In this document: one piece after another, positions 1 to 64,000 of the stretch
Layout: each line of letters starts with the position of its first letter
How positions within the stretch are numbered: position 1 is the stretch's first letter
NCBI GenBank assembly: GCA_014238155.1
Contig: JABABQ010000042.1
Span: forward strand, 1 to 64,000
Origin: Rhizobiaceae bacterium
GTDB taxonomy: Bacteria; Pseudomonadota; Alphaproteobacteria; Rhizobiales; Rhizobiaceae
Direction: 5' to 3'
Length of the DNA: 64,000 bases
Made by a program: the position numbers and the translations under genes
The notes under the pieces: generated by a model
Told to the model about the DNA's origin: nothing
The model's database searches: none
The model's input: only the letters and a program-made list of their open reading frames with translations

Positions 1-805
<805 letters not shown>

Positions 806-813
806 AAAATCCC

Positions 814-2118
814 CTATGCCGCCTGTAAACTGCTGACAGTCGACCCAATTAAACGCGCACCATCATGCCCGGTTATCTTCACCTTCACCAGACAGCCCGG
901 CTCAGCATCAGCTACTTTTACTGAGGTGAATTGCTCGGTGCGGCCCTGTCCATTGGTTTCCATCAAAACGGCGGCAGTCTTTCCGATTTGATCACTGAGA
1001 AAAGTTTGCAGCACAACATCCCCCTTGTCGCGCAATTGTCGAGCACGTTTCTTGATCAGTGCGCCATCGACTGGTGGCATTTTTGCTGCCGGCGTTCCTT
1101 GTCGGGCACTGTAAGGGAAAACATGCAAATAAGTGAGACCGGCCTCATCGATTATCGACAGAGAGTTTTCAAACATGGCGTCAGTTTCGGTGGGAAAGCC
1201 GGCAATGATATCGGCGCCAAAAACCACGTCTGGCCTGACGTTGCGAACATCGTTACAGAAGCGAATCGTATGATCCCTGAGATGGCGACGCTTCATCCGC
1301 TTCAGGATCATATCGTCGCCCGATTGCAGCGACAAATGCAAATGCGGCATCAGACGTCGGTCGCTGGCTATGGCGTCCATCAAAGGTTCGTCGACCTCGA
1401 TGGAATCAATCGACGACAACCGCAGGCGCTCCAAACCATTCACCCGGGATAGAATTGACTGGACCAGACGCCCCAACGACGGCCTGCCGGGAAGATCGCC
1501 GCCCCAGGACGTCAGATCAACACCCGTAAGAACAATTTCCCTATAACCGTTATCGACCAATTGGCGGATCTGATCGACCACCTCTCCGGCAGGAACGGAG
1601 CGGGAATTACCCCTGCCATAGGGAATGATGCAGAAAGTGCAGCGATGATCACAGCCATTTTGAACCTGCACAAATGCACGACTGCGCCCTTCAATGGCCT
1701 CAACCATGTGAGAAGCCGTTTCGCGCACCTCCATAATGTCATTGACCCGAACTTTTTCGAACTGGTTGACCCCAAAATCCGGCAACAGTCGATAAGAATG
1801 GGCCTGTAGTTTTTCCTCATTCCCGAGCACCAGATCAACTTCCGACATGTCAGCAAAAGTTTCGGGCTCGGTTTGTGCAGCACAACCGGAAACAATGATG
1901 CGGGCATCGGGCTGTTCACGCCGGGCTTTACGAATAGCGTGTTTGGCTTCCCGCACGGCATTGGCTGTTACCGCACATGTGTTGATCACCACGGCTCCAT
2001 CTTTCAATCCACCGAGACCGGCGGTTTCGGCTTCTCGACGCATCACCTCGGACTCATAGGTATTCAGCCGACAGCCAAAAGTTATCACTTCCAGACCGGA
2101 TGAAACCCGTTCGCTCAC
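814..2118 (-). CDS. mtaB: tRNA (N6-threonylcarbamoyladenosine37-C2)-methylthiotransferase MtaB
   Basis: A radical-SAM enzyme that adds a methylthio group to t6A37 of tRNAs reading ANN codons. Family signs are an N-terminal methylthiotransferase domain ([22 protein letters not shown] and SGCAAQ, supplying the cluster cysteines). They are followed by the radical-SAM CxxxCxxC motif in CDHRCTFC and a C-terminal TRAM-like end. I chose the GTG at 2118-2116: it overlaps the dapF stop as GTGA and has GGGAG 8 nt upstream. A longer TTG start at 2133 is possible but would overlap dapF more. It is translationally coupled to dapF and followed at 8 nt by ftsY. Confidence 0.92.
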
Positions 2119-2984
2119 GACAAACGCTCCCAAGCGCCCGTCAGAGGATCCATCAGTCCATCAAATTCATGTTCGGCTGCACCACTCATGATGATAAAAT
2201 CATCGTCCCGCCAATCAATGTCCAACATTCCACCGGGCAGGTTGATGCGAACTTGTCTCCCCGTCTTACCAAGCCGGATCGCGCAAACAGCCACCGCGCA
2301 AGCTGCCGATCCACATGCCAGCGTCAAACCAGCACCGCGCTCCCAGGTACGTATCGTCATTTCGTTGTCGCCTACTTGTTGAGCGATTGAAATATTGACC
2401 CGCTCCGGAAACAACGGATGGTGTTCCAGCATCGGCCCAAACTTGTCCAATGCATAGGAATTTACGTCCTTACTGGCCCAAAAAACAGCATGAGGATTAC
2501 CAATATTGGCGACCGAAGGCGTGTGCAGGATCGGATCACCCAGCGGACCTATTTCAAGCTCAATTCCACGCGTGTCGGCAAATTCTTCTGACAGTGGAAT
2601 TTGGTCCCAGGCAAAGCGTGGGCGACCCATATTGACGCTGATATGGCCGTTGTCCATCAATTGGGCCGTCAGGGGTTGATCTTCGACCTCAAAGGAGAAG
2701 TCACTGGTTCCCGTTTGCGCATTCAACCATTGCACCACACAACGTGTGCCATTGCCGCAGGCACCCGACATTGAACCGTCAGAATTGAAGATCTCGATTC
2801 TGGCATCTTTGCCTACAGGGCCCGGGGAATGAACTGCCATCAATTGGTCAAAATGGGTTTCGCGATCAGTCGCCAAGGCAATAGCAGCCTGCGGCGTAAT
2901 GTGATCGGCGCGCGCGCGCATATCGGCAACCATGATCTTGTTACCGATCCCATTCATCTTTGCAAAGGCGACACGCTGGTTCAT
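2115..2984 (-). CDS. dapF: Diaminopimelate epimerase
   Basis: Converts LL- to meso-diaminopimelate, the penultimate step to lysine and the source of the peptidoglycan cross-linking residue. At 289 residues it has normal length. The two catalytic cysteines sit in GACGNGTRC (about residue 76) and LACGSAACA (about residue 224), the two halves of the cofactor-independent racemase site. The N-terminus FAKMNGIGN is typical. It is the first recognised gene of the dapF-mtaB-ftsY operon, with its TGA overlapping the GTG of mtaB. Confidence 0.96.
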
Positions 2985-3009
2985 GGGCGCCTATATGGCG
3001 CGTGTTTGG

Positions 3010-3642
3010 TCACTCGGCAAGCGGAACGTGTTGACCGGCATCCTTGCGTATCGTGCCGTCAAGTCGCGGGTCTGGATATTCCTCGTCTTCTTCGTGGTAG
3101 ATTTCAAACCCGCGCTTTCGATAATTCTCCAAAGCCATGGGATGGTCCAGAGTGCAGGTATCAAGAACCAACGGCACTTTTCGTTGGCCAGCATAAAGGA
3201 TGGCCTTGGTCAGCATGTAACTACCCAACCCCTGACCGATATTGCCAGGGAGCAGGGCAAAATACTTGATTTCGGTTTCGCTCGAATCGCTGAAATTCAC
3301 GTCGAAAAATCCTGCCGGTGTACCCGACTGGTAGAGCACCATCACATGCACATCGTCATCACCGATCAACCCGGCCAGCTTCTCATCACTCATTCGGCGC
3401 CGGTCGCCCCAGACGAACTCCTCTCCGGCTGTATGATACAAGAATCTGTAAAATGCGACTGAAGGGCAACTTGCCCGCATTATCGTCAATCCCTCAACCG
3501 GAGGGTTGCGATCTGCAACATCCCAGGGTTTTGCCAGCCGCAAATACCAGCGATGCACCGCCAGATGACCCGCTGGCACACCATCGTACCCCTGTCGCCA
3601 TTGCTGCCGCTGCGACTCCTGCTCGTAAACTGACACACTCAT
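3010..3642 (-). CDS. GNAT family N-acetyltransferase
   Basis: A 210-residue protein whose second half has the GNAT fold signature. The acetyl-CoA-binding motif A is seen around GNIGQGLGSYMLTKA, after a beta-strand with EIKYFALLP, and the C-terminal ENYRKRGFEIY element is typical of motif B. The N-terminal 90 residues include an RLAKPWD segment often found in small alphaproteobacterial GNATs. The substrate cannot be told from sequence. It lies between the dapF operon (26 nt away) and the metallo-hydrolase gene (10 nt), all on the minus strand, so it may share a transcript with the hydrolase. Confidence 0.85.
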   Translation of the reverse strand: MSVSVYEQESQRQQWRQGYDGVPAGHLAVHRWYLRLAKPWDVADRNPPVEGLTIMRASCPSVAFYRFLYHTAGEEFVWGDRRRMSDEKLAGLIGDDDVHVMVLYQSGTPAGFFDVNFSDSSETEIKYFALLPGNIGQGLGSYMLTKAILYAGQRKVPLVLDTCTLDHPMALENYRKRGFEIYHEEDEEYPDPRLDGTIRKDAGQHVPLAE

Positions 3643-3651
3643 TCAATTTGC

Positions 3652-4743
3652 CTATGCATTTTCTGGACGGTGGCGCGGAACATCCCAAACCTGACCCGGT
3701 CGCAAAGCCCTAAACAAATCTTCACTGACCCCATGTTTTAGCCGGGCATCATCCAGTGCCTCCAACTGATCTTCAATACTCTCATTGGTCAGCTGAAACG
3801 TGCCCCAGTGGTGTCCCAGAGTAAATTGGGCACCGCAAAGTAAATGTCCCTGTACGGCTTCATCAGGATTTTGATGTTGGCCACGCATAAAATCCCGCGG
3901 CTCAAAGGCACCAAACGGCAGAATTGCCAGACGAAATTCACCGTATTTATCCCGGGCTGTTAAGTAGTTTGACCCACCATGAAAACCGGTATCGCCGATG
4001 TGGTAAATATTGCCGGCGGCCGATTGAACCACGAATGCCGCCCACAACGCATTGCGCCGATCCCCGAAACCGCGAGCGGACCAATGGTGCATGGGTTCCA
4101 GCGTTACTTTTGTTTTCGAAGAAAGCTCAATTGTATCGCCCCAGTCACCAACCACCACTTTCAGCCGCGAATCGTGATTCTTCAATATCCGGTCATTGCC
4201 CAAAGGTGTCACGATCAACGGATTATGAGCCACATTCAGCTTCGACAGCGTTGGTAGATCGAGGTGGTCATAATGATTGTGAGACAGCAACACCACGTCG
4301 ATCGGTGGCAGGTTATCAAAATTTATCCCCGGGTCATTGACCCGTTTGGGTCCGGCAAAGCTCACAGGCGAGGCGCGCTGCGACCAAACAGGATCAGTCA
4401 ATATGTTGAGACCACCTGTCTGAATCAATATGGTTGCATGGCCAACAAAGCTAACTCTGAGGTCATCCGAATTAACGGATTTCGGCGGCGTGTCTTCATG
4501 GGGAGAGGCGTAACTAGCGGGCCATTTTTTTCGGCCACCGCCTGTCTGCCACTTGATCAGCTCAATAAAACCTTTTGGTGGTGTGCCATTTGGGTTGTAG
4601 AAATTTAGTCCATCAAAATGGTCGCTGACGGGACCATCATAGTAAGAATTGCGCGACCGTGCCAAAGTAATTGCTCCAGCGCCGGTTGCAGACCCACCAG
4701 CGAGTAGCAACCCAAACGCTTTTAGAAATTGTCTTCTTTTCAT
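3652..4743 (-). CDS. Tat-exported metallo-beta-lactamase-fold hydrolase (NAPE-PLD/UlaG-like)
   Basis: A 363-residue MBL-fold protein. It starts MKRRQFLKAFG, a twin-arginine-type signal with a following hydrophobic stretch and an AGAIT cleavage area, so it is probably exported folded. Metal-binding motif HNHYDHLD (about residue 155) is the HxHxDH signature. Later metal ligands are seen in DTGFHGG and LGHHWGTF. The arrangement, with VGHATILIQ before it and LEPMHHWSARG between, matches the family of N-acyl-phosphatidylethanolamine phospholipase D-like hydrolases. The substrate is unknown, probably a lipid or phosphodiester. An upstream start 36 nt earlier would bury the Tat motif and is less likely. 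Confidence 0.85.
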   Translation of the reverse strand: MKRRQFLKAFGLLLAGGSATGAGAITLARSRNSYYDGPVSDHFDGLNFYNPNGTPPKGFIELIKWQTGGGRKKWPASYASPHEDTPPKSVNSDDLRVSFVGHATILIQTGGLNILTDPVWSQRASPVSFAGPKRVNDPGINFDNLPPIDVVLLSHNHYDHLDLPTLSKLNVAHNPLIVTPLGNDRILKNHDSRLKVVVGDWGDTIELSSKTKVTLEPMHHWSARGFGDRRNALWAAFVVQSAAGNIYHIGDTGFHGGSNYLTARDKYGEFRLAILPFGAFEPRDFMRGQHQNPDEAVQGHLLCGAQFTLGHHWGTFQLTNESIEDQLEALDDARLKHGVSEDLFRALRPGQVWDVPRHRPENA

Positions 4744-5356
4744 GCCCCAACACCTGTGGTTGAAGCTGCCGCAAGTCAAGCCTCTGAGTCGGTCAGGCCC
4801 TAGTAGGGATAGAGGTCCATCGCTGACGAGACATAAATGGGGCCATCGCTTCGGCTGCTTAGTTCGCGGGTTTGTTGTCCAGAATGTTGATGATTCTCAC
4901 TCCCCGGCTTATTATCCCGCAATCGATCTGTTTCGTGATGACAATGTTGTTCTGTGTTGGTTTTCTTGTTCCACATTTTTTTGATTATCCCGACCGATTT
5001 GTTGCAGGTAAATTGTTTTATGCGCGCCAGCCTGGCGAACCGAACAAATGGTGTTCGCACAAGGCGTAATTGTGACCCTGTGATTAATTATCGTTCACAT
5101 TGTCGTGGCCCCATTCAAACTGGCTTTCAGCCGCCAAAACACTTGACTCTTTGGCCCTATCGCGTCATATCGCGGCCAACAGACAAGACCATTAGTTCTT
5201 GAGCAGCCGACCGGTCCCTCTCTACGGAGCCACCGGAGGTCACCATCCGCCAGCGAGTTTCGCCCGCGGATGCGTTTTGCGTTTGCTCGATAGCTGGTGG
5301 ATTTGCCGCCCACAAAACCCTACCTTTTGCCAACAGCAATTGGGAATTGAGACACC
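4744..5356. other. Intergenic region between the hydrolase gene and ffh
   Basis: About 610 bp without a convincing gene on either strand; the short open frames have no recognisable product. It separates the leftward hydrolase gene from the rightward ffh operon and must hold both promoters. The only clear signal is a sigma70-like promoter at 5143-5171. No tRNA, 4.5S RNA or riboswitch was recognised. Confidence 0.6.
5143..5171 (+). promoter_or_regulatory. Candidate promoter of the ffh operon
   Basis: TTGACT (5143-5148), a 17-nt spacer, then CATATC (5166-5171). The -35 box is close to consensus and the -10 box is fair. It would give a 5' leader of about 180 nt before ffh. Confidence 0.4.
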
Positions 5357-6895
5357 ATGTTTGAATCTCTGTCGGACCGACTTAGCGGAATATTTGACGG
5401 CCTCACCCGCCGTGGTGCGCTATCGGAAAAAGACGTCTCAACAGCGCTCAGAGAAATCAGAAGGGCGCTGATTGAAGCAGATGTTGCCCTTGAAGTGGTG
5501 CGCGAATTCACTGAAGCGGTGCGCGAAAAAGCTGTTGGTGCTTCGGTTGTCAAATCGGTCACGCCCGGACAAATGGTCGTCAAGATCGTTCATGATGAAC
5601 TGGTGGCCATGCTGGGCGAGGAAGATGTCCAGATAGACCTGAATGCACCGGCGCCCGTAGCGATCATGATGGTCGGTCTTCAAGGTTCGGGTAAAACGAC
5701 GACGACAGGCAAAATTGCCCTGCGTATGCGTGAACGGGATCGTAAAAAAGTTCTGATGGCGTCGCTCGACACCAGACGACCAGCCGCTCAGGAACAACTA
5801 CGTCAACTGGGCGAGCAGACCGAAGTCGAGACGCTGCCCATCGTTGAAGGTCAGGACCCCATCCAGATTGCCAACCGCGCCATGCAAGCCGCCAAGCTCG
5901 GCGGTTATGATGTCGTGATTCTCGACACCGCAGGTCGAACTTCCATTGATGAACCTCTGATGGTGGAAATGGCCGATATTAAGGCCGCCGCCAATCCCCA
6001 CGAGATTCTCCTGGTCGCTGACGCGCTGACCGGTCAGGACGCGGTCAATCTTGCTCAGAATTTTGACAGCCGCGTTGGTGTCACTGGCATTGTTCTTACC
6101 CGCATCGACGGCGATGGCCGCGGCGGTGCAGCTCTTTCCATGCGCGCTGTCACCGGCAAACCGATCAAATTGCTCGGTGTTGGCGAAAAAATGGATGCGC
6201 TGGAAGACTTCTATCCCAATCGTATTGCCGACCGTATTTTGGGCATGGGAGACATTGTCTCTCTGGTTGAAAAAGCCTCCCAGACCATCGATGCCGAGCA
6301 GGCCGAGGCGATGGCCAGGAAAATGCAGAAGGGTCTGTTCGATATGGATGACCTCTCGCAGCAACTTGGTCAAATGTCGAAAATGGGCGGCATGGGATCA
6401 ATCATGAAAATGATGCCGGGCATTGGCAAAATGGCCAAGCAGATCGAAGCTGCCGGCATTGATGACAATATCTTCAAAAAGCAGCAGGCGATCATCTCTT
6501 CCATGACGCGCAAGGAGCGCAAAACGCCAAAACTGCTGAATGCCAGCCGCAAGAAACGCGTCGCTGCCGGCTCCGGTACATCGGTACAGGAAATCAACCA
6601 GCTGCTGAAAATGCATCGCCAAATGGCCGATATGATGAAATCCATGGCGGGCAAAAAGGGCAAGGGCATGATGAGCAAAATGGCAGCAGCCATGGGCCTG
6701 CCTGGCGGCGGCGGCGGCGGCGGCATGGGCGGAATGCCCGGCATGCCTGGTGGCGGCATGGGCGGAATGGATCCGCAACAGCTTGAACAAATGGCCCGTC
6801 AGATGGGCGCTGGTGGACCACCAAAATTGCCCGGTCTCGGTGGCCCCAAACTTCCCGGCCTTGGTGGCGGTACTTCGCTTGGAAAGAAAAAATGA
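5357..6895 (+). CDS. ffh: Signal recognition particle protein Ffh
   Basis: The SRP54 GTPase that binds signal sequences and 4.5S RNA and docks on FtsY. At 512 residues it is slightly long. Order: N helical bundle; G domain with the P-loop GLQGSGKTTTTGK (about 107), DTAGR (about 190) and TRIDGDGRGGAA (about 248); then the Met-rich M domain with GMGSIMKMMPG. The C-terminus is a Gly/Met/Pro-rich tail (runs of GGMPGMPGG type), common in Hyphomicrobiales. It heads an operon whose next gene overlaps by ATGA. Its partner ftsY is also in the window at the left edge. Confidence 0.97.
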   Translation: MFESLSDRLSGIFDGLTRRGALSEKDVSTALREIRRALIEADVALEVVREFTEAVREKAVGASVVKSVTPGQMVVKIVHDELVAMLGEEDVQIDLNAPAPVAIMMVGLQGSGKTTTTGKIALRMRERDRKKVLMASLDTRRPAAQEQLRQLGEQTEVETLPIVEGQDPIQIANRAMQAAKLGGYDVVILDTAGRTSIDEPLMVEMADIKAAANPHEILLVADALTGQDAVNLAQNFDSRVGVTGIVLTRIDGDGRGGAALSMRAVTGKPIKLLGVGEKMDALEDFYPNRIADRILGMGDIVSLVEKASQTIDAEQAEAMARKMQKGLFDMDDLSQQLGQMSKMGGMGSIMKMMPGIGKMAKQIEAAGIDDNIFKKQQAIISSMTRKERKTPKLLNASRKKRVAAGSGTSVQEINQLLKMHRQMADMMKSMAGKKGKGMMSKMAAAMGLPGGGGGGGMGGMPGMPGGGMGGMDPQQLEQMARQMGAGGPPKLPGLGGPKLPGLGGGTSLGKKK

Positions 6896-7185
6896 CCACA
6901 GATAAATCGCCCCACGAGCAATTGCTGTCTATTCGGGCATCAATCGATAATTTTGACGCCGCTCTGATCCATATTCTTGCTGAACGCTTTCGCAAGACCA
7001 AGGAAGTGGGTGCCCTGAAAGCAAAACACGATCTGCCACCATCAGATCCGGCACGTGAAGGAGAGCAGATTGATCGCCTGCGTCGACTCGCAGAACGCTC
7101 TGATCTTGACCCCGATTTCGCTGAAAAGTTCCTCGAGTTTGTCATTCGCGAAGTCATTCAGCATCACCACCATGCGCGCGGTTGA
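6892..7185 (+). CDS. Chorismate mutase (AroQ type)
   Basis: Converts chorismate to prephenate for phenylalanine and tyrosine synthesis. A 97-residue all-helical protein of the short AroQ class. Recognisable residues are the N-terminal SIRASIDNFDAAL helix (Arg contacts substrate), ERFRKTKEVGALKA with the conserved Arg-Lys, and REGEQIDRL toward the third helix. The ATG overlaps the ffh stop as ATGA, so it is translationally coupled. The ffh-chorismate mutase-rpsP arrangement is known from Hyphomicrobiales. It ends in a His-rich tail of no obvious role. Confidence 0.88.
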   Translation: MTTDKSPHEQLLSIRASIDNFDAALIHILAERFRKTKEVGALKAKHDLPPSDPAREGEQIDRLRRLAERSDLDPDFAEKFLEFVIREVIQHHHHARG

Positions 7186-7186
7186 T

Positions 7187-7696
7187 ATGACCCCGGTTTT
7201 GCACACATCACGGTTGGTTTTGCGCGGCTGGCAGCTTGATGATTTCCCGTATTTTGCGGGATTTTGGGCCGATCCTGCCCGCACAAGATTCTTTCTGTCC
7301 GGAGTTCAAACAGAAGCCCAATCCTGGGTAGCCTTTGCAGCGATGGCGGGGGAATGGATCCTGCGTGAATACGGCATGTTTGCCATTCAGCTCAAGGATG
7401 CAGATCACGCGGTAGGTCATGCCGGCATCTGGTTTCCTCCCGATCTTGAGGAACCAGAGATGGCATGGAGCCTGTATCCAGGCAATGAAGGTCATGGTTA
7501 TGCAACCGAAGCTGCCAAGAAAATATTGTCATGGGCAGAAACTGATATCGGCCTGCCGCCGCTGATGAGTTTTGTTCATCCTGACAATCAAGCCTCAATT
7601 GCCGTGGCCCGACGTTTGGGCGCGACATTGGAAAGAGAAACAACATTGCGTGACGATCCCCGATTGGTGTTTCGCCACACATCCACCCTTAATTAA
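7187..7696 (+). CDS. GNAT family N-acetyltransferase (RimJ/RimL-like)
   Basis: About 169 residues. The start of the fold is HTSRLVLRGWQLDD, the standard opening of RimJ/RimL-type acetyltransferases. The acetyl-CoA motif is around YPGNEGHGYATEAAKK, and the end is SFVHPDNQASIAVARRLGA, also typical. The substrate is unknown; the family acetylates ribosomal protein N-termini or small molecules. I put the start at the ATG 1 nt after the chorismate mutase stop. A start 15 nt earlier (7172) overlapping that gene is equally possible. It sits between the ffh and rpsP genes, as in relatives. Confidence 0.85.
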   Translation: MTPVLHTSRLVLRGWQLDDFPYFAGFWADPARTRFFLSGVQTEAQSWVAFAAMAGEWILREYGMFAIQLKDADHAVGHAGIWFPPDLEEPEMAWSLYPGNEGHGYATEAAKKILSWAETDIGLPPLMSFVHPDNQASIAVARRLGATLERETTLRDDPRLVFRHTSTLN

Positions 7697-7723
7697 TCAA
7701 CATCCCATCAAGGAACTAAATCA

Positions 7724-8158
7724 ATGGCTACCAAAATCAGACTCGCCCGTGGCGGATCAAAAAAACGCCCCTATTATCGCATCGTTGCCGCCGATACGCG
7801 TGCGCCACGCGATGGTCGTTTCATCGAAAAACTGGGCACATACAACCCACTGCTGGCAAAAGATTCCGCAGAGCGCATCACAATGAACAAGGATCGCGTC
7901 CAGTATTGGCTCGACCAGGGCGCCCAGCCAACAGATCGTGTTTTACGCTTCCTTGATGCCGAAGGCATGATGAAACGTGAAGCCCGCAACAATCCAAACA
8001 AAGCCAAACCAGGTCGCAAGGCCCAGGAGCGTTTGGACGAAAAAGCTCAGAAAGAAGAAGACGCCAAACAAGCTACAGCTGATGCTGAAGAGGCCGCTAA
8101 AGCCGCTGCAGAGGCACCTGCTGAAGAGGCCCCGGCCGAAGAAGCTGCAGCAGAATAA
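7724..8158 (+). CDS. rpsP: 30S ribosomal protein S16
   Basis: A small-subunit ribosomal protein needed for 30S assembly. Residues 1-80 are the conserved S16 core ([40 protein letters not shown]). The remaining 60 residues are a low-complexity Ala/Glu/Lys tail with repeated APAEEA-like units, an extension common in alphaproteobacteria. There is an AAGGA ribosome site 10 nt upstream. It is followed by an intrinsic-terminator-like hairpin and then rimM. Confidence 0.97.
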
Positions 8159-8195
8159 TCTGGCTCGACTTCTGGGGTTCAACCCCATTATATCA

Positions 8196-8228
8196 GGCGG
8201 TAGACCTAAACGGCCTGCCGCCTTTTTT
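8196..8228 (+). terminator. Terminator/attenuator-like hairpin between rpsP and rimM
   Basis: Arms GGCGGTAGACC (8196-8206) and GGCCTGCCGCC (8212-8222) pair over 11 positions with one G-U and one mismatch, around a 5-nt loop. Six T follow directly. Just upstream, at 8173-8187, is a perfect 7-bp palindrome TGGGGTT-C-AACCCCA. The hairpin would lower rimM expression relative to rpsP, which fits the need for far more S16 than RimM. Confidence 0.6.
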
Positions 8229-8241
8229 ACGGAACCAACCG

Positions 8242-8763
8242 ATGCAACTCGACAATCCAGTTTTGATGGCCCGAATTGGCGGACCCCATGGAATTAAGGG
8301 TGAAGTGCGGGTTAAATCTTTTGGCAATGATCCTCTGACTCTGGGCGACTATGGCAGCCTGTATTCCGGGGATGGCCGCAAGTTCAAAATCGTCCGAATG
8401 CGTGCTTCAAAATCAGTGCTTGTTGTGAAGTTCAAAGGCATCAATTTTCGAGACGAAGCCGAACCTCTCAATGGCACCGATCTATATGTCGACCGTTCAA
8501 TGCTGCCGGACGATATCGACGATGACGAATTCTACGTAACCGATCTGATCGGCTGTCATGTTGTTGATCCACAAGGAGCGGCTTTTGGCACAGTGCTCGA
8601 CGTGGTGAATTTCGGTGCGGGCGATCTGGTCGAAATAATGCCTGCTGGTTCCGGCCAGTCCATTCTGATCGAATTTACCCGAACCAACGTCCCGGCCATC
8701 GATCTTGATGCAAAATCAATCGTGGTTGAATTGCCCAACGAGGTCAGCGAACGCGATCAATAA
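8242..8763 (+). CDS. rimM: Ribosome maturation factor RimM
   Basis: Assists late 30S maturation (head domain, S19 binding). At 173 residues it is normal for the family. The N-terminal RimM domain opens with ARIGGPHGIKGEVRVKSF. The linker is followed by a PRC-barrel domain with DEFYVTDLIGCHVVD and FGAGDLVEI. It lies 83 nt after rpsP beyond a terminator-like hairpin. In most relatives trmD and rplS follow; here thpR does. Confidence 0.95.
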   Translation: MQLDNPVLMARIGGPHGIKGEVRVKSFGNDPLTLGDYGSLYSGDGRKFKIVRMRASKSVLVVKFKGINFRDEAEPLNGTDLYVDRSMLPDDIDDDEFYVTDLIGCHVVDPQGAAFGTVLDVVNFGAGDLVEIMPAGSGQSILIEFTRTNVPAIDLDAKSIVVELPNEVSERDQ

Positions 8764-8780
8764 CTGAGGGGCGCCAACAT

Positions 8781-9320
8781 ATGCCAAGATTGTTCACTGG
8801 ATTGGAAGTTCCCTCATCGGTGCGACTGATGCTCACCCTGAAGCAGTCGGGGCTGGCAGATGTTCGGTGGGTCGATCCATCAGACTTTCATATCACCTTG
8901 AGATTCATCGGTGATGTTGATCACCAACAAGCAAACGACATTTACGACATCCTGTCCCGACGCAAGTGGCACCAGCCAAATATCAAGGTGGGGGAGATGA
9001 AATGTTTTGGCGGTTCCAGACCCAGCGCCCTTTATGCCGAGGTTAAACCAGACGACTGCTTGTTCCATTTGTCAGCCACACAGGATCGGTTGATGCAACA
9101 GTTGGGATTGGCACCCGATTCCAGACGGTTTACACCCCATATCACACTCGGGCGGTGCAAAAATGTTTCAGCCGATTCGGTGGCCCGATATTTATCCCAA
9201 AACGGTGCTGCACAACCTGACCTTGACTATCGACCAGCCAGATTTGCGCTCTATTCAGCCCGAAATTCCCGGGGTGGAGGCCCCTACAGAATTGAACAGA
9301 CATGGCCTTTGGTCAGTTAG
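8781..9320 (+). CDS. thpR: RNA 2',3'-cyclic phosphodiesterase (2H phosphoesterase, ThpR)
   Basis: A 179-residue protein with the two His-x-Thr-x motifs that define the 2H phosphoesterase superfamily: DFHITLRFIG (about residue 34) and TPHITLGRC (about residue 117). The N-terminus RLFTGLEVP is typical of the LigT/ThpR branch, which opens 2',3'-cyclic phosphates on RNA. It starts 17 nt after rimM with a GAGGGG ribosome site, so it is probably co-transcribed with it and sits where trmD is normally found. Confidence 0.9.
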   Translation: MPRLFTGLEVPSSVRLMLTLKQSGLADVRWVDPSDFHITLRFIGDVDHQQANDIYDILSRRKWHQPNIKVGEMKCFGGSRPSALYAEVKPDDCLFHLSATQDRLMQQLGLAPDSRRFTPHITLGRCKNVSADSVARYLSQNGAAQPDLDYRPARFALYSARNSRGGGPYRIEQTWPLVS

Positions 9321-9418
9321 CGAGCTGATCTCTATGTGCGACATTTCAACTGCCTCGCCGCTTGTTATCATCCCCCACAATGGTGCAGGCTGAATTGTCT
9401 CCAACCAACAGGCAGCTC

Positions 9419-9706
9419 ATGACAGATCAACTCAGCAGCACACAAATCACCAGCGCACTTGTCCGATTGTCAAATTGGAGCCTGACACAAGATGGCTTGG
9501 CAATTACCCGAACATTCGTCTTCAGCAATTTTGTTGATGCCTTTGGTTTCATGACACGGGTTGCCTTGGTCGCTGAGAAAATGAATCATCACCCGGAATG
9601 GTCCAATGTCTACAAAACAGTCGATGTAAGATTGACCACCCACAGCGCTAATGGCCTGACGGAACTGGACGTCAAACTTGCCGAGAAGATGGACATGCTG
9701 GCCTGA
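9419..9706 (+). CDS. 4a-hydroxytetrahydrobiopterin dehydratase (pterin-4a-carbinolamine dehydratase)
   Basis: Dehydrates 4a-hydroxy-tetrahydropterin produced by aromatic amino-acid hydroxylases. The 95-residue PCD/DCoH fold shows the active-site [18 protein letters not shown] motif with the conserved His-His-Pro and a later TTHS. I chose the ATG at 9419 with an AGG-rich ribosome site. Upstream starts at 9362 or 9380 add residues not seen in the family. No phenylalanine hydroxylase gene is nearby, so its partner lies elsewhere. Confidence 0.9.
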
Positions 9707-9804
9707 AGATCTGATGGGCTGGACAAGCAAGTGGTGATAACCTAGAGCCGTTCACGATTGCTGGTGTCGTTTTATTTCCATTCATTGAGCGGGCTTTTTA
9801 AAAT

Positions 9805-10536
9805 TTGAATTGCGAATTCATATCCAATCCAGAAAAATACCGGGCAGAGAGCCAGTTAAGCTCTCGTCTATGGTATCTTTGGTTGCCGTTGGCGGCGTTT
9901 TTATTCATTCCATTTATAGCTTGGTACAATCCAGGCTTTTTTGAAAAATGGTTTGCCAGCGAAACTCATGGGCTTCTTGAGTTCCTGCATTTTTTTCTGC
10001 CTCTGATAACCGCCCTGATTGGCTTGCGCCTGACATTCTCACCCCATGTTCGGTCCGATTCCCTGGTGATGATATGGTGCGCGGCGATGTTTTTGGGTGG
10101 CATCTATCTGGCCGGAGAGGAAGCCAGTTGGGGGCAACACTATTTTAGCTGGGCCACGCCGGATGCCTGGCTTGGCGCAAATGACCAACAGGAAACCAAC
10201 TTGCACAATGTCAGCAATCTCCTCGACCAACTGCCTCGGGCGATCCTGGTGGCTGGCATCGTGTTGACCGGAATGATTTTTCCATGGGTTTTGTTGAAAC
10301 GGCCGGGATTGCTGCCCAGTCGGCTCAATTTCGTCTATCCGCCCCTGGCGTTGTTTCCGCTGGCAACACTTATGTCTGCCTGCTGGATTTATAGAGCGCT
10401 GAATAAGGGTACGGAATTAAAATACTATCTGGTTTACCGTCCCGGGGAGTTTCAGGAACTCTTCATTGTCTGGTTTCTCTGCTATTACGCCTTTTTCCTG
10501 CTGTGGCGTGAAAGGCGCTGCCGAAACCAGACATAA
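9805..10536 (+). CDS. Conserved multi-pass membrane protein of unknown function
   Basis: A 243-residue protein with about six hydrophobic segments (roughly residues 24-40, 58-72, 88-103, 145-162, 175-195, 218-232). Between segments 3 and 4 is an acidic-aromatic motif, AGEEASWGQHYFSW, followed by QQETNLHNVSN. EE-x-SWGQ and LHN pairs of this kind recur in uncharacterised bacterial membrane proteins, and their even spacing suggests an active site at the membrane surface. I do not know a tested function. The start shown is a TTG and uncertain, as there is no better Met before residue 85. It stands alone between the pterin dehydratase and the DUF1232 gene. Confidence 0.7.
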   Translation: MNCEFISNPEKYRAESQLSSRLWYLWLPLAAFLFIPFIAWYNPGFFEKWFASETHGLLEFLHFFLPLITALIGLRLTFSPHVRSDSLVMIWCAAMFLGGIYLAGEEASWGQHYFSWATPDAWLGANDQQETNLHNVSNLLDQLPRAILVAGIVLTGMIFPWVLLKRPGLLPSRLNFVYPPLALFPLATLMSACWIYRALNKGTELKYYLVYRPGEFQELFIVWFLCYYAFFLLWRERRCRNQT

Positions 10537-10653
10537 TGACCAATTTCGACGCCCTGCAAACATTCCCTGGTTGATCTTTGGCAATTCGATAAATTAGCAA
10601 CGGCTTGCAGACAGGCGCAATGTTACCCATATCATGGACAATTGTGTTAACCT

Positions 10654-10671
10654 GATATCCCGCCGGATATC
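10654..10671. promoter_or_regulatory. Inverted repeat just upstream of the DUF1232 gene
   Basis: GATATCC (10654-10660), CGCC, GGATATC (10665-10671): a perfect 7-bp inverted repeat ending 4 nt before the AGGAGG ribosome site of the next gene. It could be an operator or an RNA hairpin next to the ribosome site. Confidence 0.45.
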
Positions 10672-10685
10672 CAACAGGAGGCCGT

Positions 10686-11060
10686 TTGGACAAGCCCAAA
10701 ATTGATAAACTGTTGCTCCCCGTTCCGATGGCAAAGTCACGCGCCCGGGAAAAAAAGGTGCGCACTCAATTCTGGTCCAAGTTTCGCGCCTTTGCGGCAC
10801 ATATTCCATTCGCCGAAGATCTTGCCGCAGCCTATTATTGCGCAACTGACAGCAGCACGCCCCTAAAGGTCCGCGGCACATTGTTGGCTGCTCTCGCCTA
10901 TTTCATTCTTCCCGCCGATGTGGTCCCGGACTTTTTTGCGGTCGTCGGGTTTTCTGACGATCTGGCCGTTTTCACCGCTGCCATGACCCTCGTACAGGCT
11001 CATGTGACGGATGAGCACCGGGAAAAAGCTCGACATGCGATGGAAACTGAAATCGACTGA
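10686..11060 (+). CDS. YkvA/DUF1232 family small membrane protein
   Basis: A 124-residue protein with the DUF1232 core: a hydrophobic segment (LLAALAYFILPADVVPDF) in which the ILPxDxxPDF motif is the family hallmark, then GFSDDLAVFTAA. The function of DUF1232 proteins is not established. Translation probably begins at the TTG at 10686, which has a perfect AGGAGG 4 nt upstream; the next in-frame ATG is at 10728. An inverted repeat lies directly in front of the ribosome site. It is a single gene facing the leftward quinone oxidoreductase. Confidence 0.85.
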   Translation: MDKPKIDKLLLPVPMAKSRAREKKVRTQFWSKFRAFAAHIPFAEDLAAAYYCATDSSTPLKVRGTLLAALAYFILPADVVPDFFAVVGFSDDLAVFTAAMTLVQAHVTDEHREKARHAMETEID

Positions 11061-11179
11061 TCATGCGTTGGGAATCCGACGCAACCAACTGCCGTTGATT
11101 TGTTTGGCCAATCAGTGTTGGGTTATATCGTTGAGGGTTTGGGAGCGCAATGACTGGAACGGGTGGGTAGGTGCAGCGT

Positions 11180-12154
11180 TTAAAGTTTCAGCAGCACTTT
11201 ACCTTTCACATCGCGCGCAGCGATTTTGTTCAGGGCAGCCTCCGCCTCTTCAAGCGGAAATATCGAATCAACATGGGGTTTCAGCGTCCCATCTGCGAGC
11301 CATCTAAGTAGATCATCAATATTTTGTCGGTTGGCGGCCGGCTCGCGTGCAGTAAACGCACCCCAGAACACACCCCTCAGATCTGCACCTTTCAAAAGTG
11401 GCAGGTTAAGAGGCATTTTGGGGATCGGTCCAGAAGCGAAACCAACCACCAAAAACCGTCCCTTCCAGGCAATTGATCGAAATGCAGCCTCAGAAAAGTC
11501 ACCGCCAACTGGATCGTAAATTACGTCAATACCGGAATTGCCGCCCAATGCCTTCAACCTCACCTTGAGGTCTTCACTGGAATAATTGATCCCTTCATCG
11601 GCACCGCACTGGCGACAAAAATCAAGTTTCTCATCAGAAGATGCGCAGGCGATCACCCGCGCACCCATGATTTTGCCGAGCTCAACAGCTGCTTGACCAA
11701 CGCCACCCGACGCTCCCAATACCGCCATTGTTTCTCCGGCCTTAAGTTCTCCACGATCCTTGATCGCATGATAAGACGTGCCATAGGTGACCATGATGCA
11801 AGCAGCCTGTTCATCACTGACCCCGTCGGGAATATGCGACAGGACCACTTCAGGAGCCACAACCAGCTCTCGCGCCGATCCACTTTGAACGTAGCCGCAA
11901 ACACGATCGCCGGGTGCAAAGCGTTCTACACCCTCACCAACGGTTTCAACCACTCCGGACAATTCAGCCGCAATTGAAAACGGCCGCGGTGGTTTGTACT
12001 GGTATTTATCCTCAATGATCAGGCAGTCGAAAAAATTGAGAGCAGCAACATTTACCCGAACCAGAACTTCCCCCTTTTTGGCAATCGGTTCGTCGATGTC
12101 CTCCACAACAAGCGTGGCGGGAGGTCCAGGTTGTTTGGAAAGAAGCGCTCTCAT
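11180..12154 (-). CDS. NADPH:quinone oxidoreductase-like zinc-independent MDR protein
   Basis: A medium-chain dehydrogenase/reductase of 324 residues from the ATG at 12154. The N-terminal GroES-like half has VNVAALNFFDCLIIEDKYQ, where the alcohol dehydrogenase zinc ligands are absent, and AAELSGVVETVGEGV. The Rossmann half carries the NADPH site VLGASGGVGQAAVELGK (about residue 144). DPVGGDFSEAAFR and the end VKGKVLLKL match the quinone oxidoreductase/zeta-crystallin branch. The physiological substrate is unknown. It is transcribed divergently from the SPOUT methyltransferase gene across a 197-bp gap. Confidence 0.88.
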   Translation of the reverse strand: MRALLSKQPGPPATLVVEDIDEPIAKKGEVLVRVNVAALNFFDCLIIEDKYQYKPPRPFSIAAELSGVVETVGEGVERFAPGDRVCGYVQSGSARELVVAPEVVLSHIPDGVSDEQAACIMVTYGTSYHAIKDRGELKAGETMAVLGASGGVGQAAVELGKIMGARVIACASSDEKLDFCRQCGADEGINYSSEDLKVRLKALGGNSGIDVIYDPVGGDFSEAAFRSIAWKGRFLVVGFASGPIPKMPLNLPLLKGADLRGVFWGAFTAREPAANRQNIDDLLRWLADGTLKPHVDSIFPLEEAEAALNKIAARDVKGKVLLKL

Positions 12155-12351
12155 GCAAATGCCATTTATTGAGTTGAACAATTTTGAGGACACTAGAACC
12201 GTTCCTGTTTAAATGGAACCATTGTGAAAGATCGACTTGTTGGCGAACCAAAGTAAAGAATTGAGGCCGTGTCGACTTGATCTGCCGGACTTCACAACCT
12301 CAAATTCCCCCTCGCTTGCCAGCCATCGCCGGTTCAGTATAAAAGGCGCCC

Positions 12352-12984
12352 ATGAAAACACGTGGATATTTTGGTATCGGTGCGGAAGGAATTTCCAAGC
12401 CAATGAATTTTGGCAATCTCGCCAGAACAGCCTACGGTTTCGGCGCCTCGTTCGTATTTACCCTGACACCGGGGCGCAGAATCGAGACGCCGGATTCTGA
12501 TACCCCGAACAGCCAGCAGCACATGCCCTGGTACAATTATAATAGTGTGGAGAATATCCATCTGCCTGACGGGTGCCGACTGGTTGGTGTTGAATTGACC
12601 GAAGATGCAATCGATTTGCCCAGTTTTCGCCATCCAACTATGGCAGCATATGTTCTGGGGCCGGAAAATGGTTCGCTTTCATCTGAAGTGATCGAAAAAT
12701 GCGAGTTTATCATCAAGATCCCAACCCAGTTCTGTCTCAACGTCGCAACCGCTGGTGCAATCGTCATGTACGACCGAATACAATCATTGGGCCGGTTTGA
12801 CGAACGGCCGGTTCGTGCTGGAGGACCTCCTCCTGGCCTGGAGGGGCCTCATCCCCATTTGCCCAAACATGTCCATGGTCAGCCCAAATATTCCGGCGCC
12901 AGCAGGCAGAAGGCAACCAAGGGGCGCAATCGTCTTACAGTTGTTGGCCAGCGTTATATTCCAGATGGCAGCAACAATTCGTAA
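12352..12984 (+). CDS. SPOUT-family RNA methyltransferase (TrmH-like)
   Basis: A 210-residue protein with the three knotted-fold motifs of SPOUT 2'-O-ribose methyltransferases. Motif 1 is NFGNLARTAYGFGA (about residue 20), motif 2 YVLGPENGSLS (about 98), and motif 3 IPTQFCLNVATAGAIVMYDR (about 122). The last 65 residues are a Pro/Gly/basic tail, probably for RNA contact. The target (tRNA or rRNA position) cannot be assigned. The ATG is preceded by AGGCG. Confidence 0.85.
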   Translation: MKTRGYFGIGAEGISKPMNFGNLARTAYGFGASFVFTLTPGRRIETPDSDTPNSQQHMPWYNYNSVENIHLPDGCRLVGVELTEDAIDLPSFRHPTMAAYVLGPENGSLSSEVIEKCEFIIKIPTQFCLNVATAGAIVMYDRIQSLGRFDERPVRAGGPPPGLEGPHPHLPKHVHGQPKYSGASRQKATKGRNRLTVVGQRYIPDGSNNS

Positions 12985-13168
12985 TCTCGCCAAAATTGGC
13001 GTAGATACTGGTGAATGGTAGGGGCGGGGCGGCTGCGATCGTTAAAATCTTACCAAAATTTACCATACCTGTTTAAGCTTTTGTAACGCCAAAAGAGGAT
13101 GGTTAAATCTATAGGTAAATATTCTGTTGAACCTGAAAATGACGGTCAACATGTTGGTGGAAAGCACA

Positions 13169-13684
13169 ATGATCAAATCATCGCTTAAATTATTGGTTGT
13201 TTGTTCAACCGTCCTGACTGTTCCAATTACGGCCGCGATAGCTCAAACGCCCAAGGCGATAAAACAGCACAAGGCCTGGGGTGCCTACACCTATGACGAT
13301 GCACGCGCTGGGAAAATTTGTTATATTTTGTCCATTCCGACCGTCAAAGTGCCAGGTGATCGAGACCATGGCGAAGTGTTTTTTCTGGTCAGTCAGAAGC
13401 CTGACGGGTCAGGCAAATTTGAACCCCAGGTAGAAGTTGGCTATCCGCTAAAATCTGATACCGACGTAACGGTGACCGTGGATGGAAAATCTTTCAAGAT
13501 GTTTTCCCAAAAGAACAATGCATGGTTGTCCGATGTCAGTCAGGAATCAGATCTCGTCGATGCCATGCGTAACGGCCAGTCAATGAAAGTGGCTGGCGTA
13601 TCCGTGCGCGGCACCCAGACCAGCTACACCTACTCGCTTTCCGGTGTGACGGCAGCGTTGAAAGAAGTGTCCAACTGTAAATAA
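13169..13684 (+). CDS. Invasion associated locus B (IalB) family exported protein
   Basis: A 171-residue secreted protein. It has an N-terminal signal peptide (MIKSSLKLLVVCSTVL, then a small-residue cleavage zone ending AIAQ) followed by the IalB beta-sandwich core. Recognisable pieces are AWGAYTYDD, GKICYILSIPT, a GEVFFLVSQKPDG stretch and a final SNC. The family is named after a Bartonella invasion factor but is widespread in free-living alphaproteobacteria, where its job is unknown. I chose the ATG at 13169 with GGAAAG upstream rather than upstream starts that lengthen the signal peptide. It precedes rlmN, as in relatives. Confidence 0.87.
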   Translation: MIKSSLKLLVVCSTVLTVPITAAIAQTPKAIKQHKAWGAYTYDDARAGKICYILSIPTVKVPGDRDHGEVFFLVSQKPDGSGKFEPQVEVGYPLKSDTDVTVTVDGKSFKMFSQKNNAWLSDVSQESDLVDAMRNGQSMKVAGVSVRGTQTSYTYSLSGVTAALKEVSNCK

Positions 13685-13739
13685 CACCGCGCTTGCAGCA
13701 TCGCTCGGCTAGGGCCATATAGGGTCCACCAAACCGACA

Positions 13740-13771
13740 GCCCAACGGCCCAACCGCCCATCGGCCCAGCA
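13740..13771. repeat. Four degenerate 8-bp tandem copies between ialB and rlmN
   Basis: Units GCCCAACG, GCCCAACC, GCCCATCG and GCCCAGCA follow each other without gaps just before the rlmN start. Five positions of the unit are constant. It is part of the rlmN leader; no function is evident. Confidence 0.7.
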
Positions 13772-13786
13772 AAGAAAAGCAGCGCG

Positions 13787-15055
13787 ATGCCGCTCTCCAT
13801 TGATCTGAAAGATACAGCCATTCGCGCCGATTTAAGCGCCACGGCACTGGCGTCAAGGCAGGGCGGCAGGATCAATCTGATTGGATTGGATCGCGATGAA
13901 TTGAAATCCGTGCTTATCGAGGCAGGAGTGGCCGAAAAGCAAGCGCGGATGCGCGCTTCACAGCTATGGCAGTGGATCTACTGGTACGGCCATCAGGACT
14001 TTTCCGCGATGTCCAATATCGCCAAACCGTTGCGCGTTTTGTTGGAAGAAAAATTCTCTCTGGCGCGCCCTGAATTGGTTGAAGAACAAAGTTCCGAAGA
14101 CGGCACGCGTAAATGGTTGTTTCGGTTTCCACCACGCGGGGCCGGCAAACCGGTTGAAGTTGAGACCGTATATATTCCAGAATCCGATCGCGGTACACTT
14201 TGCATCTCTTCTCAGGTTGGCTGCACTTTGACTTGTACCTTTTGCCATACTGGAACGCAAAAACTGGTGCGCAATCTGACGGCTGAAGAAATCCTGATGC
14301 AATTGATCGTTGCCCGTGACCGTCTGGGTGACTTCCCTAACAAGGACGCAGAAGGCAAAGGGTTTGTTCCCGATGGTGACCGCAAAGTGACCAACATCGT
14401 TATGATGGGCATGGGCGAGCCGCTCTATAATTTCGACAATGTCAAAAAGGCTTTGCTGATCGCATCAGACAATGAAGGGCTATCTCTGTCCAAGCGGCGA
14501 ATAACCCTGTCGACTTCCGGTGTTGTCCCTGGCATCGAACTCACGGGCAGCGAAATTGGCTGCATGTTGGCAATTTCATTACACGCCACCAATGACGAAC
14601 TGCGCGATGAAATCGTGCCAATCAATAAAAAATATCCAATCAGACAATTGCTCGACGCCTGCCGCAATTATCCCGGCGTCTCAAACGCCAAACGCATCAC
14701 GTTCGAATATGTCATGCTCAAAGGTGTCAATGATTCCCTGAGCGATGCCAAACAACTTGTCCAGTTGCTTAAGGGCATTCCCGCCAAGATTAATCTGATC
14801 CCATTTAACCCCTGGCCAGGATCAAACCATGAATGTTCCGATTGGGATCAAATTGAAAAGTTTTCCGACTTCGTCAACGCAAATGGCTACGCATCGCCCA
14901 TTCGCCGACCTCGCGGTCGTGATATTTTGGCCGCCTGCGGTCAGCTGAAGTCCGAATCGGAACGTTTACGCAAAAAGGAACGTGATGCATTAAACGCCAT
15001 GCACGCAATGGTTTCGGGACATGGTGCGGAAAACGACGCCGGAAACGAAACATGA
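13787..15055 (+). CDS. rlmN: Dual-specificity 23S rRNA A2503 / tRNA A37 C2-methyltransferase RlmN
   Basis: A radical-SAM enzyme that methylates C2 of A2503 in 23S rRNA and A37 in some tRNAs. At 422 residues it is normal for alphaproteobacteria. It has an N-terminal helical RNA-binding domain ([17 protein letters not shown]), the CxxxCxxC cluster motif in [12 protein letters not shown] (about residue 146), then [15 protein letters not shown] and LSTSGVVPG. Near the C-terminus [15 protein letters not shown] carries the cysteine that is transiently methylated and resolves the intermediate. Its TGA overlaps the ATG of the next gene. Confidence 0.97.
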
Positions 15056-15525
15056 CCCGTTTTGTTCTCGCTCTGATCAGGCTGGTGGCTCTGGCATTCT
15101 CCTTCATGCTTTCCACATTGGCGGCGGCTGCATTTGTCACTTTCACATTGTTTCTCGGGGCAGAAACAGAATGGTTGCGCAACGATCCCGGCGTGGCGTT
15201 CGGGTCAGTCGGATTTACATTCGCGGTCTGGCTGGAGATCAGCCATGTCCTATTCGCGCCATTTCTTGTTTATGTCGTGATCGCCGAACCGGCTCGACTT
15301 TCCGGCCTGGTGACAAATACACTGATCGGCGGCGGCTTCGCCGCGATCTATATGGTCATGACACCTTATGTTTTCGACTTGCCTTATAGCCAACAGGACG
15401 TCTGGACAGCTGCACTAGCGGCCGGATTCATCGGTGGCTTCGCGCATTGGATGTTGGCAGGCAATCGCGCCGGTCATTGGTTGGGGCCAACAAAGGTTCC
15501 AACTCAAAGAGAAGACACGCTCTAG
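15052..15525 (+). CDS. Small integral membrane protein of unknown function
   Basis: A 157-residue protein with four hydrophobic segments (about 8-34, 50-80, 88-106, 118-136) and short polar loops, ending in a soluble [11 protein letters not shown] tail. I do not recognise a characterised family, but a membrane protein of this size right after rlmN is common in Hyphomicrobiales. The ATG overlaps the rlmN stop as ATGA, so it is translationally coupled. It converges with argG 15 bp downstream. Confidence 0.75.
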
Positions 15526-15539
15526 CCAATTCCTGTTGA

Positions 15540-16784
15540 TTATCGGTTACGATTTCTTGCTGCCAGCGTGCGAAGCCGCAATGCATTAAGCTGAATGAAA
15601 CCGTGCGCATCCTCCTGATCATAGGCGCCGGCATCATCTTCAAACGTCACCAATTCCTCTGAATAGAGAGATTCGGGGCTTGAACGCCCGGTCACAATGA
15701 CATTGCCCTTATACAGTTTCAGGTTCACTTCCCCTTCCACGTGACGTTGGGAATAATCAATTGCCGACTGCAACATTTCGCGCTCCGGCGAGAACCAGAA
15801 CCCATTATATATCAGCTCCGCATAGCGCGGCATCAATTCATCTTTCAAATGCGCCGCACCGCGATCCAATGTAATTGATTCAATCGCCCTATGCGCCGTC
15901 AACAAAATCGAGCCACCAGGCGTTTCGTAAACGCCACGCGACTTCATGCCAACAAAGCGGTTTTCAACCAGATCCAGCCGCCCAATGCCATTATCGTGCC
16001 CCAAACTGTTCAATTTGGTGAACAGGTCAGCAGCACTCATCCGCAAACCGTTGATTGAAACGGGATCGCCTTGTTCAAAACCAATGACAATATCGGTTGC
16101 CTTATCGGGTGCATCTTGCGGGTCAATCGTACGCATATACACATATTCGGGCGACTCAACTGCCGGATCTTCCAGAACCTTGCCTTCAGAAGAAGAGTGA
16201 AGCAGATTGGCATCGACAGAAAACGGGGCTTCTCCCTGCTTGTCTTTCGACACAAATATTTGATTGGCCTCGGCAAATTCCACGAGATCCGTACGAGAGT
16301 TAAAATTCCATTCGCGCCACGGAGCGATTACTTTGATATCCGGATCCAATGCATAAGCTGCCAGTTCAAAACGCACCTGATCATTGCCCTTGCCAGTGGC
16401 ACCATGAGCAATGGCGTCAGCACCGGTTTCGCGCGCAATCTCAACCAAACGTTTTGATATAAGCGGACGAGCGATGGACGTGCCGAGCAAATAAACTCCT
16501 TCATAGGCTGCATTGGCCCGAAACATGGGAAACACGAAGTCGGAAATAAATTCTTCGCGGACGTCTTCGATAAAAATTTCTTTGATGCCAAGATTTTCTG
16601 CTTTGAGGCGCGCCTCTTCCAATTCAGCACCATCAGCAATTTCGCTTTGTCCCAAATCAGCCGTAAACGTGACAACTTCGGCGTCATATTCCGTTTGCAG
16701 CCATTTGAGAATGATTGATGTATCCAGGCCGCCTGAATATGCCAGCACAACCTTTTTCACATCGCCTTTTTTTATCTTCGACAT
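15540..16784 (-). CDS. argG: Argininosuccinate synthase
   Basis: Joins citrulline and aspartate with ATP cleavage to AMP, the seventh step of arginine synthesis. At 414 residues it is normal for the family. The ATP pyrophosphatase P-loop is [17 protein letters not shown] (residue 13 on). Further family signatures are [13 protein letters not shown] (about 116), where citrulline binds, [22 protein letters not shown], and [10 protein letters not shown] near the end. It stands as a single leftward gene with its own upstream region of about 118 bp; argH is not in the window. Confidence 0.97.
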
Positions 16785-16902
16785 AGTAATTCAAATCCGC
16801 TTTCGAGGAATCTGGAGCATCCGAACTCCGCCGCATTTTGCCGCGCACTTTAGTGCCTGAACTTCTGCATACAAGCGTCAAATGGCCTGGCAATCATCAA
16901 TT

Positions 16903-17709
16903 TTATTTCTTTTGTCGGCCAAAACCGTTTTTTACGGAAGATTGGTGCAGTACATCGATCCAGCCCACCACCCGGCGGGTCTGCAGGAGCCAAACCGTGA
17001 GCGCAATGATTAGCACCACCAACAAGCCTGCCATCACCACATCTGAAATATAGTGGCGGCCGAAAACCACGCGCAACGTGGCGATTAAACTGGCCGTCAA
17101 CGTCGTCGCGATAACAAACCAGATCCTGTGAGCAACTTTAAAATAGAATACCAACGACAGCATCCAAAATGCTGCTGCCGCTTCTCCTGATACAAATGAA
17201 CAATTCGACTCGCAGAACGAACTGATGTTTCCCGGTGAAATATAGGGATTATCCCCACTAAAAAACTGCGTCTGGGCAGGTCGAGGCCGCCCCCAATATT
17301 CCTTCAGCACAATGTTGACCACGAACAATGGACCCACCAGTGCCGAGATGACCGCCACCAATGGTGGATAGAGCCGATCTCGAGTTTTATTGGCGTTGTA
17401 GGTCAACAACCAAAACAGATGCAGGGCTGTTGCCGCCATCAAAATGAGCGGCAGATTATGACCCGCTTCCCGAGCAACCTGCCATTCGGATTGGAATTTT
17501 CGCAAAAATCGACCGCAGCGGGTGCCCTCTACAGGATTGGCGCATGGTTTCTTGGTAAAAAACAAATCGCTGACAAATATGTCGATCTGCTCGGTGGACC
17601 GAAAGATCAACAAGCAAACAATCGACAGACCAAAGAGAATTATCGACCATCTGCCAGCCGCGCTCCAAAGAACCGGTTGATGTCCATTAATCTGGGTGGG
17701 TGACTGCAC
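16903..17709 (-). CDS. PAP2-family membrane phosphatase
   Basis: A 268-residue protein with about six membrane segments and the lipid-phosphatase motifs: KEYWGRPRP (motif 1, about 132), CSFVSGEAAA (motif 2, about 162) and RVVFGRHYISDV (motif 3, His then Asp, about 213). In motif 2 the usual SGH reads SGE. This is seen in some alphaproteobacterial members, but it replaces the proton-donating His, so activity should be checked. Likely substrates are lipid A phosphates, phosphatidylglycerophosphate or undecaprenyl diphosphate. The start shown is a GTG with a weak ribosome site. Confidence 0.8.
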   Translation of the reverse strand: MQSPTQINGHQPVLWSAAGRWSIILFGLSIVCLLIFRSTEQIDIFVSDLFFTKKPCANPVEGTRCGRFLRKFQSEWQVAREAGHNLPLILMAATALHLFWLLTYNANKTRDRLYPPLVAVISALVGPLFVVNIVLKEYWGRPRPAQTQFFSGDNPYISPGNISSFCESNCSFVSGEAAAAFWMLSLVFYFKVAHRIWFVIATTLTASLIATLRVVFGRHYISDVVMAGLLVVLIIALTVWLLQTRRVVGWIDVLHQSSVKNGFGRQKK

Positions 17710-17852
17710 TGACTACGTCCGGCTGAACGCCTGAACCGGCGCATGAAGTTTTGACACGGCTTTACACTGTGTCGATAAAATCCGCAAAGGATTCTGTGCC
17801 TCAAATGGCAGAGGGAGCGACGTCAATCCTTGAACATCGCTCCTGTGATTGA

Positions 17853-19808
17853 TCAGTCCAGGCGATTTTGTCGATTGGCGATCAGATCATCAACCACGGC
17901 CGGATCTGCCAACGTCGACGTATCGCCCAGGGAGCCAAAATCATCTTCCGCAATCTTGCGCAAAATTCGGCGCATGATTTTACCGGAACGGGTTTTCGGC
18001 AATCCCGGCGCAAACTGAATCTTGTCCGGTGAAGCTATTGGTCCTATCTCCAACCGCACTTGCTTGACCAGCATCTTGCGAAGTTCATCATCACCTTCCA
18101 GTCCAGCCATCAAGGTTACATAGCAATAGATGCCCTGTCCTTTTATATCGTGCGGATAACCGACCACCGCCGCTTCGGACACGGTGTCATGGGCAACCAG
18201 CGCAGATTCAACTTCAGCCGTACCCATCCGGTGTCCGGAAATATTGATCACATCATCAACACGACCGGTGATCCAGTAATAGCCATCTTCGTCACGACGA
18301 CATCCATCGCCCGTAAAGTAACGGCCCTTATATGTAGAAAAATAGGTCTGAACAAACCTCTCATGATCGCCATAGACAGTGCGCATCTGACCCGGCCACG
18401 AATGGCTAATGCAGAGATTGCCTTCAACGGCTCCATCCAGCGCATTGCCTTCATTATCCACCAGCAGTGGCTGTACGCCCGGCAAAGGCTTGGTAGCCGA
18501 ACCCGGTTTGAGATCTGTTGCTCCGGGCAGCGGTGAAATCATAATGCCACCGGTTTCGGTTTGCCACCACGTATCGACGATCGGGCATCGACCATCACCA
18601 ACCACGTTATAATACCATTCCCAGGCCTCCGGGTTGATTGGCTCGCCGACCGATCCCAACAATCTCAGACTGGAGCGGGATGTTTTTTTGACAAGTTCTT
18701 CACCGGTCTGCATCAGTGCCCGAATCGCAGTAGGAGCGGTGTAGAAAATTTGAACCTGGTGCTTGTCACAAACCTGCCAGAAGCGAGAATTATCCGGATA
18801 GGAGGGAACACCCTCAAACATCAAAGTTGTCGCACCATTGGCGAGCGGCCCATAGACGATGTAGGAATGACCGGTTACCCAGCCGACATCTGCGGTACAC
18901 CAGTAAATGTCACCGTCATGATAATCGAAGACATTTTTGTGGGTGAATGAAGCCCAGACCAAATAACCACCCGTTGTGTGCAACACGCCTTTTGGCGTAC
19001 CGGTTGAACCCGATGTGTACAAAATGAACAACGGATCCTCAGCGTTCATTTCTTCCGGTGGACAATCATCCGATACATCAGCAACCGCCTCATGATACCA
19101 GATATCACGCCCATCGACCCAATCGATATCTCCCTTTGTGCGCTGCACCACCAACACTGATTTAACAGATCCGCCCTTGTTTTCGGCAATTTTCACTGCG
19201 CTATCGACATTGGATTTCAGTGGTATCGGCTTGCCACCACGCAAACCCTCATCTGCCGTGATGACAAATTCTGATTCGCAGTCAACAATACGACCGGCCA
19301 GCGCATCAGGAGAAAAACCCCCAAATACAATCGAATGCACAGCTCCAATACGAGTACAGGCCAGCATGGCATAAGCAGCTTCGGGAATCATCGGCATGTA
19401 AAGCGTCACACGGTCGCCTTTATTGACTCCGTTGGCTTTCATCGCATTGGCAAGGCGACAAACGTGGCCGTGCAATTCTTTATAGGTAATCTTTGCATCC
19501 TCAGAAGGATCGTCACCCTCCCAAATAATTGCGACCTGGTCGCCGCGAGTAGCCAGGTGCCGGTCGATACAATTTGCCGACACATTCAACGTGCCGTCTT
19601 CAAACCATTTGATCGATACGTCGGGATATTCGTAGGTCCAGTTGCCGGCTTTGGTATAAGGTTTGATCCAGTCAATGCGTTTGCCTTCTTCCATCCAATA
19701 GGCATTTGGATCAGCAACGCTCCTGGCGTACATGGCGTCATAATCTGCCTTGGTGACATGTGCATTTTTTGCAGCTTCTGCTGAGACAGGATGAATGATG
19801 TGTTCCAT
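17853..19808 (-). CDS. acs: Acetyl-CoA synthetase (acetate-CoA ligase, AMP-forming)
   Basis: Activates acetate to acetyl-CoA through acetyl-AMP. At 651 residues it matches the family. The ANL-superfamily motif [12 protein letters not shown] (about residue 265) binds ATP phosphates, [10 protein letters not shown] (about 412) is the acetate/AMP motif, and [26 protein letters not shown] is the hinge. The C-terminal [16 protein letters not shown] contains the catalytic lysine that is usually regulated by acetylation. The ATG has CGGAGA upstream. It is a single gene divergent from the M15-like lipoprotein gene across 200 bp. Confidence 0.97.
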
Positions 19809-20008
19809 GTATTTCTCCGAATTCTGAATGCGACGTAGTGGTTCGGCTGGCCACCGTCTGCTTGATTAGAAAAGTCTTAGCCTGCCCCAGCGGCTCCGTC
19901 CATTAGACTTGAGACGGCAATGGCCGCATTTTGTCTCATTCTTGATGCGGCGCCAGTTAACCAAGTTTCATCACCAAATTTAAGCATTTTTTTTCCAAAC
20001 TGTTTACC

Positions 20009-20455
20009 GTGTTTCACCAAGAGCTTGTTGGTTCCGTGTCTCAGTTTATTCGCAAGATCGCCTCTGTCCTGGTTCTAAGTCTGTCGTTATCGGCCTGCTC
20101 AAGTCTGCCTGTTCTTTACCGGATCGGCGGCGAGGGAGAGGTTCATTATTCCAAGGCGTCATGGTGTGTGCCCTGGAAGCTGAAACGTGTGTTGCGGCGG
20201 GTGGCTTACCGTTACGGCGATGTGTCGGTTTTCTCCACCTGGCGCAGTCCTTGGCACAACTCGCGTGTGGGAGGGGCAAGCCGTTCCTATCACAAGACCT
20301 GCCGGGCCGTTGACTTCAAAGTAAAGGGCGCTGATATGGCGCAGGTCTATCGCTATGTAAAAAAACAATCCGCGGTAGGGGGACATAAATTGTATTCCAG
20401 CCGACGCGGTGGTCATATACACATCGACACCGGACCACGCCGCACCTGGCGCTGA
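20009..20455 (+). CDS. Lipoprotein of the M15-like (DUF882/peptidase M15_3) family
   Basis: A 148-residue protein with a lipobox-like LSLSACSS about residue 28, so probably lipid-anchored. The metallopeptidase core shows a TWRSPWHNS strand, SYHKTCRAVDF (zinc His and Asp of the HxxxxxxD type) and the C-terminal GGHIHIDTGPRRTW with the third metal ligand. Relatives are periplasmic DD- or LD-endo/carboxypeptidases acting on peptidoglycan. It starts with a GTG at 20009. The 200-bp upstream gap holds a TTAACCA half-site resembling a CtrA box, too weak to call. Confidence 0.8.
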   Translation: MFHQELVGSVSQFIRKIASVLVLSLSLSACSSLPVLYRIGGEGEVHYSKASWCVPWKLKRVLRRVAYRYGDVSVFSTWRSPWHNSRVGGASRSYHKTCRAVDFKVKGADMAQVYRYVKKQSAVGGHKLYSSRRGGHIHIDTGPRRTWR

Positions 20456-20460
20456 CAGAT

Positions 20461-21654
20461 TTACGATTTTATCGCATCGTCCAACCAGACCACTGACTTA
20501 ACCCCTGCCAGGCGAGCCTGACGCACAAGTTCTGCATCCAGCCTTGATCTTCGTGCTGAACTCAATTTGTTTCCCTGTTCCAGCCACAGGGATTTAATTT
20601 CAAGCACGTTCTGCTTGCGTTTCGCACGCATATCAATCCGGCCAATCAAGCGATCTCCGTCGAGCAGTGGAAACACGTAATAGCCCCACTTGCGCTTGGC
20701 TTCGGGTACATAGATTTCAATTCGGTATTCGAACCCAAATAGCCATTCCAGTCGCTTGCGGTCGCGAATCACCGGATCAAAGGGTGACAAAACCCGCACC
20801 CGGCCTGGCATATCCGGCAGATTGGTTACCAATTCTGCCAGATCTGTTCGCCCGTAAAATTGTTTACTGTCTTTTGCGATTCCCTTCACATCCACCAATC
20901 CGACTCGCTGGTGGTTTTGATCTTCCAGCCATTCCTGCGCTTCACCAATTGAAATCAGATCCCAATAGCGAGCGATATCTCCTGCCGAACCGAAGCCCAA
21001 ACGCTGCAAGGCAGACTGACAGGCCCAGTCAACGAATTCGTCGTGACTGACGGTTTTGCAAAAATGCTCTTCGGGAATGCCGCGATCCGCCAGATCATAG
21101 ACCTTTTGAAAACCATCGCGACCGTGAATGCATAATTTTCCGGTGCGCCACAAATATTCAAGCGCCGCTTTGCCATCATGCCATTGCCACATCTCGGCTG
21201 GGCCAGTATTCGGCCGATCCAGATCGCGCGACCGCAGACCACCCTGACCGGCAATTCTAGTCAGTAATCCATCACAATGATCGCGATATCCACCGCCTTG
21301 CCAATCGGTAAATTTAGCATCCAATCGTGCTTTGTGGCGTTGAAACTTATGTCGCCAATAAGGATAGTAACAACTGGGGATCACCGAAGCGTCATGAGTC
21401 CAGTTTTCAAACAGGAACCGGTCTTTCTCCAACAGTCGTTTCAGATGGGCCGGACGGTAGGCCTGGCTTCGGGCATGAAGTATCATATGCTGCGCCCGTT
21501 CCACCCACTGAATGGAATCCACCTGAACGAATCCCAATTGCAGGATCAGGTTGCCCAAACCTTGCTGCCCCAAAGCCTTATGATGTGGCAGAGTGAGGCC
21601 CTGCAGATGCAGAATGAGATGCCGGGCCTGCTTGTTTGTAATCGAAATCGGCAT
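20461..21654 (-). CDS. Winged-helix DNA glycosylase-like protein (YcaQ/AlkX family)
   Basis: A 397-residue HTH_42 (YcaQ) family protein. These act on interstrand cross-links and bulky alkylated bases. The catalytic QxD motif of the family is visible in LGFVQVDSIQWVERAQHMIL (about residue 45). Further family signatures are FENWTHDASVIP, WEWLFG-like FDPVIRDRKRLEWLFGF, and GYYVFPLLDGDRLIGRIDMRAKR near the C-terminus. I start it at the ATG at 21654 because the 23 extra residues of a longer frame are not family-like. It converges with the M15-like gene, 5 bp apart. Confidence 0.87.
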   Translation of the reverse strand: MPISITNKQARHLILHLQGLTLPHHKALGQQGLGNLILQLGFVQVDSIQWVERAQHMILHARSQAYRPAHLKRLLEKDRFLFENWTHDASVIPSCYYPYWRHKFQRHKARLDAKFTDWQGGGYRDHCDGLLTRIAGQGGLRSRDLDRPNTGPAEMWQWHDGKAALEYLWRTGKLCIHGRDGFQKVYDLADRGIPEEHFCKTVSHDEFVDWACQSALQRLGFGSAGDIARYWDLISIGEAQEWLEDQNHQRVGLVDVKGIAKDSKQFYGRTDLAELVTNLPDMPGRVRVLSPFDPVIRDRKRLEWLFGFEYRIEIYVPEAKRKWGYYVFPLLDGDRLIGRIDMRAKRKQNVLEIKSLWLEQGNKLSSARRSRLDAELVRQARLAGVKSVVWLDDAIKS

Positions 21655-21754
21655 GAACAAACCCTGCCCGATCATGTCAATGCGCCGCAAGCATGAATCG
21701 GGTGGCTCCAGAACTTTTGGCATTTTATGTAGGGGTTTTTCAGGAGGTTTTTGG

Positions 21755-22255
21755 ATGTTAAAATTTAGTGGAATGAATTCGCATGATGCTCACCAATTGT
21801 GGCAAGGCGGTACAGACGATTACGGAAACGTACCGGACTTTTCAATATCTGATGGGGCAGGAAATCCCTGCCGGCACTGTCTCAAAATGATCGATAAGGG
21901 GGAAAGATTCATGATCATTTCCTATCGCCCTTTCGACGAGCTTCAACCCTATGCCGAACAGGGGCCAATTTTTCTCCATGCTGAACCTTGTGAAGCTTTT
22001 CGGGCGGAAGCTGATCCGGGCAGAGTTGCCAAAATACCGCCGGTTCTTCGCGACAGTCCGCAATATCTGATGCGGGGCTATGATGAACGACAGCGCATTG
22101 TCTATGGATCCGGAGCGATTGTCGAAAAAGATAATATTGAGGCCGTTGCGGACCTCATGCTGACCAAATCAGCGATTGAGTTCATCCATGTTCGTTCGTC
22201 CACCAACAATTGCTGGCAGGCCCGGATTGAGCGGGCCGACATTAGCGATCAATGA
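21755..22255 (+). CDS. DUF1203-type protein of unknown function
   Basis: A 166-residue soluble protein. It resembles DUF1203 in having a GNPCRHCLKMIDKGERFMIISYRPF region (two Cys, then a DKGE turn and an aromatic strand), GPIFLHAEPCEAF with a His-x-x-x-Cys, and an end with a VRSSTNNCWQARIER strand. The conserved Cys and His could bind metal, but no function is known. A perfect AGGAGG lies 7 nt before the ATG, which fixes the start. It is the first gene of a plus-strand pair with the esterase gene, 47 nt apart. Confidence 0.75.
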   Translation: MLKFSGMNSHDAHQLWQGGTDDYGNVPDFSISDGAGNPCRHCLKMIDKGERFMIISYRPFDELQPYAEQGPIFLHAEPCEAFRAEADPGRVAKIPPVLRDSPQYLMRGYDERQRIVYGSGAIVEKDNIEAVADLMLTKSAIEFIHVRSSTNNCWQARIERADISDQ

Positions 22256-22302
22256 AAGGAAGTTGATTGGCAGTGATCAAACAGATTTGGCAAACAGGAA
22301 GT

Positions 22303-23121
22303 ATGAAACTGTATCAACTCTTGTTGTTTGCCATTTTTTGCATTGCCGGTCCGCCCGAACACTCGGCATTTGGCGAAAGCTCCACAGCATCCGATACTTC
22401 ACCTTGCGAATTGGCGACCCCATGCCCGGCTGGGGATAGATCTTTTCATGCCCGGATTCCCGATAACTGGGATGGAAAGACACCTTTGCCCGTGCTGCTG
22501 CATTTTCATGGCTGGGGTCGTCAGGGTCCGTTGATCATGAAACATGGACGAATAGCAGGCGCAACACGCAAACTCGGTGTTCTGCTGTTGGCCCCAAACG
22601 GCCGCGGGCGCACATGGGATTTCTGGAATCCTGAAACCGACGATGTTGAATTCGCTCTTAAAGTGATCGAAGAGGCAGCAAAGCGCTGGCCCATCGATCG
22701 TACAAAAATTTTTGTATCAGGCTATTCCTATGGCAGCGCCATGGCCTGGCGATTTGCATGTTCTGCTGGCAGCCGGGTCAACACATTACTTGCCGTATCA
22801 GGTTCGATTCCCGACCAGGGTGAAGATTGTGAGGCACCTGTGAACATAATTCATGTTCATGGCACCCGCGATAATGTCATGGGGTATCCCTTCGGCCCCA
22901 ACGGTGAAGTTGAGGGGGCAGTGGCGCTTTGGCGTCACCAAAACGGTTGTTCAGCCAAAGCAGACAATCTGGAAGATTGGCAAGCAGTGAAAATTCTGAA
23001 ATTCAAACGCCACAAATGGCAATCCTGCAGTTCCGGCAAATCGGTTGTTTTGGACGTCCACCAGCACGGTCATTTCATTCCACGTTTCTGGATTGAAAGA
23101 CAACTCAAGGACTTGCTGTAG
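22303..23121 (+). CDS. Secreted alpha/beta-hydrolase esterase (PHB depolymerase/feruloyl esterase-like)
   Basis: A 272-residue exported hydrolase. A signal peptide (MKLYQLLLFAIFCIAG) is followed by the LpqC/polyhydroxybutyrate depolymerase-like fold. It shows LPVLLHFHGWG (oxyanion region), the nucleophile elbow GYSYGSAMAW (Ser about 147), the acid in HGTRDNVMGYP and the catalytic His in HQHGHFIPRFW. Several paired Cys suggest disulfides outside the cytoplasm. The substrate is unknown, perhaps short polyesters or hydroxycinnamoyl esters. A TTG start 36 nt earlier also has an AAGGAAG site, but the ATG at 22303 gives a cleaner signal peptide. Confidence 0.82.
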   Translation: MKLYQLLLFAIFCIAGPPEHSAFGESSTASDTSPCELATPCPAGDRSFHARIPDNWDGKTPLPVLLHFHGWGRQGPLIMKHGRIAGATRKLGVLLLAPNGRGRTWDFWNPETDDVEFALKVIEEAAKRWPIDRTKIFVSGYSYGSAMAWRFACSAGSRVNTLLAVSGSIPDQGEDCEAPVNIIHVHGTRDNVMGYPFGPNGEVEGAVALWRHQNGCSAKADNLEDWQAVKILKFKRHKWQSCSSGKSVVLDVHQHGHFIPRFWIERQLKDLL

Positions 23122-23164
23122 TTGCCGTTGAATTAACGCTACTTCAAACCGCAGTGATGTTGTC

Positions 23165-23193
23165 TTGTCAGACCGGCAATAAAACCGCATAAT
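23165..23193 (+). promoter_or_regulatory. Strong promoter of the short transcription unit
   Basis: TTGTCA (23165-23170), a 17-nt spacer, then CATAAT (23188-23193): five of six matches to the sigma70 consensus in each box with ideal spacing. Transcription would start near 23199-23201, giving an RNA of about 210 nt up to the terminator at 23412. Confidence 0.6.
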
Positions 23194-23230
23194 TTGATTC
23201 GTGTTCAACGCAATGAAAGGAGGTGATCCA

Positions 23231-23302
23231 ATGTCGAGTAGTTTCACTAGTTCGGTAGGGTCTTTGTTTAATGGTGTATTTGGAGAGCAATCTCTCCGGT
23301 GA
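23231..23302 (+). CDS. 23-codon small reading frame behind an extreme ribosome-binding site
   Basis: Encodes a Ser/Gly/Phe-rich 23-residue peptide beginning MSSSFTSSVGSLF and ending GEQSLR. Its ribosome site at 23216-23229 (AAAGGAGGTGATCC) is an exact 14-nt complement of the 16S rRNA 3' end, with AGGAGG 7 nt before the ATG. It lies in a unit with a good promoter and a strong terminator, so it is probably expressed. A hairpin GGAGAG-CAAT-CTCTCC (23282-23297) covers its last codons. About 75 nt of non-coding RNA follow, including CCCTCC at 23357-23362 that could pair back with the ribosome site. I do not recognise the peptide; the RNA itself may be the functional product. Confidence 0.55.
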   Translation: MSSSFTSSVGSLFNGVFGEQSLR

Positions 23303-23380
23303 ACCAGCGAACCGGACTGTTGGAATCACGCGTTGACGATCTGTCAGCCTGATGGACCCTCCGGACAAAGAAATTGCGAT

Positions 23381-23412
23381 GGGCCGCTTCTTCGAAGCGG
23401 CCCTTTTCTTTT
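23381..23412 (+). terminator. Intrinsic terminator of the short transcription unit
   Basis: A perfect 10-bp stem GGGCCGCTTC / GAAGCGGCCC with loop TTC (23381-23403), followed by TTTTCTTTT. Among the strongest terminators in the window. Confidence 0.92.
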
Positions 23413-23427
23413 GACGTTATAAACAAA

Positions 23428-23634
23428 CTAGAAATCTGAGGTAATTCCCTTGTTTTCCCAGTCGCCATAACGAGCAGGATCCGGGCCCTTGCGTCCGTTG
23501 ATTTCAGGCTTTTCGGCCAATTTCTTTTCCTGCTCCTGCTGAGCGGCCCGACGGGCCCGCGCTTCTTTCAATGCTTGTTCGGCAATCTTTGGATCGGGCC
23601 TTTTAGCAGTTTCTTTCACCAGCTTCTCCGTCAT
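23428..23634 (-). CDS. SDHAF4-like succinate dehydrogenase assembly factor (DUF1674)
   Basis: A 68-residue protein. The first 40 residues are charged and helical (EQALKEARARRAAQQEQEKK). The C-terminus has the family hallmark INGRKGPDPARYGDWENKG, then ITSDF. Mitochondrial SDHAF4 binds flavinylated SdhA and promotes succinate dehydrogenase assembly; the bacterial proteins are presumed to do the same. I start it at the ATG at 23634 after GGTTGACT-rich sequence, as 18 further residues upstream are not conserved. It is divergent from htpX (83 bp) and its stop is 15 bp from the terminator of the short unit. Confidence 0.88.
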   Translation of the reverse strand: MTEKLVKETAKRPDPKIAEQALKEARARRAAQQEQEKKLAEKPEINGRKGPDPARYGDWENKGITSDF

Positions 23635-23717
23635 GTTATCCACGGTTGACTCGCTGTCGCGGCAACCCCATCTGACATGAGCGCGCAATTAAACGCAATA
23701 AACTGGAGATTCCATAA

Positions 23718-24749
23718 ATGAATGTGGTCAAAACAACCATATTGCTGACGGCCATGACCATGTTGTTTATGTTGGTTGGATTTCTTCTGGCTGGCCAGAC
23801 GGGCATGATGATTGCCCTGGTTGTTGCAGCTGCATTGAACCTGTTTTCATGGTGGAATTCGGGCAACATGGTGCTGCGCATGCACAATGCTCAGGAAGTC
23901 ACCCATGATTCAGCACCTCAATTGGTATCGATGGTGGAACAATTGGCGAAAAATGCCGATTTGCCCATGCCTCGTGTCTATGTGCTGCAGACGGATCAAC
24001 CCAATGCCTTTGCCACCGGACGCAGCCCGGACCACGCCGCAGTTGCGGCAAGCACCGGATTATTGGATCGGTTGACGGAGGAAGAAGTTGCGGCGGTCAT
24101 GGCACATGAACTGGCTCACATAAAAAATCGCGATACGCTGACAATGACGATCACTGCCACATTGGCTGGTGCCATCGGCATGCTGGCCAATTTCGCCTTC
24201 TTCTTCCGCGGTGATCGAAACAATCCGCTGGGATTTATCGGAGTGTTGGCGACAATGTTTCTAGCCCCGATGGCTGCAGGAATAGTGCAAATGGCCATCA
24301 GCAGGACACGAGAGTATGAAGCAGACCGCGATGGCGCGGTAATTTGCGGCAATCCGTTGTGGCTTGCTTCTGCGTTAGAAAAGATAGAGCGTCATGCCCG
24401 CGGCATTTTTAACGAGCCGGCGGAAAGATCGCAGTCAACTGCGCATCTATTTATCATCAACCCACTGAACGGGCGATCAATGGACAACCTTTTTTCCACA
24501 CATCCAGATACGCAAAACAGAATTGCAGCCCTGCATCAGCTCGCAGAAGATTGGGCACACCCGTCACCCAGCGAGTCTTCAGTGCCCCAACAGCCTGAAC
24601 CGAGACATTCGCCGCTGCCAAGCGAGCCGGAACGCGAAATATTTGGACGTCATGCTGGTCAATTAAGGGACAAAAACACCACGGTTGGTCCTTGGGACAG
24701 CGCCGAAAACAGCCCCGCGGGCAATCCGAAAAAGGGTCCCTGGGAATGA
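23718..24749 (+). CDS. htpX: Membrane zinc metalloprotease HtpX
   Basis: An inner-membrane M48 protease involved in membrane-protein quality control. It is 343 residues. Two N-terminal membrane segments (about 5-24 and 27-43) are followed by the catalytic [12 protein letters not shown] (HExxH, about residue 135), two more hydrophobic segments (about 148-165 and 178-196) and the third zinc ligand in [13 protein letters not shown]. The last 65 residues form a Pro/Ser/Glu-rich cytosolic tail, longer than in E. coli. It overlaps rsmB as ATGA. Confidence 0.96.
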
Positions 24750-26113
24750 GCAAGCCGGGTTTGGCAACCCGAATTGCCGCAGCAATTGTATTAACCCGTG
24801 TTATAGATGACCAACGCTCTCTTGACGGTCTGATAGATACACGACACGGCCCCTCACAATATCGTGCACTCAGCGATGCTGACAAATCTCTGGCGCGGGC
24901 AATTGTCACTGTATCGCTGCGGCGCCGCGGCGAAATTGAGCTCGCGCTCAATAAGGTGCTGGATCGCAAGCCTCCTAAAAATGCCCGACAATTGATTCAC
25001 ACATTGCATGTGGCAGCGGCCCAGATACTGTTTCTTGATGTCCCCGACAGTGCTGCGGTTGATCTCGCCGTGGCCGCTCTAAGCAATGATAAAAGATCCA
25101 CTCGGTTTGCCGGGTTGGCCAATGCTGTTTTGCGCCGCATGTCCCGTGAAAAGTCTGAAATCTTTGGCGACAAGACCGACAGCGACATAGCGCTTCTCAA
25201 CATGTCACCCTGGCTGGCCAAAAGGGTTCGAAAGGATTATGGCCGAGAACGCATGACGGCTATTGCACGTCAGCACATGTTGGAACCGGTAATTGATCTT
25301 ACCGTTCGGTCCGATCCAAAAAAATGGGCGCAAGAATTGGGGGGACTTCGTCTGTTCGGCAATTCGGTTCGTGTTCGGCGCGAAGGTAAAATCGAAGCCT
25401 GGCCGGGGTTTGACGAAGGTGCCTGGTGGGTTCAGGACGCCGCCGCTAGCTTACCGGTTCATCTGTTTGGTGAGGTTGATGGCAAAACTGCGTTGGATCT
25501 TTGCGCAGCCCCGGGTGGAAAAACAGCGCAACTTGCTGCTGGTGGTGCGCAGGTCACAGCGTTGGAAGCTTCGCAGCCCCGTCTTGAACGTCTGAACACC
25601 AATCTGCAACGGCTGCAACTGAAAGCGACCTGTATTCAGGCCGACATGATGGCATGGCAGCCTGATCACCTGTTTGATCTTGTGCTGCTCGATGCTCCCT
25701 GCTCATCGACCGGAACGATCAGAAGACACCCTGACGTTCAATGGAACAAATCGCCAGACGTCATAGACGACTTGGCAAAATTGCAGCGTGAGATGATTGA
25801 GCAAGCAGCCCAATTCGTGAAACCTGGTGGGACATTGGTTTTTTCAAACTGTTCGTTGGATCGGGCTGAAGGCGAAAGTGTGGTTGCAGATATATTGGCC
25901 ACCAACACCGAGCTTCAATCAAAGCCGATTAATCCAGCTGAATGTTTCGACCTGTCGGAAATCATCAATCGTCAAGGCACGGTGCGCACCCTGCCATGTC
26001 ATCTGCAGTTCCCAACCTCCAGGGACGACGAGAACATCGAACCGGTCGATCAATCGATGACAGGACTGGACGGATTTTTCTGTGCTCGCTTGACCCGCTC
26101 GGTTCAAAATTGA
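24746..26113 (+). CDS. rsmB: 16S rRNA (cytosine967-C5)-methyltransferase RsmB
   Basis: Methylates C967 of 16S rRNA. It is 455 residues. Residues 1-135 are a NusB-like RNA-binding domain ([21 protein letters not shown]). The SAM domain follows with [15 protein letters not shown] (motif I, about 250), [15 protein letters not shown] (motif IV with one catalytic Cys, about 318) and [14 protein letters not shown] (motif VI with the second Cys, about 367). The ATG at 24746 overlaps the htpX stop, which settles the start. A heparinase-like gene follows 100 bp on, as in relatives. Confidence 0.95.
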
Positions 26114-26214
26114 ACGCCGGCTCACTTAATTTCTATTAAAATTCGTCGCGGCATGTTCCTGCAGTTAAATCCGTTCTATTTTACGAATCACTTCAAGGGA
26201 AACTGTCACGGACG

Positions 26215-27999
26215 ATGCGAGTACCGGACTATTTATTGATTCCAGCACTCATTGGAGGCGAGGTGTGGCGACGCTTTGCCCGCCGCCTGCGCTCGGGACC
26301 AATTTATCGCTGGCGATTTGCCGGAACCACACCCAACGGTCTGGCCATGGCTCCGCAAAGCTTGAGGCCGGCTGATCCTCAAAGGGCCATAGAATTTTAC
26401 TCTGGCCTTTATGCGTTCGGAGAAGACTCCGTTTCGACAGGTGGGGAGTCCCCATTCTCGGCACCATCGCCCAGCGACGACTGGTTTACCAGATTGCATA
26501 GCTTCCGCTGGCTTCGCCACCATCAGGCCGTCGACACCGAACTGGCCCGCGCCAATGCCAATGCGTTGATGTCCGACTGGGTCGATCTGTGGGGACATCA
26601 GCTGAACAGTCCGGCCTGGCGATCTGACATCGTTGCCGCCCGGATCATTGCTTGGTTTTGTCATGCACCGCTGCTGATCAAGGACGCGAGCCCGGCGAGT
26701 TACCGTACGATGCTGCGATCCATGGCCCGACAATCGCGCTATCTTCATCACAACGTTCCTCACACTCGGGATGGATATCCGCGCCTTCTCGCCCACATGG
26801 CCCTGGCCTACGCATCAATCTGCCTCGCTGGGCGGGAAAAGACAGTCAAATCAGCGTCCCGCGAACTGGACCGGGAACTTCATCGGCAAATCCTGCCGGA
26901 CGGTGGTCATGTTTCACGCAATCCGGTCATTCTTCTGCACATTCTGGCTGATCTGCTGCCATTGAAACAGGCTTATGAAAAACACGGTCAGGCTCCATCA
27001 AAAACCCTGCTTTCTGCAATTGATCGAATGATGGCAGCGTTGCGATTTTTTCGCCACAGCAATGGAGATCTGGCCCAGTTCAACGGAACCGGCTACACAC
27101 CGACAGCATTGCTCACTACTATACTGCGCTATGACGACACCGCGGGTGCTCCAAATAAATCAGCTTTACAATCTGGTTTTGAGCGACTGAGTGCTGGCAA
27201 CACTGTGGTGTTGATGGATACTGGCAAACCCGCCAGTCGGGCTTCAGCCCCACAGGCTCTGGCGGGAACCCTGTCGTTTGAACTCTCCAGCAGCGCAACT
27301 CGGTTCATCGCAAATTGCGGAGTTCCGGAGGTTTCGTTTGAACGCTACGCTCCGTACGCAAGAGCGACTGCGGCTCATTCAACGGTTACCATCGGCGACA
27401 CTTCTTCCAGCCGTTTTGCAACCGAATCAAAATTTTATGGGTTGTTGCCCAACCCTCTCATCCGGTCACCAAGCCAAATCTTCGTAACCAGAAAAGATCA
27501 GGATACCAGTTTTAACGTGGAGGCGAGCCATGACGGTTATCGTCATAATTATTTGCTTACTCATAAGCGGGAACTGACCCTGTCAAAAAATGGGAAAGTG
27601 CTAACTGGCTGCGACTCATTTTTGCCAACTGGAGGAACGCCAGCAAATGAACTGACAGCGGCATTGAGATTTCATCTGCCAGCCACAATTGCGGTCAGCA
27701 TGTTGACTTCCGGCCATTCAATTCTGATCGCTGCGCCAAACAAGGAGGCGTGGATATTTACCTGCCTTGAGGGAAATGTCGTTCTGGAAGAAAGCATTCA
27801 GTTTTCCGGCCCGGGGCAGCCCAGGAAAAGTGAGCAAATTGTTGTGTACGTACATCCAACACAACAGACAAGCATTCGCTGGTCGTTGGAGCACCGGGTA
27901 AAAAAGTCGGCTGGCCAGGCAGACAGGAAGAAATCCAAAACGCCGGCGTCTCCCGATTTGCTTGATGCACTTTTTCAAGACAAGACGAGAGACAAATGA
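26215..27999 (+). CDS. Heparinase II/III family protein
   Basis: A 594-residue protein with an N-terminal alpha-helical toroid. PYTRDGYPRLLAHMAL-like HTRDGYPRLLAH (about residue 183) and LDRELHRQILPDGGHVSRNP (about 220) are typical. A C-terminal beta-sandwich domain follows (HSTVTIGDTSSSRF, about 385, then VEASHDGYRHNYLLTHKRELTLS). The conserved Arg, Tyr and His of polysaccharide lyases are present. Members next to rsmB are common in Hyphomicrobiales, and their natural polysaccharide is not known. No signal peptide is evident. The stop overlaps the hemD start as ATGA. Confidence 0.88.
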   Translation: MRVPDYLLIPALIGGEVWRRFARRLRSGPIYRWRFAGTTPNGLAMAPQSLRPADPQRAIEFYSGLYAFGEDSVSTGGESPFSAPSPSDDWFTRLHSFRWLRHHQAVDTELARANANALMSDWVDLWGHQLNSPAWRSDIVAARIIAWFCHAPLLIKDASPASYRTMLRSMARQSRYLHHNVPHTRDGYPRLLAHMALAYASICLAGREKTVKSASRELDRELHRQILPDGGHVSRNPVILLHILADLLPLKQAYEKHGQAPSKTLLSAIDRMMAALRFFRHSNGDLAQFNGTGYTPTALLTTILRYDDTAGAPNKSALQSGFERLSAGNTVVLMDTGKPASRASAPQALAGTLSFELSSSATRFIANCGVPEVSFERYAPYARATAAHSTVTIGDTSSSRFATESKFYGLLPNPLIRSPSQIFVTRKDQDTSFNVEASHDGYRHNYLLTHKRELTLSKNGKVLTGCDSFLPTGGTPANELTAALRFHLPATIAVSMLTSGHSILIAAPNKEAWIFTCLEGNVVLEESIQFSGPGQPRKSEQIVVYVHPTQQTSIRWSLEHRVKKSAGQADRKKSKTPASPDLLDALFQDKTRDK

Positions 28000-28718
28000 C
28001 GATGCATATTCTGGTCACCCGCCCAAAAAACCAGGCAGCAAGAACGGCCAGCGCGTTACAACAACTTGGCCACAGCTGTAGGATTGAACCATTATTGAGA
28101 ATTGAGACAATTGCCTCCCCCCTGCCACAAACCAAATATGACGGTCTGCTCATTACCAGCGTCAATGGCTTGCCGATGCTCGATGCGTCCTGGCCGCACG
28201 ACCAGCGCAGTACGATTCCATTGCTATCGACGGGTTTCACAACAGCAGAAGCTGCCCGAAATATTGGCTTTGCCAACACTCAACAGGTTTCCGGTTCGGC
28301 ACTCGATCTTGTTGGTCAGGTGCCGATTTGGATGGCTCAGAACGGCTTGTCGGTTTCCGCACAGCTGCTTTATCCTGGAGCCGAAGCCCTCGCGCAGGAT
28401 GTCGCCGGTCTTTTGTCGAAACAAGCAATCAATGTGCATCACTGGGTGGTTTATCGAGCGGTTCCGGTTTCCTGCTTTTCGGAAAAAACACGGAGCGCTC
28501 TGAAAAATGGCGATTTTGACGGGGTGCTCTTATATTCGAAACTAACGGCCCATACATTTGTCCAATTGATGCAGCAATATGAGTTTTCCATGACGAATTT
28601 ATGTGCCTATGTTTTAAGCCGCGAAATTTTGAAAACCTTGCCTGATGATCTGAAAGAACGAGCCCAATGCGCTAGCGAACCAAGCGAATTCGAGTTGCTA
28701 AAGCTAATTGGCAGCTGA
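27996..28718 (+). CDS. hemD: Uroporphyrinogen-III synthase
   Basis: Closes and rearranges hydroxymethylbilane to uroporphyrinogen III in tetrapyrrole synthesis. A 240-residue protein of the poorly conserved HemD fold: ILVTRPKNQAARTASALQQLGH at the start, DGLLITSVNG (about 48), then LYPGAEALAQDVAG and FDGVLLYSKLTAHTFVQLM, which match the two domains. Placement before mic60 and hemY supports it strongly. hemC and the tsaD gene usually found nearby in relatives are absent here, and hemD is instead coupled to the heparinase gene. Confidence 0.9.
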   Translation: MTMHILVTRPKNQAARTASALQQLGHSCRIEPLLRIETIASPLPQTKYDGLLITSVNGLPMLDASWPHDQRSTIPLLSTGFTTAEAARNIGFANTQQVSGSALDLVGQVPIWMAQNGLSVSAQLLYPGAEALAQDVAGLLSKQAINVHHWVVYRAVPVSCFSEKTRSALKNGDFDGVLLYSKLTAHTFVQLMQQYEFSMTNLCAYVLSREILKTLPDDLKERAQCASEPSEFELLKLIGS

Positions 28719-28837
28719 CTGCACAATTGCTTTGCCCACATTGTCCGGCTGCATTAGATTGATGATCAAGAAACCGATACGGATTGGCTTCCAATGGTTG
28801 CCAGCGACCGTTTTCGGCAATACCGGAACACTTGAAA

Positions 28838-30445
28838 ATGAAAAAGTCGACCAAATCAACGTCAGCCAATAAGGTTCAAACTCCTCGTGGTGCGCGCCAT
28901 GCTTCGAGAAAGACCAAGCCGGTAACCATCGATCTCAAAGCGGAAGAAGTCGCCGAGACAAAGGCCACTGCAGCCAGAAAATCTGAAGCAGCACCAAAAG
29001 GCGCCTCAAGGGACGCCCGCACGAGTAGCACACCAAAGGTTCCGCCACGGGAAAACAGGGCCGTCCCCGGCACCCAAAAAAGTACCTCCTCTTCTTCCTC
29101 TGATTTCCGGCACAGCGGATCTACATCAACAGACAAGTCGTCAACACCAGTTTTTGAATCAAAAAAAGAAAAGGCTCCACCTTCCCCCCCATCGCGACCG
29201 TCGCCGCCACCGTCGTCGCCAAAGGGTCGACGGCAAAATGATAGAATTGGATATTTTGCGGCTGCGATAATTGGTGGTTGTGTTGCGATTGGTGGCGCGG
29301 GATTGCTGCAATATGTTGGTTTGTTGGGATCGCCAGCAGATGTGGGTGTTGCTGCCATTCAGCAAGAATTGAACGGGCAAATAGAGCAGCTCAAATCTCG
29401 CATTGACGATACAGCACTCAACGCCCGCATTGCTGAACAGGTCAAACAACGTGTCAATCAATCACAGGCGAATGCAATCCCTGCGGAAATCGACGAAATT
29501 ATCACCCAACTCAACGAAACAACGTTGCGTGTGGAAAAACTTCAAACCAGCCAGCAGGAAACTGCTGAAAGCATGGCCAATATTCAGGCTGCCATAAAAG
29601 CCGGAGGTGCCGGAAGTGGAGCAGCTGTTGCTGCCCTGGGGCTGGAAGTCGACAATTTGGCATCTCAGTCGGAAAAAATTCGCGACAATGTGAAACAGTT
29701 GCAATCCAGCTTGGCTCAATTGGCGAATCCGGACCAGGCGCTCAATCAGAACGCCATTTCAGAATTGATCACCCGTCTCTCCGCTTTGGAAGGTCAGGTT
29801 GTCAAATTATCACCGCTGTCTTCAGCTCTCAATGAATTGCAATCCGGCCTGGCTTCAACTTCACAAAGCCTTAAACAACAGTCAGAGGTGATCATCCAGC
29901 TGAAGGCCAAGCAGGATCTGCCCAATCAAGCTGAAAAGCTGGCTGCCAGATCTGTTGCTGCAGCTGCGCTGAAAGATGGCATCGATCGCGGGCTGCCCTT
30001 TGCAGATTCACTCAACATACTGAAGAAACTGTCCGCCGAAGATGCTTCTTTGGCACGATTGGACAAATACGCGGCCATCGGCATCCCAACATCAAGCCAG
30101 TTGAGCGCATCCTTTCAATCTGCCAGCGAGGCAATAATTTCGGCCACAGATCCAAAGCCCGACAATGACCTGACTTCGCGTCTTCTTGCTGGCGTAAAGT
30201 CGTTTGTCAAAGTTAAAGCCAGAAAGCCGGTTGAGGGAACCACACCATTTGCAATCGTATCGCAAATGTCCGAGGCTCTGAAAAACGATGACCTGGCAGC
30301 AGCGTCCAGTTTGTGGAAATCCCTTCCTGAAGCCGGGCAGACAGCATCGAGCGAATGGCAAGATCAGCTGCAATCTCGAATTATTGCTGACGAGTTGATA
30401 TCCAACTCGGTGCAATCCTTCCTTCAATCGACAGCCACTCAATAG
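28838..30445 (+). CDS. Mic60/mitofilin-like inner-membrane protein
   Basis: The alphaproteobacterial counterpart of mitochondrial Mic60, which shapes inner membranes. 535 residues. A basic, Ser/Pro-rich cytosolic N-terminus (about 1-125, with runs of Pro and Ser) is followed by one membrane segment (about 130-152, YFAAAIIGGCVAIGGAGLL). Then come a long periplasmic coiled-coil-rich region (about 165-370, heptad-like LxxxIxxL) and a C-terminal mitofilin domain (about 380-535: LPFADSLNILKKLS, KAFVKVKARKP-like SFVKVKARKPVEG). I chose the ATG at 28838, as an upstream TTG adds 18 unlikely residues. It sits between hemD and hemY, the standard order. Confidence 0.88.
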   Translation: MKKSTKSTSANKVQTPRGARHASRKTKPVTIDLKAEEVAETKATAARKSEAAPKGASRDARTSSTPKVPPRENRAVPGTQKSTSSSSSDFRHSGSTSTDKSSTPVFESKKEKAPPSPPSRPSPPPSSPKGRRQNDRIGYFAAAIIGGCVAIGGAGLLQYVGLLGSPADVGVAAIQQELNGQIEQLKSRIDDTALNARIAEQVKQRVNQSQANAIPAEIDEIITQLNETTLRVEKLQTSQQETAESMANIQAAIKAGGAGSGAAVAALGLEVDNLASQSEKIRDNVKQLQSSLAQLANPDQALNQNAISELITRLSALEGQVVKLSPLSSALNELQSGLASTSQSLKQQSEVIIQLKAKQDLPNQAEKLAARSVAAAALKDGIDRGLPFADSLNILKKLSAEDASLARLDKYAAIGIPTSSQLSASFQSASEAIISATDPKPDNDLTSRLLAGVKSFVKVKARKPVEGTTPFAIVSQMSEALKNDDLAAASSLWKSLPEAGQTASSEWQDQLQSRIIADELISNSVQSFLQSTATQ

Positions 30446-30486
30446 TCCCGATTGATTAATTAGCGCCCCTTAGGAGCACTTGTAGA

Positions 30487-32208
30487 ATGTTTCGTATTGC
30501 TGCCTTTATCCTGTTGCTTTTTGCCATTGCCTTCGGTTTTGCCTGGCTCGCTGACAATCCCGGTACGGTTGCAGTGCAATGGGATTGGCTGAATCAGGGC
30601 CAAATCTATGAATTCGACCTGATCACTCTGATCGTGGCTCTGGGCGTGATATTCCTAACCTCAATTTTTACCTGGTGGTGTTTTTTCAACATCATCAATT
30701 CTCCAAAAGCCTTCGGTCGCTGGCGCAGTGGTCGCCGCCGTGACAAAGGCTATGCTGCACTCTCAAAAGGCCTCGTTGCCGCTGGTGCTGGCAATGTTCC
30801 ATTGGCAAAGCAATTGGCCAGAGATTCTGCAAAATTTCTCGACGACGAGCCCCTGGTGGCGATGTTGGAAGCACAAACAGCGCTGCTCGAAGACAACCGC
30901 CCTGTGGCCCGCCAGCAATTTAACAGGATGCTGGAAAGTGATCAGACCCGACTGCTTGGTTTGCGTGGACTGTATCTGGAGGCCGAAAAAGAAGGGGCTG
31001 TGGAAGCCGCCGCCCATTTTGCCAAGGAGGCAAACAATCTAGCACCAGGCACGCCCTGGGCTGCAACGGCAGTTCTTAAGGTGCAGACCATATCCGGACA
31101 ATGGGAAGAGGCAATCAGGACCCTTGATTTGAACCGCTCCTCCAATGTGTTTGAGAAGGCGACATATAATCGTAAAAAGGCCGTAGTCCTTACCGCTTTG
31201 GCGATGCAACAGGAAGAGGGTGAACCCGAACAAGGCCGCATCAACGCATTGGCGGCTTGTAAACTGGCTCCGGAACTGGTGCCTGCTGCCACGGTTTGCG
31301 CACGCCTTTTGGTGCGACTGAACGACAGCCGCAAGGCTGGCAAGATTCTCGAGGCTTCCTGGCGGGCATCCTCCCATCCAGATATTGCTGATGCCTATGT
31401 CAACTTGAACGCAGGCGATTCAGCCGCCCAGCGTTTGGTCAGGGCGCGCAAGCTTACCGCCCATGCGCGGGATGATCGTGAAGGATTGTTTGCAATGGCC
31501 AAGGCCTGTCTCGATGCTGGCGATTTCAAAGACGCCCGCGATGTGATGGAAATAATTCTGCGTGAATCGGCCAGCGAACGTGCCTGTCTGTTGATGGCTG
31601 ACATTGAACAAGCCGAATACGGAGACCGCGGCCGGGTCCGCGAATGGTTGTCGCGCGCCGTATCCGCCAGCAAGGATCCAACCTGGATCTCCGAAGGTGT
31701 GGTGTCCGACGATTGGATGCCTTGCTCACCCACCACCGGACGTTTGGATGCTTTTGAGTGGAAAGCACCAATGCAACAGCTCGGTGCTCACAAGGAAACT
31801 CTCGATTTAAGCCGATTGGCAAATGAACCGCTGCAGGAAATAGAGACCGTCGATCTGACAACAGATGACACTCATGACATCGTCGAGCAATCCGCATCGA
31901 CGCCCGAAGTGGTTGGGGCAACTGACCCCACGTCCGCAAGTAATGAGGACGTGGGTGACACTGACATTGTCATTCTCGAGCCGGCCAAGACGCAACCTGA
32001 AAATGACAATGTCAATTCCGACGAATCGGATATTCAGGATCCTTCAGTCTCGGCTGATAGTAAATCGTTTCTCGCCGATGCCAGTGATCCTGTCTCGCCC
32101 TATCATCAAACCGATCTGGACATCGACAAAGACGGTGTCATTGATCACCGTCCTGACGACCCGGGAATTGGCGAAGAAAAGCCCAAGAAAGAAGGCTGGT
32201 TGTTTTAG
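30487..32208 (+). CDS. hemY: HemY-type TPR membrane protein
   Basis: A 573-residue protein. Two N-terminal membrane segments (about 3-20 and 40-62) with the HemY_N features LADNPGTVAVQWDW precede a large TPR-like helical domain (about 85-400; LRGLYLEAEKEGAVEAAAHFAKEA is one unit). The C-terminal 150 residues are acidic and low-complexity, ending in KKEGWLF. Despite the name, its role in heme synthesis is not established; it is not the oxidase HemY of Bacillus. It has AGGAG upstream and follows mic60 by 41 nt. Confidence 0.9.
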   Translation: MFRIAAFILLLFAIAFGFAWLADNPGTVAVQWDWLNQGQIYEFDLITLIVALGVIFLTSIFTWWCFFNIINSPKAFGRWRSGRRRDKGYAALSKGLVAAGAGNVPLAKQLARDSAKFLDDEPLVAMLEAQTALLEDNRPVARQQFNRMLESDQTRLLGLRGLYLEAEKEGAVEAAAHFAKEANNLAPGTPWAATAVLKVQTISGQWEEAIRTLDLNRSSNVFEKATYNRKKAVVLTALAMQQEEGEPEQGRINALAACKLAPELVPAATVCARLLVRLNDSRKAGKILEASWRASSHPDIADAYVNLNAGDSAAQRLVRARKLTAHARDDREGLFAMAKACLDAGDFKDARDVMEIILRESASERACLLMADIEQAEYGDRGRVREWLSRAVSASKDPTWISEGVVSDDWMPCSPTTGRLDAFEWKAPMQQLGAHKETLDLSRLANEPLQEIETVDLTTDDTHDIVEQSASTPEVVGATDPTSASNEDVGDTDIVILEPAKTQPENDNVNSDESDIQDPSVSADSKSFLADASDPVSPYHQTDLDIDKDGVIDHRPDDPGIGEEKPKKEGWLF

Positions 32209-32211
32209 GAT

Positions 32212-32265
32212 CTGGCGACTGCCAAATATCAACTAACCTGCCCGCTTCTTGTTCTCGCCAGTTTT
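32212..32265 (+). terminator. Weak terminator-like stem between hemY and asd
   Basis: CTGGCGA (32212-32218) and TCGCCAG (32255-32261) are perfectly complementary and followed by TTTT, but the loop is 36 nt, so termination efficiency is doubtful. It lies in the short gap between convergent hemY and asd. Confidence 0.3.
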
Positions 32266-33295
32266 AAGCGGCGCGTTGGTTTTGCAACAATCCACGATTA
32301 ATCAGTAGTTCGGCGATCTGCACCGTATTAAGAGCAGCGCCTTTACGCAGATTGTCGGAAACGACCCACAAATTCAGACCATTATCAATCGTTGAATCTT
32401 CGCGAATACGTGAAATGTACGTGGCATCCTCACCGGCAGCTTCGTAAGGTGTGACATAACCACCGTCTTCTCGCTTGTCGACGACCAGGCAGCCGGGTGC
32501 CTGACGCAGGATTTCGCGGGCCTCATCAGCTGAAATCTCGTTTTCAAATTCGATATTTACCGCTTCCGAATGAGACACGAAAACTGGTACACGAACCGCG
32601 GTTGCCGTCACTTTTATTTTCGGATCGAGCATTTTCTTCGTTTCAGCAGTGATTTTCCACTCTTCCTTGGTCTCGCCGGAATCCATGAAATCGTCGATAT
32701 GCGGAATGCAGTTAAAAGCAATACGCTTGGTAAATTTGCTTGCTTCAATCGGGTCGGCAACGAATACAGCGCGAGTCTGATTAAACAATTCTTCCATGGC
32801 CTCCTTTCCGGCTCCGGACACTGATTGATAGGTTGATATCACCACGCGCTTGATGGTCGCCTTATCATGTAATGGTTTCAGAGCCACGACCAATTGAGCG
32901 GTTGAACAGTTGGGATTGGCGATAATATTTTTCTTGGAAAAGCCAACAACATCATCCGCATTGACCTCTGGCACGATCAACGGAACATCCGGATCATAGC
33001 GAAACGCTGATGAATTATCGATCACGACACATCCGGTCCGGCCAATTTTCGGTCCCCATTCGGTCGACAACGATCCACCAGCCGACATGATTGCAATGTC
33101 AGATTTGGAAAAATCATGGTTTTCCAACGCTTTGACCTTCAGAATCTTGTCACCGAATGAAACTTCGGTTCCCTGGCTGCGGCGAGATGCCAGCGCAACA
33201 ACTTCATCTGCTGGAAATTCCCGTTCCGCCAATATGGATAGCACTTCGCGGCCCACATTGCCTGTGGCACCAACAACTGCAATTCTGTAACCCAT
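32264..33295 (-). CDS. asd: Aspartate-semialdehyde dehydrogenase
   Basis: Reduces aspartyl phosphate to aspartate semialdehyde, the branch point to lysine/DAP, threonine and methionine. 343 residues. It has the NADPH-binding VVGATGNVGREVL at the N-terminus, SAGGSLSTEWGPK, the active-site cysteine in IIANPNCSTAQLV (about residue 130), SVSGAGKEAMEEL, and the catalytic His in VRVPVFVSHSEAVNIEFE. I use the ATG at 33295; 11 residues upstream are not family-like. It is a single gene converging with hemY. dapF, further down the same pathway, is in the window as well. Confidence 0.96.
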   Translation of the reverse strand: MGYRIAVVGATGNVGREVLSILAEREFPADEVVALASRRSQGTEVSFGDKILKVKALENHDFSKSDIAIMSAGGSLSTEWGPKIGRTGCVVIDNSSAFRYDPDVPLIVPEVNADDVVGFSKKNIIANPNCSTAQLVVALKPLHDKATIKRVVISTYQSVSGAGKEAMEELFNQTRAVFVADPIEASKFTKRIAFNCIPHIDDFMDSGETKEEWKITAETKKMLDPKIKVTATAVRVPVFVSHSEAVNIEFENEISADEAREILRQAPGCLVVDKREDGGYVTPYEAAGEDATYISRIREDSTIDNGLNLWVVSDNLRKGAALNTVQIAELLINRGLLQNQRAA

Positions 33296-33409
33296 GGTGG
33301 TTTTGCTCCTAACTCTCCTAATGCGCACTGCGCTAGCACCTCTCCTCCCCGGGAGAGCGCGGGAGGGAGCGGCTAAAAGGTGGTCTTGGTTTTGATAGCT
33401 TTAGTCAAC

Positions 33410-33883
33410 ATGCGCCACCTTTTAGCGGCATCGTTAAAAATGTCAAACTCAGTGGTAATTTTGATCACATTTTCGCTTTTATCGAGCAACAATTCTGCGC
33501 GGGCCCAGTTTACGCTGGGACCACTTTCTCGCTCAGACATCCAGATACAATTATTGGGTCACAATCTGACAGGCGAATATTCCAGCGGGGCGCGATGGTC
33601 GGAACAACTGCATACCAATATGACCAGCACATATGCCGAAGACGACAGCACCATGATTGGTGTGATGAGTTTCACCGGATCTGTATTGTGTTTCAGATAT
33701 CGCAATTCTGATGATCCCGATCCCCATTGTTTTGAAATCTGGAAAAGGGGCGCCAATTGCTTTGATTTTTACGGGATCGATGACATTGCCGGCCTGTCGG
33801 ATCGACGTTTTGGTCGTGGATGGCTGGCACGTGCCTGGAAATCAGATCTTGCCAGTACCTGCCAAAGCGATCTGATCGGCTAA
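33410..33883 (+). CDS. Small secreted protein of unknown function
   Basis: About 157 residues with an N-terminal signal peptide ending near NSARAQF. The mature part shows a pattern common to several small periplasmic families: a GxxLTGEYSSGARWSEQ opening, a DGTLCF-like GSVLCFRYRNSDDPDPHCFEIWKRG with two Cys, and NCFDFYG. I cannot name the family with confidence. Starts at 33380 (GTG), 33410 or 33440 are possible, and none has a clear ribosome site. It converges with yggS (15 bp). Confidence 0.6.
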   Translation: MRHLLAASLKMSNSVVILITFSLLSSNNSARAQFTLGPLSRSDIQIQLLGHNLTGEYSSGARWSEQLHTNMTSTYAEDDSTMIGVMSFTGSVLCFRYRNSDDPDPHCFEIWKRGANCFDFYGIDDIAGLSDRRFGRGWLARAWKSDLASTCQSDLIG

Positions 33884-33898
33884 CGCTGTTCCATCGAT

Positions 33899-34558
33899 TT
33901 AGCGTGCTCCAAATATGGCGCTGCCGACCCGCACACAGGTTGAGCCAAATTCTATCGCCAATTGATAGTCTGCGGACATGCCCATCGACAATTCCTCAAC
34001 ATTCGCCCGTTTGGCCAATTTCCGGAGCAGCGCAAAATGTGGACCGGGATTTTCATCAAATGGCGGAATACACATAAGCCCCGATATCTCCAGACCATGT
34101 AAGTTTCGACAACTGTCCACAAAGTCTGCAACCTTGTCTGGATTAATACCGGCTTTTTGCTCTTCCATCCCGGTATTTACCTGCACAAAGAGTTTTGGCT
34201 TTTTGCCTTGCTTCCGCATTTCGGCTGCAAGCGCTTTGGCAATCTTTTCGCGATCGATGGTGTGAACGACGTCAAACAACGCCACCGCGTCCGAAACTTT
34301 ATTGGATTGCAACGGGCCGATCAGATGCAATTCAACGGCTGCGTATTTTTGCTTCAGTTGCGGCCACTTCTGTTGACTTTCCTGAACCCGATTCTCGCCA
34401 AATACCCGATGGCCAGCTTGTAAAACAGGTTCGATCTGGTCTCCGGCAAAAGTTTTTGAAACGACAATCAACTGGGTATCACCCAAGTTACGTCCCGCGT
34501 GTTTTTCAGCCAAGGAAATGCCGTCCAAGACGTCCTGCAATCTATGATTTGAGTCCAA
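33899..34558 (-). CDS. PLP homeostasis protein (YggS/PROSC family)
   Basis: A single-domain alanine-racemase-fold protein that binds pyridoxal phosphate and affects vitamin B6 and amino-acid balance; no catalytic activity is established for the family. 219 residues. The PLP lysine is in LIVVSKTF (about residue 35), with FGENRVQE (about 54), [11 protein letters not shown] (about 78) and [27 protein letters not shown] at the end, which binds the cofactor phosphate. The start is a TTG at 34558 with AAGGAG 9 nt upstream. It is divergent from leuS across 96 bp. Confidence 0.93.
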
Positions 34559-34654
34559 TGGTCGGTTCTCCTTCCAATTTGCGCCAAAGCGCGGCGACTA
34601 AGAGTTGACCTGCAAACACATTTCTGGTCACTAGCAGCCCAAACAACTCCCTTT

Positions 34655-37258
34655 TTGATGAAGAGCCGAGAAATGGCAAGTGAGCGTTATAACGCGAGAT
34701 CCGTAGAACAAAAGTGGCAACAGCGCTGGGAAGAAGAAAATATCTTCCAGACCAATACTGTTCCTGATGGCGACAAGGAAACTTACTACGTCCTGGAGAT
34801 GTTTCCCTACCCATCTGGCCGCATTCACATGGGTCACGTGCGCAATTACGCGATGGGAGATGTGATCGCCCGATACAAACGCGCCAAGGGCTTTGAGGTT
34901 CTGCATCCCATGGGTTGGGACGCTTTCGGCATGCCAGCCGAAAACGCTGCCATGCAAAACAAGACCCATCCAAAAAGTTGGACCTATCAAAATATTGCGT
35001 CAATGCGCTCACAGCTGAAGTCAATGGGCCTGTCGCTCGACTGGTCACGCGAATTCGCCACTTGTGATGAAAGTTACTATGCCCAGCAGCAAAAGCTTTT
35101 TCTTGATTTTATGAAGGCTGATCTGGTCTATCGCAAAAACTCAAAGGTCAATTGGGATCCTGTCGACATGACTGTTCTGGCAAATGAACAGGTCATCGAA
35201 GGCAAGGGCTGGCGCTCCGGCGCCGAGGTTGAACAACGGGAATTGACCCAGTGGTTCTTTAGAATTTCTGATTTTTCAGAAGACCTGCTGGAAAGTTTGA
35301 ATGGCTTGGATCAATGGCCGGCCAAAGTAAAATTGATGCAAGCCAACTGGATCGGCAAATCAAAAGGCCTTGCCTTTGATTTCGGTGTCAAGGATGCACC
35401 GGCAGGATTTGAGGTTTTGCCGATTTATACAACGCGACCAGACACCATGTTTGGCCCAACATTTGCTGCGATTGCCGCCGATCATCCGCTTGCCAAAGAG
35501 CTGGAAAAGACCTCGGAAGGTGTCGCGGAGTTTCGCAAACAATGCGCGGCTATGGGAACCTCTGCTGAAGATATCGAAAAGGCACCAAAACTAGGCATCG
35601 ATACCGGTCTGAAAGTTACTCACCCAGCCGATCCGGCTTGGGAACTGCCGCTCTATATCGCCAATTTTGTATTGATGGACTACGGAACCGGAGCCGTGAT
35701 TGGTTGTCCGGCGCACGACCAGCGCGACCTGGATTTTGCTCGTAAATACAGCCTCGACGTGATTGACGTATTTGTGCCTGTCGGTAGCGATGAAAGGGTT
35801 GGCAACACAGCCTTTGTACCTGCTAAAACCGATACCGTGGAATATGTCTGCTGGCTGGGTGAGGCAGGTACCATCCAGACCTGCCAGGAAGCCATCGACA
35901 CAACGTTGGAAACATTTGAAGCCAAAGGTTGGGGCCAACCAAAAACCGAATACAAACTGCGAGACTGGGGAGCTTCACGCCAACGCTATTGGGGGTGCCC
36001 GATCCCGGTTGTTCATTGTGAAACCTGCGGTGTGGTGCCCGAACGGGAAGAAAATCTGCCGGTTGTATTGCCTGAAGATGTCAGTTTCGAGGTGCCGGGC
36101 AACCCGCTTGATCACCATCCGACATGGCGAAATGTCGCTTGTCCATCATGTGGTAAGCCGGCGAAACGCGAAACCGACACGATGGACACATTTGTAGATT
36201 CATCGTGGTATTTTGCCCGTTTTACTGATCCAAAATCACCCACGCCAACAAATGTAACGGCTGCGAATCGATGGTTGCCTGTTGACCAATATATCGGCGG
36301 CATCGAGCATGCCATTTTGCATCTGCTCTATTCACGATTTTTTGCCAGAGCAATGTCCATTGCCGGTCACATGGATATTCAAGAACCGTTTAAGGGTCTT
36401 TTTACCCAAGGCATGGTGGTTCACGAAACCTACAAGTCAAGCGATGGCGACTGGTTGCAACCCATTGAAATCGATATCATCGGTGAGGGGGCTGAACGTT
36501 CCGCCCGACACGCCGTTACAGGCGACCCTGTTGTCATTGGCGGCATTGAGAAAATGTCGAAATCAAAACGCAATACTGTTGATCCCGACGACATTATCGC
36601 AACCTTTGGCGCCGACACAGCCCGTTGGTTTGTCTTGTCTGATTCACCGCCCGACAGGGATGTAATCTGGACCGAAGCGGGTGTTGAAGGGGCTCATCGA
36701 TTTGTTCAGCGAATCTGGCGCCTGGTACACAGTGTCGCCACAAGGCCTGAAAATGCAGGTCGGGATGACGCTAATCTTAAACTATCAAAGTCTGCCCACA
36801 AAACACTCGCCCGCATTGATGAAATGATCCCTGGCCTGCGCTATAATTCGGCCGTGGCCCAGATTTATTCTTTGGTAAATGAAATTGAACAGGTTCAAAA
36901 ATCCGACACAGTCGCCACTGATACTTTGAACATGGCGATGGCAATGACGATCCAAATGATAGCGCCGATGATGCCGCATCTGGCTGAAGAATGCTGGAAA
37001 GCCCTGAATCTGGAAGGCATGGTCTCAACGACTGCCTGGCCAGAACTGGACGAATCGATGCTGGTGGAGGAGTCGATTACTCTTCCAGTGCAGATCAACG
37101 GCAAAAAACGTGGTGAGATTACCGTGCCTCAGGAATTGGACAAACAAGGTGTTGAGGATATCGTACTATTAGAACACTTTGTGCAAAACGCCCTTTCTGG
37201 TAAGACACCAAAGAAGATTGTTGTAGTGCCTGGGAGAATCGTCAATGTCGTCGTCTGA
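34655..37258 (+). CDS. leuS: Leucyl-tRNA synthetase
   Basis: A class I aminoacyl-tRNA synthetase. At 867 residues it is normal for the family. HIGH-type motif [13 protein letters not shown] (about residue 50); the CP1 editing domain (about 220-420) includes [12 protein letters not shown] and the conserved Asp in the GCPAHDQRD stretch (about 350). A zinc-binding-like CETCG/CPSCG pair is at about 460-500, the KMSKS loop [14 protein letters not shown] at about 631, and the C-terminal anticodon-binding region ends with [12 protein letters not shown]. The true start may be the ATG at 34673 (MASERYN). lptE overlaps its 3' end by 14 nt. Confidence 0.97.
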
Positions 37259-37790
37259 TTTGACCCCGTTCCCGCGTTTGGTCGGAGCGGTTGGCCTGCT
37301 GATGCTTGTCGCATCCTGCACCGTTAAACCACTTAATGCGACGAAGTCCGCTACAAGTATTTCTGATGATGGTACCTCTCGGTCTGTCGCCGTCGTGATG
37401 AAGACCATCACTGTCAATCCGGTTGATGAGCGGGTGGCGCAACAGGTGCGTAATAATCTGATGTTTGAATTAAACGGCGGCCAGCTCGAGCCCGGCGGAA
37501 ATCTTGGCTTAAGTCTCAAGGTCGTTACCGGTTCCAGATCGCTGGCGATTGAAAATAATTCCCTGTCCCCTACCTCTGCCCAGATTGCTGTCACAGTTAC
37601 CTACAATCTGATCGACGCAACCACACGCAAGAGCGTATCGAGCGGCACACGTCGCGCCGTTGCCAGCTATGATAAAACGCCGCAGAAATTTGCCAATGAG
37701 CGCGCCCAGCGGGACGCTGAGAATCGGGCTGCCAAAGATGCCGCACGCCAAATTCGGCTGGCAATTGGGCAGTCATTGGCCAAACATTAG
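37245..37790 (+). CDS. lptE: LptE-like LPS-assembly lipoprotein
   Basis: Partner of LptD in inserting lipopolysaccharide into the outer membrane. 181 residues. A lipoprotein signal with lipobox LMLVASC (Cys about residue 25) is followed by a fold with [20 protein letters not shown] and [27 protein letters not shown], typical of alphaproteobacterial LptE. Sequence conservation in this family is low, so the leuS-lptE-holA order is strong support. The ATG overlaps leuS, with GGGAG upstream. Confidence 0.88.
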
Positions 37791-37801
37791 CGGACAGACG
37801 C

Positions 37802-38839
37802 TTGGCCCAGGTAAAAAACCACGAAGTTGACCGGTATCTCAAACAGCCTAATCCGGCACATCGGTTGTACCTGATCTATGGACCTGATGCTGGTCTTGTG
37901 TCAGAGCGCGCTGCTGCTCTGGCCAAGCTGAGCGGTGCAGACTTAACCGACCCTTTTTCAACCATAGTTCTGGATGCAGATGATGCCGCAACCGACCCTC
38001 AACGGATTGCCGACGAAGCCCATACCGTTTCCATGTTTGGTGGCAACCGTTTGGTGCATATAAAAGGCTCAACCCAAAAAAATCTCGCCAATGCTATTCA
38101 ACCAGTTCTTGATCAACCTCCGATTGATGCCCTGATCATCATAGAGGCAGGAGATCTTAAGAAGTCTTCGCCATTACGGGCACGAATCGAAAAGGCTGCA
38201 AGTGCAGTTGCCTTACCTTGCTATCAAGATAAAGTTCAGGCGCTACGGTTGGTGATAGACCAGGAGCTTGAGATTTCCGGACTGACAATCGACGCTGAGG
38301 CACGACAGACATTAACCAGCCTGTTGGGTGAAAATCGAATGGCGTCGCGAGGTGAGGTGCAAAAGCTTTGTCTTTATGCCGCTGAGGCGGAGAAAATCAC
38401 TGTTGATGACGTCAACCAAATTGTTGGTGATGCTTCTGTACTCGCGCTGGATGCTGTGGTGGACGCCGCCAGTATCGGTGACATCGCCACGATGGAACAC
38501 ACTTACAAGCGACTGATTGCCAGAGGAACAGCTGTATTTCAGGTGGTCAACGCCATGCAACGTCATTTTCAGATGTTGCATCTCGCCCGATCGAAGATGA
38601 ACTCAGGCGGTCAAACAGCGTCCTCTCTGGTCAATACAATGCGACCGCCAATCAATTTTCAACGCAAGGACAAAGTAGCCAATGCATTGTCAATCTGGCA
38701 GCTGGCTGCACTGGAGCGTGGGCTACAGCGACTTGAGACCGTATCGTTGGAAACTAGAAGAAACAGTTCTCTGGCCGTTCCACTAACGTCCACTGCTCTG
38801 CTCGCCATAGCAATTGAAGCCCGGCAGTCGCGGCGTTAA
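37802..38839 (+). CDS. holA: DNA polymerase III delta subunit
   Basis: The clamp-loader subunit that opens the beta ring. 345 residues. LYLIYGPDAGLVSERAAAL (about residue 22) is the degenerate Walker-like start of delta. TVSMFGGNRLVHIKG (about 75), LIIIEAGDLKKSSPLRARIEK (about 107) and a helical C-terminal domain with VFQVVNAMQRHFQMLHLARSKM follow the HolA pattern. The only plausible start is a TTG at 37802, 11 nt after lptE. Its stop at 38839 directly abuts the IS200-type element, so genes normally following holA in relatives are displaced. Confidence 0.93.
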   Translation: MAQVKNHEVDRYLKQPNPAHRLYLIYGPDAGLVSERAAALAKLSGADLTDPFSTIVLDADDAATDPQRIADEAHTVSMFGGNRLVHIKGSTQKNLANAIQPVLDQPPIDALIIIEAGDLKKSSPLRARIEKAASAVALPCYQDKVQALRLVIDQELEISGLTIDAEARQTLTSLLGENRMASRGEVQKLCLYAAEAEKITVDDVNQIVGDASVLALDAVVDAASIGDIATMEHTYKRLIARGTAVFQVVNAMQRHFQMLHLARSKMNSGGQTASSLVNTMRPPINFQRKDKVANALSIWQLAALERGLQRLETVSLETRRNSSLAVPLTSTALLAIAIEARQSRR

Positions 38840-38843
38840 ACCA

Positions 38844-39266
38844 CTACCGGCTGGCGCCGGTAGATTTGTCTGAGTGCTGTTCCAGGTACTGAAGGACGAG
38901 ATCTTCTGTGATCGCGCCATTGGTTGTCGAAAAATAACCTCTCCCCCAAAAATGCCTGCCCCAATAGCGCTTCTTCAGTTGCGGGAATTCCCGTTGCACC
39001 TTGTGGGAGGAACGACCTTTCATCTTTCGCATCAGATCAGCTACCGAAAGTTTCGGCGGGATAGAGACAAACATGTGCACATGGTCACTTGCCAGCACAC
39101 CCTTGATGATCTCGACACCATTTTCGGAACAAACCTGACGAATGATTTCTCTCACCCGCAATTGCACATCACCACGAAGAACCTTGTAGCGATATTTGGT
39201 GATCCATACGAGATGATAGCGGTGATAAAATGTGCAGTGTTTACCTTTGGTGTATTGCATGATCAT
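38844..39266 (-). CDS. tnpA: IS200/IS605 transposase TnpA (Y1 HUH)
   Basis: A 140-residue single-strand DNA transposase. HUH motif in SDHVHMFVSIPP (about residue 62) and the nucleophilic Tyr in FWGRGYFSTTNGAITEDLVLQYLEQH (about 110); both are intact, so it may be active. Family-typical start HCTFYHRYHLVWITKYR. The start could be the ATG at 39266 or 39260; both, and the GGAAAG ribosome site, lie inside a 28-bp perfect inverted repeat that should repress translation, as known for IS200. The last codons form part of the right-end hairpin. Confidence 0.95.
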   Translation of the reverse strand: MIMQYTKGKHCTFYHRYHLVWITKYRYKVLRGDVQLRVREIIRQVCSENGVEIIKGVLASDHVHMFVSIPPKLSVADLMRKMKGRSSHKVQREFPQLKKRYWGRHFWGRGYFSTTNGAITEDLVLQYLEQHSDKSTGASR

Positions 39267-39330
39267 ACTTTCCAGAAAAATGAACCTTAAGCTCCCAGAG
39301 CCGGTTCATTTTTCTGGAAAGTATGATCAT
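39259..39330. repeat. 28-bp perfect inverted repeat over the tnpA start
   Basis: Arms 39259-39286 and 39303-39330 are exact reverse complements, separated by 16 nt. In the tnpA mRNA this would fold into a very stable hairpin containing the ribosome site and the start codons. Confidence 0.95.
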
Positions 39331-39622
39331 TCGTATATGTTCGCGCTAAAGCGATCCCGTCTCGAAGACGGGGGAGCTAACCCAAATAAGTGGAACTAAG
39401 ACCAGAAAACAACCGTTTAAGGCGCTGCTTTACACAATCGCACTGGCCCAGTTGATCATTCTTGTTGTCATCTTGATCCCGGAGCTTCGAGACGCTGTAT
39501 TATTATGGCTCACGCAAACGATGTGACGACCGTCTCCAACCACCGAAACAAGTGCTGGTGCCACTTATCTCCTTATCCTATGGTATGCATGTAGATTGAG
39601 TAATTTGAGTGGGGAGTGGGTA

Positions 39623-40105
39623 ATGGAGATCGTTGTTTTCAAGGAAGGCGATACGATAATATCGGAAGGCGACGACGGACAGACCGCTTTCCTGATCGTC
39701 TACGGAGAGGTGGAAGTGTTTAAAGGTGCTGAATCGCAGCCCAAATCCATGGCGCAACTTTCAGCCGGTGACATCTTCGGAGAGATGAGTCTGCTCGACC
39801 CCGGACCGCGCTCCGCCACCGTTAAAGCCCTGGCCCAAACCAAGTGTTTGGCCACTTCTTACGATGACTTCATTTCTTCCTTTCAGAACAATCCCGAACA
39901 AGCCGCCATGTTCATGAAAACGCTGGTGCGCAGGCTGCGACAAATGAACGACCTGATCGTCAGCATGGATCCAAAAAAACGTAGTTTTCGTGATATGATC
40001 GGTGACTGGCAAAGAACCATCGCATTTTCCGATGACATTGAACTGACCGATGAGGAAAAACAGCAAAACCTGAACCGAATGCAGTCTCAGATGCCGTTTT
40101 ATTGA
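39623..40105 (+). CDS. Cyclic nucleotide-binding domain protein without DNA-binding domain
   Basis: A 160-residue protein with one CAP-type domain: VFKEGDTIISEGDDGQTAFLIVYGEVEV (about 5-32), the phosphate-binding cassette region AGDIFGEMSLLDPGPRSATVKAL (about 48-70), then a C-terminal helix and a polar tail. The cassette FGEMSLL...RSATV is close to the cAMP/cGMP-binding consensus (GE...L and the Arg). There is no helix-turn-helix, so it is not a CRP-type regulator by itself. I start it at the ATG at 39623, which has GGGGAG upstream. An adenylate cyclase lies at 51723-53417. Confidence 0.85.
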   Translation: MEIVVFKEGDTIISEGDDGQTAFLIVYGEVEVFKGAESQPKSMAQLSAGDIFGEMSLLDPGPRSATVKALAQTKCLATSYDDFISSFQNNPEQAAMFMKTLVRRLRQMNDLIVSMDPKKRSFRDMIGDWQRTIAFSDDIELTDEEKQQNLNRMQSQMPFY

Positions 40106-40399
40106 TCAGCCCGGAACAGGCAAAATTATCCCTGGTTCAGGAATCATAGAATAAACGCATGAATGCCGAACAGGTTTTTATTTGTCGCCTCACCAATGAT
40201 TACGGTAGTTTTTCCATAAACAAAGAGGTGTCTGACAAACACCGGGTGAAATTTGTCTGACGATCAAGTTGACACCCGGTTGCCGTAGTTGCTCAACAGG
40301 TGAACGGCAATTGTCATTTGAGTATTGGTATTTGCTGGAGTTTTATTACACTCGTCAGTGCAGGCACATTGGACTGTAACAAAATGGGAAGAATTGAAC
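40106..40399. promoter_or_regulatory. Leader/promoter region of the SBP56 operon with overlapping hairpins
   Basis: No gene seen. Two possible hairpins share bases. GGTGT/ACACC (40227-40231 with 40239-40243) and ACCGGGTG/CACCCGGT (40241-40248 with 40273-40280) overlap at 40241-40243, so they exclude each other. A direct repeat GTCTGAC occurs at 40230-40236 and 40255-40261. This could be an operator region or a switchable leader. Confidence 0.35.
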
Positions 40400-41764
40400 A
40401 TGTCAGATCTTTGCTGCGGACCGGGTTACGCCTCACCTGCGGAGGCGATCAAAGCGCCTCGGGAGCAGATATTATATTCAATTGCCATCTATACCGGCAC
40501 CGGCATCCAAAAGCCCGATTATCTGTGCACCATTGATGCAGACCCGAACAGCGAATCCTATTCCCAGGTCATTCACCGGCTGGAAATGCCCGGTATTGGT
40601 GATGAACTACATCATATGGGATGGAATGCCTGTTCGTCCTGTTTTGATGATTCTTCGATGAGTCGCAAATATCTGCTGGTGCCGGGGGTACGCTCTTCAA
40701 ACATCCACATTGTCGACGCTGCTTCAGACCCCCGCGCGCCCCGCCTGCACAAAGTAATCGAGGGAAGCGAGATCAAGGCCAAAACAAACCTGTCTGCTCC
40801 CCACACGGTTCACTGTCTGGGGTCAGAAATTATCATCTCAATGTTGGGCGACGCCCAGGGCGAAGCCCCCGGCGGATATCTGCATTTGAACAAGGATTTT
40901 GAAATTATCGGGCGGTGGGAAAACTCCATGGGAGACATCCCGTTTAGCTACGACTTCTGGTATCAGCCGCGCCACAATGTCATGGTATCTTCAGAATGGG
41001 CCGCCCCCAACACATTCATGCCGGGCTTTGATCTGGAGGAAGTTGGACACCTTAAATATGGCCGCCGCATCCATTTGTGGGATTTTGAAAAAAAGGAACC
41101 CAAGCAAACTTTTTATCTCGGCGAAGATGGTCTTGTCCCGCTGGAAGTTCGTTTTCACCACAACCCAGACAGCACTCATGGCTTTTGCGGAGCCGCTTTG
41201 TCAGCCAACATCATCCACTGGTGGAAAGACGGCGGCGATTCAGATGGCGAATGGAAATGGGAAAAGATCATCGATGTGGAAAACGAACCGCATCCGGAAT
41301 GGCCGATACCTGTTCCCGGTGTAATTTCAGTTATTCTACTTTCTATGGACGACAAATATTTGTATCTTTGCAACTGGCTGCATGGCGACATTCGCCAATA
41401 CAACATCGAAGACCCGCACAATCCGGTCCTTGCCGGACAAGTATGGATGGGCGGCCTGCTCGGCAAGGCACCTGAAGTCAACGGCGTCAAAGTCACCGGC
41501 GGGCCGCAGATGATCCAGCTCAGCCTGGACGGCCAGCGTCTCTACGTGACCACCAGCCTGTTCAGCACCTGGGATAACCAGTTTTATCCTGAAATCCGCA
41601 CCAATGGTGGCTGCATGCTGATGGTCAATTGCGACACCGAAAGCGGCGGCATGGAGATTGATCCGGAATTCGTTGTGGATTTTGGCCAGGAACCAAACGG
41701 ACCGTCTCGCTGTCACGAGACACGCTATCCCGGGGGCGACTGCACGAGCGACATTTGGACATGA
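40400..41764 (+). CDS. Selenium-binding protein 56 family / methanethiol oxidase-like
   Basis: A 454-residue SBP56 protein. Bacterial members tested oxidise methanethiol to formaldehyde, hydrogen sulfide and peroxide with bound copper. Seen here: the N-terminal double cysteine LCCGPGYASPAEA, HHMGWNACSSC (about 72), LSAPHTVHCLGS (about 133, likely metal His), PRHNVMVSSEW, FHHNPDSTHGFCG (about 254) and SRCHETRYPGGDCTSDIWT at the C-terminus. These are characteristic. No signal peptide is visible, unlike the periplasmic enzyme of Hyphomicrobium. The start at 40400 gives the conserved N-terminus. It overlaps the ferredoxin gene as ATGA. Confidence 0.9.
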   Translation: MSDLCCGPGYASPAEAIKAPREQILYSIAIYTGTGIQKPDYLCTIDADPNSESYSQVIHRLEMPGIGDELHHMGWNACSSCFDDSSMSRKYLLVPGVRSSNIHIVDAASDPRAPRLHKVIEGSEIKAKTNLSAPHTVHCLGSEIIISMLGDAQGEAPGGYLHLNKDFEIIGRWENSMGDIPFSYDFWYQPRHNVMVSSEWAAPNTFMPGFDLEEVGHLKYGRRIHLWDFEKKEPKQTFYLGEDGLVPLEVRFHHNPDSTHGFCGAALSANIIHWWKDGGDSDGEWKWEKIIDVENEPHPEWPIPVPGVISVILLSMDDKYLYLCNWLHGDIRQYNIEDPHNPVLAGQVWMGGLLGKAPEVNGVKVTGGPQMIQLSLDGQRLYVTTSLFSTWDNQFYPEIRTNGGCMLMVNCDTESGGMEIDPEFVVDFGQEPNGPSRCHETRYPGGDCTSDIWT

Positions 41765-42126
41765 CCCACCACACAATCACCATCGCCAACCGGCAAAACG
41801 CCACCTATCAGGTCAATCCAAGACAAAGCCTGCTGGACGCATTGCGTGATCAGGGTGTCGACCTGCCCTATGGCTGCAAATATGGCGGCTGTATTACCTG
41901 TGCGGCAAAGCTGATTTCCGGCGATGTCGATCAACGACGCCAGGTGGCGCTGAACAACCGTCAGATCAATGACGGCTATATCATTTTATGCGTCGCCAGG
42001 GCGACATCAGACATAACGCTGGAAATCGGCGTTGAGAGCCACGATAAACTCTATCGCAACCCATTCCTTGATCCGCTTGAGCCCCATGAACTCAAGGCGG
42101 ATATTGCTACTCCCAGGGAGATTTGA
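41761..42126 (+). CDS. Plant-type [2Fe-2S] ferredoxin
   Basis: A 121-residue electron carrier. The cluster motif is YGCKYGGCITCAAK (C-x4-C-x2-C, about residues 40-49) with the fourth Cys in IILCVARA about 30 residues on. The last 35 residues form a tail (FLDPLEPHELKAD) not needed for the fold. It is translationally coupled to the SBP56 gene (ATGA) and followed 1 nt later by the CoA-binding protein gene. The coupling suggests it carries electrons to or from the SBP56 enzyme or an unseen partner, which is inference only. Confidence 0.88.
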   Translation: MTHHTITIANRQNATYQVNPRQSLLDALRDQGVDLPYGCKYGGCITCAAKLISGDVDQRRQVALNNRQINDGYIILCVARATSDITLEIGVESHDKLYRNPFLDPLEPHELKADIATPREI

Positions 42127-42127
42127 A

Positions 42128-42592
42128 ATGCCCGAAGCTGATATCGATCATATCTATAACTATGAGCCGGGATATCTGGCCGATATCCTCAAATCAGTCA
42201 AAACCATTGCTATGGTCGGGGCCAGCCCGGACAAGACCAAATTCAGCTATGGAGTGCTACGGGTGCTGCATGAAACCGGTTATGACATGATACCGATCAA
42301 TCCACGCCCAGACGTTACTGAAATCCGCGGCCTGAAAGTATTTCCAACTCTGCGCGACGTTGATCGGCCGATCGACATGGTGCAGGTATTTCGCCGCAAG
42401 AAAGAGTTGTTGGGCATCGCCCGCGATGCAATCGACCTGGGCGCCAAGGTTTTGTGGGGCCAGATTGACGTCTATGATGACGAAGCAGCAAAGCTGGCCG
42501 AAGACGCTGGCCTTAAAGTGGTGATGAACCGATGTCCCAAGATCGAGCTGTTCCGGCCATTTTGGAAGCCTCGGCTGGATCTGGCAATCTGA
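42128..42592 (+). CDS. CoA-binding (YccU-type) protein
   Basis: A 154-residue Rossmann-like CoA_binding protein: KTIAMVGASPDKTKFSYGVLRVL (about 24-46, nucleotide-binding turn), INPRPDVTEIRGLKVFPTLRDV, DMVQVFRRKKELLGIARDAI, VLWGQIDVYDDEAAKLAEDAGLKVVMNRCPKIE. It resembles the CoA-binding domain of succinyl-CoA synthetase alpha, but alone. The role of these stand-alone proteins is unknown. It is the last gene of the SBP56-ferredoxin operon and converges with dctM. Confidence 0.87.
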   Translation: MPEADIDHIYNYEPGYLADILKSVKTIAMVGASPDKTKFSYGVLRVLHETGYDMIPINPRPDVTEIRGLKVFPTLRDVDRPIDMVQVFRRKKELLGIARDAIDLGAKVLWGQIDVYDDEAAKLAEDAGLKVVMNRCPKIELFRPFWKPRLDLAI

Positions 42593-42604
42593 TCTCTTCA
42601 GGGT

Positions 42605-43879
42605 CTAGTCCAGCACGAGGCTTGGAAGATACAAGGTCAGGCCTGGCATGAAGGTGATGCTGATCAACAGCACAATCATCAGGCCAAGGAATGGCAAAAT
42701 ACCCCTGATTACTTCTGACAGGGGTGCTTTCGAAACCCCGGACAGCACAAACAGATTCAACCCCACCGGCGGTGTCAGCATGGCCACCTCGATATTGATG
42801 ACCACGATTATCGCGTAGTGCACCGGATCAATTTCAAATTGCCGCAGCAGTGGCAATACCAGCGGAACGGTAATCAGGACAATCGACAACCCCTCCAGAA
42901 CCGTGCCCAGAATCAACATGATGGCACTCATGATCAGCAGAAACTGCCAGGCCTGCAGGTCGATATCGGTCACAAATTCCACCAGCTTGACCGGCATGCG
43001 GGTTTCGGTCAGCCAGTGGCCGAATAACAGGGCCGCCACGACAATCATGATAATGGCTGCAGACCGCCGCATGGCGATTGCCGTGATCGGGATAATGTCC
43101 TGGACCGTACAGCCGCGATAGACCACCAGGCTGACGACAATCGACAGAAACGCAGCGAGCCCTGCGGCCTCGGCGATCGTTGAATAGCCACCATAAATTC
43201 CAACGAAAATGACGATCGGAATGATGACCGCCGGAATGGCGGAAATATTAGCCCGAACAAATTCCGAAAGGTCCGGCAGATCCCGTCGCGGCAATTTGTG
43301 ACGATTGGCATAGAACAATATGAAAACCGCAAACAGCAGGCCCTGCAGCAGGCCGGGAATGATCCCCGCCAAAAACAGGCGCGGGATCGAGGTTTCCGCT
43401 ATCAGACCATAGATAACCAATATGATTGAGGGTGGGATCAGGATGCCCAACGTGCCGGACGCGCCGACAACCCCCACCGCAAATGGTCGATCATATCCAC
43501 GTTCCAACATGGCCGGCACAAGAATTGTCGCCATGGCCAATGCAGTCGCCACGGAAGACCCTGATACGGCAGCAAACACCGTTGTCGCCCCAACGCAGGT
43601 GAGTGCCAATCCACCACGCAGCCATCCAAGCCATGCCTCCGCCATCGCGATCAGGCTTTTGGCGATCCCACCGCGTTCCATGAACTGCGCAGCAATTACA
43701 AAAAACGGCACGGCAAGAATGGTTTGGCCGTTCAATTTGTCGATGACGACCTGCGCCGTGGAGATTCCGGGCGTATGGCCGGAGATCAGCAGGAACATGG
43801 AAAGGCCGCCGAGCGCCACGAAGATCGGCAAACCGATAAACAGCAGCAACAGGAGTGTGGCGAAGACGATGACCAACAT
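42605..43879 (-). CDS. TRAP transporter large permease (DctM family)
   Basis: The 424-residue, roughly 12-segment membrane subunit of a TRAP carboxylate transporter. Typical features are VALGGLSMFLL, AVPFFVIAAQFMERGGIAKSL, SGSSVATALAMATILVPAML, GTLGILIPPSIILVIYG and the C-terminal MLTPPVGLNLFVLSG motif. The start is the ATG at 43879, 2 nt after the small-subunit gene ends, so the two are coupled. Together with the DctQ and DctP genes it forms a complete transporter divergent from the CitE-MaoC-CaiB operon. Confidence 0.93.
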   Translation of the reverse strand: MLVIVFATLLLLLFIGLPIFVALGGLSMFLLISGHTPGISTAQVVIDKLNGQTILAVPFFVIAAQFMERGGIAKSLIAMAEAWLGWLRGGLALTCVGATTVFAAVSGSSVATALAMATILVPAMLERGYDRPFAVGVVGASGTLGILIPPSIILVIYGLIAETSIPRLFLAGIIPGLLQGLLFAVFILFYANRHKLPRRDLPDLSEFVRANISAIPAVIIPIVIFVGIYGGYSTIAEAAGLAAFLSIVVSLVVYRGCTVQDIIPITAIAMRRSAAIIMIVVAALLFGHWLTETRMPVKLVEFVTDIDLQAWQFLLIMSAIMLILGTVLEGLSIVLITVPLVLPLLRQFEIDPVHYAIIVVINIEVAMLTPPVGLNLFVLSGVSKAPLSEVIRGILPFLGLMIVLLISITFMPGLTLYLPSLVLD

Positions 43880-43881
43880 GG

Positions 43882-44370
43882 CTAAATCTCTTCGCTGCGG
43901 ATTGTTTGACCAGCGCGCAGCAGTCCAACAAGAACAAACAGATAGCGGAGCGAACAAAGGCCCATAGAGACCGGCAAGGCCGCATAATAATATCCTGTCG
44001 GGATCTGCAGGAACGACGGTCCGCGTTCATCCCAGGCAAATGCAAAAGCAACGACCTTGGTGCCAAACCAGGTGAGCACCAGGCAAAAGGTCAATCCTGC
44101 CAGTGCTGCCAGAACGTCTGCAAAAAAATGCGTCCTGGGTCCGACCATGCGCAGAAAAAAATCCGCACGCACATGTTCACCTTCAGCGACACACCCGGCG
44201 GCGGACAACAAAAGCCCCCACGCCACCATGTAGATCGACAACTCGGCTACCCATCCCCCGCTAAGAGGGGATGAGATCAACCGCAAGACCATGCCTGACA
44301 GAAATAGCATCAGTGCGGCGAGCACCAGAATTCCGCCAATGTAGGATTCAATTGATTTTAACACACGCAT
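43882..44370 (-). CDS. TRAP transporter small permease (DctQ family)
   Basis: A 162-residue protein with four hydrophobic segments (about 10-30, 42-60, 85-108, 128-148). It carries the DctQ signatures GGWVAELSIYMVAWGLLLSAAGCVAEGEHVRADFF and FLQIPTGYYYAALPVSMGLCSLRYL. It lies between the binding-protein gene (48 nt upstream) and the large permease gene (2 nt downstream). Confidence 0.92.
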   Translation of the reverse strand: MRVLKSIESYIGGILVLAALMLFLSGMVLRLISSPLSGGWVAELSIYMVAWGLLLSAAGCVAEGEHVRADFFLRMVGPRTHFFADVLAALAGLTFCLVLTWFGTKVVAFAFAWDERGPSFLQIPTGYYYAALPVSMGLCSLRYLFVLVGLLRAGQTIRSEEI

Positions 44371-44418
44371 CCCGCCGATGTTGGAAGATTGAGGCGGTGT
44401 AATTCAACCCGTGCGCAA

Positions 44419-45426
44419 TTATTTTTCCAGGGCCTTCGCCGCCCGCGCTGCGAAAGCTGCGTCCATCCGCGTTGCTTCAATGATGCTTGATTGTTGTTTC
44501 ATCAATTCTGTACGGAATGCCGCAAGCTCTTCCGGTGTCGCCTGAACGGCCGAAATTCCCTCTGCAACACCTTCTTTTCGGGCCGATGCCTGCCGCTCCG
44601 CTGCCAGATCGCGGGCCGGACCAACCGTCTCAGCCCAGGTGTCGGTGATCACCTTTTGCAGTTCTGGCCCTAGTTTTTCCCATGTCGGTTTACCGATCAT
44701 TGGCACATATTGCAGGAATGTGCCTTGTGTATCGATCGAGTATTTTAGCCCGGATTCCCACAGCTTTGCGCTGCGGACCGATTCGTGGGTGGTCATCAAC
44801 CCATCAATGCTCTTTTGCGCCAGTGCAATCGGTACATCTGAAAAACTGATCGAAACCGATTCCACCCCAAGACTTTGATAACGCACCTTCGCCGCAGGGC
44901 TGCCCGGAACACGCAATTTCAAGCCCTTAAGCGCTGCAAGCGAGCCGGCTGGGGCGTCTGTCGTGAAGATCGAGCCGTGACCCAGATCCAGATTGGGACC
45001 GATGATCTTGACCCCAACCTTTTCTTCAATTTCGGCATTCAGCTCAGCACCCACAGGCCCGTCCATAACCGCATGAACTTCCTGCGCTGAGCGGCCAAAA
45101 AACATTGGAAGATCCAGAAGCCCGGCATTTGGGACAACGCGGCTGATATAAAGAATGATCGGCACGCCCATCTCAAGCCCACCCTGGGCCAGGGCCTTGG
45201 GCACGTCCGGACCTTTGAATAATTGCGAAGATGGGAAGACCTGGACGTCCAACTTGCCCTTTGTTCGCTCAGACAGTTGGTTGACAAATTTCTCCAATGC
45301 GATGTTTCTAACGTGATTTGGGCCGGTATTCAGGGAGATCCGGAAGGCCATTTCCTCGGCCTTTGCGGTGCCCAGAATGCCTGCAGAGATTGCTGCGAGA
45401 ACTGCTAAACGTTTGAATAAATTCAT
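44419..45426 (-). CDS. TRAP transporter periplasmic solute-binding protein (DctP family)
   Basis: A 335-residue periplasmic protein. A signal peptide (MNLFKRLAVLAAISAG, cut after TAKA) is followed by the DctP fold: SLNTGPNHVRNIALEKFVNQLSE, VFPSSQLFKGPDVPKALAQGGLEMG, KGLKLRVPGSPAAKVRYQSLG (about 160, with the conserved Arg that binds the substrate carboxylate) and ISFSDVPIALAQKSIDGLMTT. This suggests an organic acid ligand. AGGAGT precedes the ATG at 45426. A much longer open frame upstream has no family support. Confidence 0.93.
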   Translation of the reverse strand: MNLFKRLAVLAAISAGILGTAKAEEMAFRISLNTGPNHVRNIALEKFVNQLSERTKGKLDVQVFPSSQLFKGPDVPKALAQGGLEMGVPIILYISRVVPNAGLLDLPMFFGRSAQEVHAVMDGPVGAELNAEIEEKVGVKIIGPNLDLGHGSIFTTDAPAGSLAALKGLKLRVPGSPAAKVRYQSLGVESVSISFSDVPIALAQKSIDGLMTTHESVRSAKLWESGLKYSIDTQGTFLQYVPMIGKPTWEKLGPELQKVITDTWAETVGPARDLAAERQASARKEGVAEGISAVQATPEELAAFRTELMKQQSSIIEATRMDAAFAARAAKALEK

Positions 45427-45495
45427 CTTCCACTCCTGATTTATTGCGAGTTTTGGCCGGACTTGAATTCTTGCCTTGACTTTGGACCCTAAACC

Positions 45496-45537
45496 ATAAA
45501 ATTTGTACGGACAACCAATAAAATTTGTTGAGCAAAT
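45496..45537. promoter_or_regulatory. Repeats in the divergent dctP/citE promoter region
   Basis: An 11-bp direct repeat ATAAAATTTGT occurs at 45496-45506 and 45518-45528, exactly 22 bp (two helical turns) apart. Each copy overlaps a palindrome: TTGT-N4-ACAA (45503-45514) and ATTTG-N5-CAAAT (45523-45537). The region lies between the divergent TRAP and citE operons and is the likely operator of the GntR regulator at 48151-48885. Confidence 0.55.
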
Positions 45538-45543
45538 ATCGCT

Positions 45544-46413
45544 ATGATCCGAAGTGTCCTGTTTACACCGGCCACACGTCTCGACCGCCTGGAGCCGGCT
45601 TTGGCTTCCGGTGCAGATCTTGTCGTGCTGGATCTGGAGGACGGGGTTGGCCCGGATGACAAATACACGGCGCGCGAGGCCATATCGAGATTTGCGACGG
45701 ATGGCGACGGCGGCTTTGGTGATCGCGGTGAGGACAGCAGCAGCGGCGGCAAAACACCTGCACAAATCGGCCTTCGCCTGAATTCGCTTAGCACCCCAGA
45801 AGGTATTCTCGACATGGCAGCAATGCTGAGCTGGTCGCAATGGCCAGCGGTATTGGTGGTGCCAAAAGTCAATGCACCAGCGGAGATATGCCAACTGGTC
45901 GATTTGATCGACGCCAGACCGACGCGTTTGCTCATCACATTGGAGACTGCCAAAGGTATTTCCGACGCGGCTGATATTCTGTCGGTGGCACCTAAGGGTG
46001 CGATCGTTGGCTATGGTTCAGCAGATCATATGGCCGAAACCGGCGGGCGCATGAATAATACCGGCCTGGCCTGGGCGCGTGGTCAGGTGGTGAATGCGGC
46101 AGCTCAGGCCAACATGCCTGCACTGGATGGTGTCTGGCTGAATTACCGGGATGGAGCGGGACTGGAGCAGGAAGCAGAGCTGGTTCAGGAGATCGGGTTT
46201 TCGGGAAAGATAGCCATCCACCCCGATCAGATTGAGACCATCAACAGGGTTTTCTCTCCCAGCGAAGGTGAGCTGGCAATCGCCCATGAAATGGTCGCGG
46301 CGTCAGCAGATGTCGGAGGCGGGGCATTTAGTTTTAATGGAAAAATGGTGGATGCTCCGGTGCTTGCCCGGGCGCATCGACTGATGGAATTTAAAGATAG
46401 GAGCGCCGAATGA
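45544..46413 (+). CDS. CitE/HpcH-family CoA-ester lyase (citramalyl/malyl-CoA lyase-like)
   Basis: A 289-residue TIM-barrel lyase of the CitE-like group, which cleaves malyl-CoA, citramalyl-CoA or related esters in a metal-dependent way. Seen: RSVLFTPATRLDRLEPALASGADLVVLDLEDGV (about 3-36, with Asp/Glu), GLRLNSLSTPEG (Arg contacting the ester), LITLETAKGI (metal Glu, about 139), YGSADHMAETGG (metal Asp region) and FSGKIAIHPDQIETIN. A Gly/Asp/Ser-rich insert of about 20 residues sits at about 52-72. It heads a tight operon: the maoC start overlaps its stop (ATGA). Confidence 0.88.
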   Translation: MIRSVLFTPATRLDRLEPALASGADLVVLDLEDGVGPDDKYTAREAISRFATDGDGGFGDRGEDSSSGGKTPAQIGLRLNSLSTPEGILDMAAMLSWSQWPAVLVVPKVNAPAEICQLVDLIDARPTRLLITLETAKGISDAADILSVAPKGAIVGYGSADHMAETGGRMNNTGLAWARGQVVNAAAQANMPALDGVWLNYRDGAGLEQEAELVQEIGFSGKIAIHPDQIETINRVFSPSEGELAIAHEMVAASADVGGGAFSFNGKMVDAPVLARAHRLMEFKDRSAE

Positions 46414-46946
46414 AGCGATCACTACCTGGTCTGACCCATGTCGAAGGATCCCGCTTTCGCGAGGACCCGGGACTATATTATGAAGATTTCGAAGTCGGTG
46501 ACATTTATGAACACTGGCCGGGTCGAACCATCACCGAAACCGACAATATCTGGTTTACCCATCTGACGATGAACACCCACCCGGTGCATTTTGATCTCAA
46601 TTATGCGTCACATTCGGAATTCAAAAAACCTCTGGTCAATTCAACACTGACCCTGGCCGTCGTTGCTGGAATGTGTGTTTCGTCGACCAGCCAGAAAGCA
46701 ATCGCCAATCTGGGATGGGAAGAAATCAAGGTTCCGGCCCCGGTGTTTGTCGGAGATACGCTTTATTCTGAATCGGAAGTTCTCGGCAAACGCGAGTCGA
46801 AATCCCGACCTACAGCAGGCATTGTCCGAATTCGTCATTCAGGCAAGAATCAGGACGGGACCTATGTCATGCATATGATCCGATCATTTTTTGCTACCAA
46901 ACGTGGGCATTCTGTGGTCGATGATATGCGGGAGAGGATGGGCTGA
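46410..46946 (+). CDS. MaoC-family enoyl-CoA hydratase (mesaconyl/itaconyl-CoA hydratase-like)
   Basis: A 178-residue hot-dog-fold hydratase. The active site is in FTHLTMNTHPVHFDLNYA (about residues 50-66), a variant of the MaoC D-x-N-P-x-H motif. YYEDFEVGDIYEHWPGRTITETDNIWF before it and APVFVGDTLYSESEVL after it are typical of the branch that hydrates mesaconyl-C4-CoA or itaconyl-CoA. Its place between a CitE-like lyase gene and a CaiB-like CoA transferase gene supports that kind of substrate. It is coupled to citE by ATGA and followed 1 nt later by the CoA transferase gene. Confidence 0.88.
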   Translation: MKRSLPGLTHVEGSRFREDPGLYYEDFEVGDIYEHWPGRTITETDNIWFTHLTMNTHPVHFDLNYASHSEFKKPLVNSTLTLAVVAGMCVSSTSQKAIANLGWEEIKVPAPVFVGDTLYSESEVLGKRESKSRPTAGIVRIRHSGKNQDGTYVMHMIRSFFATKRGHSVVDDMRERMG

Positions 46947-46947
46947 G

Positions 46948-48147
46948 ATGGAAGGCCCACTTGCAGGTATGCGGGTTCTGGCGGTCGAACAATATGGAGC
47001 CGGGCCATTTGGAACACAACATCTCGCCGATTTGGGCGCCACGGTCATCAAGATCGAAAACCGCAAAATGGGTGGTGATTATGCGCGGGGACTGGGGCCT
47101 TATTTTGCACAAGGTGCCTCCGGCGATGATGCAAGTTTGTTTTTCCAGTCCGTCAACCGGGGCAAGCAGAGTCTGAGCCTCGATCTGGGCAATCAAAAAT
47201 CCGGCCCGATCTTTGCCAAACTGGTGGCCGGTGCTGACGCTGTGGCCAATAATCTGCGCGGCGATGTGCCTGAAAAACTTGGTCTCGACTATGCAGCGCT
47301 CAAACAGCACAACCCGGCAATTGTCTGTGCCCATTGTTCCGCCTATGGACGCAGCGGGCCGCGGCGCGACTGGCCGGGCTATGACTTCCTGATGCAAGCC
47401 GAGGCCGGTTATTTTCACATGTCGGGCGAACCGGATACGCCCCCAACACGAATGGGTCTTTCCGTAGTCGATTTTATGGCCGGCACCTATCTGGCACTGG
47501 GTCTGGTATCCGGTGTGTTGGGTGCACGCAGCAGCGGGACTGGACGCGACATCGATGTAAATCTCTATGACACGGCACTTTTCAACCTGAGCTATCTGAG
47601 CGCCTGGGCGCTTAATTCTGACTATGAACCGGGTCGGGTTTCGCGGTCCGCCCATGCATCTTTGGTGCCCTGCCAACTTTATCGAACCGCAGATGGCTGG
47701 ATCTACATTATGTGCAACAAGGAAAAATTCTGGATCGGTCTTTGCACATTGATTGAGCGGCCTGATCTGATTGCTGATCCAAGATTTGAGACATTTGCGC
47801 AGCGTTTACAGCACCGGGATGTCCTGACTGATTTATTGGATGCCGCCCTGTGCGAAAACACAACGGCCCACTGGCTGCAGCTTCTGCAAGGCAAGGTACC
47901 TTTGGCGCCGATCCGGACGCCCAAAGAGGCCTTAAATGATCCGCAGTTACGTGAACAGGGCCGTATTAGTCGTACCGAACTACGCGATGGCACAGGATTT
48001 GATCTATTGGCTTCTCCTGTCACAACGGGTACGGTCCAAGCCACGCGCGGATGCTCCCCGATGGGCAATGATACGGATACGATTCTGCGCGAGGTGGGGT
48101 TCGCCGATGACGAAATACAGGGATTTCGCGATCAAGATCTGATTTGA
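46948..48147 (+). CDS. Class III (CaiB/BaiF) CoA transferase
   Basis: A 399-residue family III CoA transferase. N-terminal GPLAGMRVLAVEQYGAGPFGTQHLADLGATVIKIE, then NRGKQSLSLDL, and the catalytic Asp in GLSVVDFMAGTYLALGLVSG (about residue 174). PLAPIRTPKEALNDPQLREQG near the end is also typical. In context it would activate the acid that MaoC and CitE process, or shift CoA within it as the related mesaconyl-CoA transferase does. The ATG at 46948 is 1 nt after the maoC stop. Confidence 0.92.
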   Translation: MEGPLAGMRVLAVEQYGAGPFGTQHLADLGATVIKIENRKMGGDYARGLGPYFAQGASGDDASLFFQSVNRGKQSLSLDLGNQKSGPIFAKLVAGADAVANNLRGDVPEKLGLDYAALKQHNPAIVCAHCSAYGRSGPRRDWPGYDFLMQAEAGYFHMSGEPDTPPTRMGLSVVDFMAGTYLALGLVSGVLGARSSGTGRDIDVNLYDTALFNLSYLSAWALNSDYEPGRVSRSAHASLVPCQLYRTADGWIYIMCNKEKFWIGLCTLIERPDLIADPRFETFAQRLQHRDVLTDLLDAALCENTTAHWLQLLQGKVPLAPIRTPKEALNDPQLREQGRISRTELRDGTGFDLLASPVTTGTVQATRGCSPMGNDTDTILREVGFADDEIQGFRDQDLI

Positions 48148-48150
48148 TAA

Positions 48151-48885
48151 ATGGCGCAACTAAAACCAAAGTATTCGCTGATCGCTGATCATTTGATGCG
48201 TGAAATAAGCGATGGTTTGCACCCGGTGGGAGAGCTGCTTCCAACGGAAGCAGAATTGATGCGCGCCTTTGGTGTCAGCCGGCATACGGTGCGTTTCGCC
48301 GTGCAGGATCTCAAGAAAAGAGGCGTCGTCGCATCCCGGCAAGGTCAGGGATCAAGAGTAGTCGCCTCAGCACCGGCAAGTGCATTTATTGAGACGATCC
48401 AGTCGATTGATGAACTGATAACATTCGGCCAGGAAACTGTGCGTGAATTGATAGGGCGTCGGGTGGTTGAGGCAGACACTTTGCTTGCAGAACGGTTTGG
48501 CTGCGCTGTTGGACGTCGCCTCGCCGAGGCGCGCATGTTGCGCAAAACCATCGATCCTCAGCCCAGGACAATTGCGCTCGTAACGATCTGGATAGATGCC
48601 TTGATCGAGCCGGTAATCGACCGCTTCAGCGAATTCCACAAGTCAGGGGCTGAGATCATCGCCGATCAATACGGCTATGTCGCAAAGGAAGTGAATCAGA
48701 CTGTTTATGCCGACGTTTTTAGCGATGAAGAAGCAAAAGCACTCGGCATACCTTGCGGTTCACCAGCCCTGATCATCGAGCGCCGGTATTGCACCTCGCC
48801 AAACAGCGAACCTTATATGGTCGCCCGCTCTGTCTGCCGGGCTGACGCCATAAAACTTGCGTCTACTTTCATCAATTCCAACTGA
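48151..48885 (+). CDS. GntR-family regulator (HutC/UTRA type)
   Basis: 244 residues. The N-terminal winged helix reads KYSLIADHLMREISDGLHPVGELLPTEAELMRAFGVSRHTVRFAVQDLKKRGVVASRQGQGSRV. The C-terminal UTRA effector domain (about 95-240) includes LAEARMLRKTID and LIIERRYCTSPNSEPYMVARSVCRAD. HutC-type regulators bind small acids or sugars. It starts 3 nt after the CoA transferase stop, so it belongs to the same operon and probably controls it and the divergent TRAP operon through the repeats at 45496-45537. Confidence 0.93.
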   Translation: MAQLKPKYSLIADHLMREISDGLHPVGELLPTEAELMRAFGVSRHTVRFAVQDLKKRGVVASRQGQGSRVVASAPASAFIETIQSIDELITFGQETVRELIGRRVVEADTLLAERFGCAVGRRLAEARMLRKTIDPQPRTIALVTIWIDALIEPVIDRFSEFHKSGAEIIADQYGYVAKEVNQTVYADVFSDEEAKALGIPCGSPALIIERRYCTSPNSEPYMVARSVCRADAIKLASTFINSN

Positions 48886-49009
48886 CCCTTTGATTTCGTC
48901 CCTCAGATTGCCGTCGGGCCCGGGTGTATTGTTAATGAATAATCAAGCGGCCAATCCAAGACAGTTCGACGAATACGAATTCTAAATCAATTGCCGCTAT
49001 CCATGCATC

Positions 49010-50326
49010 ATGGCAACTTACCTTCCAGTTCAAGACCGACCGTTGACACAACCACACAAACCGACGGTAGCGCCTGCGCTGGTCGTTGAGACAATTGATT
49101 CCAAAGAAACCTTTCTTGGATTGGAGCAGGCCTGGAAAGCCTTGTATGCCCAAGACCAGGAGTCCGGCTACTTTCTGTCATGGGGCTGGATTTCGAAAGT
49201 GTTTCACAATAATCCCGACCGAATCAGAATTTTGGCGGTGCGGAAAACCGGGGCTGATGCGGGCTACATTGCATTTTTCCCCGTAACCTCGCGCATACGC
49301 TGGAGCAACAGCGATCAAAATTTTCAAGGTATTCTGGAGCCTGGTGGCCGCGTTGCACTGAGTGAGCTCACCGGCTTCCTGTGCAATCCGGATACCGAAA
49401 AAGTGGCAATTTCTGCGATTGCCGACAGCGTGAGTTCCATGCCCTGGACGCGGTTTTCCATGCGATACGAACCAACGGGGCGTCGAAGCGAACACTTCCT
49501 GAAGTGTTTTCCAACCGATCGTTTTCGCGGGCAGTTTGAAGACTATCGCATCAATCAGGGTTCAGTCGACAATCTCGTGTGTCCTCAGATCGAACTTGCC
49601 CCGACCTATGATGACTATCTGGCCAAACTCAGCTCCAACACCCGGCAGAAGATTCGCCGTTTTACACGTCGCGAGCTGGATAGCGGCAATTGGCACATTA
49701 CTCAGGTGACTGCAGATACTGTTGACCGCGATATCACAATTCTGATGGATCTTTGGATGAGCCGTTGGGGATCAAAAAAGAAACAATCCCAAGCCCGCAA
49801 GACCGCTGCCACTTATCGTCACATGATGGAAGCCAGCCATGAATTGGGCGCCCTGCACCTGCCCATTCTGTGGCAGGGAGACAGGCCTCTTGTAGCCCAT
49901 GGTTGCATTTCCGATACCAGTCGCGGCCAGGTGCATTTTGTTCTCTCCGGACGCAGCTCCGATCCTGACCAACAAAATAGTGGGCTATTGCTGCATAGCG
50001 ACAGCATCCGAAGAGCCATCGAAAACGGCTTCTCAATCTATGATTTTGGCCATGGTGACGAGCCCTACAAATCAAGCCTGGGGGGCACCGACAAGCGGCT
50101 GAACTACATTGTCGTGGAACGCTTAACCGATGAGATCCCGGAAACGATCGACCTTTTTAATATCACTGACCCGGCGCGAAAAATTCGTTCATTCATCGAT
50201 AAGGGCGACATGAGCAAAGCCAGCATTGCGTGCGATGAATTGCTGAAGATCATGGAGGCCAAACCAAGAACCCGTGGGCCTCTCACCAACATTCCAAAAG
50301 ACCTGGAGGCGCAAAGCCATGACTGA
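49010..50326 (+). CDS. CelD/BioF2-like GNAT acyltransferase
   Basis: A 438-residue protein of the Acetyltransf_6 (CelD-like) group, a double GNAT fold also resembling Fem ligases. Signatures: QESGYFLSWGWISKVF (about 50-65), TYDDYLAKLSSNTRQKIRRFTRRELD (about 200-225, the typical LSxxxRxxxR), and a C-terminal GNAT with WQGDRPLVAHGCISDTSRGQVHFVLSGRSSDPDQQNSGLLLHSDSIRRAIENGFSIYDFGHGDEPYKSSLG. Such enzymes transfer acyl or aminoacyl groups in polysaccharide or cell-surface modification. The substrate is unknown. Its stop overlaps the next gene by 8 nt. Confidence 0.83.
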   Translation: MATYLPVQDRPLTQPHKPTVAPALVVETIDSKETFLGLEQAWKALYAQDQESGYFLSWGWISKVFHNNPDRIRILAVRKTGADAGYIAFFPVTSRIRWSNSDQNFQGILEPGGRVALSELTGFLCNPDTEKVAISAIADSVSSMPWTRFSMRYEPTGRRSEHFLKCFPTDRFRGQFEDYRINQGSVDNLVCPQIELAPTYDDYLAKLSSNTRQKIRRFTRRELDSGNWHITQVTADTVDRDITILMDLWMSRWGSKKKQSQARKTAATYRHMMEASHELGALHLPILWQGDRPLVAHGCISDTSRGQVHFVLSGRSSDPDQQNSGLLLHSDSIRRAIENGFSIYDFGHGDEPYKSSLGGTDKRLNYIVVERLTDEIPETIDLFNITDPARKIRSFIDKGDMSKASIACDELLKIMEAKPRTRGPLTNIPKDLEAQSHD

Positions 50327-51011
50327 CCAAAACGCAAGTCCGTCCGACATTCAACTGTTCGAGGATGCTCTTCCCAGGACCCTGCATGAACGTCTTTTGA
50401 CGGCGGTGTTGGCTGTCGGAGATGAAAAACCGCAAGGAAAATCATCCTATTCGACCACTTTTTGGTACCCCAATGACCGGCCCCCCGGCAATATCGCAGA
50501 GGAGACCGTTATTGCCCTGCGGGACATCGCACAGCCGCCACCTGAGTGCATTGGAGCAGAATGGTGGCTCGGTCGATTGCCTTTTGGAAAGAAACTCTCC
50601 ATGCATTTCGATCGGGATCTGTCGTTGAGCCGGAAGGCCGGAAAACAGGTCTTTCCGGTGTTGGGAAGTGTGTTCTATCTGAACGATTTCCCCTCGAGTC
50701 CGACCATCATAACTGACCAGGTGCCCGGACCAGATGGCAAATCGAAATCACCGTCGAGCCCTCATCTGACCACTGCGGCCGCTGCCCATTCCAACAATTA
50801 CATCGTGTTTCCAGGAAACCGGCTGCACGGTGTGATTCCCGATTCAACAAAACTCCATTCCGGCTTAAAGGAAGGGGAGGAACCGTCCGAACTCAGACTG
50901 ACATTGCTTGTCAATTATTGGCACTGTCGCCCATCGGAGCCAATCTGCCGCGATTATGATGGCACCATCTATCGTGCCTTACAAAGCTCTGCAGTTGACG
51001 TCGCCGCATGA
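50319..51011 (+). CDS. 2OG-Fe(II) oxygenase-like protein
   Basis: A 230-residue protein I do not recognise as a named family, but it has the layout of a 2-oxoglutarate/iron dioxygenase. SMHFDRD supplies His96-x-Asp98, followed by a beta-strand FPVLGSVFYLNDF. The distal His170 is in VFPGNRLHGVIP, and the 2OG-binding Arg193 in SELRLTLLVNYWH. All four expected ligands are present in correct order and spacing. The ATG has GGAGG upstream and overlaps the acyltransferase gene, so the two are made together and may act on one substrate. Confidence 0.68.
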   Translation: MTDQNASPSDIQLFEDALPRTLHERLLTAVLAVGDEKPQGKSSYSTTFWYPNDRPPGNIAEETVIALRDIAQPPPECIGAEWWLGRLPFGKKLSMHFDRDLSLSRKAGKQVFPVLGSVFYLNDFPSSPTIITDQVPGPDGKSKSPSSPHLTTAAAAHSNNYIVFPGNRLHGVIPDSTKLHSGLKEGEEPSELRLTLLVNYWHCRPSEPICRDYDGTIYRALQSSAVDVAA

Positions 51012-51184
51012 TCGGTCGGGGAGTACAATTCTCCCTATTCGTCTGTCTTGCACCGAACCAGGTTGCAGATGGATAAGCAGATGCCGGAACCATCCATAGC
51101 AACCTGAAAACTGCACGAATGGTGGGTTGATTTTCCGCGTCCGGCAACCGGGAAGGACTTGCAGGCCCTCCCCAATCTGGCCAG

Positions 51185-51580
51185 TTAGCGCCGCTTAACC
51201 GTTATGGTCCGCGAAGGCTTCGATGGCGCAACGACAATGCTGTTTGAGCATGCCTGGGCTATGGCAGAACAGCTGTAGTTCTGTTCAATGCCATCTTTGG
51301 CACAGCGGATATGTTTTCTTTGCGCTGTTGACCAATTTGCGTAACGAATGCTCAAGGACCGGCGAACGTTTGCTTTCCAGTTTAATCTGGCAGAGCGCAT
51401 GGCTTGTAACTTGTTGTTGCGGACAGCAACCCCTTGAAACATGCGGCGGGGGCAGGATTTTCCCCACGAAATTGCTGGTTGCTTATAAAATGCTGCAAAT
51501 TTTGTTGTTTGAGCCGAACTTTGGTTGGCTGCCATCAAAACTCCGACAGCGATTAATGTGAATGTGGTTTTCCTGAACAT
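51185..51580 (-). CDS. Small exported basic protein with four cysteines, function unknown
   Basis: A 131-residue protein with a signal peptide (MFRKTTFTLIAVGVLMAA, cut near SSAQ). The mature part is basic, with Cys residues in KSCPRR, IRCAKDG, YSCSAIAQACSN, and ends in TITVKRR. I do not recognise a family. The signal peptide and the longest clean frame are the support for it being a gene. It is on the same strand as the adenylate cyclase gene, 142 bp downstream of that gene's stop. Confidence 0.5.
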   Translation of the reverse strand: MFRKTTFTLIAVGVLMAANQSSAQTTKFAAFYKQPAISWGKSCPRRMFQGVAVRNNKLQAMRSARLNWKANVRRSLSIRYANWSTAQRKHIRCAKDGIEQNYSCSAIAQACSNSIVVAPSKPSRTITVKRR

Positions 51581-51722
51581 TGTATTTCTCACCTATTTTT
51601 GCCAGATGCTTCCATCTGAGAGTGGGTTTGCAATGGTGTCAGTTGACGAGAATGAAGATGAAGAAGCATTGAACAGCCTGTTCATTGTGAATTCATCTAG
51701 AGCGGCTCGACTTTGGGCGTCC

Positions 51723-53417
51723 TCAATCAGGCAATCCTGCGGCTCGCAGTCCGGCGACAAAGTAGTCCCAGTTTTCACGTTGCTTCAGTGGCCAGATCCG
51801 CATCTCATTAAGCTTGAAATCAGCATGACATTGCAGCAGGCGGTCGGCGTATTCCCGCGCAACAACGTCGTTTTGCAAATGAGCCGCCGAACTTGTCATC
51901 AACAACAGATTGCGTGGCACATTTTCAATATTTTGCTCAACCATTTGGCCCCAGTCCAAAACCTCTTCATGACGTCGCGAGAGCGCCAGGCCAAGCATTA
52001 GATAGACTGCGTTATGAGAGAACAGACGTAATCCTCTGAGCGGTTCGATTGCCTTCAATGCCAGGTTCGTGCCTTCCTCGACTTGGCCGTTGCATATCAA
52101 TGTTGCTGCATTGGCCATCTGACCTTGCGCGTAATGAGGGGAGGTCTTCATCAATTGTTCGGCGGCAAACAAAGCACGAGTGTGATTTTCCTCAAGTTCC
52201 AGAAACGCATAAATCAGCATCGTCTGGGCGAAATCGCTACCTGGGTTAAGACGCACGGCATTGCCCAGATACTCAATCGCCTGTTTGCGCTGTTCCGGTG
52301 TCGGACTTCTCCAGCCACAATTGGGCTCGATGGTACAGGCCATTCCGGCCATCGCCAGTGAACTGGCGTCGTTGGGATCACGCGCCAATGCAATTTCCAG
52401 CAACGATCGCGCCTCAACCCATTCCGGATATGATAGATCGGACAACAGACCGCCGGCGTGAACTCGAATGGCGCTGCTGTCTTGCTCCTCCATTGGCAGA
52501 TCGGATTTGTTCATCGAGGTCGCTTCGTGACGGAAGGCGGCAAACCTGAGCGACGTGCAAATCCGAAGCGCCAGATTATCTTCTGCTTCAAACAGATCTG
52601 CAATGACGCCGTCGAATCGTTCCGATTTGATCAGTTTCTGATTGTGTCGATCCATCAGGCTAACGACCGTCCGGTAACGACCACCGCTTACCTGCATGGA
52701 TCCCTCTACCAGCATGTCGGCCTCTTCAGGGTCCGCCAGGAGAGACATGCCCGTTTGACTGGCAATGGCTCTTCGGACAGCCTCGTCCACCCCTTCACAC
52801 AACATCCTGGATTCTTCATCGCCACTCTTCAGTTTCATGCCGACGAAACCCAGGCTGATTTCCTCCCCCCGGACAGAAGTCGCATCAGCACTTTCACTGG
52901 CCGCCTTACCCGCTTGTGCCACGGGCGCGTCACTCCAGGAGTACGCGGCAAACGCACGTTCAATGTTCTTCAATTTCAACGGTGGTGTTGCGCGAAAAGC
53001 ATTGGCAAGCCGGCCGTCCAGACTGTGATACACGACATCTGATATTAATACGTCGCCCGGTGACGCCGCTGCTTCCAGGCGTGAGGCAATATTCACACCA
53101 TCGCCGAACAAATCCTCGTCCTCCTGGACGATGTCTCCCAGGTGTATGCCCACTCGTAGTTCGAGCAAAGAGATCGCCGATACGCCACTTTGAATATCAA
53201 TTGCGCATTTTACGGCATCCGAGATGCTCGCGAAAGTCACGATCCAACCATCACCCATGCTCTTGACCGTTTTGCCTCCATGCCGGGCAACTGAAGGTGT
53301 GAACAGCTTGGAACGCAAATTTCTCAAAGCCAGGAGAGTTGCCGACTGATCGGCTCCCATCAGCTTCGAATAGCCCACTACATCGGCAGCGAGAACGGCG
53401 GTTAATCGCTGTTCCAT
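51723..53417 (-). CDS. Class III adenylate/guanylate cyclase with C-terminal TPR region
   Basis: 564 residues. The N-terminal catalytic domain (about 1-170) has LAADVVGYSKLMGADQ (first metal Asp), KTVKSMGDGWIVTFAS (second Asp), LELRVGIHLGDIVQEDEDLFGDGVNIASRLEAAASPGDVLIS (transition-state Asn/Arg), so it looks active. About 210-310 resembles the segment that links cyclase and TPR domains in many Hyphomicrobiales proteins. About 340-560 is helical TPR-like (ARSLLEIALARDPNDASSLAMAG). No membrane segment. I chose the ATG at 53417, where the family start MEQRLTAVLAADVVGYS begins. It is divergent from the HD-GYP/LuxR gene. Confidence 0.92.
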   Translation of the reverse strand: MEQRLTAVLAADVVGYSKLMGADQSATLLALRNLRSKLFTPSVARHGGKTVKSMGDGWIVTFASISDAVKCAIDIQSGVSAISLLELRVGIHLGDIVQEDEDLFGDGVNIASRLEAAASPGDVLISDVVYHSLDGRLANAFRATPPLKLKNIERAFAAYSWSDAPVAQAGKAASESADATSVRGEEISLGFVGMKLKSGDEESRMLCEGVDEAVRRAIASQTGMSLLADPEEADMLVEGSMQVSGGRYRTVVSLMDRHNQKLIKSERFDGVIADLFEAEDNLALRICTSLRFAAFRHEATSMNKSDLPMEEQDSSAIRVHAGGLLSDLSYPEWVEARSLLEIALARDPNDASSLAMAGMACTIEPNCGWRSPTPEQRKQAIEYLGNAVRLNPGSDFAQTMLIYAFLELEENHTRALFAAEQLMKTSPHYAQGQMANAATLICNGQVEEGTNLALKAIEPLRGLRLFSHNAVYLMLGLALSRRHEEVLDWGQMVEQNIENVPRNLLLMTSSAAHLQNDVVAREYADRLLQCHADFKLNEMRIWPLKQRENWDYFVAGLRAAGLPD

Positions 53418-53590
53418 ATGTGCGTTTCCTTCCTGCGAAAACACTTAACAGAGCGGGTGTGAAAAATCACATTGTCATTTTCAATTCCCGGCTGTTCTTC
53501 CATCTTTATTCATTGGAAAACCTTAATCTTGCATGAAGCCTCCAGACCTGATCTTTTGATTGCACAAAGTTGCGTGGTGTCGGAGGTGAA

Positions 53591-55120
53591 ATGCCGGGAA
53601 TAACAGAAGGGTTGGGCGTTTTGGCACTCGCGGCTGACGCTGCGACAGGCAGGCCGCAAGGTTCAGGATTGTCGGCTGCAATCGTATCGGCAGAGTTTGC
53701 AAAAAGAATCGGCGAAAACTTAAAAACGCAAAAGGACGCCTATTTTCTAGCCCTGGTTCGGTTTATTGGCTGCACCATTACCAGTCACGAAACTGGAATG
53801 TTATCAATCGGTGATGATCAGGGATTTGCCGTAGCGACAATGTTGGGCGATTGGGCCGATCGAGAAGACTTGAAAAAGCACCTGGATCGTTACATTGCCC
53901 GAGATGCTCCAGAAGACCAACGGGATGCGGCTTTTAACTACATTTGCGACATTTTGCCGGAAGCAGCAACAGACTTCACTACGGCCCATTGTCGACAGTC
54001 CTACCTGCTGGCAAATAGATTACCGGTGTCAAAAACAGTGTTGGATTGCATCCCCTACTACTACGCTCGTTGGGATGGAAAGGTCTTACCCTTTGGTGGG
54101 GAGGAAGTTCCTTACCTTTCACGCCTGGTCCGGGTCACAGAATTGGCGGAATTGGTCCGGCGGGTTGAAAACAGCACCCGTGCCAAAGAAGTGATCACTG
54201 CAAAACTCGGCCATGAAATCGACCCGGATATCGGACGCAAATTTCTTCTGCACGCAGACGAGTTGTTTCAGATTGCCAGCCAGGTGCCGGAGTTTGAGGC
54301 ATTTGTCGCAGCAGAACCTGGTGAGCCAATTGAAATGACCCCGAAGTGTCGCGAGACCCTGGCAGAAGTCGCCGCAGATATGTCCGACCACAAGGCTGCA
54401 TGTTTCATTAGTCATTCTCGAAGAGTAGCCAGTCTTGTAACTCAGGCGGCGCAGACGGCCAAATTGCCAAAGCAACGAATTGATGATCTCCGCTTGGCCG
54501 CCTTGGTTCACGACATAGGAAAGTGTGCAATATCAAATCGTATTTGGTACAAATCGGAAGCGCTGACGGTCTCCGAACGTTTGGAAATGCAACGACACAC
54601 CTTTCAAACCCAGTTTTTCTTGAGCCACGGCTATCCCTTTGCAGAGTGGGCAGATGTGGCGGCTTCGGTGCACGAGCGTGCAGACGGATCAGGTTATCAC
54701 AGGCGATCGCCGCTCACTGATCTGGGGACCAACATCCTTGCGGTGGCCAATGAATATGATGAGTTGATTCAAGGTAGCCCGGCTCGAACTCCATTAGATG
54801 CCCGGGCCGCAGCGTCAGAGCTTAGCGATATGGCAAAATCGAGAAAATTCATGCCGACCGCCGTTTCATTGGTTCTTCAGGCGGCTGGTCACCTGATGAA
54901 GGACGCCGACGCCTCGCTGCCATTCGGCCTTACGCGTCGTGAAGTTCAGGTTTTATCACGACTTGCCAAATCAGAATCTACCTCCCAGATTGCCCAAAGC
55001 CTTGGCATATCCCCCAAGACAGCCGATCATCACATCCAGTCAATCTACAATAAGACCGATATTCGGGCGCGCCCGGCTTTGGCATTGTTCGCGCTGGAAT
55101 ACGGGATCGTGACCGATTGA
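53591..55120 (+). CDS. HD-GYP-type phosphohydrolase fused to a LuxR DNA-binding domain
   Basis: 509 residues. The N-terminal third (LGVLALAADAATGRPQGSGLSAAIVSAEFAKRIGE) is the degenerate first HD repeat seen in this architecture. An intact HD domain follows: SHSRRVASL (about 275), LAALVHDIGKCAISNRIW (His307-Asp308) and SVHERADGSGYHRRS (about 361-373), where the usual GYP reads GYH. The end is a LuxR helix-turn-helix (about 445-505: LTRREVQVLSRLAKSESTSQIAQSLGISPKTADHHIQSIYNKT). It may link a nucleotide or cyclic-dinucleotide signal to transcription. Start fixed by GGAGGTGAA before the ATG. Confidence 0.88.
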   Translation: MPGITEGLGVLALAADAATGRPQGSGLSAAIVSAEFAKRIGENLKTQKDAYFLALVRFIGCTITSHETGMLSIGDDQGFAVATMLGDWADREDLKKHLDRYIARDAPEDQRDAAFNYICDILPEAATDFTTAHCRQSYLLANRLPVSKTVLDCIPYYYARWDGKVLPFGGEEVPYLSRLVRVTELAELVRRVENSTRAKEVITAKLGHEIDPDIGRKFLLHADELFQIASQVPEFEAFVAAEPGEPIEMTPKCRETLAEVAADMSDHKAACFISHSRRVASLVTQAAQTAKLPKQRIDDLRLAALVHDIGKCAISNRIWYKSEALTVSERLEMQRHTFQTQFFLSHGYPFAEWADVAASVHERADGSGYHRRSPLTDLGTNILAVANEYDELIQGSPARTPLDARAAASELSDMAKSRKFMPTAVSLVLQAAGHLMKDADASLPFGLTRREVQVLSRLAKSESTSQIAQSLGISPKTADHHIQSIYNKTDIRARPALALFALEYGIVTD

Positions 55121-55229
55121 AAAATTTCGTGAAAAAATAGGGAACTCTCCCGATACACAGGGGCGCGCCGTTGCGGCACCTTTCACCTATCGGCAGCACA
55201 CAAGCTCCGGAAAAGTGAAGGAAGACCAC

Positions 55230-55673
55230 ATGTTCACGAAATCGATGAAAACGGTAACACTGGCAGCAATGCTGATTGGAGGACTTATGACGACAACTGC
55301 AACGGCCGATGGCCGCCCCGACGCAAACGATGATATCTCGTGGACGCTCGCGCTGGAGCTCACCGAAGGACAGGACAAGGCTTTCAACGCTCTGATGGCT
55401 GAGATGGTCGCGGCAACGAAAAATGAATCCGGTGCCAAGTCCTATAAATGGCATCGCTCCGGCAGCACTGTGCACATCAACGAGCGCTATGAAACCAACG
55501 ATGACGCCGGGATCCATTTGGGCAATTTTGGCGAGAACTTCGCTGAACGTTTCCTGGCAATTCTCAACCCAACTGGACTGCAGGTATATGGCCCTGCAGA
55601 AGGGGGAGTTCGCGAAGGCCTGGCTGGGTTTGGGGCCAAATTCTATGATCAAGTTGGCGGTTTCGAACGATAG
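55230..55673 (+). CDS. Exported ABM-like (dimeric alpha-beta barrel) protein
   Basis: A 147-residue protein with a signal peptide (MFTKSMKTVTLAAMLIGGLM, cut near ATA). The mature part resembles the antibiotic-biosynthesis-monooxygenase fold: ISWTLALELTEGQDKAFNALMAEMVAAT, then KSYKWHRSGSTVHINERYETNDDAGIHLGNFGENFAERFLAIL. The strand with INERYE followed by a His-containing helix is typical. Enzyme activity is not shown for most such exported forms. AAGGAAG precedes the ATG. It lies 109 bp after the HD-GYP/LuxR gene and may be its target. Confidence 0.7.
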   Translation: MFTKSMKTVTLAAMLIGGLMTTTATADGRPDANDDISWTLALELTEGQDKAFNALMAEMVAATKNESGAKSYKWHRSGSTVHINERYETNDDAGIHLGNFGENFAERFLAILNPTGLQVYGPAEGGVREGLAGFGAKFYDQVGGFER

Positions 55674-55780
55674 ATCGCCGACAGGTTATCTTGATATCGT
55701 GGTGCCCCATGCAGGGCCTTGCGTTCAAACCTGAATTATCCGTGGCTCCCGACAACCGGGGCCACGGATTTGGTGTCAGT

Positions 55781-56047
55781 TTACGCCCAGCCCAGCTGCC
55801 GCAGAGAGATCACGTCGTTCCAGATTTTTGTCATGTGGCTTATTTTACCGCCATCGAATTTCATGGAGTAGACATAGTCGGCAGCCACCGATTTGCCAGT
55901 CGGAGGAACCGGGCCACCTTCCCCGGACTGGGTGCCATGGAATACAGCAAAGGCCAGGACGGTATCTCGGTCGTTGTCGGCAGCAAAACCCTTGAGCTCG
56001 TAGTGACCGTCAGGCACTGGTTTGTCCCGCCCCAAAACGATGGTTGC
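55781..56047 (-). pseudogene. 5'-truncated SnoaL/NTF2-like gene remnant
   Basis: An open stretch of about 85 codons whose translation looks like the C-terminal two-thirds of a SnoaL-like/NTF2-fold protein: VPDGHYELKGFAADNDRDTV, HGTQSGEGGPVPPTGKSVAAD, YSMKFDGGKISHMTKIWND and the end LRQLGWA. The conserved N-terminal helices are missing. The frame is closed by a TGA at 56048-56050, and only a poor TTG could start it. It ends within 25 bp of the DMT gene's stop, so a deletion or recombination probably removed the 5' part. Confidence 0.65.
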
Positions 56048-56071
56048 TCAATACGTATAAGTCTTGAAGCA

Positions 56072-56986
56072 TCAGGCATTCTGCCTGGAGGTTAAAATCA
56101 CGGCAAAGACAACGAACATCCCGCCAATTATGGTTCGACCGCCCGGTACTTCTGCAAGTATTAGATACGCAAGAACAGGAGCAAGAGGCATCTCAAGCGT
56201 ACTCAGCAATGCTGCTTGGCCCGATGGGACACGCTTTGCGCCCTCGGCAAGCGTGACAGAAGCAATAGCAAATACTAGGCCGAAAGCGCTCATCAGAACA
56301 ATTTGATGGATAGGGAGGCTCAATGGATCGCCAGAGAAAACGGCAGCTGGCAATAGTAATACAGATGATAAGGCGGCGGGACCTGCCCCGGGTGTCTTTG
56401 GATATTTGCGGTAGATAACCATGAGCAAGGCCATTGCCACGGCCATGCAGAGTGCAAGCATATCGCCTTTTAGGTTAAGCCGGTCCAACGATCCAGATAC
56501 AATTATAGCAACACCTACGAGAGCTATCAGTGATCCAATTAGTACATTTACGGAAGCCTTTTCACCGATCCACGCCCATGCCAGCAATGCTGCAAGCAAG
56601 GGTGCCACCGCATAAATCAGAGACACATTGGCAATTGTGGTAAGCTTGAAGGCCGCAATAAAGGCGGCAGTGCCAAGCCCACCAATAATGGCTACCGTCA
56701 CTCCACTTATTCCCATTTGGGCAAAATTCTCATGCAACTGCTGGCGGTGCCATGTCCATAGGATTGTAAATCCGGCAGAAAAGACGCCACGCCAAAAGAT
56801 GATGTCCCAAGGTGCAGCCGAAACACCTTTGGTGAAAAGCCCTGCGGTGCTGAAAGTGACAGCGGAAACCACGAGAAGCGTTACACCAATCGCATATTTT
56901 GAGCGAATAATATTCTTGATCAGGCGTTTTGATCCAGATCGGAGATCGCAGTTCCGTGAATTTGCGCAGCGTCCGCCCGGTTCCAA
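56072..56986 (-). CDS. EamA/DMT-superfamily transporter
   Basis: About 304 residues with ten hydrophobic segments in two EamA repeats: ...FSTAGLFTKGVSAAPWDIIFWRGVFSAGF in the first and a second beginning about residue 175. The end has AKRVPSGQAALLSTLEMPLAPVLAYLILAEVPGGRTIIGGMFVV, the usual DMT signature. Members export amino acids, nucleosides or other metabolites. The only recognised start is a TTG that overlaps the upstream gene by 67 nt, so the real start may be further in. It is the second gene of a pair behind the palindrome at 57443-57460. Confidence 0.87.
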   Translation of the reverse strand: MEPGGRCANSRNCDLRSGSKRLIKNIIRSKYAIGVTLLVVSAVTFSTAGLFTKGVSAAPWDIIFWRGVFSAGFTILWTWHRQQLHENFAQMGISGVTVAIIGGLGTAAFIAAFKLTTIANVSLIYAVAPLLAALLAWAWIGEKASVNVLIGSLIALVGVAIIVSGSLDRLNLKGDMLALCMAVAMALLMVIYRKYPKTPGAGPAALSSVLLLPAAVFSGDPLSLPIHQIVLMSAFGLVFAIASVTLAEGAKRVPSGQAALLSTLEMPLAPVLAYLILAEVPGGRTIIGGMFVVFAVILTSRQNA

Positions 56987-57387
56987 TATTTGATCGGGTT
57001 ATCGCTGTCATTTAAGTATTTTGATCGAGTTGCCCAACTCTCAGAGACCCGGATCGTCGGCTCTTCGTGCACGTGGTGTTCGAATATAACGGCGAGTGCT
57101 TGTGCCATAAGGAGTTCCTGCGCGGCCATCGAAATCGTGATGTCCACCACAGGGACAGATTGTATCGTATCTTCAACTCCTGCATGCGACCCTTTCAACG
57201 CCCTAAATTGCTGCTCGCCTGCTGAAGAAATGTGCAGGCAGCACTCGTAGTGTCCTTGCTTCAGATCAACGTGGTTACGAAGGGCTTCAAGCAGGACATC
57301 CATTCCACGCACAGGTGTTTGGATCACCAAAACCCATTCTTTTTCTAGACGTGCTGCCTCAATTTCTAATCCGGATAGTTGTTGCAT
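56920..57387 (-). CDS. Unknown protein, possible metabolite-binding ferredoxin-like fold
   Basis: 155 residues, no signal peptide or membrane segment. Its sequence EKEWVLVIQTPVRGMDVLLEALRNHVDLKQGHYECCLHIS and a later HHVHEEPTIRVSESWATRSKYLNDSDNPIKYWNR suggest an alpha/beta barrel of small uncharacterised proteins, but I cannot name the family. The ATG at 57387 is 74 bp from the divergent ArsR-type regulator gene, with a palindrome between them. It precedes the DMT transporter gene, with which it overlaps, so it may be a sensor or enzyme linked to the exported compound. Confidence 0.6.
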   Translation of the reverse strand: MQQLSGLEIEAARLEKEWVLVIQTPVRGMDVLLEALRNHVDLKQGHYECCLHISSAGEQQFRALKGSHAGVEDTIQSVPVVDITISMAAQELLMAQALAVIFEHHVHEEPTIRVSESWATRSKYLNDSDNPIKYWNRADAAQIHGTAISDLDQNA

Positions 57388-57442
57388 TGCTGTTCTCCCT
57401 TGCTGGTTTGCATCCAGTCTACCAGTTGACCGCCAGTCCATG

Positions 57443-57460
57443 CTTCGGATAATACCGAAG
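57443..57460. promoter_or_regulatory. Candidate ArsR-type operator
   Basis: CTTCGG-ATAATA-CCGAAG (57443-57460) is a perfect 6-bp inverted repeat with an AT-rich centre. It ends 1 nt before the regulator's first possible ATG and lies between the two divergent genes. This is the usual position of an autoregulatory operator. Confidence 0.6.
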
Positions 57461-57461
57461 T

Positions 57462-58151
57462 ATGTATGATGAACCTCCCATGTCCCGCATCGGTGCGCTT
57501 ATTGGCTCTCCAGCACGAGCCTTCATGTTAACAGAGCTATTTGATGGCCGCGCATTGACCGCGACCGAGCTTGCCAATGTAGCGGGTGTTTCCCCGGCCA
57601 CGGCAAGCGAACATTTGGCATTACTTCTTTCCGGCGGTTTTGTAGTGCGTGAGAAAAGTGGACGTCATCAGTATTACAGTATGGCCTCAGCAGATATTGC
57701 GAACGCATTGGAACAAGTAATAGCGCAGACCGCGAATGTGAACCTGGCGGCGCAACCCGTCAAAAGACCGCGACTACCGATCCAAAACGCGCGGATGTGT
57801 TACGACCACATAGCGGGGCATCTGGGCGTTTCGATTGCAGATGCGTTGGTGAGAAACGGTACGCTGATTGCCCTCGACAGTGATTATGAGTTGACGCCGA
57901 AAGGTGAGGAACTGTTTGAACGCCTTGGGGCGGCGCCCACTGTCCTCAGAAAATCCAACCGTCTGTTCGCCCGCCAATGTCTCGATTGGAGCGAACGGCG
58001 CCATCATGTTGCAGGTGTAGTTGGCGCGGCGATCGCCAGTTTAGCCTTTGAGAAAAAGTGGATTGAACGGGCGAAGGAACGCAGAGTGCTAACCGTAACC
58101 CCAAAGGGAAAACGCGATCTCAAATCTATCTTTGGAATCGAGGCCTGGTGA
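57462..58151 (+). CDS. ArsR-family winged-helix regulator
   Basis: 229 residues. N-terminal winged helix (about 7-80): ALIGSPARAFMLTELFDGRALTATELANVAGVSPATASEHLALLLSGGFVVREKSGRHQYYSMASADIANALEQVI, a clear ArsR pattern. The C-terminal 140 residues (NARMCYDHIAGHLGVSIADAL, LTPKGEELFERLG, CLDWSERRHHVAGVVGAAIASLAFEKKWI) contain an NARMCYDHIAGHLG stretch with Cys and His, typical of this longer ArsR subgroup. The start may be the ATG at 57462 or at 57480; neither has a ribosome site, suggesting leaderless translation. It probably represses itself and the divergent pair. Confidence 0.88.
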   Translation: MYDEPPMSRIGALIGSPARAFMLTELFDGRALTATELANVAGVSPATASEHLALLLSGGFVVREKSGRHQYYSMASADIANALEQVIAQTANVNLAAQPVKRPRLPIQNARMCYDHIAGHLGVSIADALVRNGTLIALDSDYELTPKGEELFERLGAAPTVLRKSNRLFARQCLDWSERRHHVAGVVGAAIASLAFEKKWIERAKERRVLTVTPKGKRDLKSIFGIEAW

Positions 58152-58487
58152 TGGGAATGGACATGCCGCATCGGAGTGTCCATCATCAGGCTTTTGGACA
58201 TGGAGGTGGCAAAGGGGCATTGTCAAAAGAAACCTGCTTGAGCCGAGCCTGCCTTGACCTGCCTTTTTCGATTAGTCCCACTTGGGCCGTTTTATGTCTG
58301 CAGTTTGGTTGGCTCAGGACGTGGAAAATTCCATGGATGGCATGATCTATGATCATGGATCACGTCAATTCTATTCTGCAACTCTCCTGGCCATGGCTGT
58401 CAGAAGCGATTCAAACAGCATTATGAGCCTGCCGGGTATGTGGCAGTATTCGGTCGGCAGTGGGTTCCTGGACTGTGTTACCAATCT
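58152..58487. other. Unassigned stretch between the ArsR and ScfR genes
   Basis: 336 bp with no gene I can support. A plus-strand frame from 58282 (MGRFMSAVWLAQ) extends into the 3' end of the opposite-strand ScfR gene but has no ribosome site and no family resemblance. No terminator was recognised. Confidence 0.5.
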
Positions 58488-59873
58488 TCATCCGGAAGAG
58501 CCGAGCTGCAGATCGGCGTGGAAAGGATCGTGGGCGCGCTGTTCGCAATCGGGTCTGGGGCATTGGCGGCAATTAACGCCAATGGGCGTGACCAGCCGGG
58601 GGCTGTTGGGATTGAGATCCAAACCGTAGACCGTTTCCTTTGCATATTCGACGGGACAACCAATTGAAACGGCAAGTCGCTTGTCCTCAGTTGAATAGCG
58701 CACCGCAGGCCGATCAACGGTTCGATTGACGGTCAGATACCGACTGTGATCCGGCATTTCGACGATCTGGGTCAAAATGCGACCAGGCACCCGGAAACAA
58801 TAGTGTATGTCCAGACGGGGACAGGCACCGCCATAGCGGGCGAGTTGAATGGGTGTGGCATTGAACCGCTTGGAAACGTTGCCGCCCCTGTCGATGCGCA
58901 AAAAGAAAAAGGGAATGCCCCGTTTGCCTGGCCGCTGCAACGTGGTTAGCCGGTGACAAACCTGTTCATAGGAAACCGAAAATCGGGTTGCAAGAACATC
59001 GACGTCATAGTGCGCCTTAATTGCGGCGGCGTAAAAGGCGTCATAGGGCATGATCATTGCTGCGGCAAAATAGTTGGCAAGCTCAGTCAGACAACGTTCA
59101 GCGGCATGTTCATTGCTTTTGAAAAATTTGGGGAGCTGGTCATTCAACATGTCGCTGAATTCGATGCGTGCAATCTGGTGTGCCAGGTGAAACACTTTAT
59201 TCGTGTGGTCGAGTGCATCTGAGATTTTGATACGACCCGTTTGGGCGTCGTATTGACAAAGTGCGCGGCCCAACGCCTCATTTTCCTCATGAACGATTTC
59301 GACGTGCAAAACATCTCTTAAATGTGCACTCAACGCCCCGTAAATTTCATGACGATCAGCAATGTCTTGCACATAACATTGCTCCGCACATTTTTCGAGC
59401 TCTGGAAAGTGATTGTTATTGTTGCGAAAAAAATCATGAACCCCTTGTTCGATGCTCAACGTGTTGTCGCCAACAGATGCAGCTTCGCTAAACTCGGCCA
59501 ACCGTTCACCAAAACTCGCATAGGCACCGTAAATATTCAGAATTCCGGCCACCAAACTGGGGGAACCGTCGAGCGCCGACCGCAATTCTTCGACATCTGG
59601 CTTGGTGTCTCCAAATGCCGGGTCTGCGCTCAGTCGCCGCAGATCGGCCAACAAATTTCCGTTGTCAGTATTGGTCAGGTCGTGCCAGTCGAGGCCGAAT
59701 TTGTCGGTTAATGTAAGGAGAAACTTGAATGATGCACTGCGTTGATTGTGTTCAACCAGATTGACATAACTTGCGCTCACCCCAAGTTGCTTAGCCAGTT
59801 CTGCCTGAGTCAATTCACGTTGCTGCCGAAGTTCGCGCAGCTTTGGTCCGATAAATATTTTTTCGCCAGCCAT
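58488..59873 (-). CDS. Short-chain fatty-acyl regulator family protein (ScfR/RamB-like)
   Basis: 461 residues. An N-terminal XRE helix-turn-helix (about 10-65: LRELRQQRELTQAELAKQLGVSASYVNLVEHNQR) is followed by a central IrrE/ImmA-like domain (about 190-300: KVFHLAHQIARIEFSDMLN, where HExxH is degenerate as in this family). The C-terminal domain has GNVSKRFNATPIQLARYGGACPRLDIHYCF and a Cys-rich CRQCPRPDCEQRAH. Relatives control acetate, propionate and glyoxylate-cycle genes in response to acyl-CoA. acs and the CoA-ester operon in this window are conceivable targets, not shown. Confidence 0.88.
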   Translation of the reverse strand: MAGEKIFIGPKLRELRQQRELTQAELAKQLGVSASYVNLVEHNQRSASFKFLLTLTDKFGLDWHDLTNTDNGNLLADLRRLSADPAFGDTKPDVEELRSALDGSPSLVAGILNIYGAYASFGERLAEFSEAASVGDNTLSIEQGVHDFFRNNNNHFPELEKCAEQCYVQDIADRHEIYGALSAHLRDVLHVEIVHEENEALGRALCQYDAQTGRIKISDALDHTNKVFHLAHQIARIEFSDMLNDQLPKFFKSNEHAAERCLTELANYFAAAMIMPYDAFYAAAIKAHYDVDVLATRFSVSYEQVCHRLTTLQRPGKRGIPFFFLRIDRGGNVSKRFNATPIQLARYGGACPRLDIHYCFRVPGRILTQIVEMPDHSRYLTVNRTVDRPAVRYSTEDKRLAVSIGCPVEYAKETVYGLDLNPNSPRLVTPIGVNCRQCPRPDCEQRAHDPFHADLQLGSSG

Positions 59874-60017
59874 GAGTTCAATAAGTTTACATAAGCTCGA
59901 AGAGTCAAGACCGTTGGCAAGGCGCCAGACAGATTTACTTCATCAATGCCAGGTAATCTCGCGTCGGTGGCCAGTTCCCGGTGATTTCCCAAATCTGCAA
60001 CTTAGAGCCGTTCAGGT

Positions 60018-61313
60018 TTAGTAGATCGAAAACTCCTCCGTCAATTCGCAAACCTGGTCGACCACTTCATCCATCAACGGCAGTTCTGCGTCAGCTGATT
60101 GATTGCTTTGTGCTTCAAGCACGGTGCCAATCAGGTTTCCAATTTTGCGAAATTCCGCAGTACCAAAGCCTCGGGTCGTACCGGCCGGTGACCCAAGGCG
60201 GATGCCGGAAGTAATCATTGGTTTTTCTGGGTCGAAGGGAATGCCATTCTTGTTGCAGGTTATCTTGTGGCGGCCCAGCACTTCCTCTGCGAGTTTCCCG
60301 GTCAGGTTTTTGGGGCGCAGATCGACCAGCACAAGATGTGTATCAGTGCCTCCCGAAACAATGTCCAAACCGTTGTCCTTTAACGTCTCTGCCAGGACGC
60401 TGGCATTATCAACCACCGCCTGAGTGTAAGTGCGGAATCGTGGTTGCAGTGCCTCGTGAAACGCCACAGCTTTGGCGGCAATGACATGCATGAGCGGCCC
60501 ACCCTGCAGACCAGGGAATACGGCGGAGTTCAGTTTTTTCCCGAGTTCGTCATCGTTTGACAAGATCATGCCACCACGTGGTCCCCGCAAGGTTTTGTGG
60601 GTTGTGGTGGTTACGACATCTGCATAAGGCAGCGGCGAGGGGTGATTTCCACCGGCAACGAGGCCCGCAAAATGGGCCATATCGACAAATAATTTTGCCC
60701 CGACCTCGTCGGCAATTTTGCGAAAACGTGCGAAGTCGATTTTGCGGGGATATGCTGATCCTCCCGCCAGAATTACTTTTGGTTTATGTTCTCGCGCCAA
60801 CTGTTCAACTTCGTCAAAATCGATCTGATGGGTCTGACGATCAACCCCATAGGATACGGCATTGAACCACTTGCCAGATTGATTGGCTGGTGACCCGTGG
60901 GTCAGATGCCCACCTGCTGCCAGGTTGAGCCCAAGATAGGTATCTCCCGGCTGCATTAAGGCGAAAAACACTGCCTGATTTGCCTGGGAACCAGAGTTGG
61001 GCTGCACATTGGCATAACTGCAGTTAAACAATTGTTTGGCCCGCATCCGCGCCAGGTCTTCTGCAACGTCGACATGTTCGCAGCCACCGTAATATCGACG
61101 GCCAGGATATCCCTCCGCATATTTGTTGGTGAGCAGTGATCCCTGGGCATCCAGAACGGCTCTCGACACGATGTTTTCTGATGCGATGAGTTCGATTTCA
61201 TTTTGCTGGCGATCACCCTCATCCAGGAGGACATCAGCCAGTTCTGGATCAGCTTCATCAACTGGTTCGTGAAAGAACGCATGGGTACTGGTTGGGTTTA
61301 CTTTCTTAAGCAT
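60018..61313 (-). CDS. glyA: Serine hydroxymethyltransferase
   Basis: Interconverts serine and glycine with tetrahydrofolate; also the entry reaction of the serine cycle. At 431 residues it is normal for the family. [20 protein letters not shown] (about 38), [20 protein letters not shown] (about 62), [12 protein letters not shown] (about 203) and the PLP lysine in [18 protein letters not shown] (about 231). The ATG at 61313 has AAGGAA upstream and lies 19 nt after the ppc stop, so the two genes form one transcript. A second glyA elsewhere in the genome is possible. Confidence 0.97.
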
Positions 61314-61332
61314 GGTTTGTTTCCTTAGCTGT

Positions 61333-64000
61333 TCAACCCGTCCACCCGAGCCCGGCTGCAATACAATTCATTGTCATGAGCAGTTCGGTGGTGATGGACT
61401 GGCGTTTGTCATCTTCCGCTTCCAGAGAACGGAATTGTTGAAGCAGGTCGACCTGAAGTCGATTGGTTTCATCGGTAAATGGACCGACCCGGTTGATGCG
61501 GTTTTGAAATACCGGAAAGCGGGCGGCCAATTCCGTACCGCCGTTCAGCCTTTGCACCCAGGCACGCGTGCGCTGAAATTCGCTTTCCACGTTGCCAAGT
61601 ATTGCAGTTGCTTGGCTATTGTCCCGGGCCAGTCCTGCATAGAGAGTTGAAATTTCCATATTTGTTTGGAAAAGGGTTTTCTCCACTTCATCGATGACGA
61701 GCCTGAACTGTTTGGAATTTTCAAACATCACGCGCAGAATCTTGGTTGTGTTTTCTCCACGTATATCAACAAGTGTATCGAGGGCGGAGCCCAGACCGTA
61801 CCACCCGGTGAGCAGGTGCCGGTTCTGGCTCCACGCGAAAACCCAGGGTATGGCCCGCAAGTCGTCAAGCGAGTTAGCACCGAAACGTTTCGCCGGTCTT
61901 GATCCGATTTTCAGCAGGGAAAGTTCTTCGACCGGGCTGGCTTTTTGAAAGTAATCCAGAAATCCTTCGCTCGTCAGCAGCTTTTGATAGGCAATTTGGG
62001 ACAGGCCAGACAATGCTTCCATCGTGTCGTCGAATTCTCCGGCGTCGCGACTGGGAACCGAATTGGTGCACGAATGAAGCAAAACACCGGCGGTGAGCTG
62101 TTCCATTTCGTGCAGGGCGGTGCCACGATTTGCATATTTTGTCGAAACAACTTCGCCCTGTTCAGTAATACGCAGCTTTCCGCCGATTGTACCGGCAGGT
62201 TGAGCTGCAATGGCACGCCCGACCGGAGCTCCGCCGCGGCTCACTGAACCGCCGCGGCCGTGAAAAAATTTCAACTTGAGACCAAGTTTCCCGGCTGTTG
62301 TAACGAGTTTGTTTTGCGCCTTTACCAGTTCCCATGTCGAACAAAGATATCCGCCGTCTTTGTTGGAATCAGAGTATCCCAGCATGATCTCGAGACAATT
62401 TTGGTGAGCCAAAATTGAACGTTTGACCAGCGGTACTGAATAGATATCCATCAGGATTTTCGACGAGTTACGCAGATCTCCAATTGTTTCAAACAACGGC
62501 ACCGCCCGGATATTGATTGCGGCAGTTGCATCACCTTCGGCGTGAAGCCCACATATGCGAGCCAGTGCATAGACTGCCAGCCAGTCTTGGGTCGATTGGG
62601 TCATCGACAGGATAAATGCGCCAATCGCCTTTGGATCGACGCTGGATTGGATTGAGCCGACAAGCTTGAACAGTCCAACGGTTTCCTCGGCAATTGATGA
62701 AAGCTGAGAAGGAATTGAAGGCGGGTCGTTTTGAGCATTCAAACAGTCTCCCAAGGCCGTCGCCCATGAGTTACTGCCTATCTGAATGTTCTGCCGCGGT
62801 TCAGTTTGTGCGTCGAGAATTTCCTTCATAACGGCGTTGATGACCGTTGAGTTCTGGCGGATGTCGAGTGCCGTTCCCCTGAAGCCAAAGCTGAGCACCT
62901 GCTGACGCAAAGGTTTCAGCAGTCGATCTGCCAGGCCATCAGAGCCAACATGACGCAGACAATCCTCCAACAACGATACGTCGTCAACCAATGCCCGTGG
63001 ATTTGCATAGGCGATCGTAGGTTGCCCGGTGTCATGCATGGTCGCCACCAGTTTTTGGTCGACTACACTGAGAAATTGCCGAAAACATTCACCTGGATTG
63101 CGACGATCCATGGCCTCATGACACCCTACTTCGTCGCGCAACTGTTCCAGTCGCGTAAATCCCTTGTTTGGCAGTTGAACGATGTTGCTGCTGATACTGA
63201 TGACATGAATGAGCGACGCAATTTTTTTGCGATAATGTGTGATCACAGCATGGCGGCTGGATTCAATGGCACCACGACTGGTTTCCCACAAAACGTTGGG
63301 ATTGCCGTCGCGATCTCCACCAATCCAAGACGAAAACTGAAAGAACGACGAACTTCGATTTGAAGTCTTGGGGTATTGGCGTTCCAGTGCCCGGTCCAAT
63401 TGAGCATAGAGCTGGGGGACTGCGTCAAAAAGTATGTCTGCGAAGAAGTGCTGACCCCAGGCAATTTCCTGCTCCAGCGTGGGTCGCTCCAATCGGAGCT
63501 CGCCGGTCATCCACAGCAGGTCGATTTCGTTGCGCAGGTCCTGAATGTGCTGCAGGCGTTCAAATTCGGTCCAGCGGTTTTGTTCAAGGTCAACCAGTTT
63601 GCGATAAATACGGCGATGAATTTCCAGAACTGTGACACGTTTCGCTTCGGTTGGATGGGCTGTCAAAGTTGGGCATATTTCCAGGGTTTCCAGGTGCTCC
63701 GCCAAATTCGTCCCAGAACCAGACGAAGCGATTTGCGCCAGCGCATTGCACATCGTGCCTGACACGTGCTCCGGTCCGTTCATTGACTCAACCGTGCGTC
63801 GTTGTCGCATGGCATTGTTTTCTTGAACAATATTCAACAATTGAAGCCAAATGCTAACGGCTTGCAGAGCCGCAACGCGGTTTTCTGAGGAGGTAAACCC
63901 GTGCACCCCAGCGCTGTCCAATACACTTGCCACGCTTGGAGCATGTTGTTGAACGACGCTGTGTAACAGATCACGCAAAAGTTTCAGATGCTCATCTGCA
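61333..64000 (-). CDS. ppc: Phosphoenolpyruvate carboxylase, 5' end beyond the right edge
   Basis: Makes oxaloacetate from PEP and bicarbonate: anaplerosis, and an essential step of the serine cycle. About 888 residues are in view and the frame stays open to the window edge ([15 protein letters not shown]), so the true start lies outside. Catalytic motifs: [10 protein letters not shown] (His, about residue 118 in view), [11 protein letters not shown] (about 225), the [12 protein letters not shown] region, [12 protein letters not shown] (Gly-rich loop, about 560) and a C-terminal NRINRVGPF region. It ends [14 protein letters not shown]; most family members end in NTG, so the Asn is replaced by Trp-Thr-Gly here. 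glyA follows. Confidence 0.95.

Follow-up and report, generated by a model that had tools for sequence, protein, structure and literature searches.

Results

Organization of the unit

The window, a stretch of 64,000 nucleotides from a Rhizobiaceae genome, carries at 23165-23412 of the forward strand a stand-alone unit that consists of a promoter, an extended Shine-Dalgarno (SD) sequence, a 23-codon ORF, a folded body, and a terminator, with all parts in place as the original prediction had described them. The promoter (23165-23193) comprises the -35 element TTGTCA (23165-23170), a 17-nt spacer, and the -10 element CATAAT (23188-23193), and transcription would start near 23200, judging from the -10 position. 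A short 5' leader read from the sequence (23200-23214, ending in TTCAACGCAAT) precedes the SD sequence GAAAGGAGGTGATCCA (23215-23230), and the ORF MSSSFTSSVGSLFNGVFGEQSLR follows (23231-23302), with its ATG at 23231 and its TGA stop at 23300-23302, as had been claimed. In the same-genus alignment, TTCAAC of the leader is mostly retained.

Helix P1, found both in the fold and in the covariance model R1 described below and tested in relatives, pairs GTAGTTTC in codons 3 to 5 (23238-23245) with GAAATTGC (23370-23377), directly before the terminator. The minimum-energy fold continues P1 with a predicted helix P2, whose 5' strand GTTCGG-T-AGGGTCT (23250-23263) lies in codons 7 to 11 of the ORF and whose 3' strand GGACCCT-CCGGAC (23354-23366) includes CCCTCC at 23357-23362. 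The hairpin GGAGAG-CAAT-CTCTCC at the ORF end (23282-23297), which is supported by the fold, by R1, and by covariation in relatives, aligns with GGAG-CAGC-CTCC of relatives; both this hairpin and the CCCTCC lie where they had been placed. An intrinsic terminator (23381-23412) with a 10-pair stem (23381-23403) and the T-rich tail TTTTCTTTT closes the unit. Outside it, an SDHAF4-like gene (DUF1674/SDHAF4; name from the original prediction) lies on the reverse strand at 23428-23688 and does face the unit. A weak match to Rfam c4-a1b1 near the end of htpX (24731-24775; 21.9 bits, threshold 46.7) is probably due to chance.

The promoter had been called strong. It scores 10/12, and it is weak evidence when taken alone because two such sites occur in 1.5 kb where 1.4 are expected from shuffles. 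The promoter-like pair is nevertheless mostly retained among the same-genus relatives in the alignment, and TTG-N3-(16-18)-NANNNT was found in 115 of 159 upstream stretches of the RNA family introduced below, compared with 8 to 30 in 20 shuffles; the -10 element of the family mostly ends 36 to 37 nt upstream of the start codon. The scan was for a loose sigma-70-like promoter. Some relatives carry a CCCCAT-like -10 element, for which a sigma-32 promoter was considered but is not claimed.

The SD sequence GAAAGGAGGTGATCCA is the exact complement of TGGATCACCTCCTTTC, the 3' end of 16S rRNA, so that the full match to the 16S tail is 16 nt rather than the 14 nt first reported. The 16S 3' end (...GGCTGGATCACCTCCTTTCTAAGG) is taken from a second genome of the window's genus (G006, locus L224); the window's own assembly holds no second exact copy of the 13-mer expected from the opposite strand of 16S, and presumably the 16S gene is missing from that assembly. 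With up to three mismatches, AAAGGAGGTGATCCAATG has one site in the window, the one described here, with no mismatches, compared with a mean of 0.09 in 100 shuffles. In the whole genome, AAAGGAGGTGATC with up to one mismatch has two sites and is exact only here; the second site is at chance level, since the reversed control also gave two.

The 13 core letters AAAGGAGGTGATC are nearly invariant: among 80 mismatch-bearing matches in the class we counted only 26 changes, in a search that allowed two mismatches anywhere and so leaves more diverged members outside the count. Nineteen of the 26 replace A by G (positions 1, 3, and 11), and every one of them still allows G.U pairing with a 16S U, while the two letters before the start vary freely (19/80 and 50/80). 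The start codon was NTG, with A, G, or T as its first letter, in all 80.

Family members and their reach

The unit belongs to a family that occurs across the Alphaproteobacteria, usually as one copy per genome, and also in a few genomes from a second class. The exact 18-mer of SD and start codon occurred once each in 20 of 61 genomes (the window's own and 60 relatives; none in the reversed control), and the 20-mer with up to two mismatches in 40 of the 61 (control 0), of which the loci L031 and L046, at 11.6 bits each with R1, are probably not members. The same relaxed pattern was found in 114 of 389 class genomes, with one control match. A scan of named genomes gave at least 118 stretches; nearly all of the matches listed were alphaproteobacterial records from several orders, and a few of those listed were labeled Gammaproteobacteria, SAR92, or Cellvibrionales. 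Two loci with such labels, L122 and L148, are full members, and two more, L099 and L131, match R1 poorly (27.8-29.6 bits). Removal of 17 of 166 pattern matches as duplicates over the first 120 nt left 149 loci.

Because the pattern-found loci had been chosen by their SD sequence, we built the covariance model R1 (185 positions) from 23 members, with the window's genus excluded. R1 recovered the window at full length (positions 1-185 of 185, 91.6 bits, E 4.4e-29), and the window shows the layout of the family: an extended SD, an NTG start, a short ORF, P1 reaching to the base of the terminator, and the terminator. For comparison, an SD match alone, as in the 16S antisense (L224, L225), scores 13.0 to 16.4 bits. 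Among 26 chosen genomes of the window's taxonomic family, 22 gave one strong match (E 5.6e-20 or better), and four gave no match (G007, which is 61% complete, G015, G029, and G030). Of the 21 R1-positive genomes of that family that were searched both ways, 15 carry an element that the strict pattern did not detect; the member in the Sinorhizobium meliloti lineage was missed because this lineage has an inserted A, and R1 found it.

At E 1e-6 or better, R1 matched 53 of 193 class genomes. Across 199 genomes of the phylum it gave 48 matches, 47 within the class and one outside it (G823); several of the weakest matches in these two scans cover little beyond the SD. A pattern search gave matches in 5 of 280 genomes of the class of G823, that genome included (L275-L279), against one control match. 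All five loci have a short ORF and a hairpin with a T-run; four scored 36.8 to 79.9 bits with R1 and the fifth only 22.9. Two of these five carry TAAGGAGG in place of AAAGGAGG. Four Rhodobacterales members scored 54 to 68 bits. Bradyrhizobium-type loci were assigned to the family on their layout, because two of three such members (L073, L079) match R1 over the SD only. Taken together, the family is well supported, and so is the fold described below.

Two sets of loci stood apart. Three Azospirillum loci (L092, L120, L132) have the identical 20-mer of SD and start before an ORF of 57 to 59 residues; R1 found essentially the SD alone in L092, and these loci were left out of the short-ORF members. 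Genome G069 has two copies with different peptides (L271, L272), one with a clear P1 and terminator and the other without an obvious terminator in the stretch shown.

The family reaches a known Rfam entry. Against RF01867 (CC2171, an sRNA of Caulobacter) the window scored 28.9 bits (E 0.0015), below the gathering threshold of 75, in a match that spans positions 1-159 of the 159-position model with its elements in the same order. When 17 loci were scanned with Rfam, five of the eight VSH-type loci gave an above-threshold CC2171 match where the element lies (L123, L058, L087, L157, and L149; 76.0-91.2 bits); three of the same type (L003, L106, L119) and all scanned MSS-, Rhodobacterales-, and Bradyrhizobium-type loci fell below it. 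The relatives that pass mostly belong to other orders, and R1 in turn finds the five passing loci at 37.0 to 53.1 bits. The window shares with CC2171 the GAAAGGAGGUGAUCCA-NUGUC stretch in the corresponding position, a helix that joins early codons to the region preceding the terminator, and a similar length; it differs in lying under the threshold, and Rfam files CC2171 under sRNA genes, in an entry that, as consulted, mentions no ORF.

We found no published account of the family as a whole among the accessible papers searched. In the accessible text of two papers, one CC2171 match is reported in Mesorhizobium (PMC5596092), and CC2171 appears in a table (PMC11701678). For the BjsR sRNAs of Bradyrhizobium, no link to the family was established from the accessible text of their report (PMC5082802). 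In Pelagibacterium luteolum (L093:4869-5280), an FMN riboswitch begins about 80 nt after the end of the element.

Conserved folding of the RNA

The 210-nt RNA of the window has a predicted folding energy of -77.6 kcal/mol, better than all 200 shuffles (-61.1 +/- 4.4; z -3.7). In the family, P1 pairs early codons (3 to 8) with the segment directly before the terminator. The P1 duplex averaged -16.7 kcal/mol, compared with -10.2 when partners were swapped between members, and the true partner was better in 131 of 138 loci (11 of the 149 have no clear terminator and were left out). Swaps within clades were beaten in 55 of 60 MSS and 39 of 45 VSH members, but only in 23 of 38 Rhodobacterales-type and 6 of 11 Bradyrhizobium-type loci.

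Of 18 pairs tested in the MSS alignment, 13 show changes in both partners, a count that was reached in 0 of 500 shuffles (which ignore relatedness), and slid versions of the pairing never exceeded 8. The both-side changes fall in P1 (4/8), the hairpin at the ORF end (4/4), and the terminator (5/6), and 85% of the P1 cells in this alignment pair. P2, as predicted in the window, has bases that are largely conserved in the genus alignment.

Evolution of the reading frame and its peptide

The stop codons of the ORF are kept while their letters change. In all 37 Rhodobacterales-type loci examined, a stop occupies codon 19 (TAG 19, TGA 9, TAA 9), which is never TGG, which the variable letters could also spell; the 37 are the 38 pattern-selected loci minus L034, which is not of this type, and L155, whose first letters differ, was not selected. 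Bradyrhizobium-type loci have a stop at codon 15 in 11 of 11, in all three spellings. The peptides are 14 to about 30 residues long in the family, and their sequences differ between clades.

Values of pN/pS in three groups were 0.87, 1.41, and 0.87, and Sinorhizobium-type members gave 0.75. For the window's genus we obtained 0.61, compared with 1.01 and 0.85 in the other frames, and this was the only group in which the real frame fell clearly below both others; it leaves room for a weakly selected peptide there. MSS-clade members mostly keep E/G/R/K-Q-P/S near the end of the peptide. The motif GGAGCAGCC of this clade is kept at the nucleotide level, yet L004, L108, and L150 have it in a different reading frame. 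The original prediction had made conservation of the ORF and the paired bases its test; start, stop, and helices are kept, but the amino acids largely are not. From these sequences, the ORF appears to be maintained as an ORF while the evolution of its peptide is nearly neutral.

One member has very probably been detected as a protein. In S. meliloti, SEP1 is described as a small protein that is conserved in Rhizobiaceae and has 23 amino acids and a pI of 4.18; among 54 high-confidence nonannotated small ORFs, its ORF is the most efficiently translated, and it was detected by Ribo-seq, by one peptide spectrum, and by a positive Western blot of a tagged form (PMC10117765). Among the genomes searched, we located the element in the two nearest to the pSymB stretch of S. 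meliloti (G679 and G761; 95% and 93% identity), where it encodes MSNEISDLVMDMGEVKESRQPSA (L228, L230), which starts with ATG, has 23 residues, and has a computed pI of 4.18. On length and pI in these two genomes, SEP1 is very probably the S. meliloti member of the family; its peptide sequence is unlike that of the window. The available text of the SEP1 report presents a small protein conserved in Rhizobiaceae and does not mention its SD, the RNA fold, or a wider family (PMC10117765). In the fusions used for the blot, another promoter was followed by just 15 nt of upstream sequence (PMC10117765), and for this reason the blot does not speak to the native RNA. The match argues strongly that the family RNA is translated.

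These data bear on the plainest reading, that the unit is a small-protein gene whose peptide is the product, with the strong SD serving abundance and the helices tuning translation or stability. The detection of SEP1 by three methods (PMC10117765) and the pN/pS of 0.61 in the window's genus fit such a gene. It accounts poorly for near-neutral peptides in four other groups, for clade-specific sequences of such varied length, and for a conserved RNA motif that is read in different frames, and we consider it unlikely.

Possible pairing of the SD sequence with its own RNA

It had been proposed that the CCCTCC at 23357-23362 could pair with the SD and give a closed state. In the predicted fold this CCCTCC belongs to the 3' strand of P2 and pairs with ORF codons 7 to 11; the two pairings are alternatives, since both use CCCTCC, and the predicted fold of the window favors P2. 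CCTCC is retained in 9 of 10 aligned same-genus sequences, with CCCATCC in L041, and an eleventh sequence of the genus (L247) has CCTTCC. The predicted openness of the window's SD is 0.61, compared with 0.39 with shuffled tails, and it exceeds the shuffled value in 9 of 11 same-genus members; over all 159 members it is 0.39 against 0.41 and higher in 82, so there is no overall effect. The closed state is thus not favored in the window's genus, but one of a similar kind emerged in the Rhizobium/Sinorhizobium-like lineage.

The SD of that lineage has an extra A (AAGGAAGGTG) that its own 16S lacks (L225), and a CCTTCCTT-like stretch with the matching extra letter lies at or just after the stop codon. 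The altered SD fits its own RNA better than the standard SD would in 16 of 16 inserted-A members (28 of 80 in shuffles), with a mean difference of -3.96 kcal/mol compared with +0.56 in shuffles (L242 and L024 are not in this group). Among the other 143 members, the altered SD gave the better fit in only 34 (shuffles, 273 of 715). All 16 inserted-A SDs are also predicted to be less open than they would be with shuffled tails (openness 0.19 compared with 0.44). That the SD and its downstream complement changed together, and that a closed state exists in this lineage, is therefore well supported by comparison of the sequences, although the change may represent only one or two evolutionary events. 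We had also considered pairing between the SD and its mimic as a universal closed state and rejected it: in the MSS clade, the local hairpin of GGAGCAGCC covaries, but of the 9 pairs that it would form with the SD, only 1 showed changes in both partners. The closed state is kept for the inserted-A lineage only.

Two further readings meet this evidence. The first is a ribosome trap, in which the match to the 16S tail holds the 30S subunit, P1 behind the start slows elongation, and subunits are titrated. The 16-nt match in the window, a core that hardly varies and whose changes mostly keep G.U pairs, and a P1 that begins at codon 3 fit such a trap. A trap would not need the stop codon, which is kept; the top translation efficiency of SEP1 among the 54 new small ORFs (PMC10117765) is unlike stalled initiation; and the inserted A of the Sinorhizobium type weakened the match to 16S while keeping the fit to its own complement. 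We regard a trap as distinctly improbable.

In the second, the RNA is a base-pairing sRNA with an incidental ORF that acts on the ribosome sites of mRNAs through CCCTCC- or CACCTCC-like stretches. CC2171 is filed as an sRNA, and stretches complementary to the member's own SD exceed shuffles on average, with mean z of -1.2 to -1.9 by clade in 137 members (ORFs of more than 30 codons left out of the SD-complement tests). An incidental ORF fits poorly with start and stop codons that are conserved while their letters change, and the Sinorhizobium-type stretch tracks its own altered SD even though the 16S tail is unchanged. We give this reading little credence.

Genomic neighbors

SDHAF4 and HtpX relatives adjoin the element in 13 each of the 149 unique loci, nearly all of them in the window's taxonomic family, and two downstream neighbors were named DUF1674 in the Pfam scan. 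No class-wide partner gene emerged from Pfam scans of 110 downstream and 96 upstream neighbors. A conserved neighborhood as the key to function was accordingly rejected, since SDHAF4 and HtpX are nearly confined to that family and no class-wide partner was found.

Rhodobacterales-type loci have an order of their own (for example, L057:1369-2642). Of 38 such loci, 34 have a PF02592 (Vut_1) transporter gene directly before the RNA, and 31 have a same-strand gene with an RF-1 domain (ArfB-like) after it; in 27 of the 38, the start of that gene is no more than about 320 nt from the SD; the order of transporter gene, RNA, and RF-1-domain gene was found only in this type. (The transporter query VUT2 proved to be a spurious ORF, and its matches in L058 and L118 were not used.) We take the RF-1-domain neighbor to be ArfB, a ribosome-rescue hydrolase, and the transporter presumably carries queuosine precursors. 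A tie to ribosome rescue, which is absent from the window, is suggestive only.

Such an arrangement would suit a cis-acting leader, in which translation of the ORF controls terminator read-through into the downstream gene, and the same-strand RF-1-domain genes of the Rhodobacterales type are the evidence for it. In the window, the next gene is convergent, and there is no same-strand next gene for read-through to control. Across 137 members, a crude ORF caller (at least 90 codons), which misses some genes, placed the downstream gene on the RNA's own strand in 48 and on the other strand in 72 and called no gene in 17, and an unsystematic look noticed no antiterminator overlapping the terminator arm. 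We judge a cis leader to be very improbable.

Discussion

The unit is the window's single copy of what we call the SEP1/CC2171 family, and most likely it is a small mRNA of about 200 nt that folds and stands by itself. The original prediction had offered three readings, a small protein, a ribosome-capturing RNA, and a translation-sensing regulator; the unit common to all three is real and conserved, and the match to SEP1 makes its translation very probable. We hypothesize, with a probability of about 0.5, that the RNA is a ribosome-gated switch in which the supply of initiating ribosomes determines which of two folds forms, with the 3' half, freed or hidden, as the output.

In such a switch, the promoter would give an RNA with a short leader, and an SD able to pair with the whole single-stranded 16S tail would load the 30S subunit at the NTG. 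The short ORF (about 14-30 codons) would be translated and then stopped, as the SEP1 match strongly suggests. Since the 5' strands of P1 and P2 in the window are codons 3 to 11, a ribosome on the ORF would have to open both helices and so free the 3' half, whereas the untranslated RNA would fold shut; both steps are read from the anatomy of the RNA. In the Rhizobium-like genera, the complement just behind the stop codon could also cover the SD, as the co-change there indicates. The freed or hidden 3' half might act by base pairing in trans, which is a guess. Selection would then act on initiating, translating, and stopping, together with the RNA fold, and leave the peptide largely free. That start, stop, and fold are kept but not the peptide fits a switch driven by ribosome loading. 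Against the switch, we count the pN/pS of 0.61 in the genus, the E/G/R/K-Q-P/S ends in the MSS clade, the weak within-clade P1 in two groups, the lack of an effect on SD openness over 159 members, and the small number of inserted-A events.

A further step, which we put forward only tentatively and regard as doubtful, is that the RNA gauges the capacity for translation start: it would pair with the 16S tail and spend a throw-away ORF, and its fold would report the ribosome supply. In the Rhodobacterales type, this report may reach the neighboring ribosome-rescue gene.

Two orphan entries, the sRNA family from Caulobacter and, very probably, the small protein from Sinorhizobium, come together in one RNA family that many Alphaproteobacteria carry. 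This family appears to be a natural case in which translation itself, rather than the peptide, is selected, with near-maximal SD pairing, and it makes an old question testable in laboratory strains: what role extreme SDs have in cells, and whether an RNA can sense ribosome supply.

Two known alphaproteobacterial systems resemble the unit in part. The attenuator-derived dual-function RNA trpL/rnTrpL of S. meliloti is likewise a small RNA with a short translated ORF, but trpL is leaderless and tied to a downstream biosynthesis gene, according to the available text (PMC10117765), while the unit in the window has an extreme SD and no adjoining same-strand gene. The Bartonella sRNA BbsR14, one of the alphaproteobacterial sRNAs with anti-SD loops, shares a 16S-tail-like sequence in a small RNA; as described in the accessible text of its report, BbsR14 presents the anti-SD in two stem-loops (PMC7717549), in contrast to the 16S-pairing SD and probably translated ORF described here. 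As a separate observation, one locus (L227:1500-1800) carries downstream of its ORF a literal copy of part of the 16S tail, TGGATCACCTCC, which can pair either with its own SD or with the adjoining GGTGATCC.
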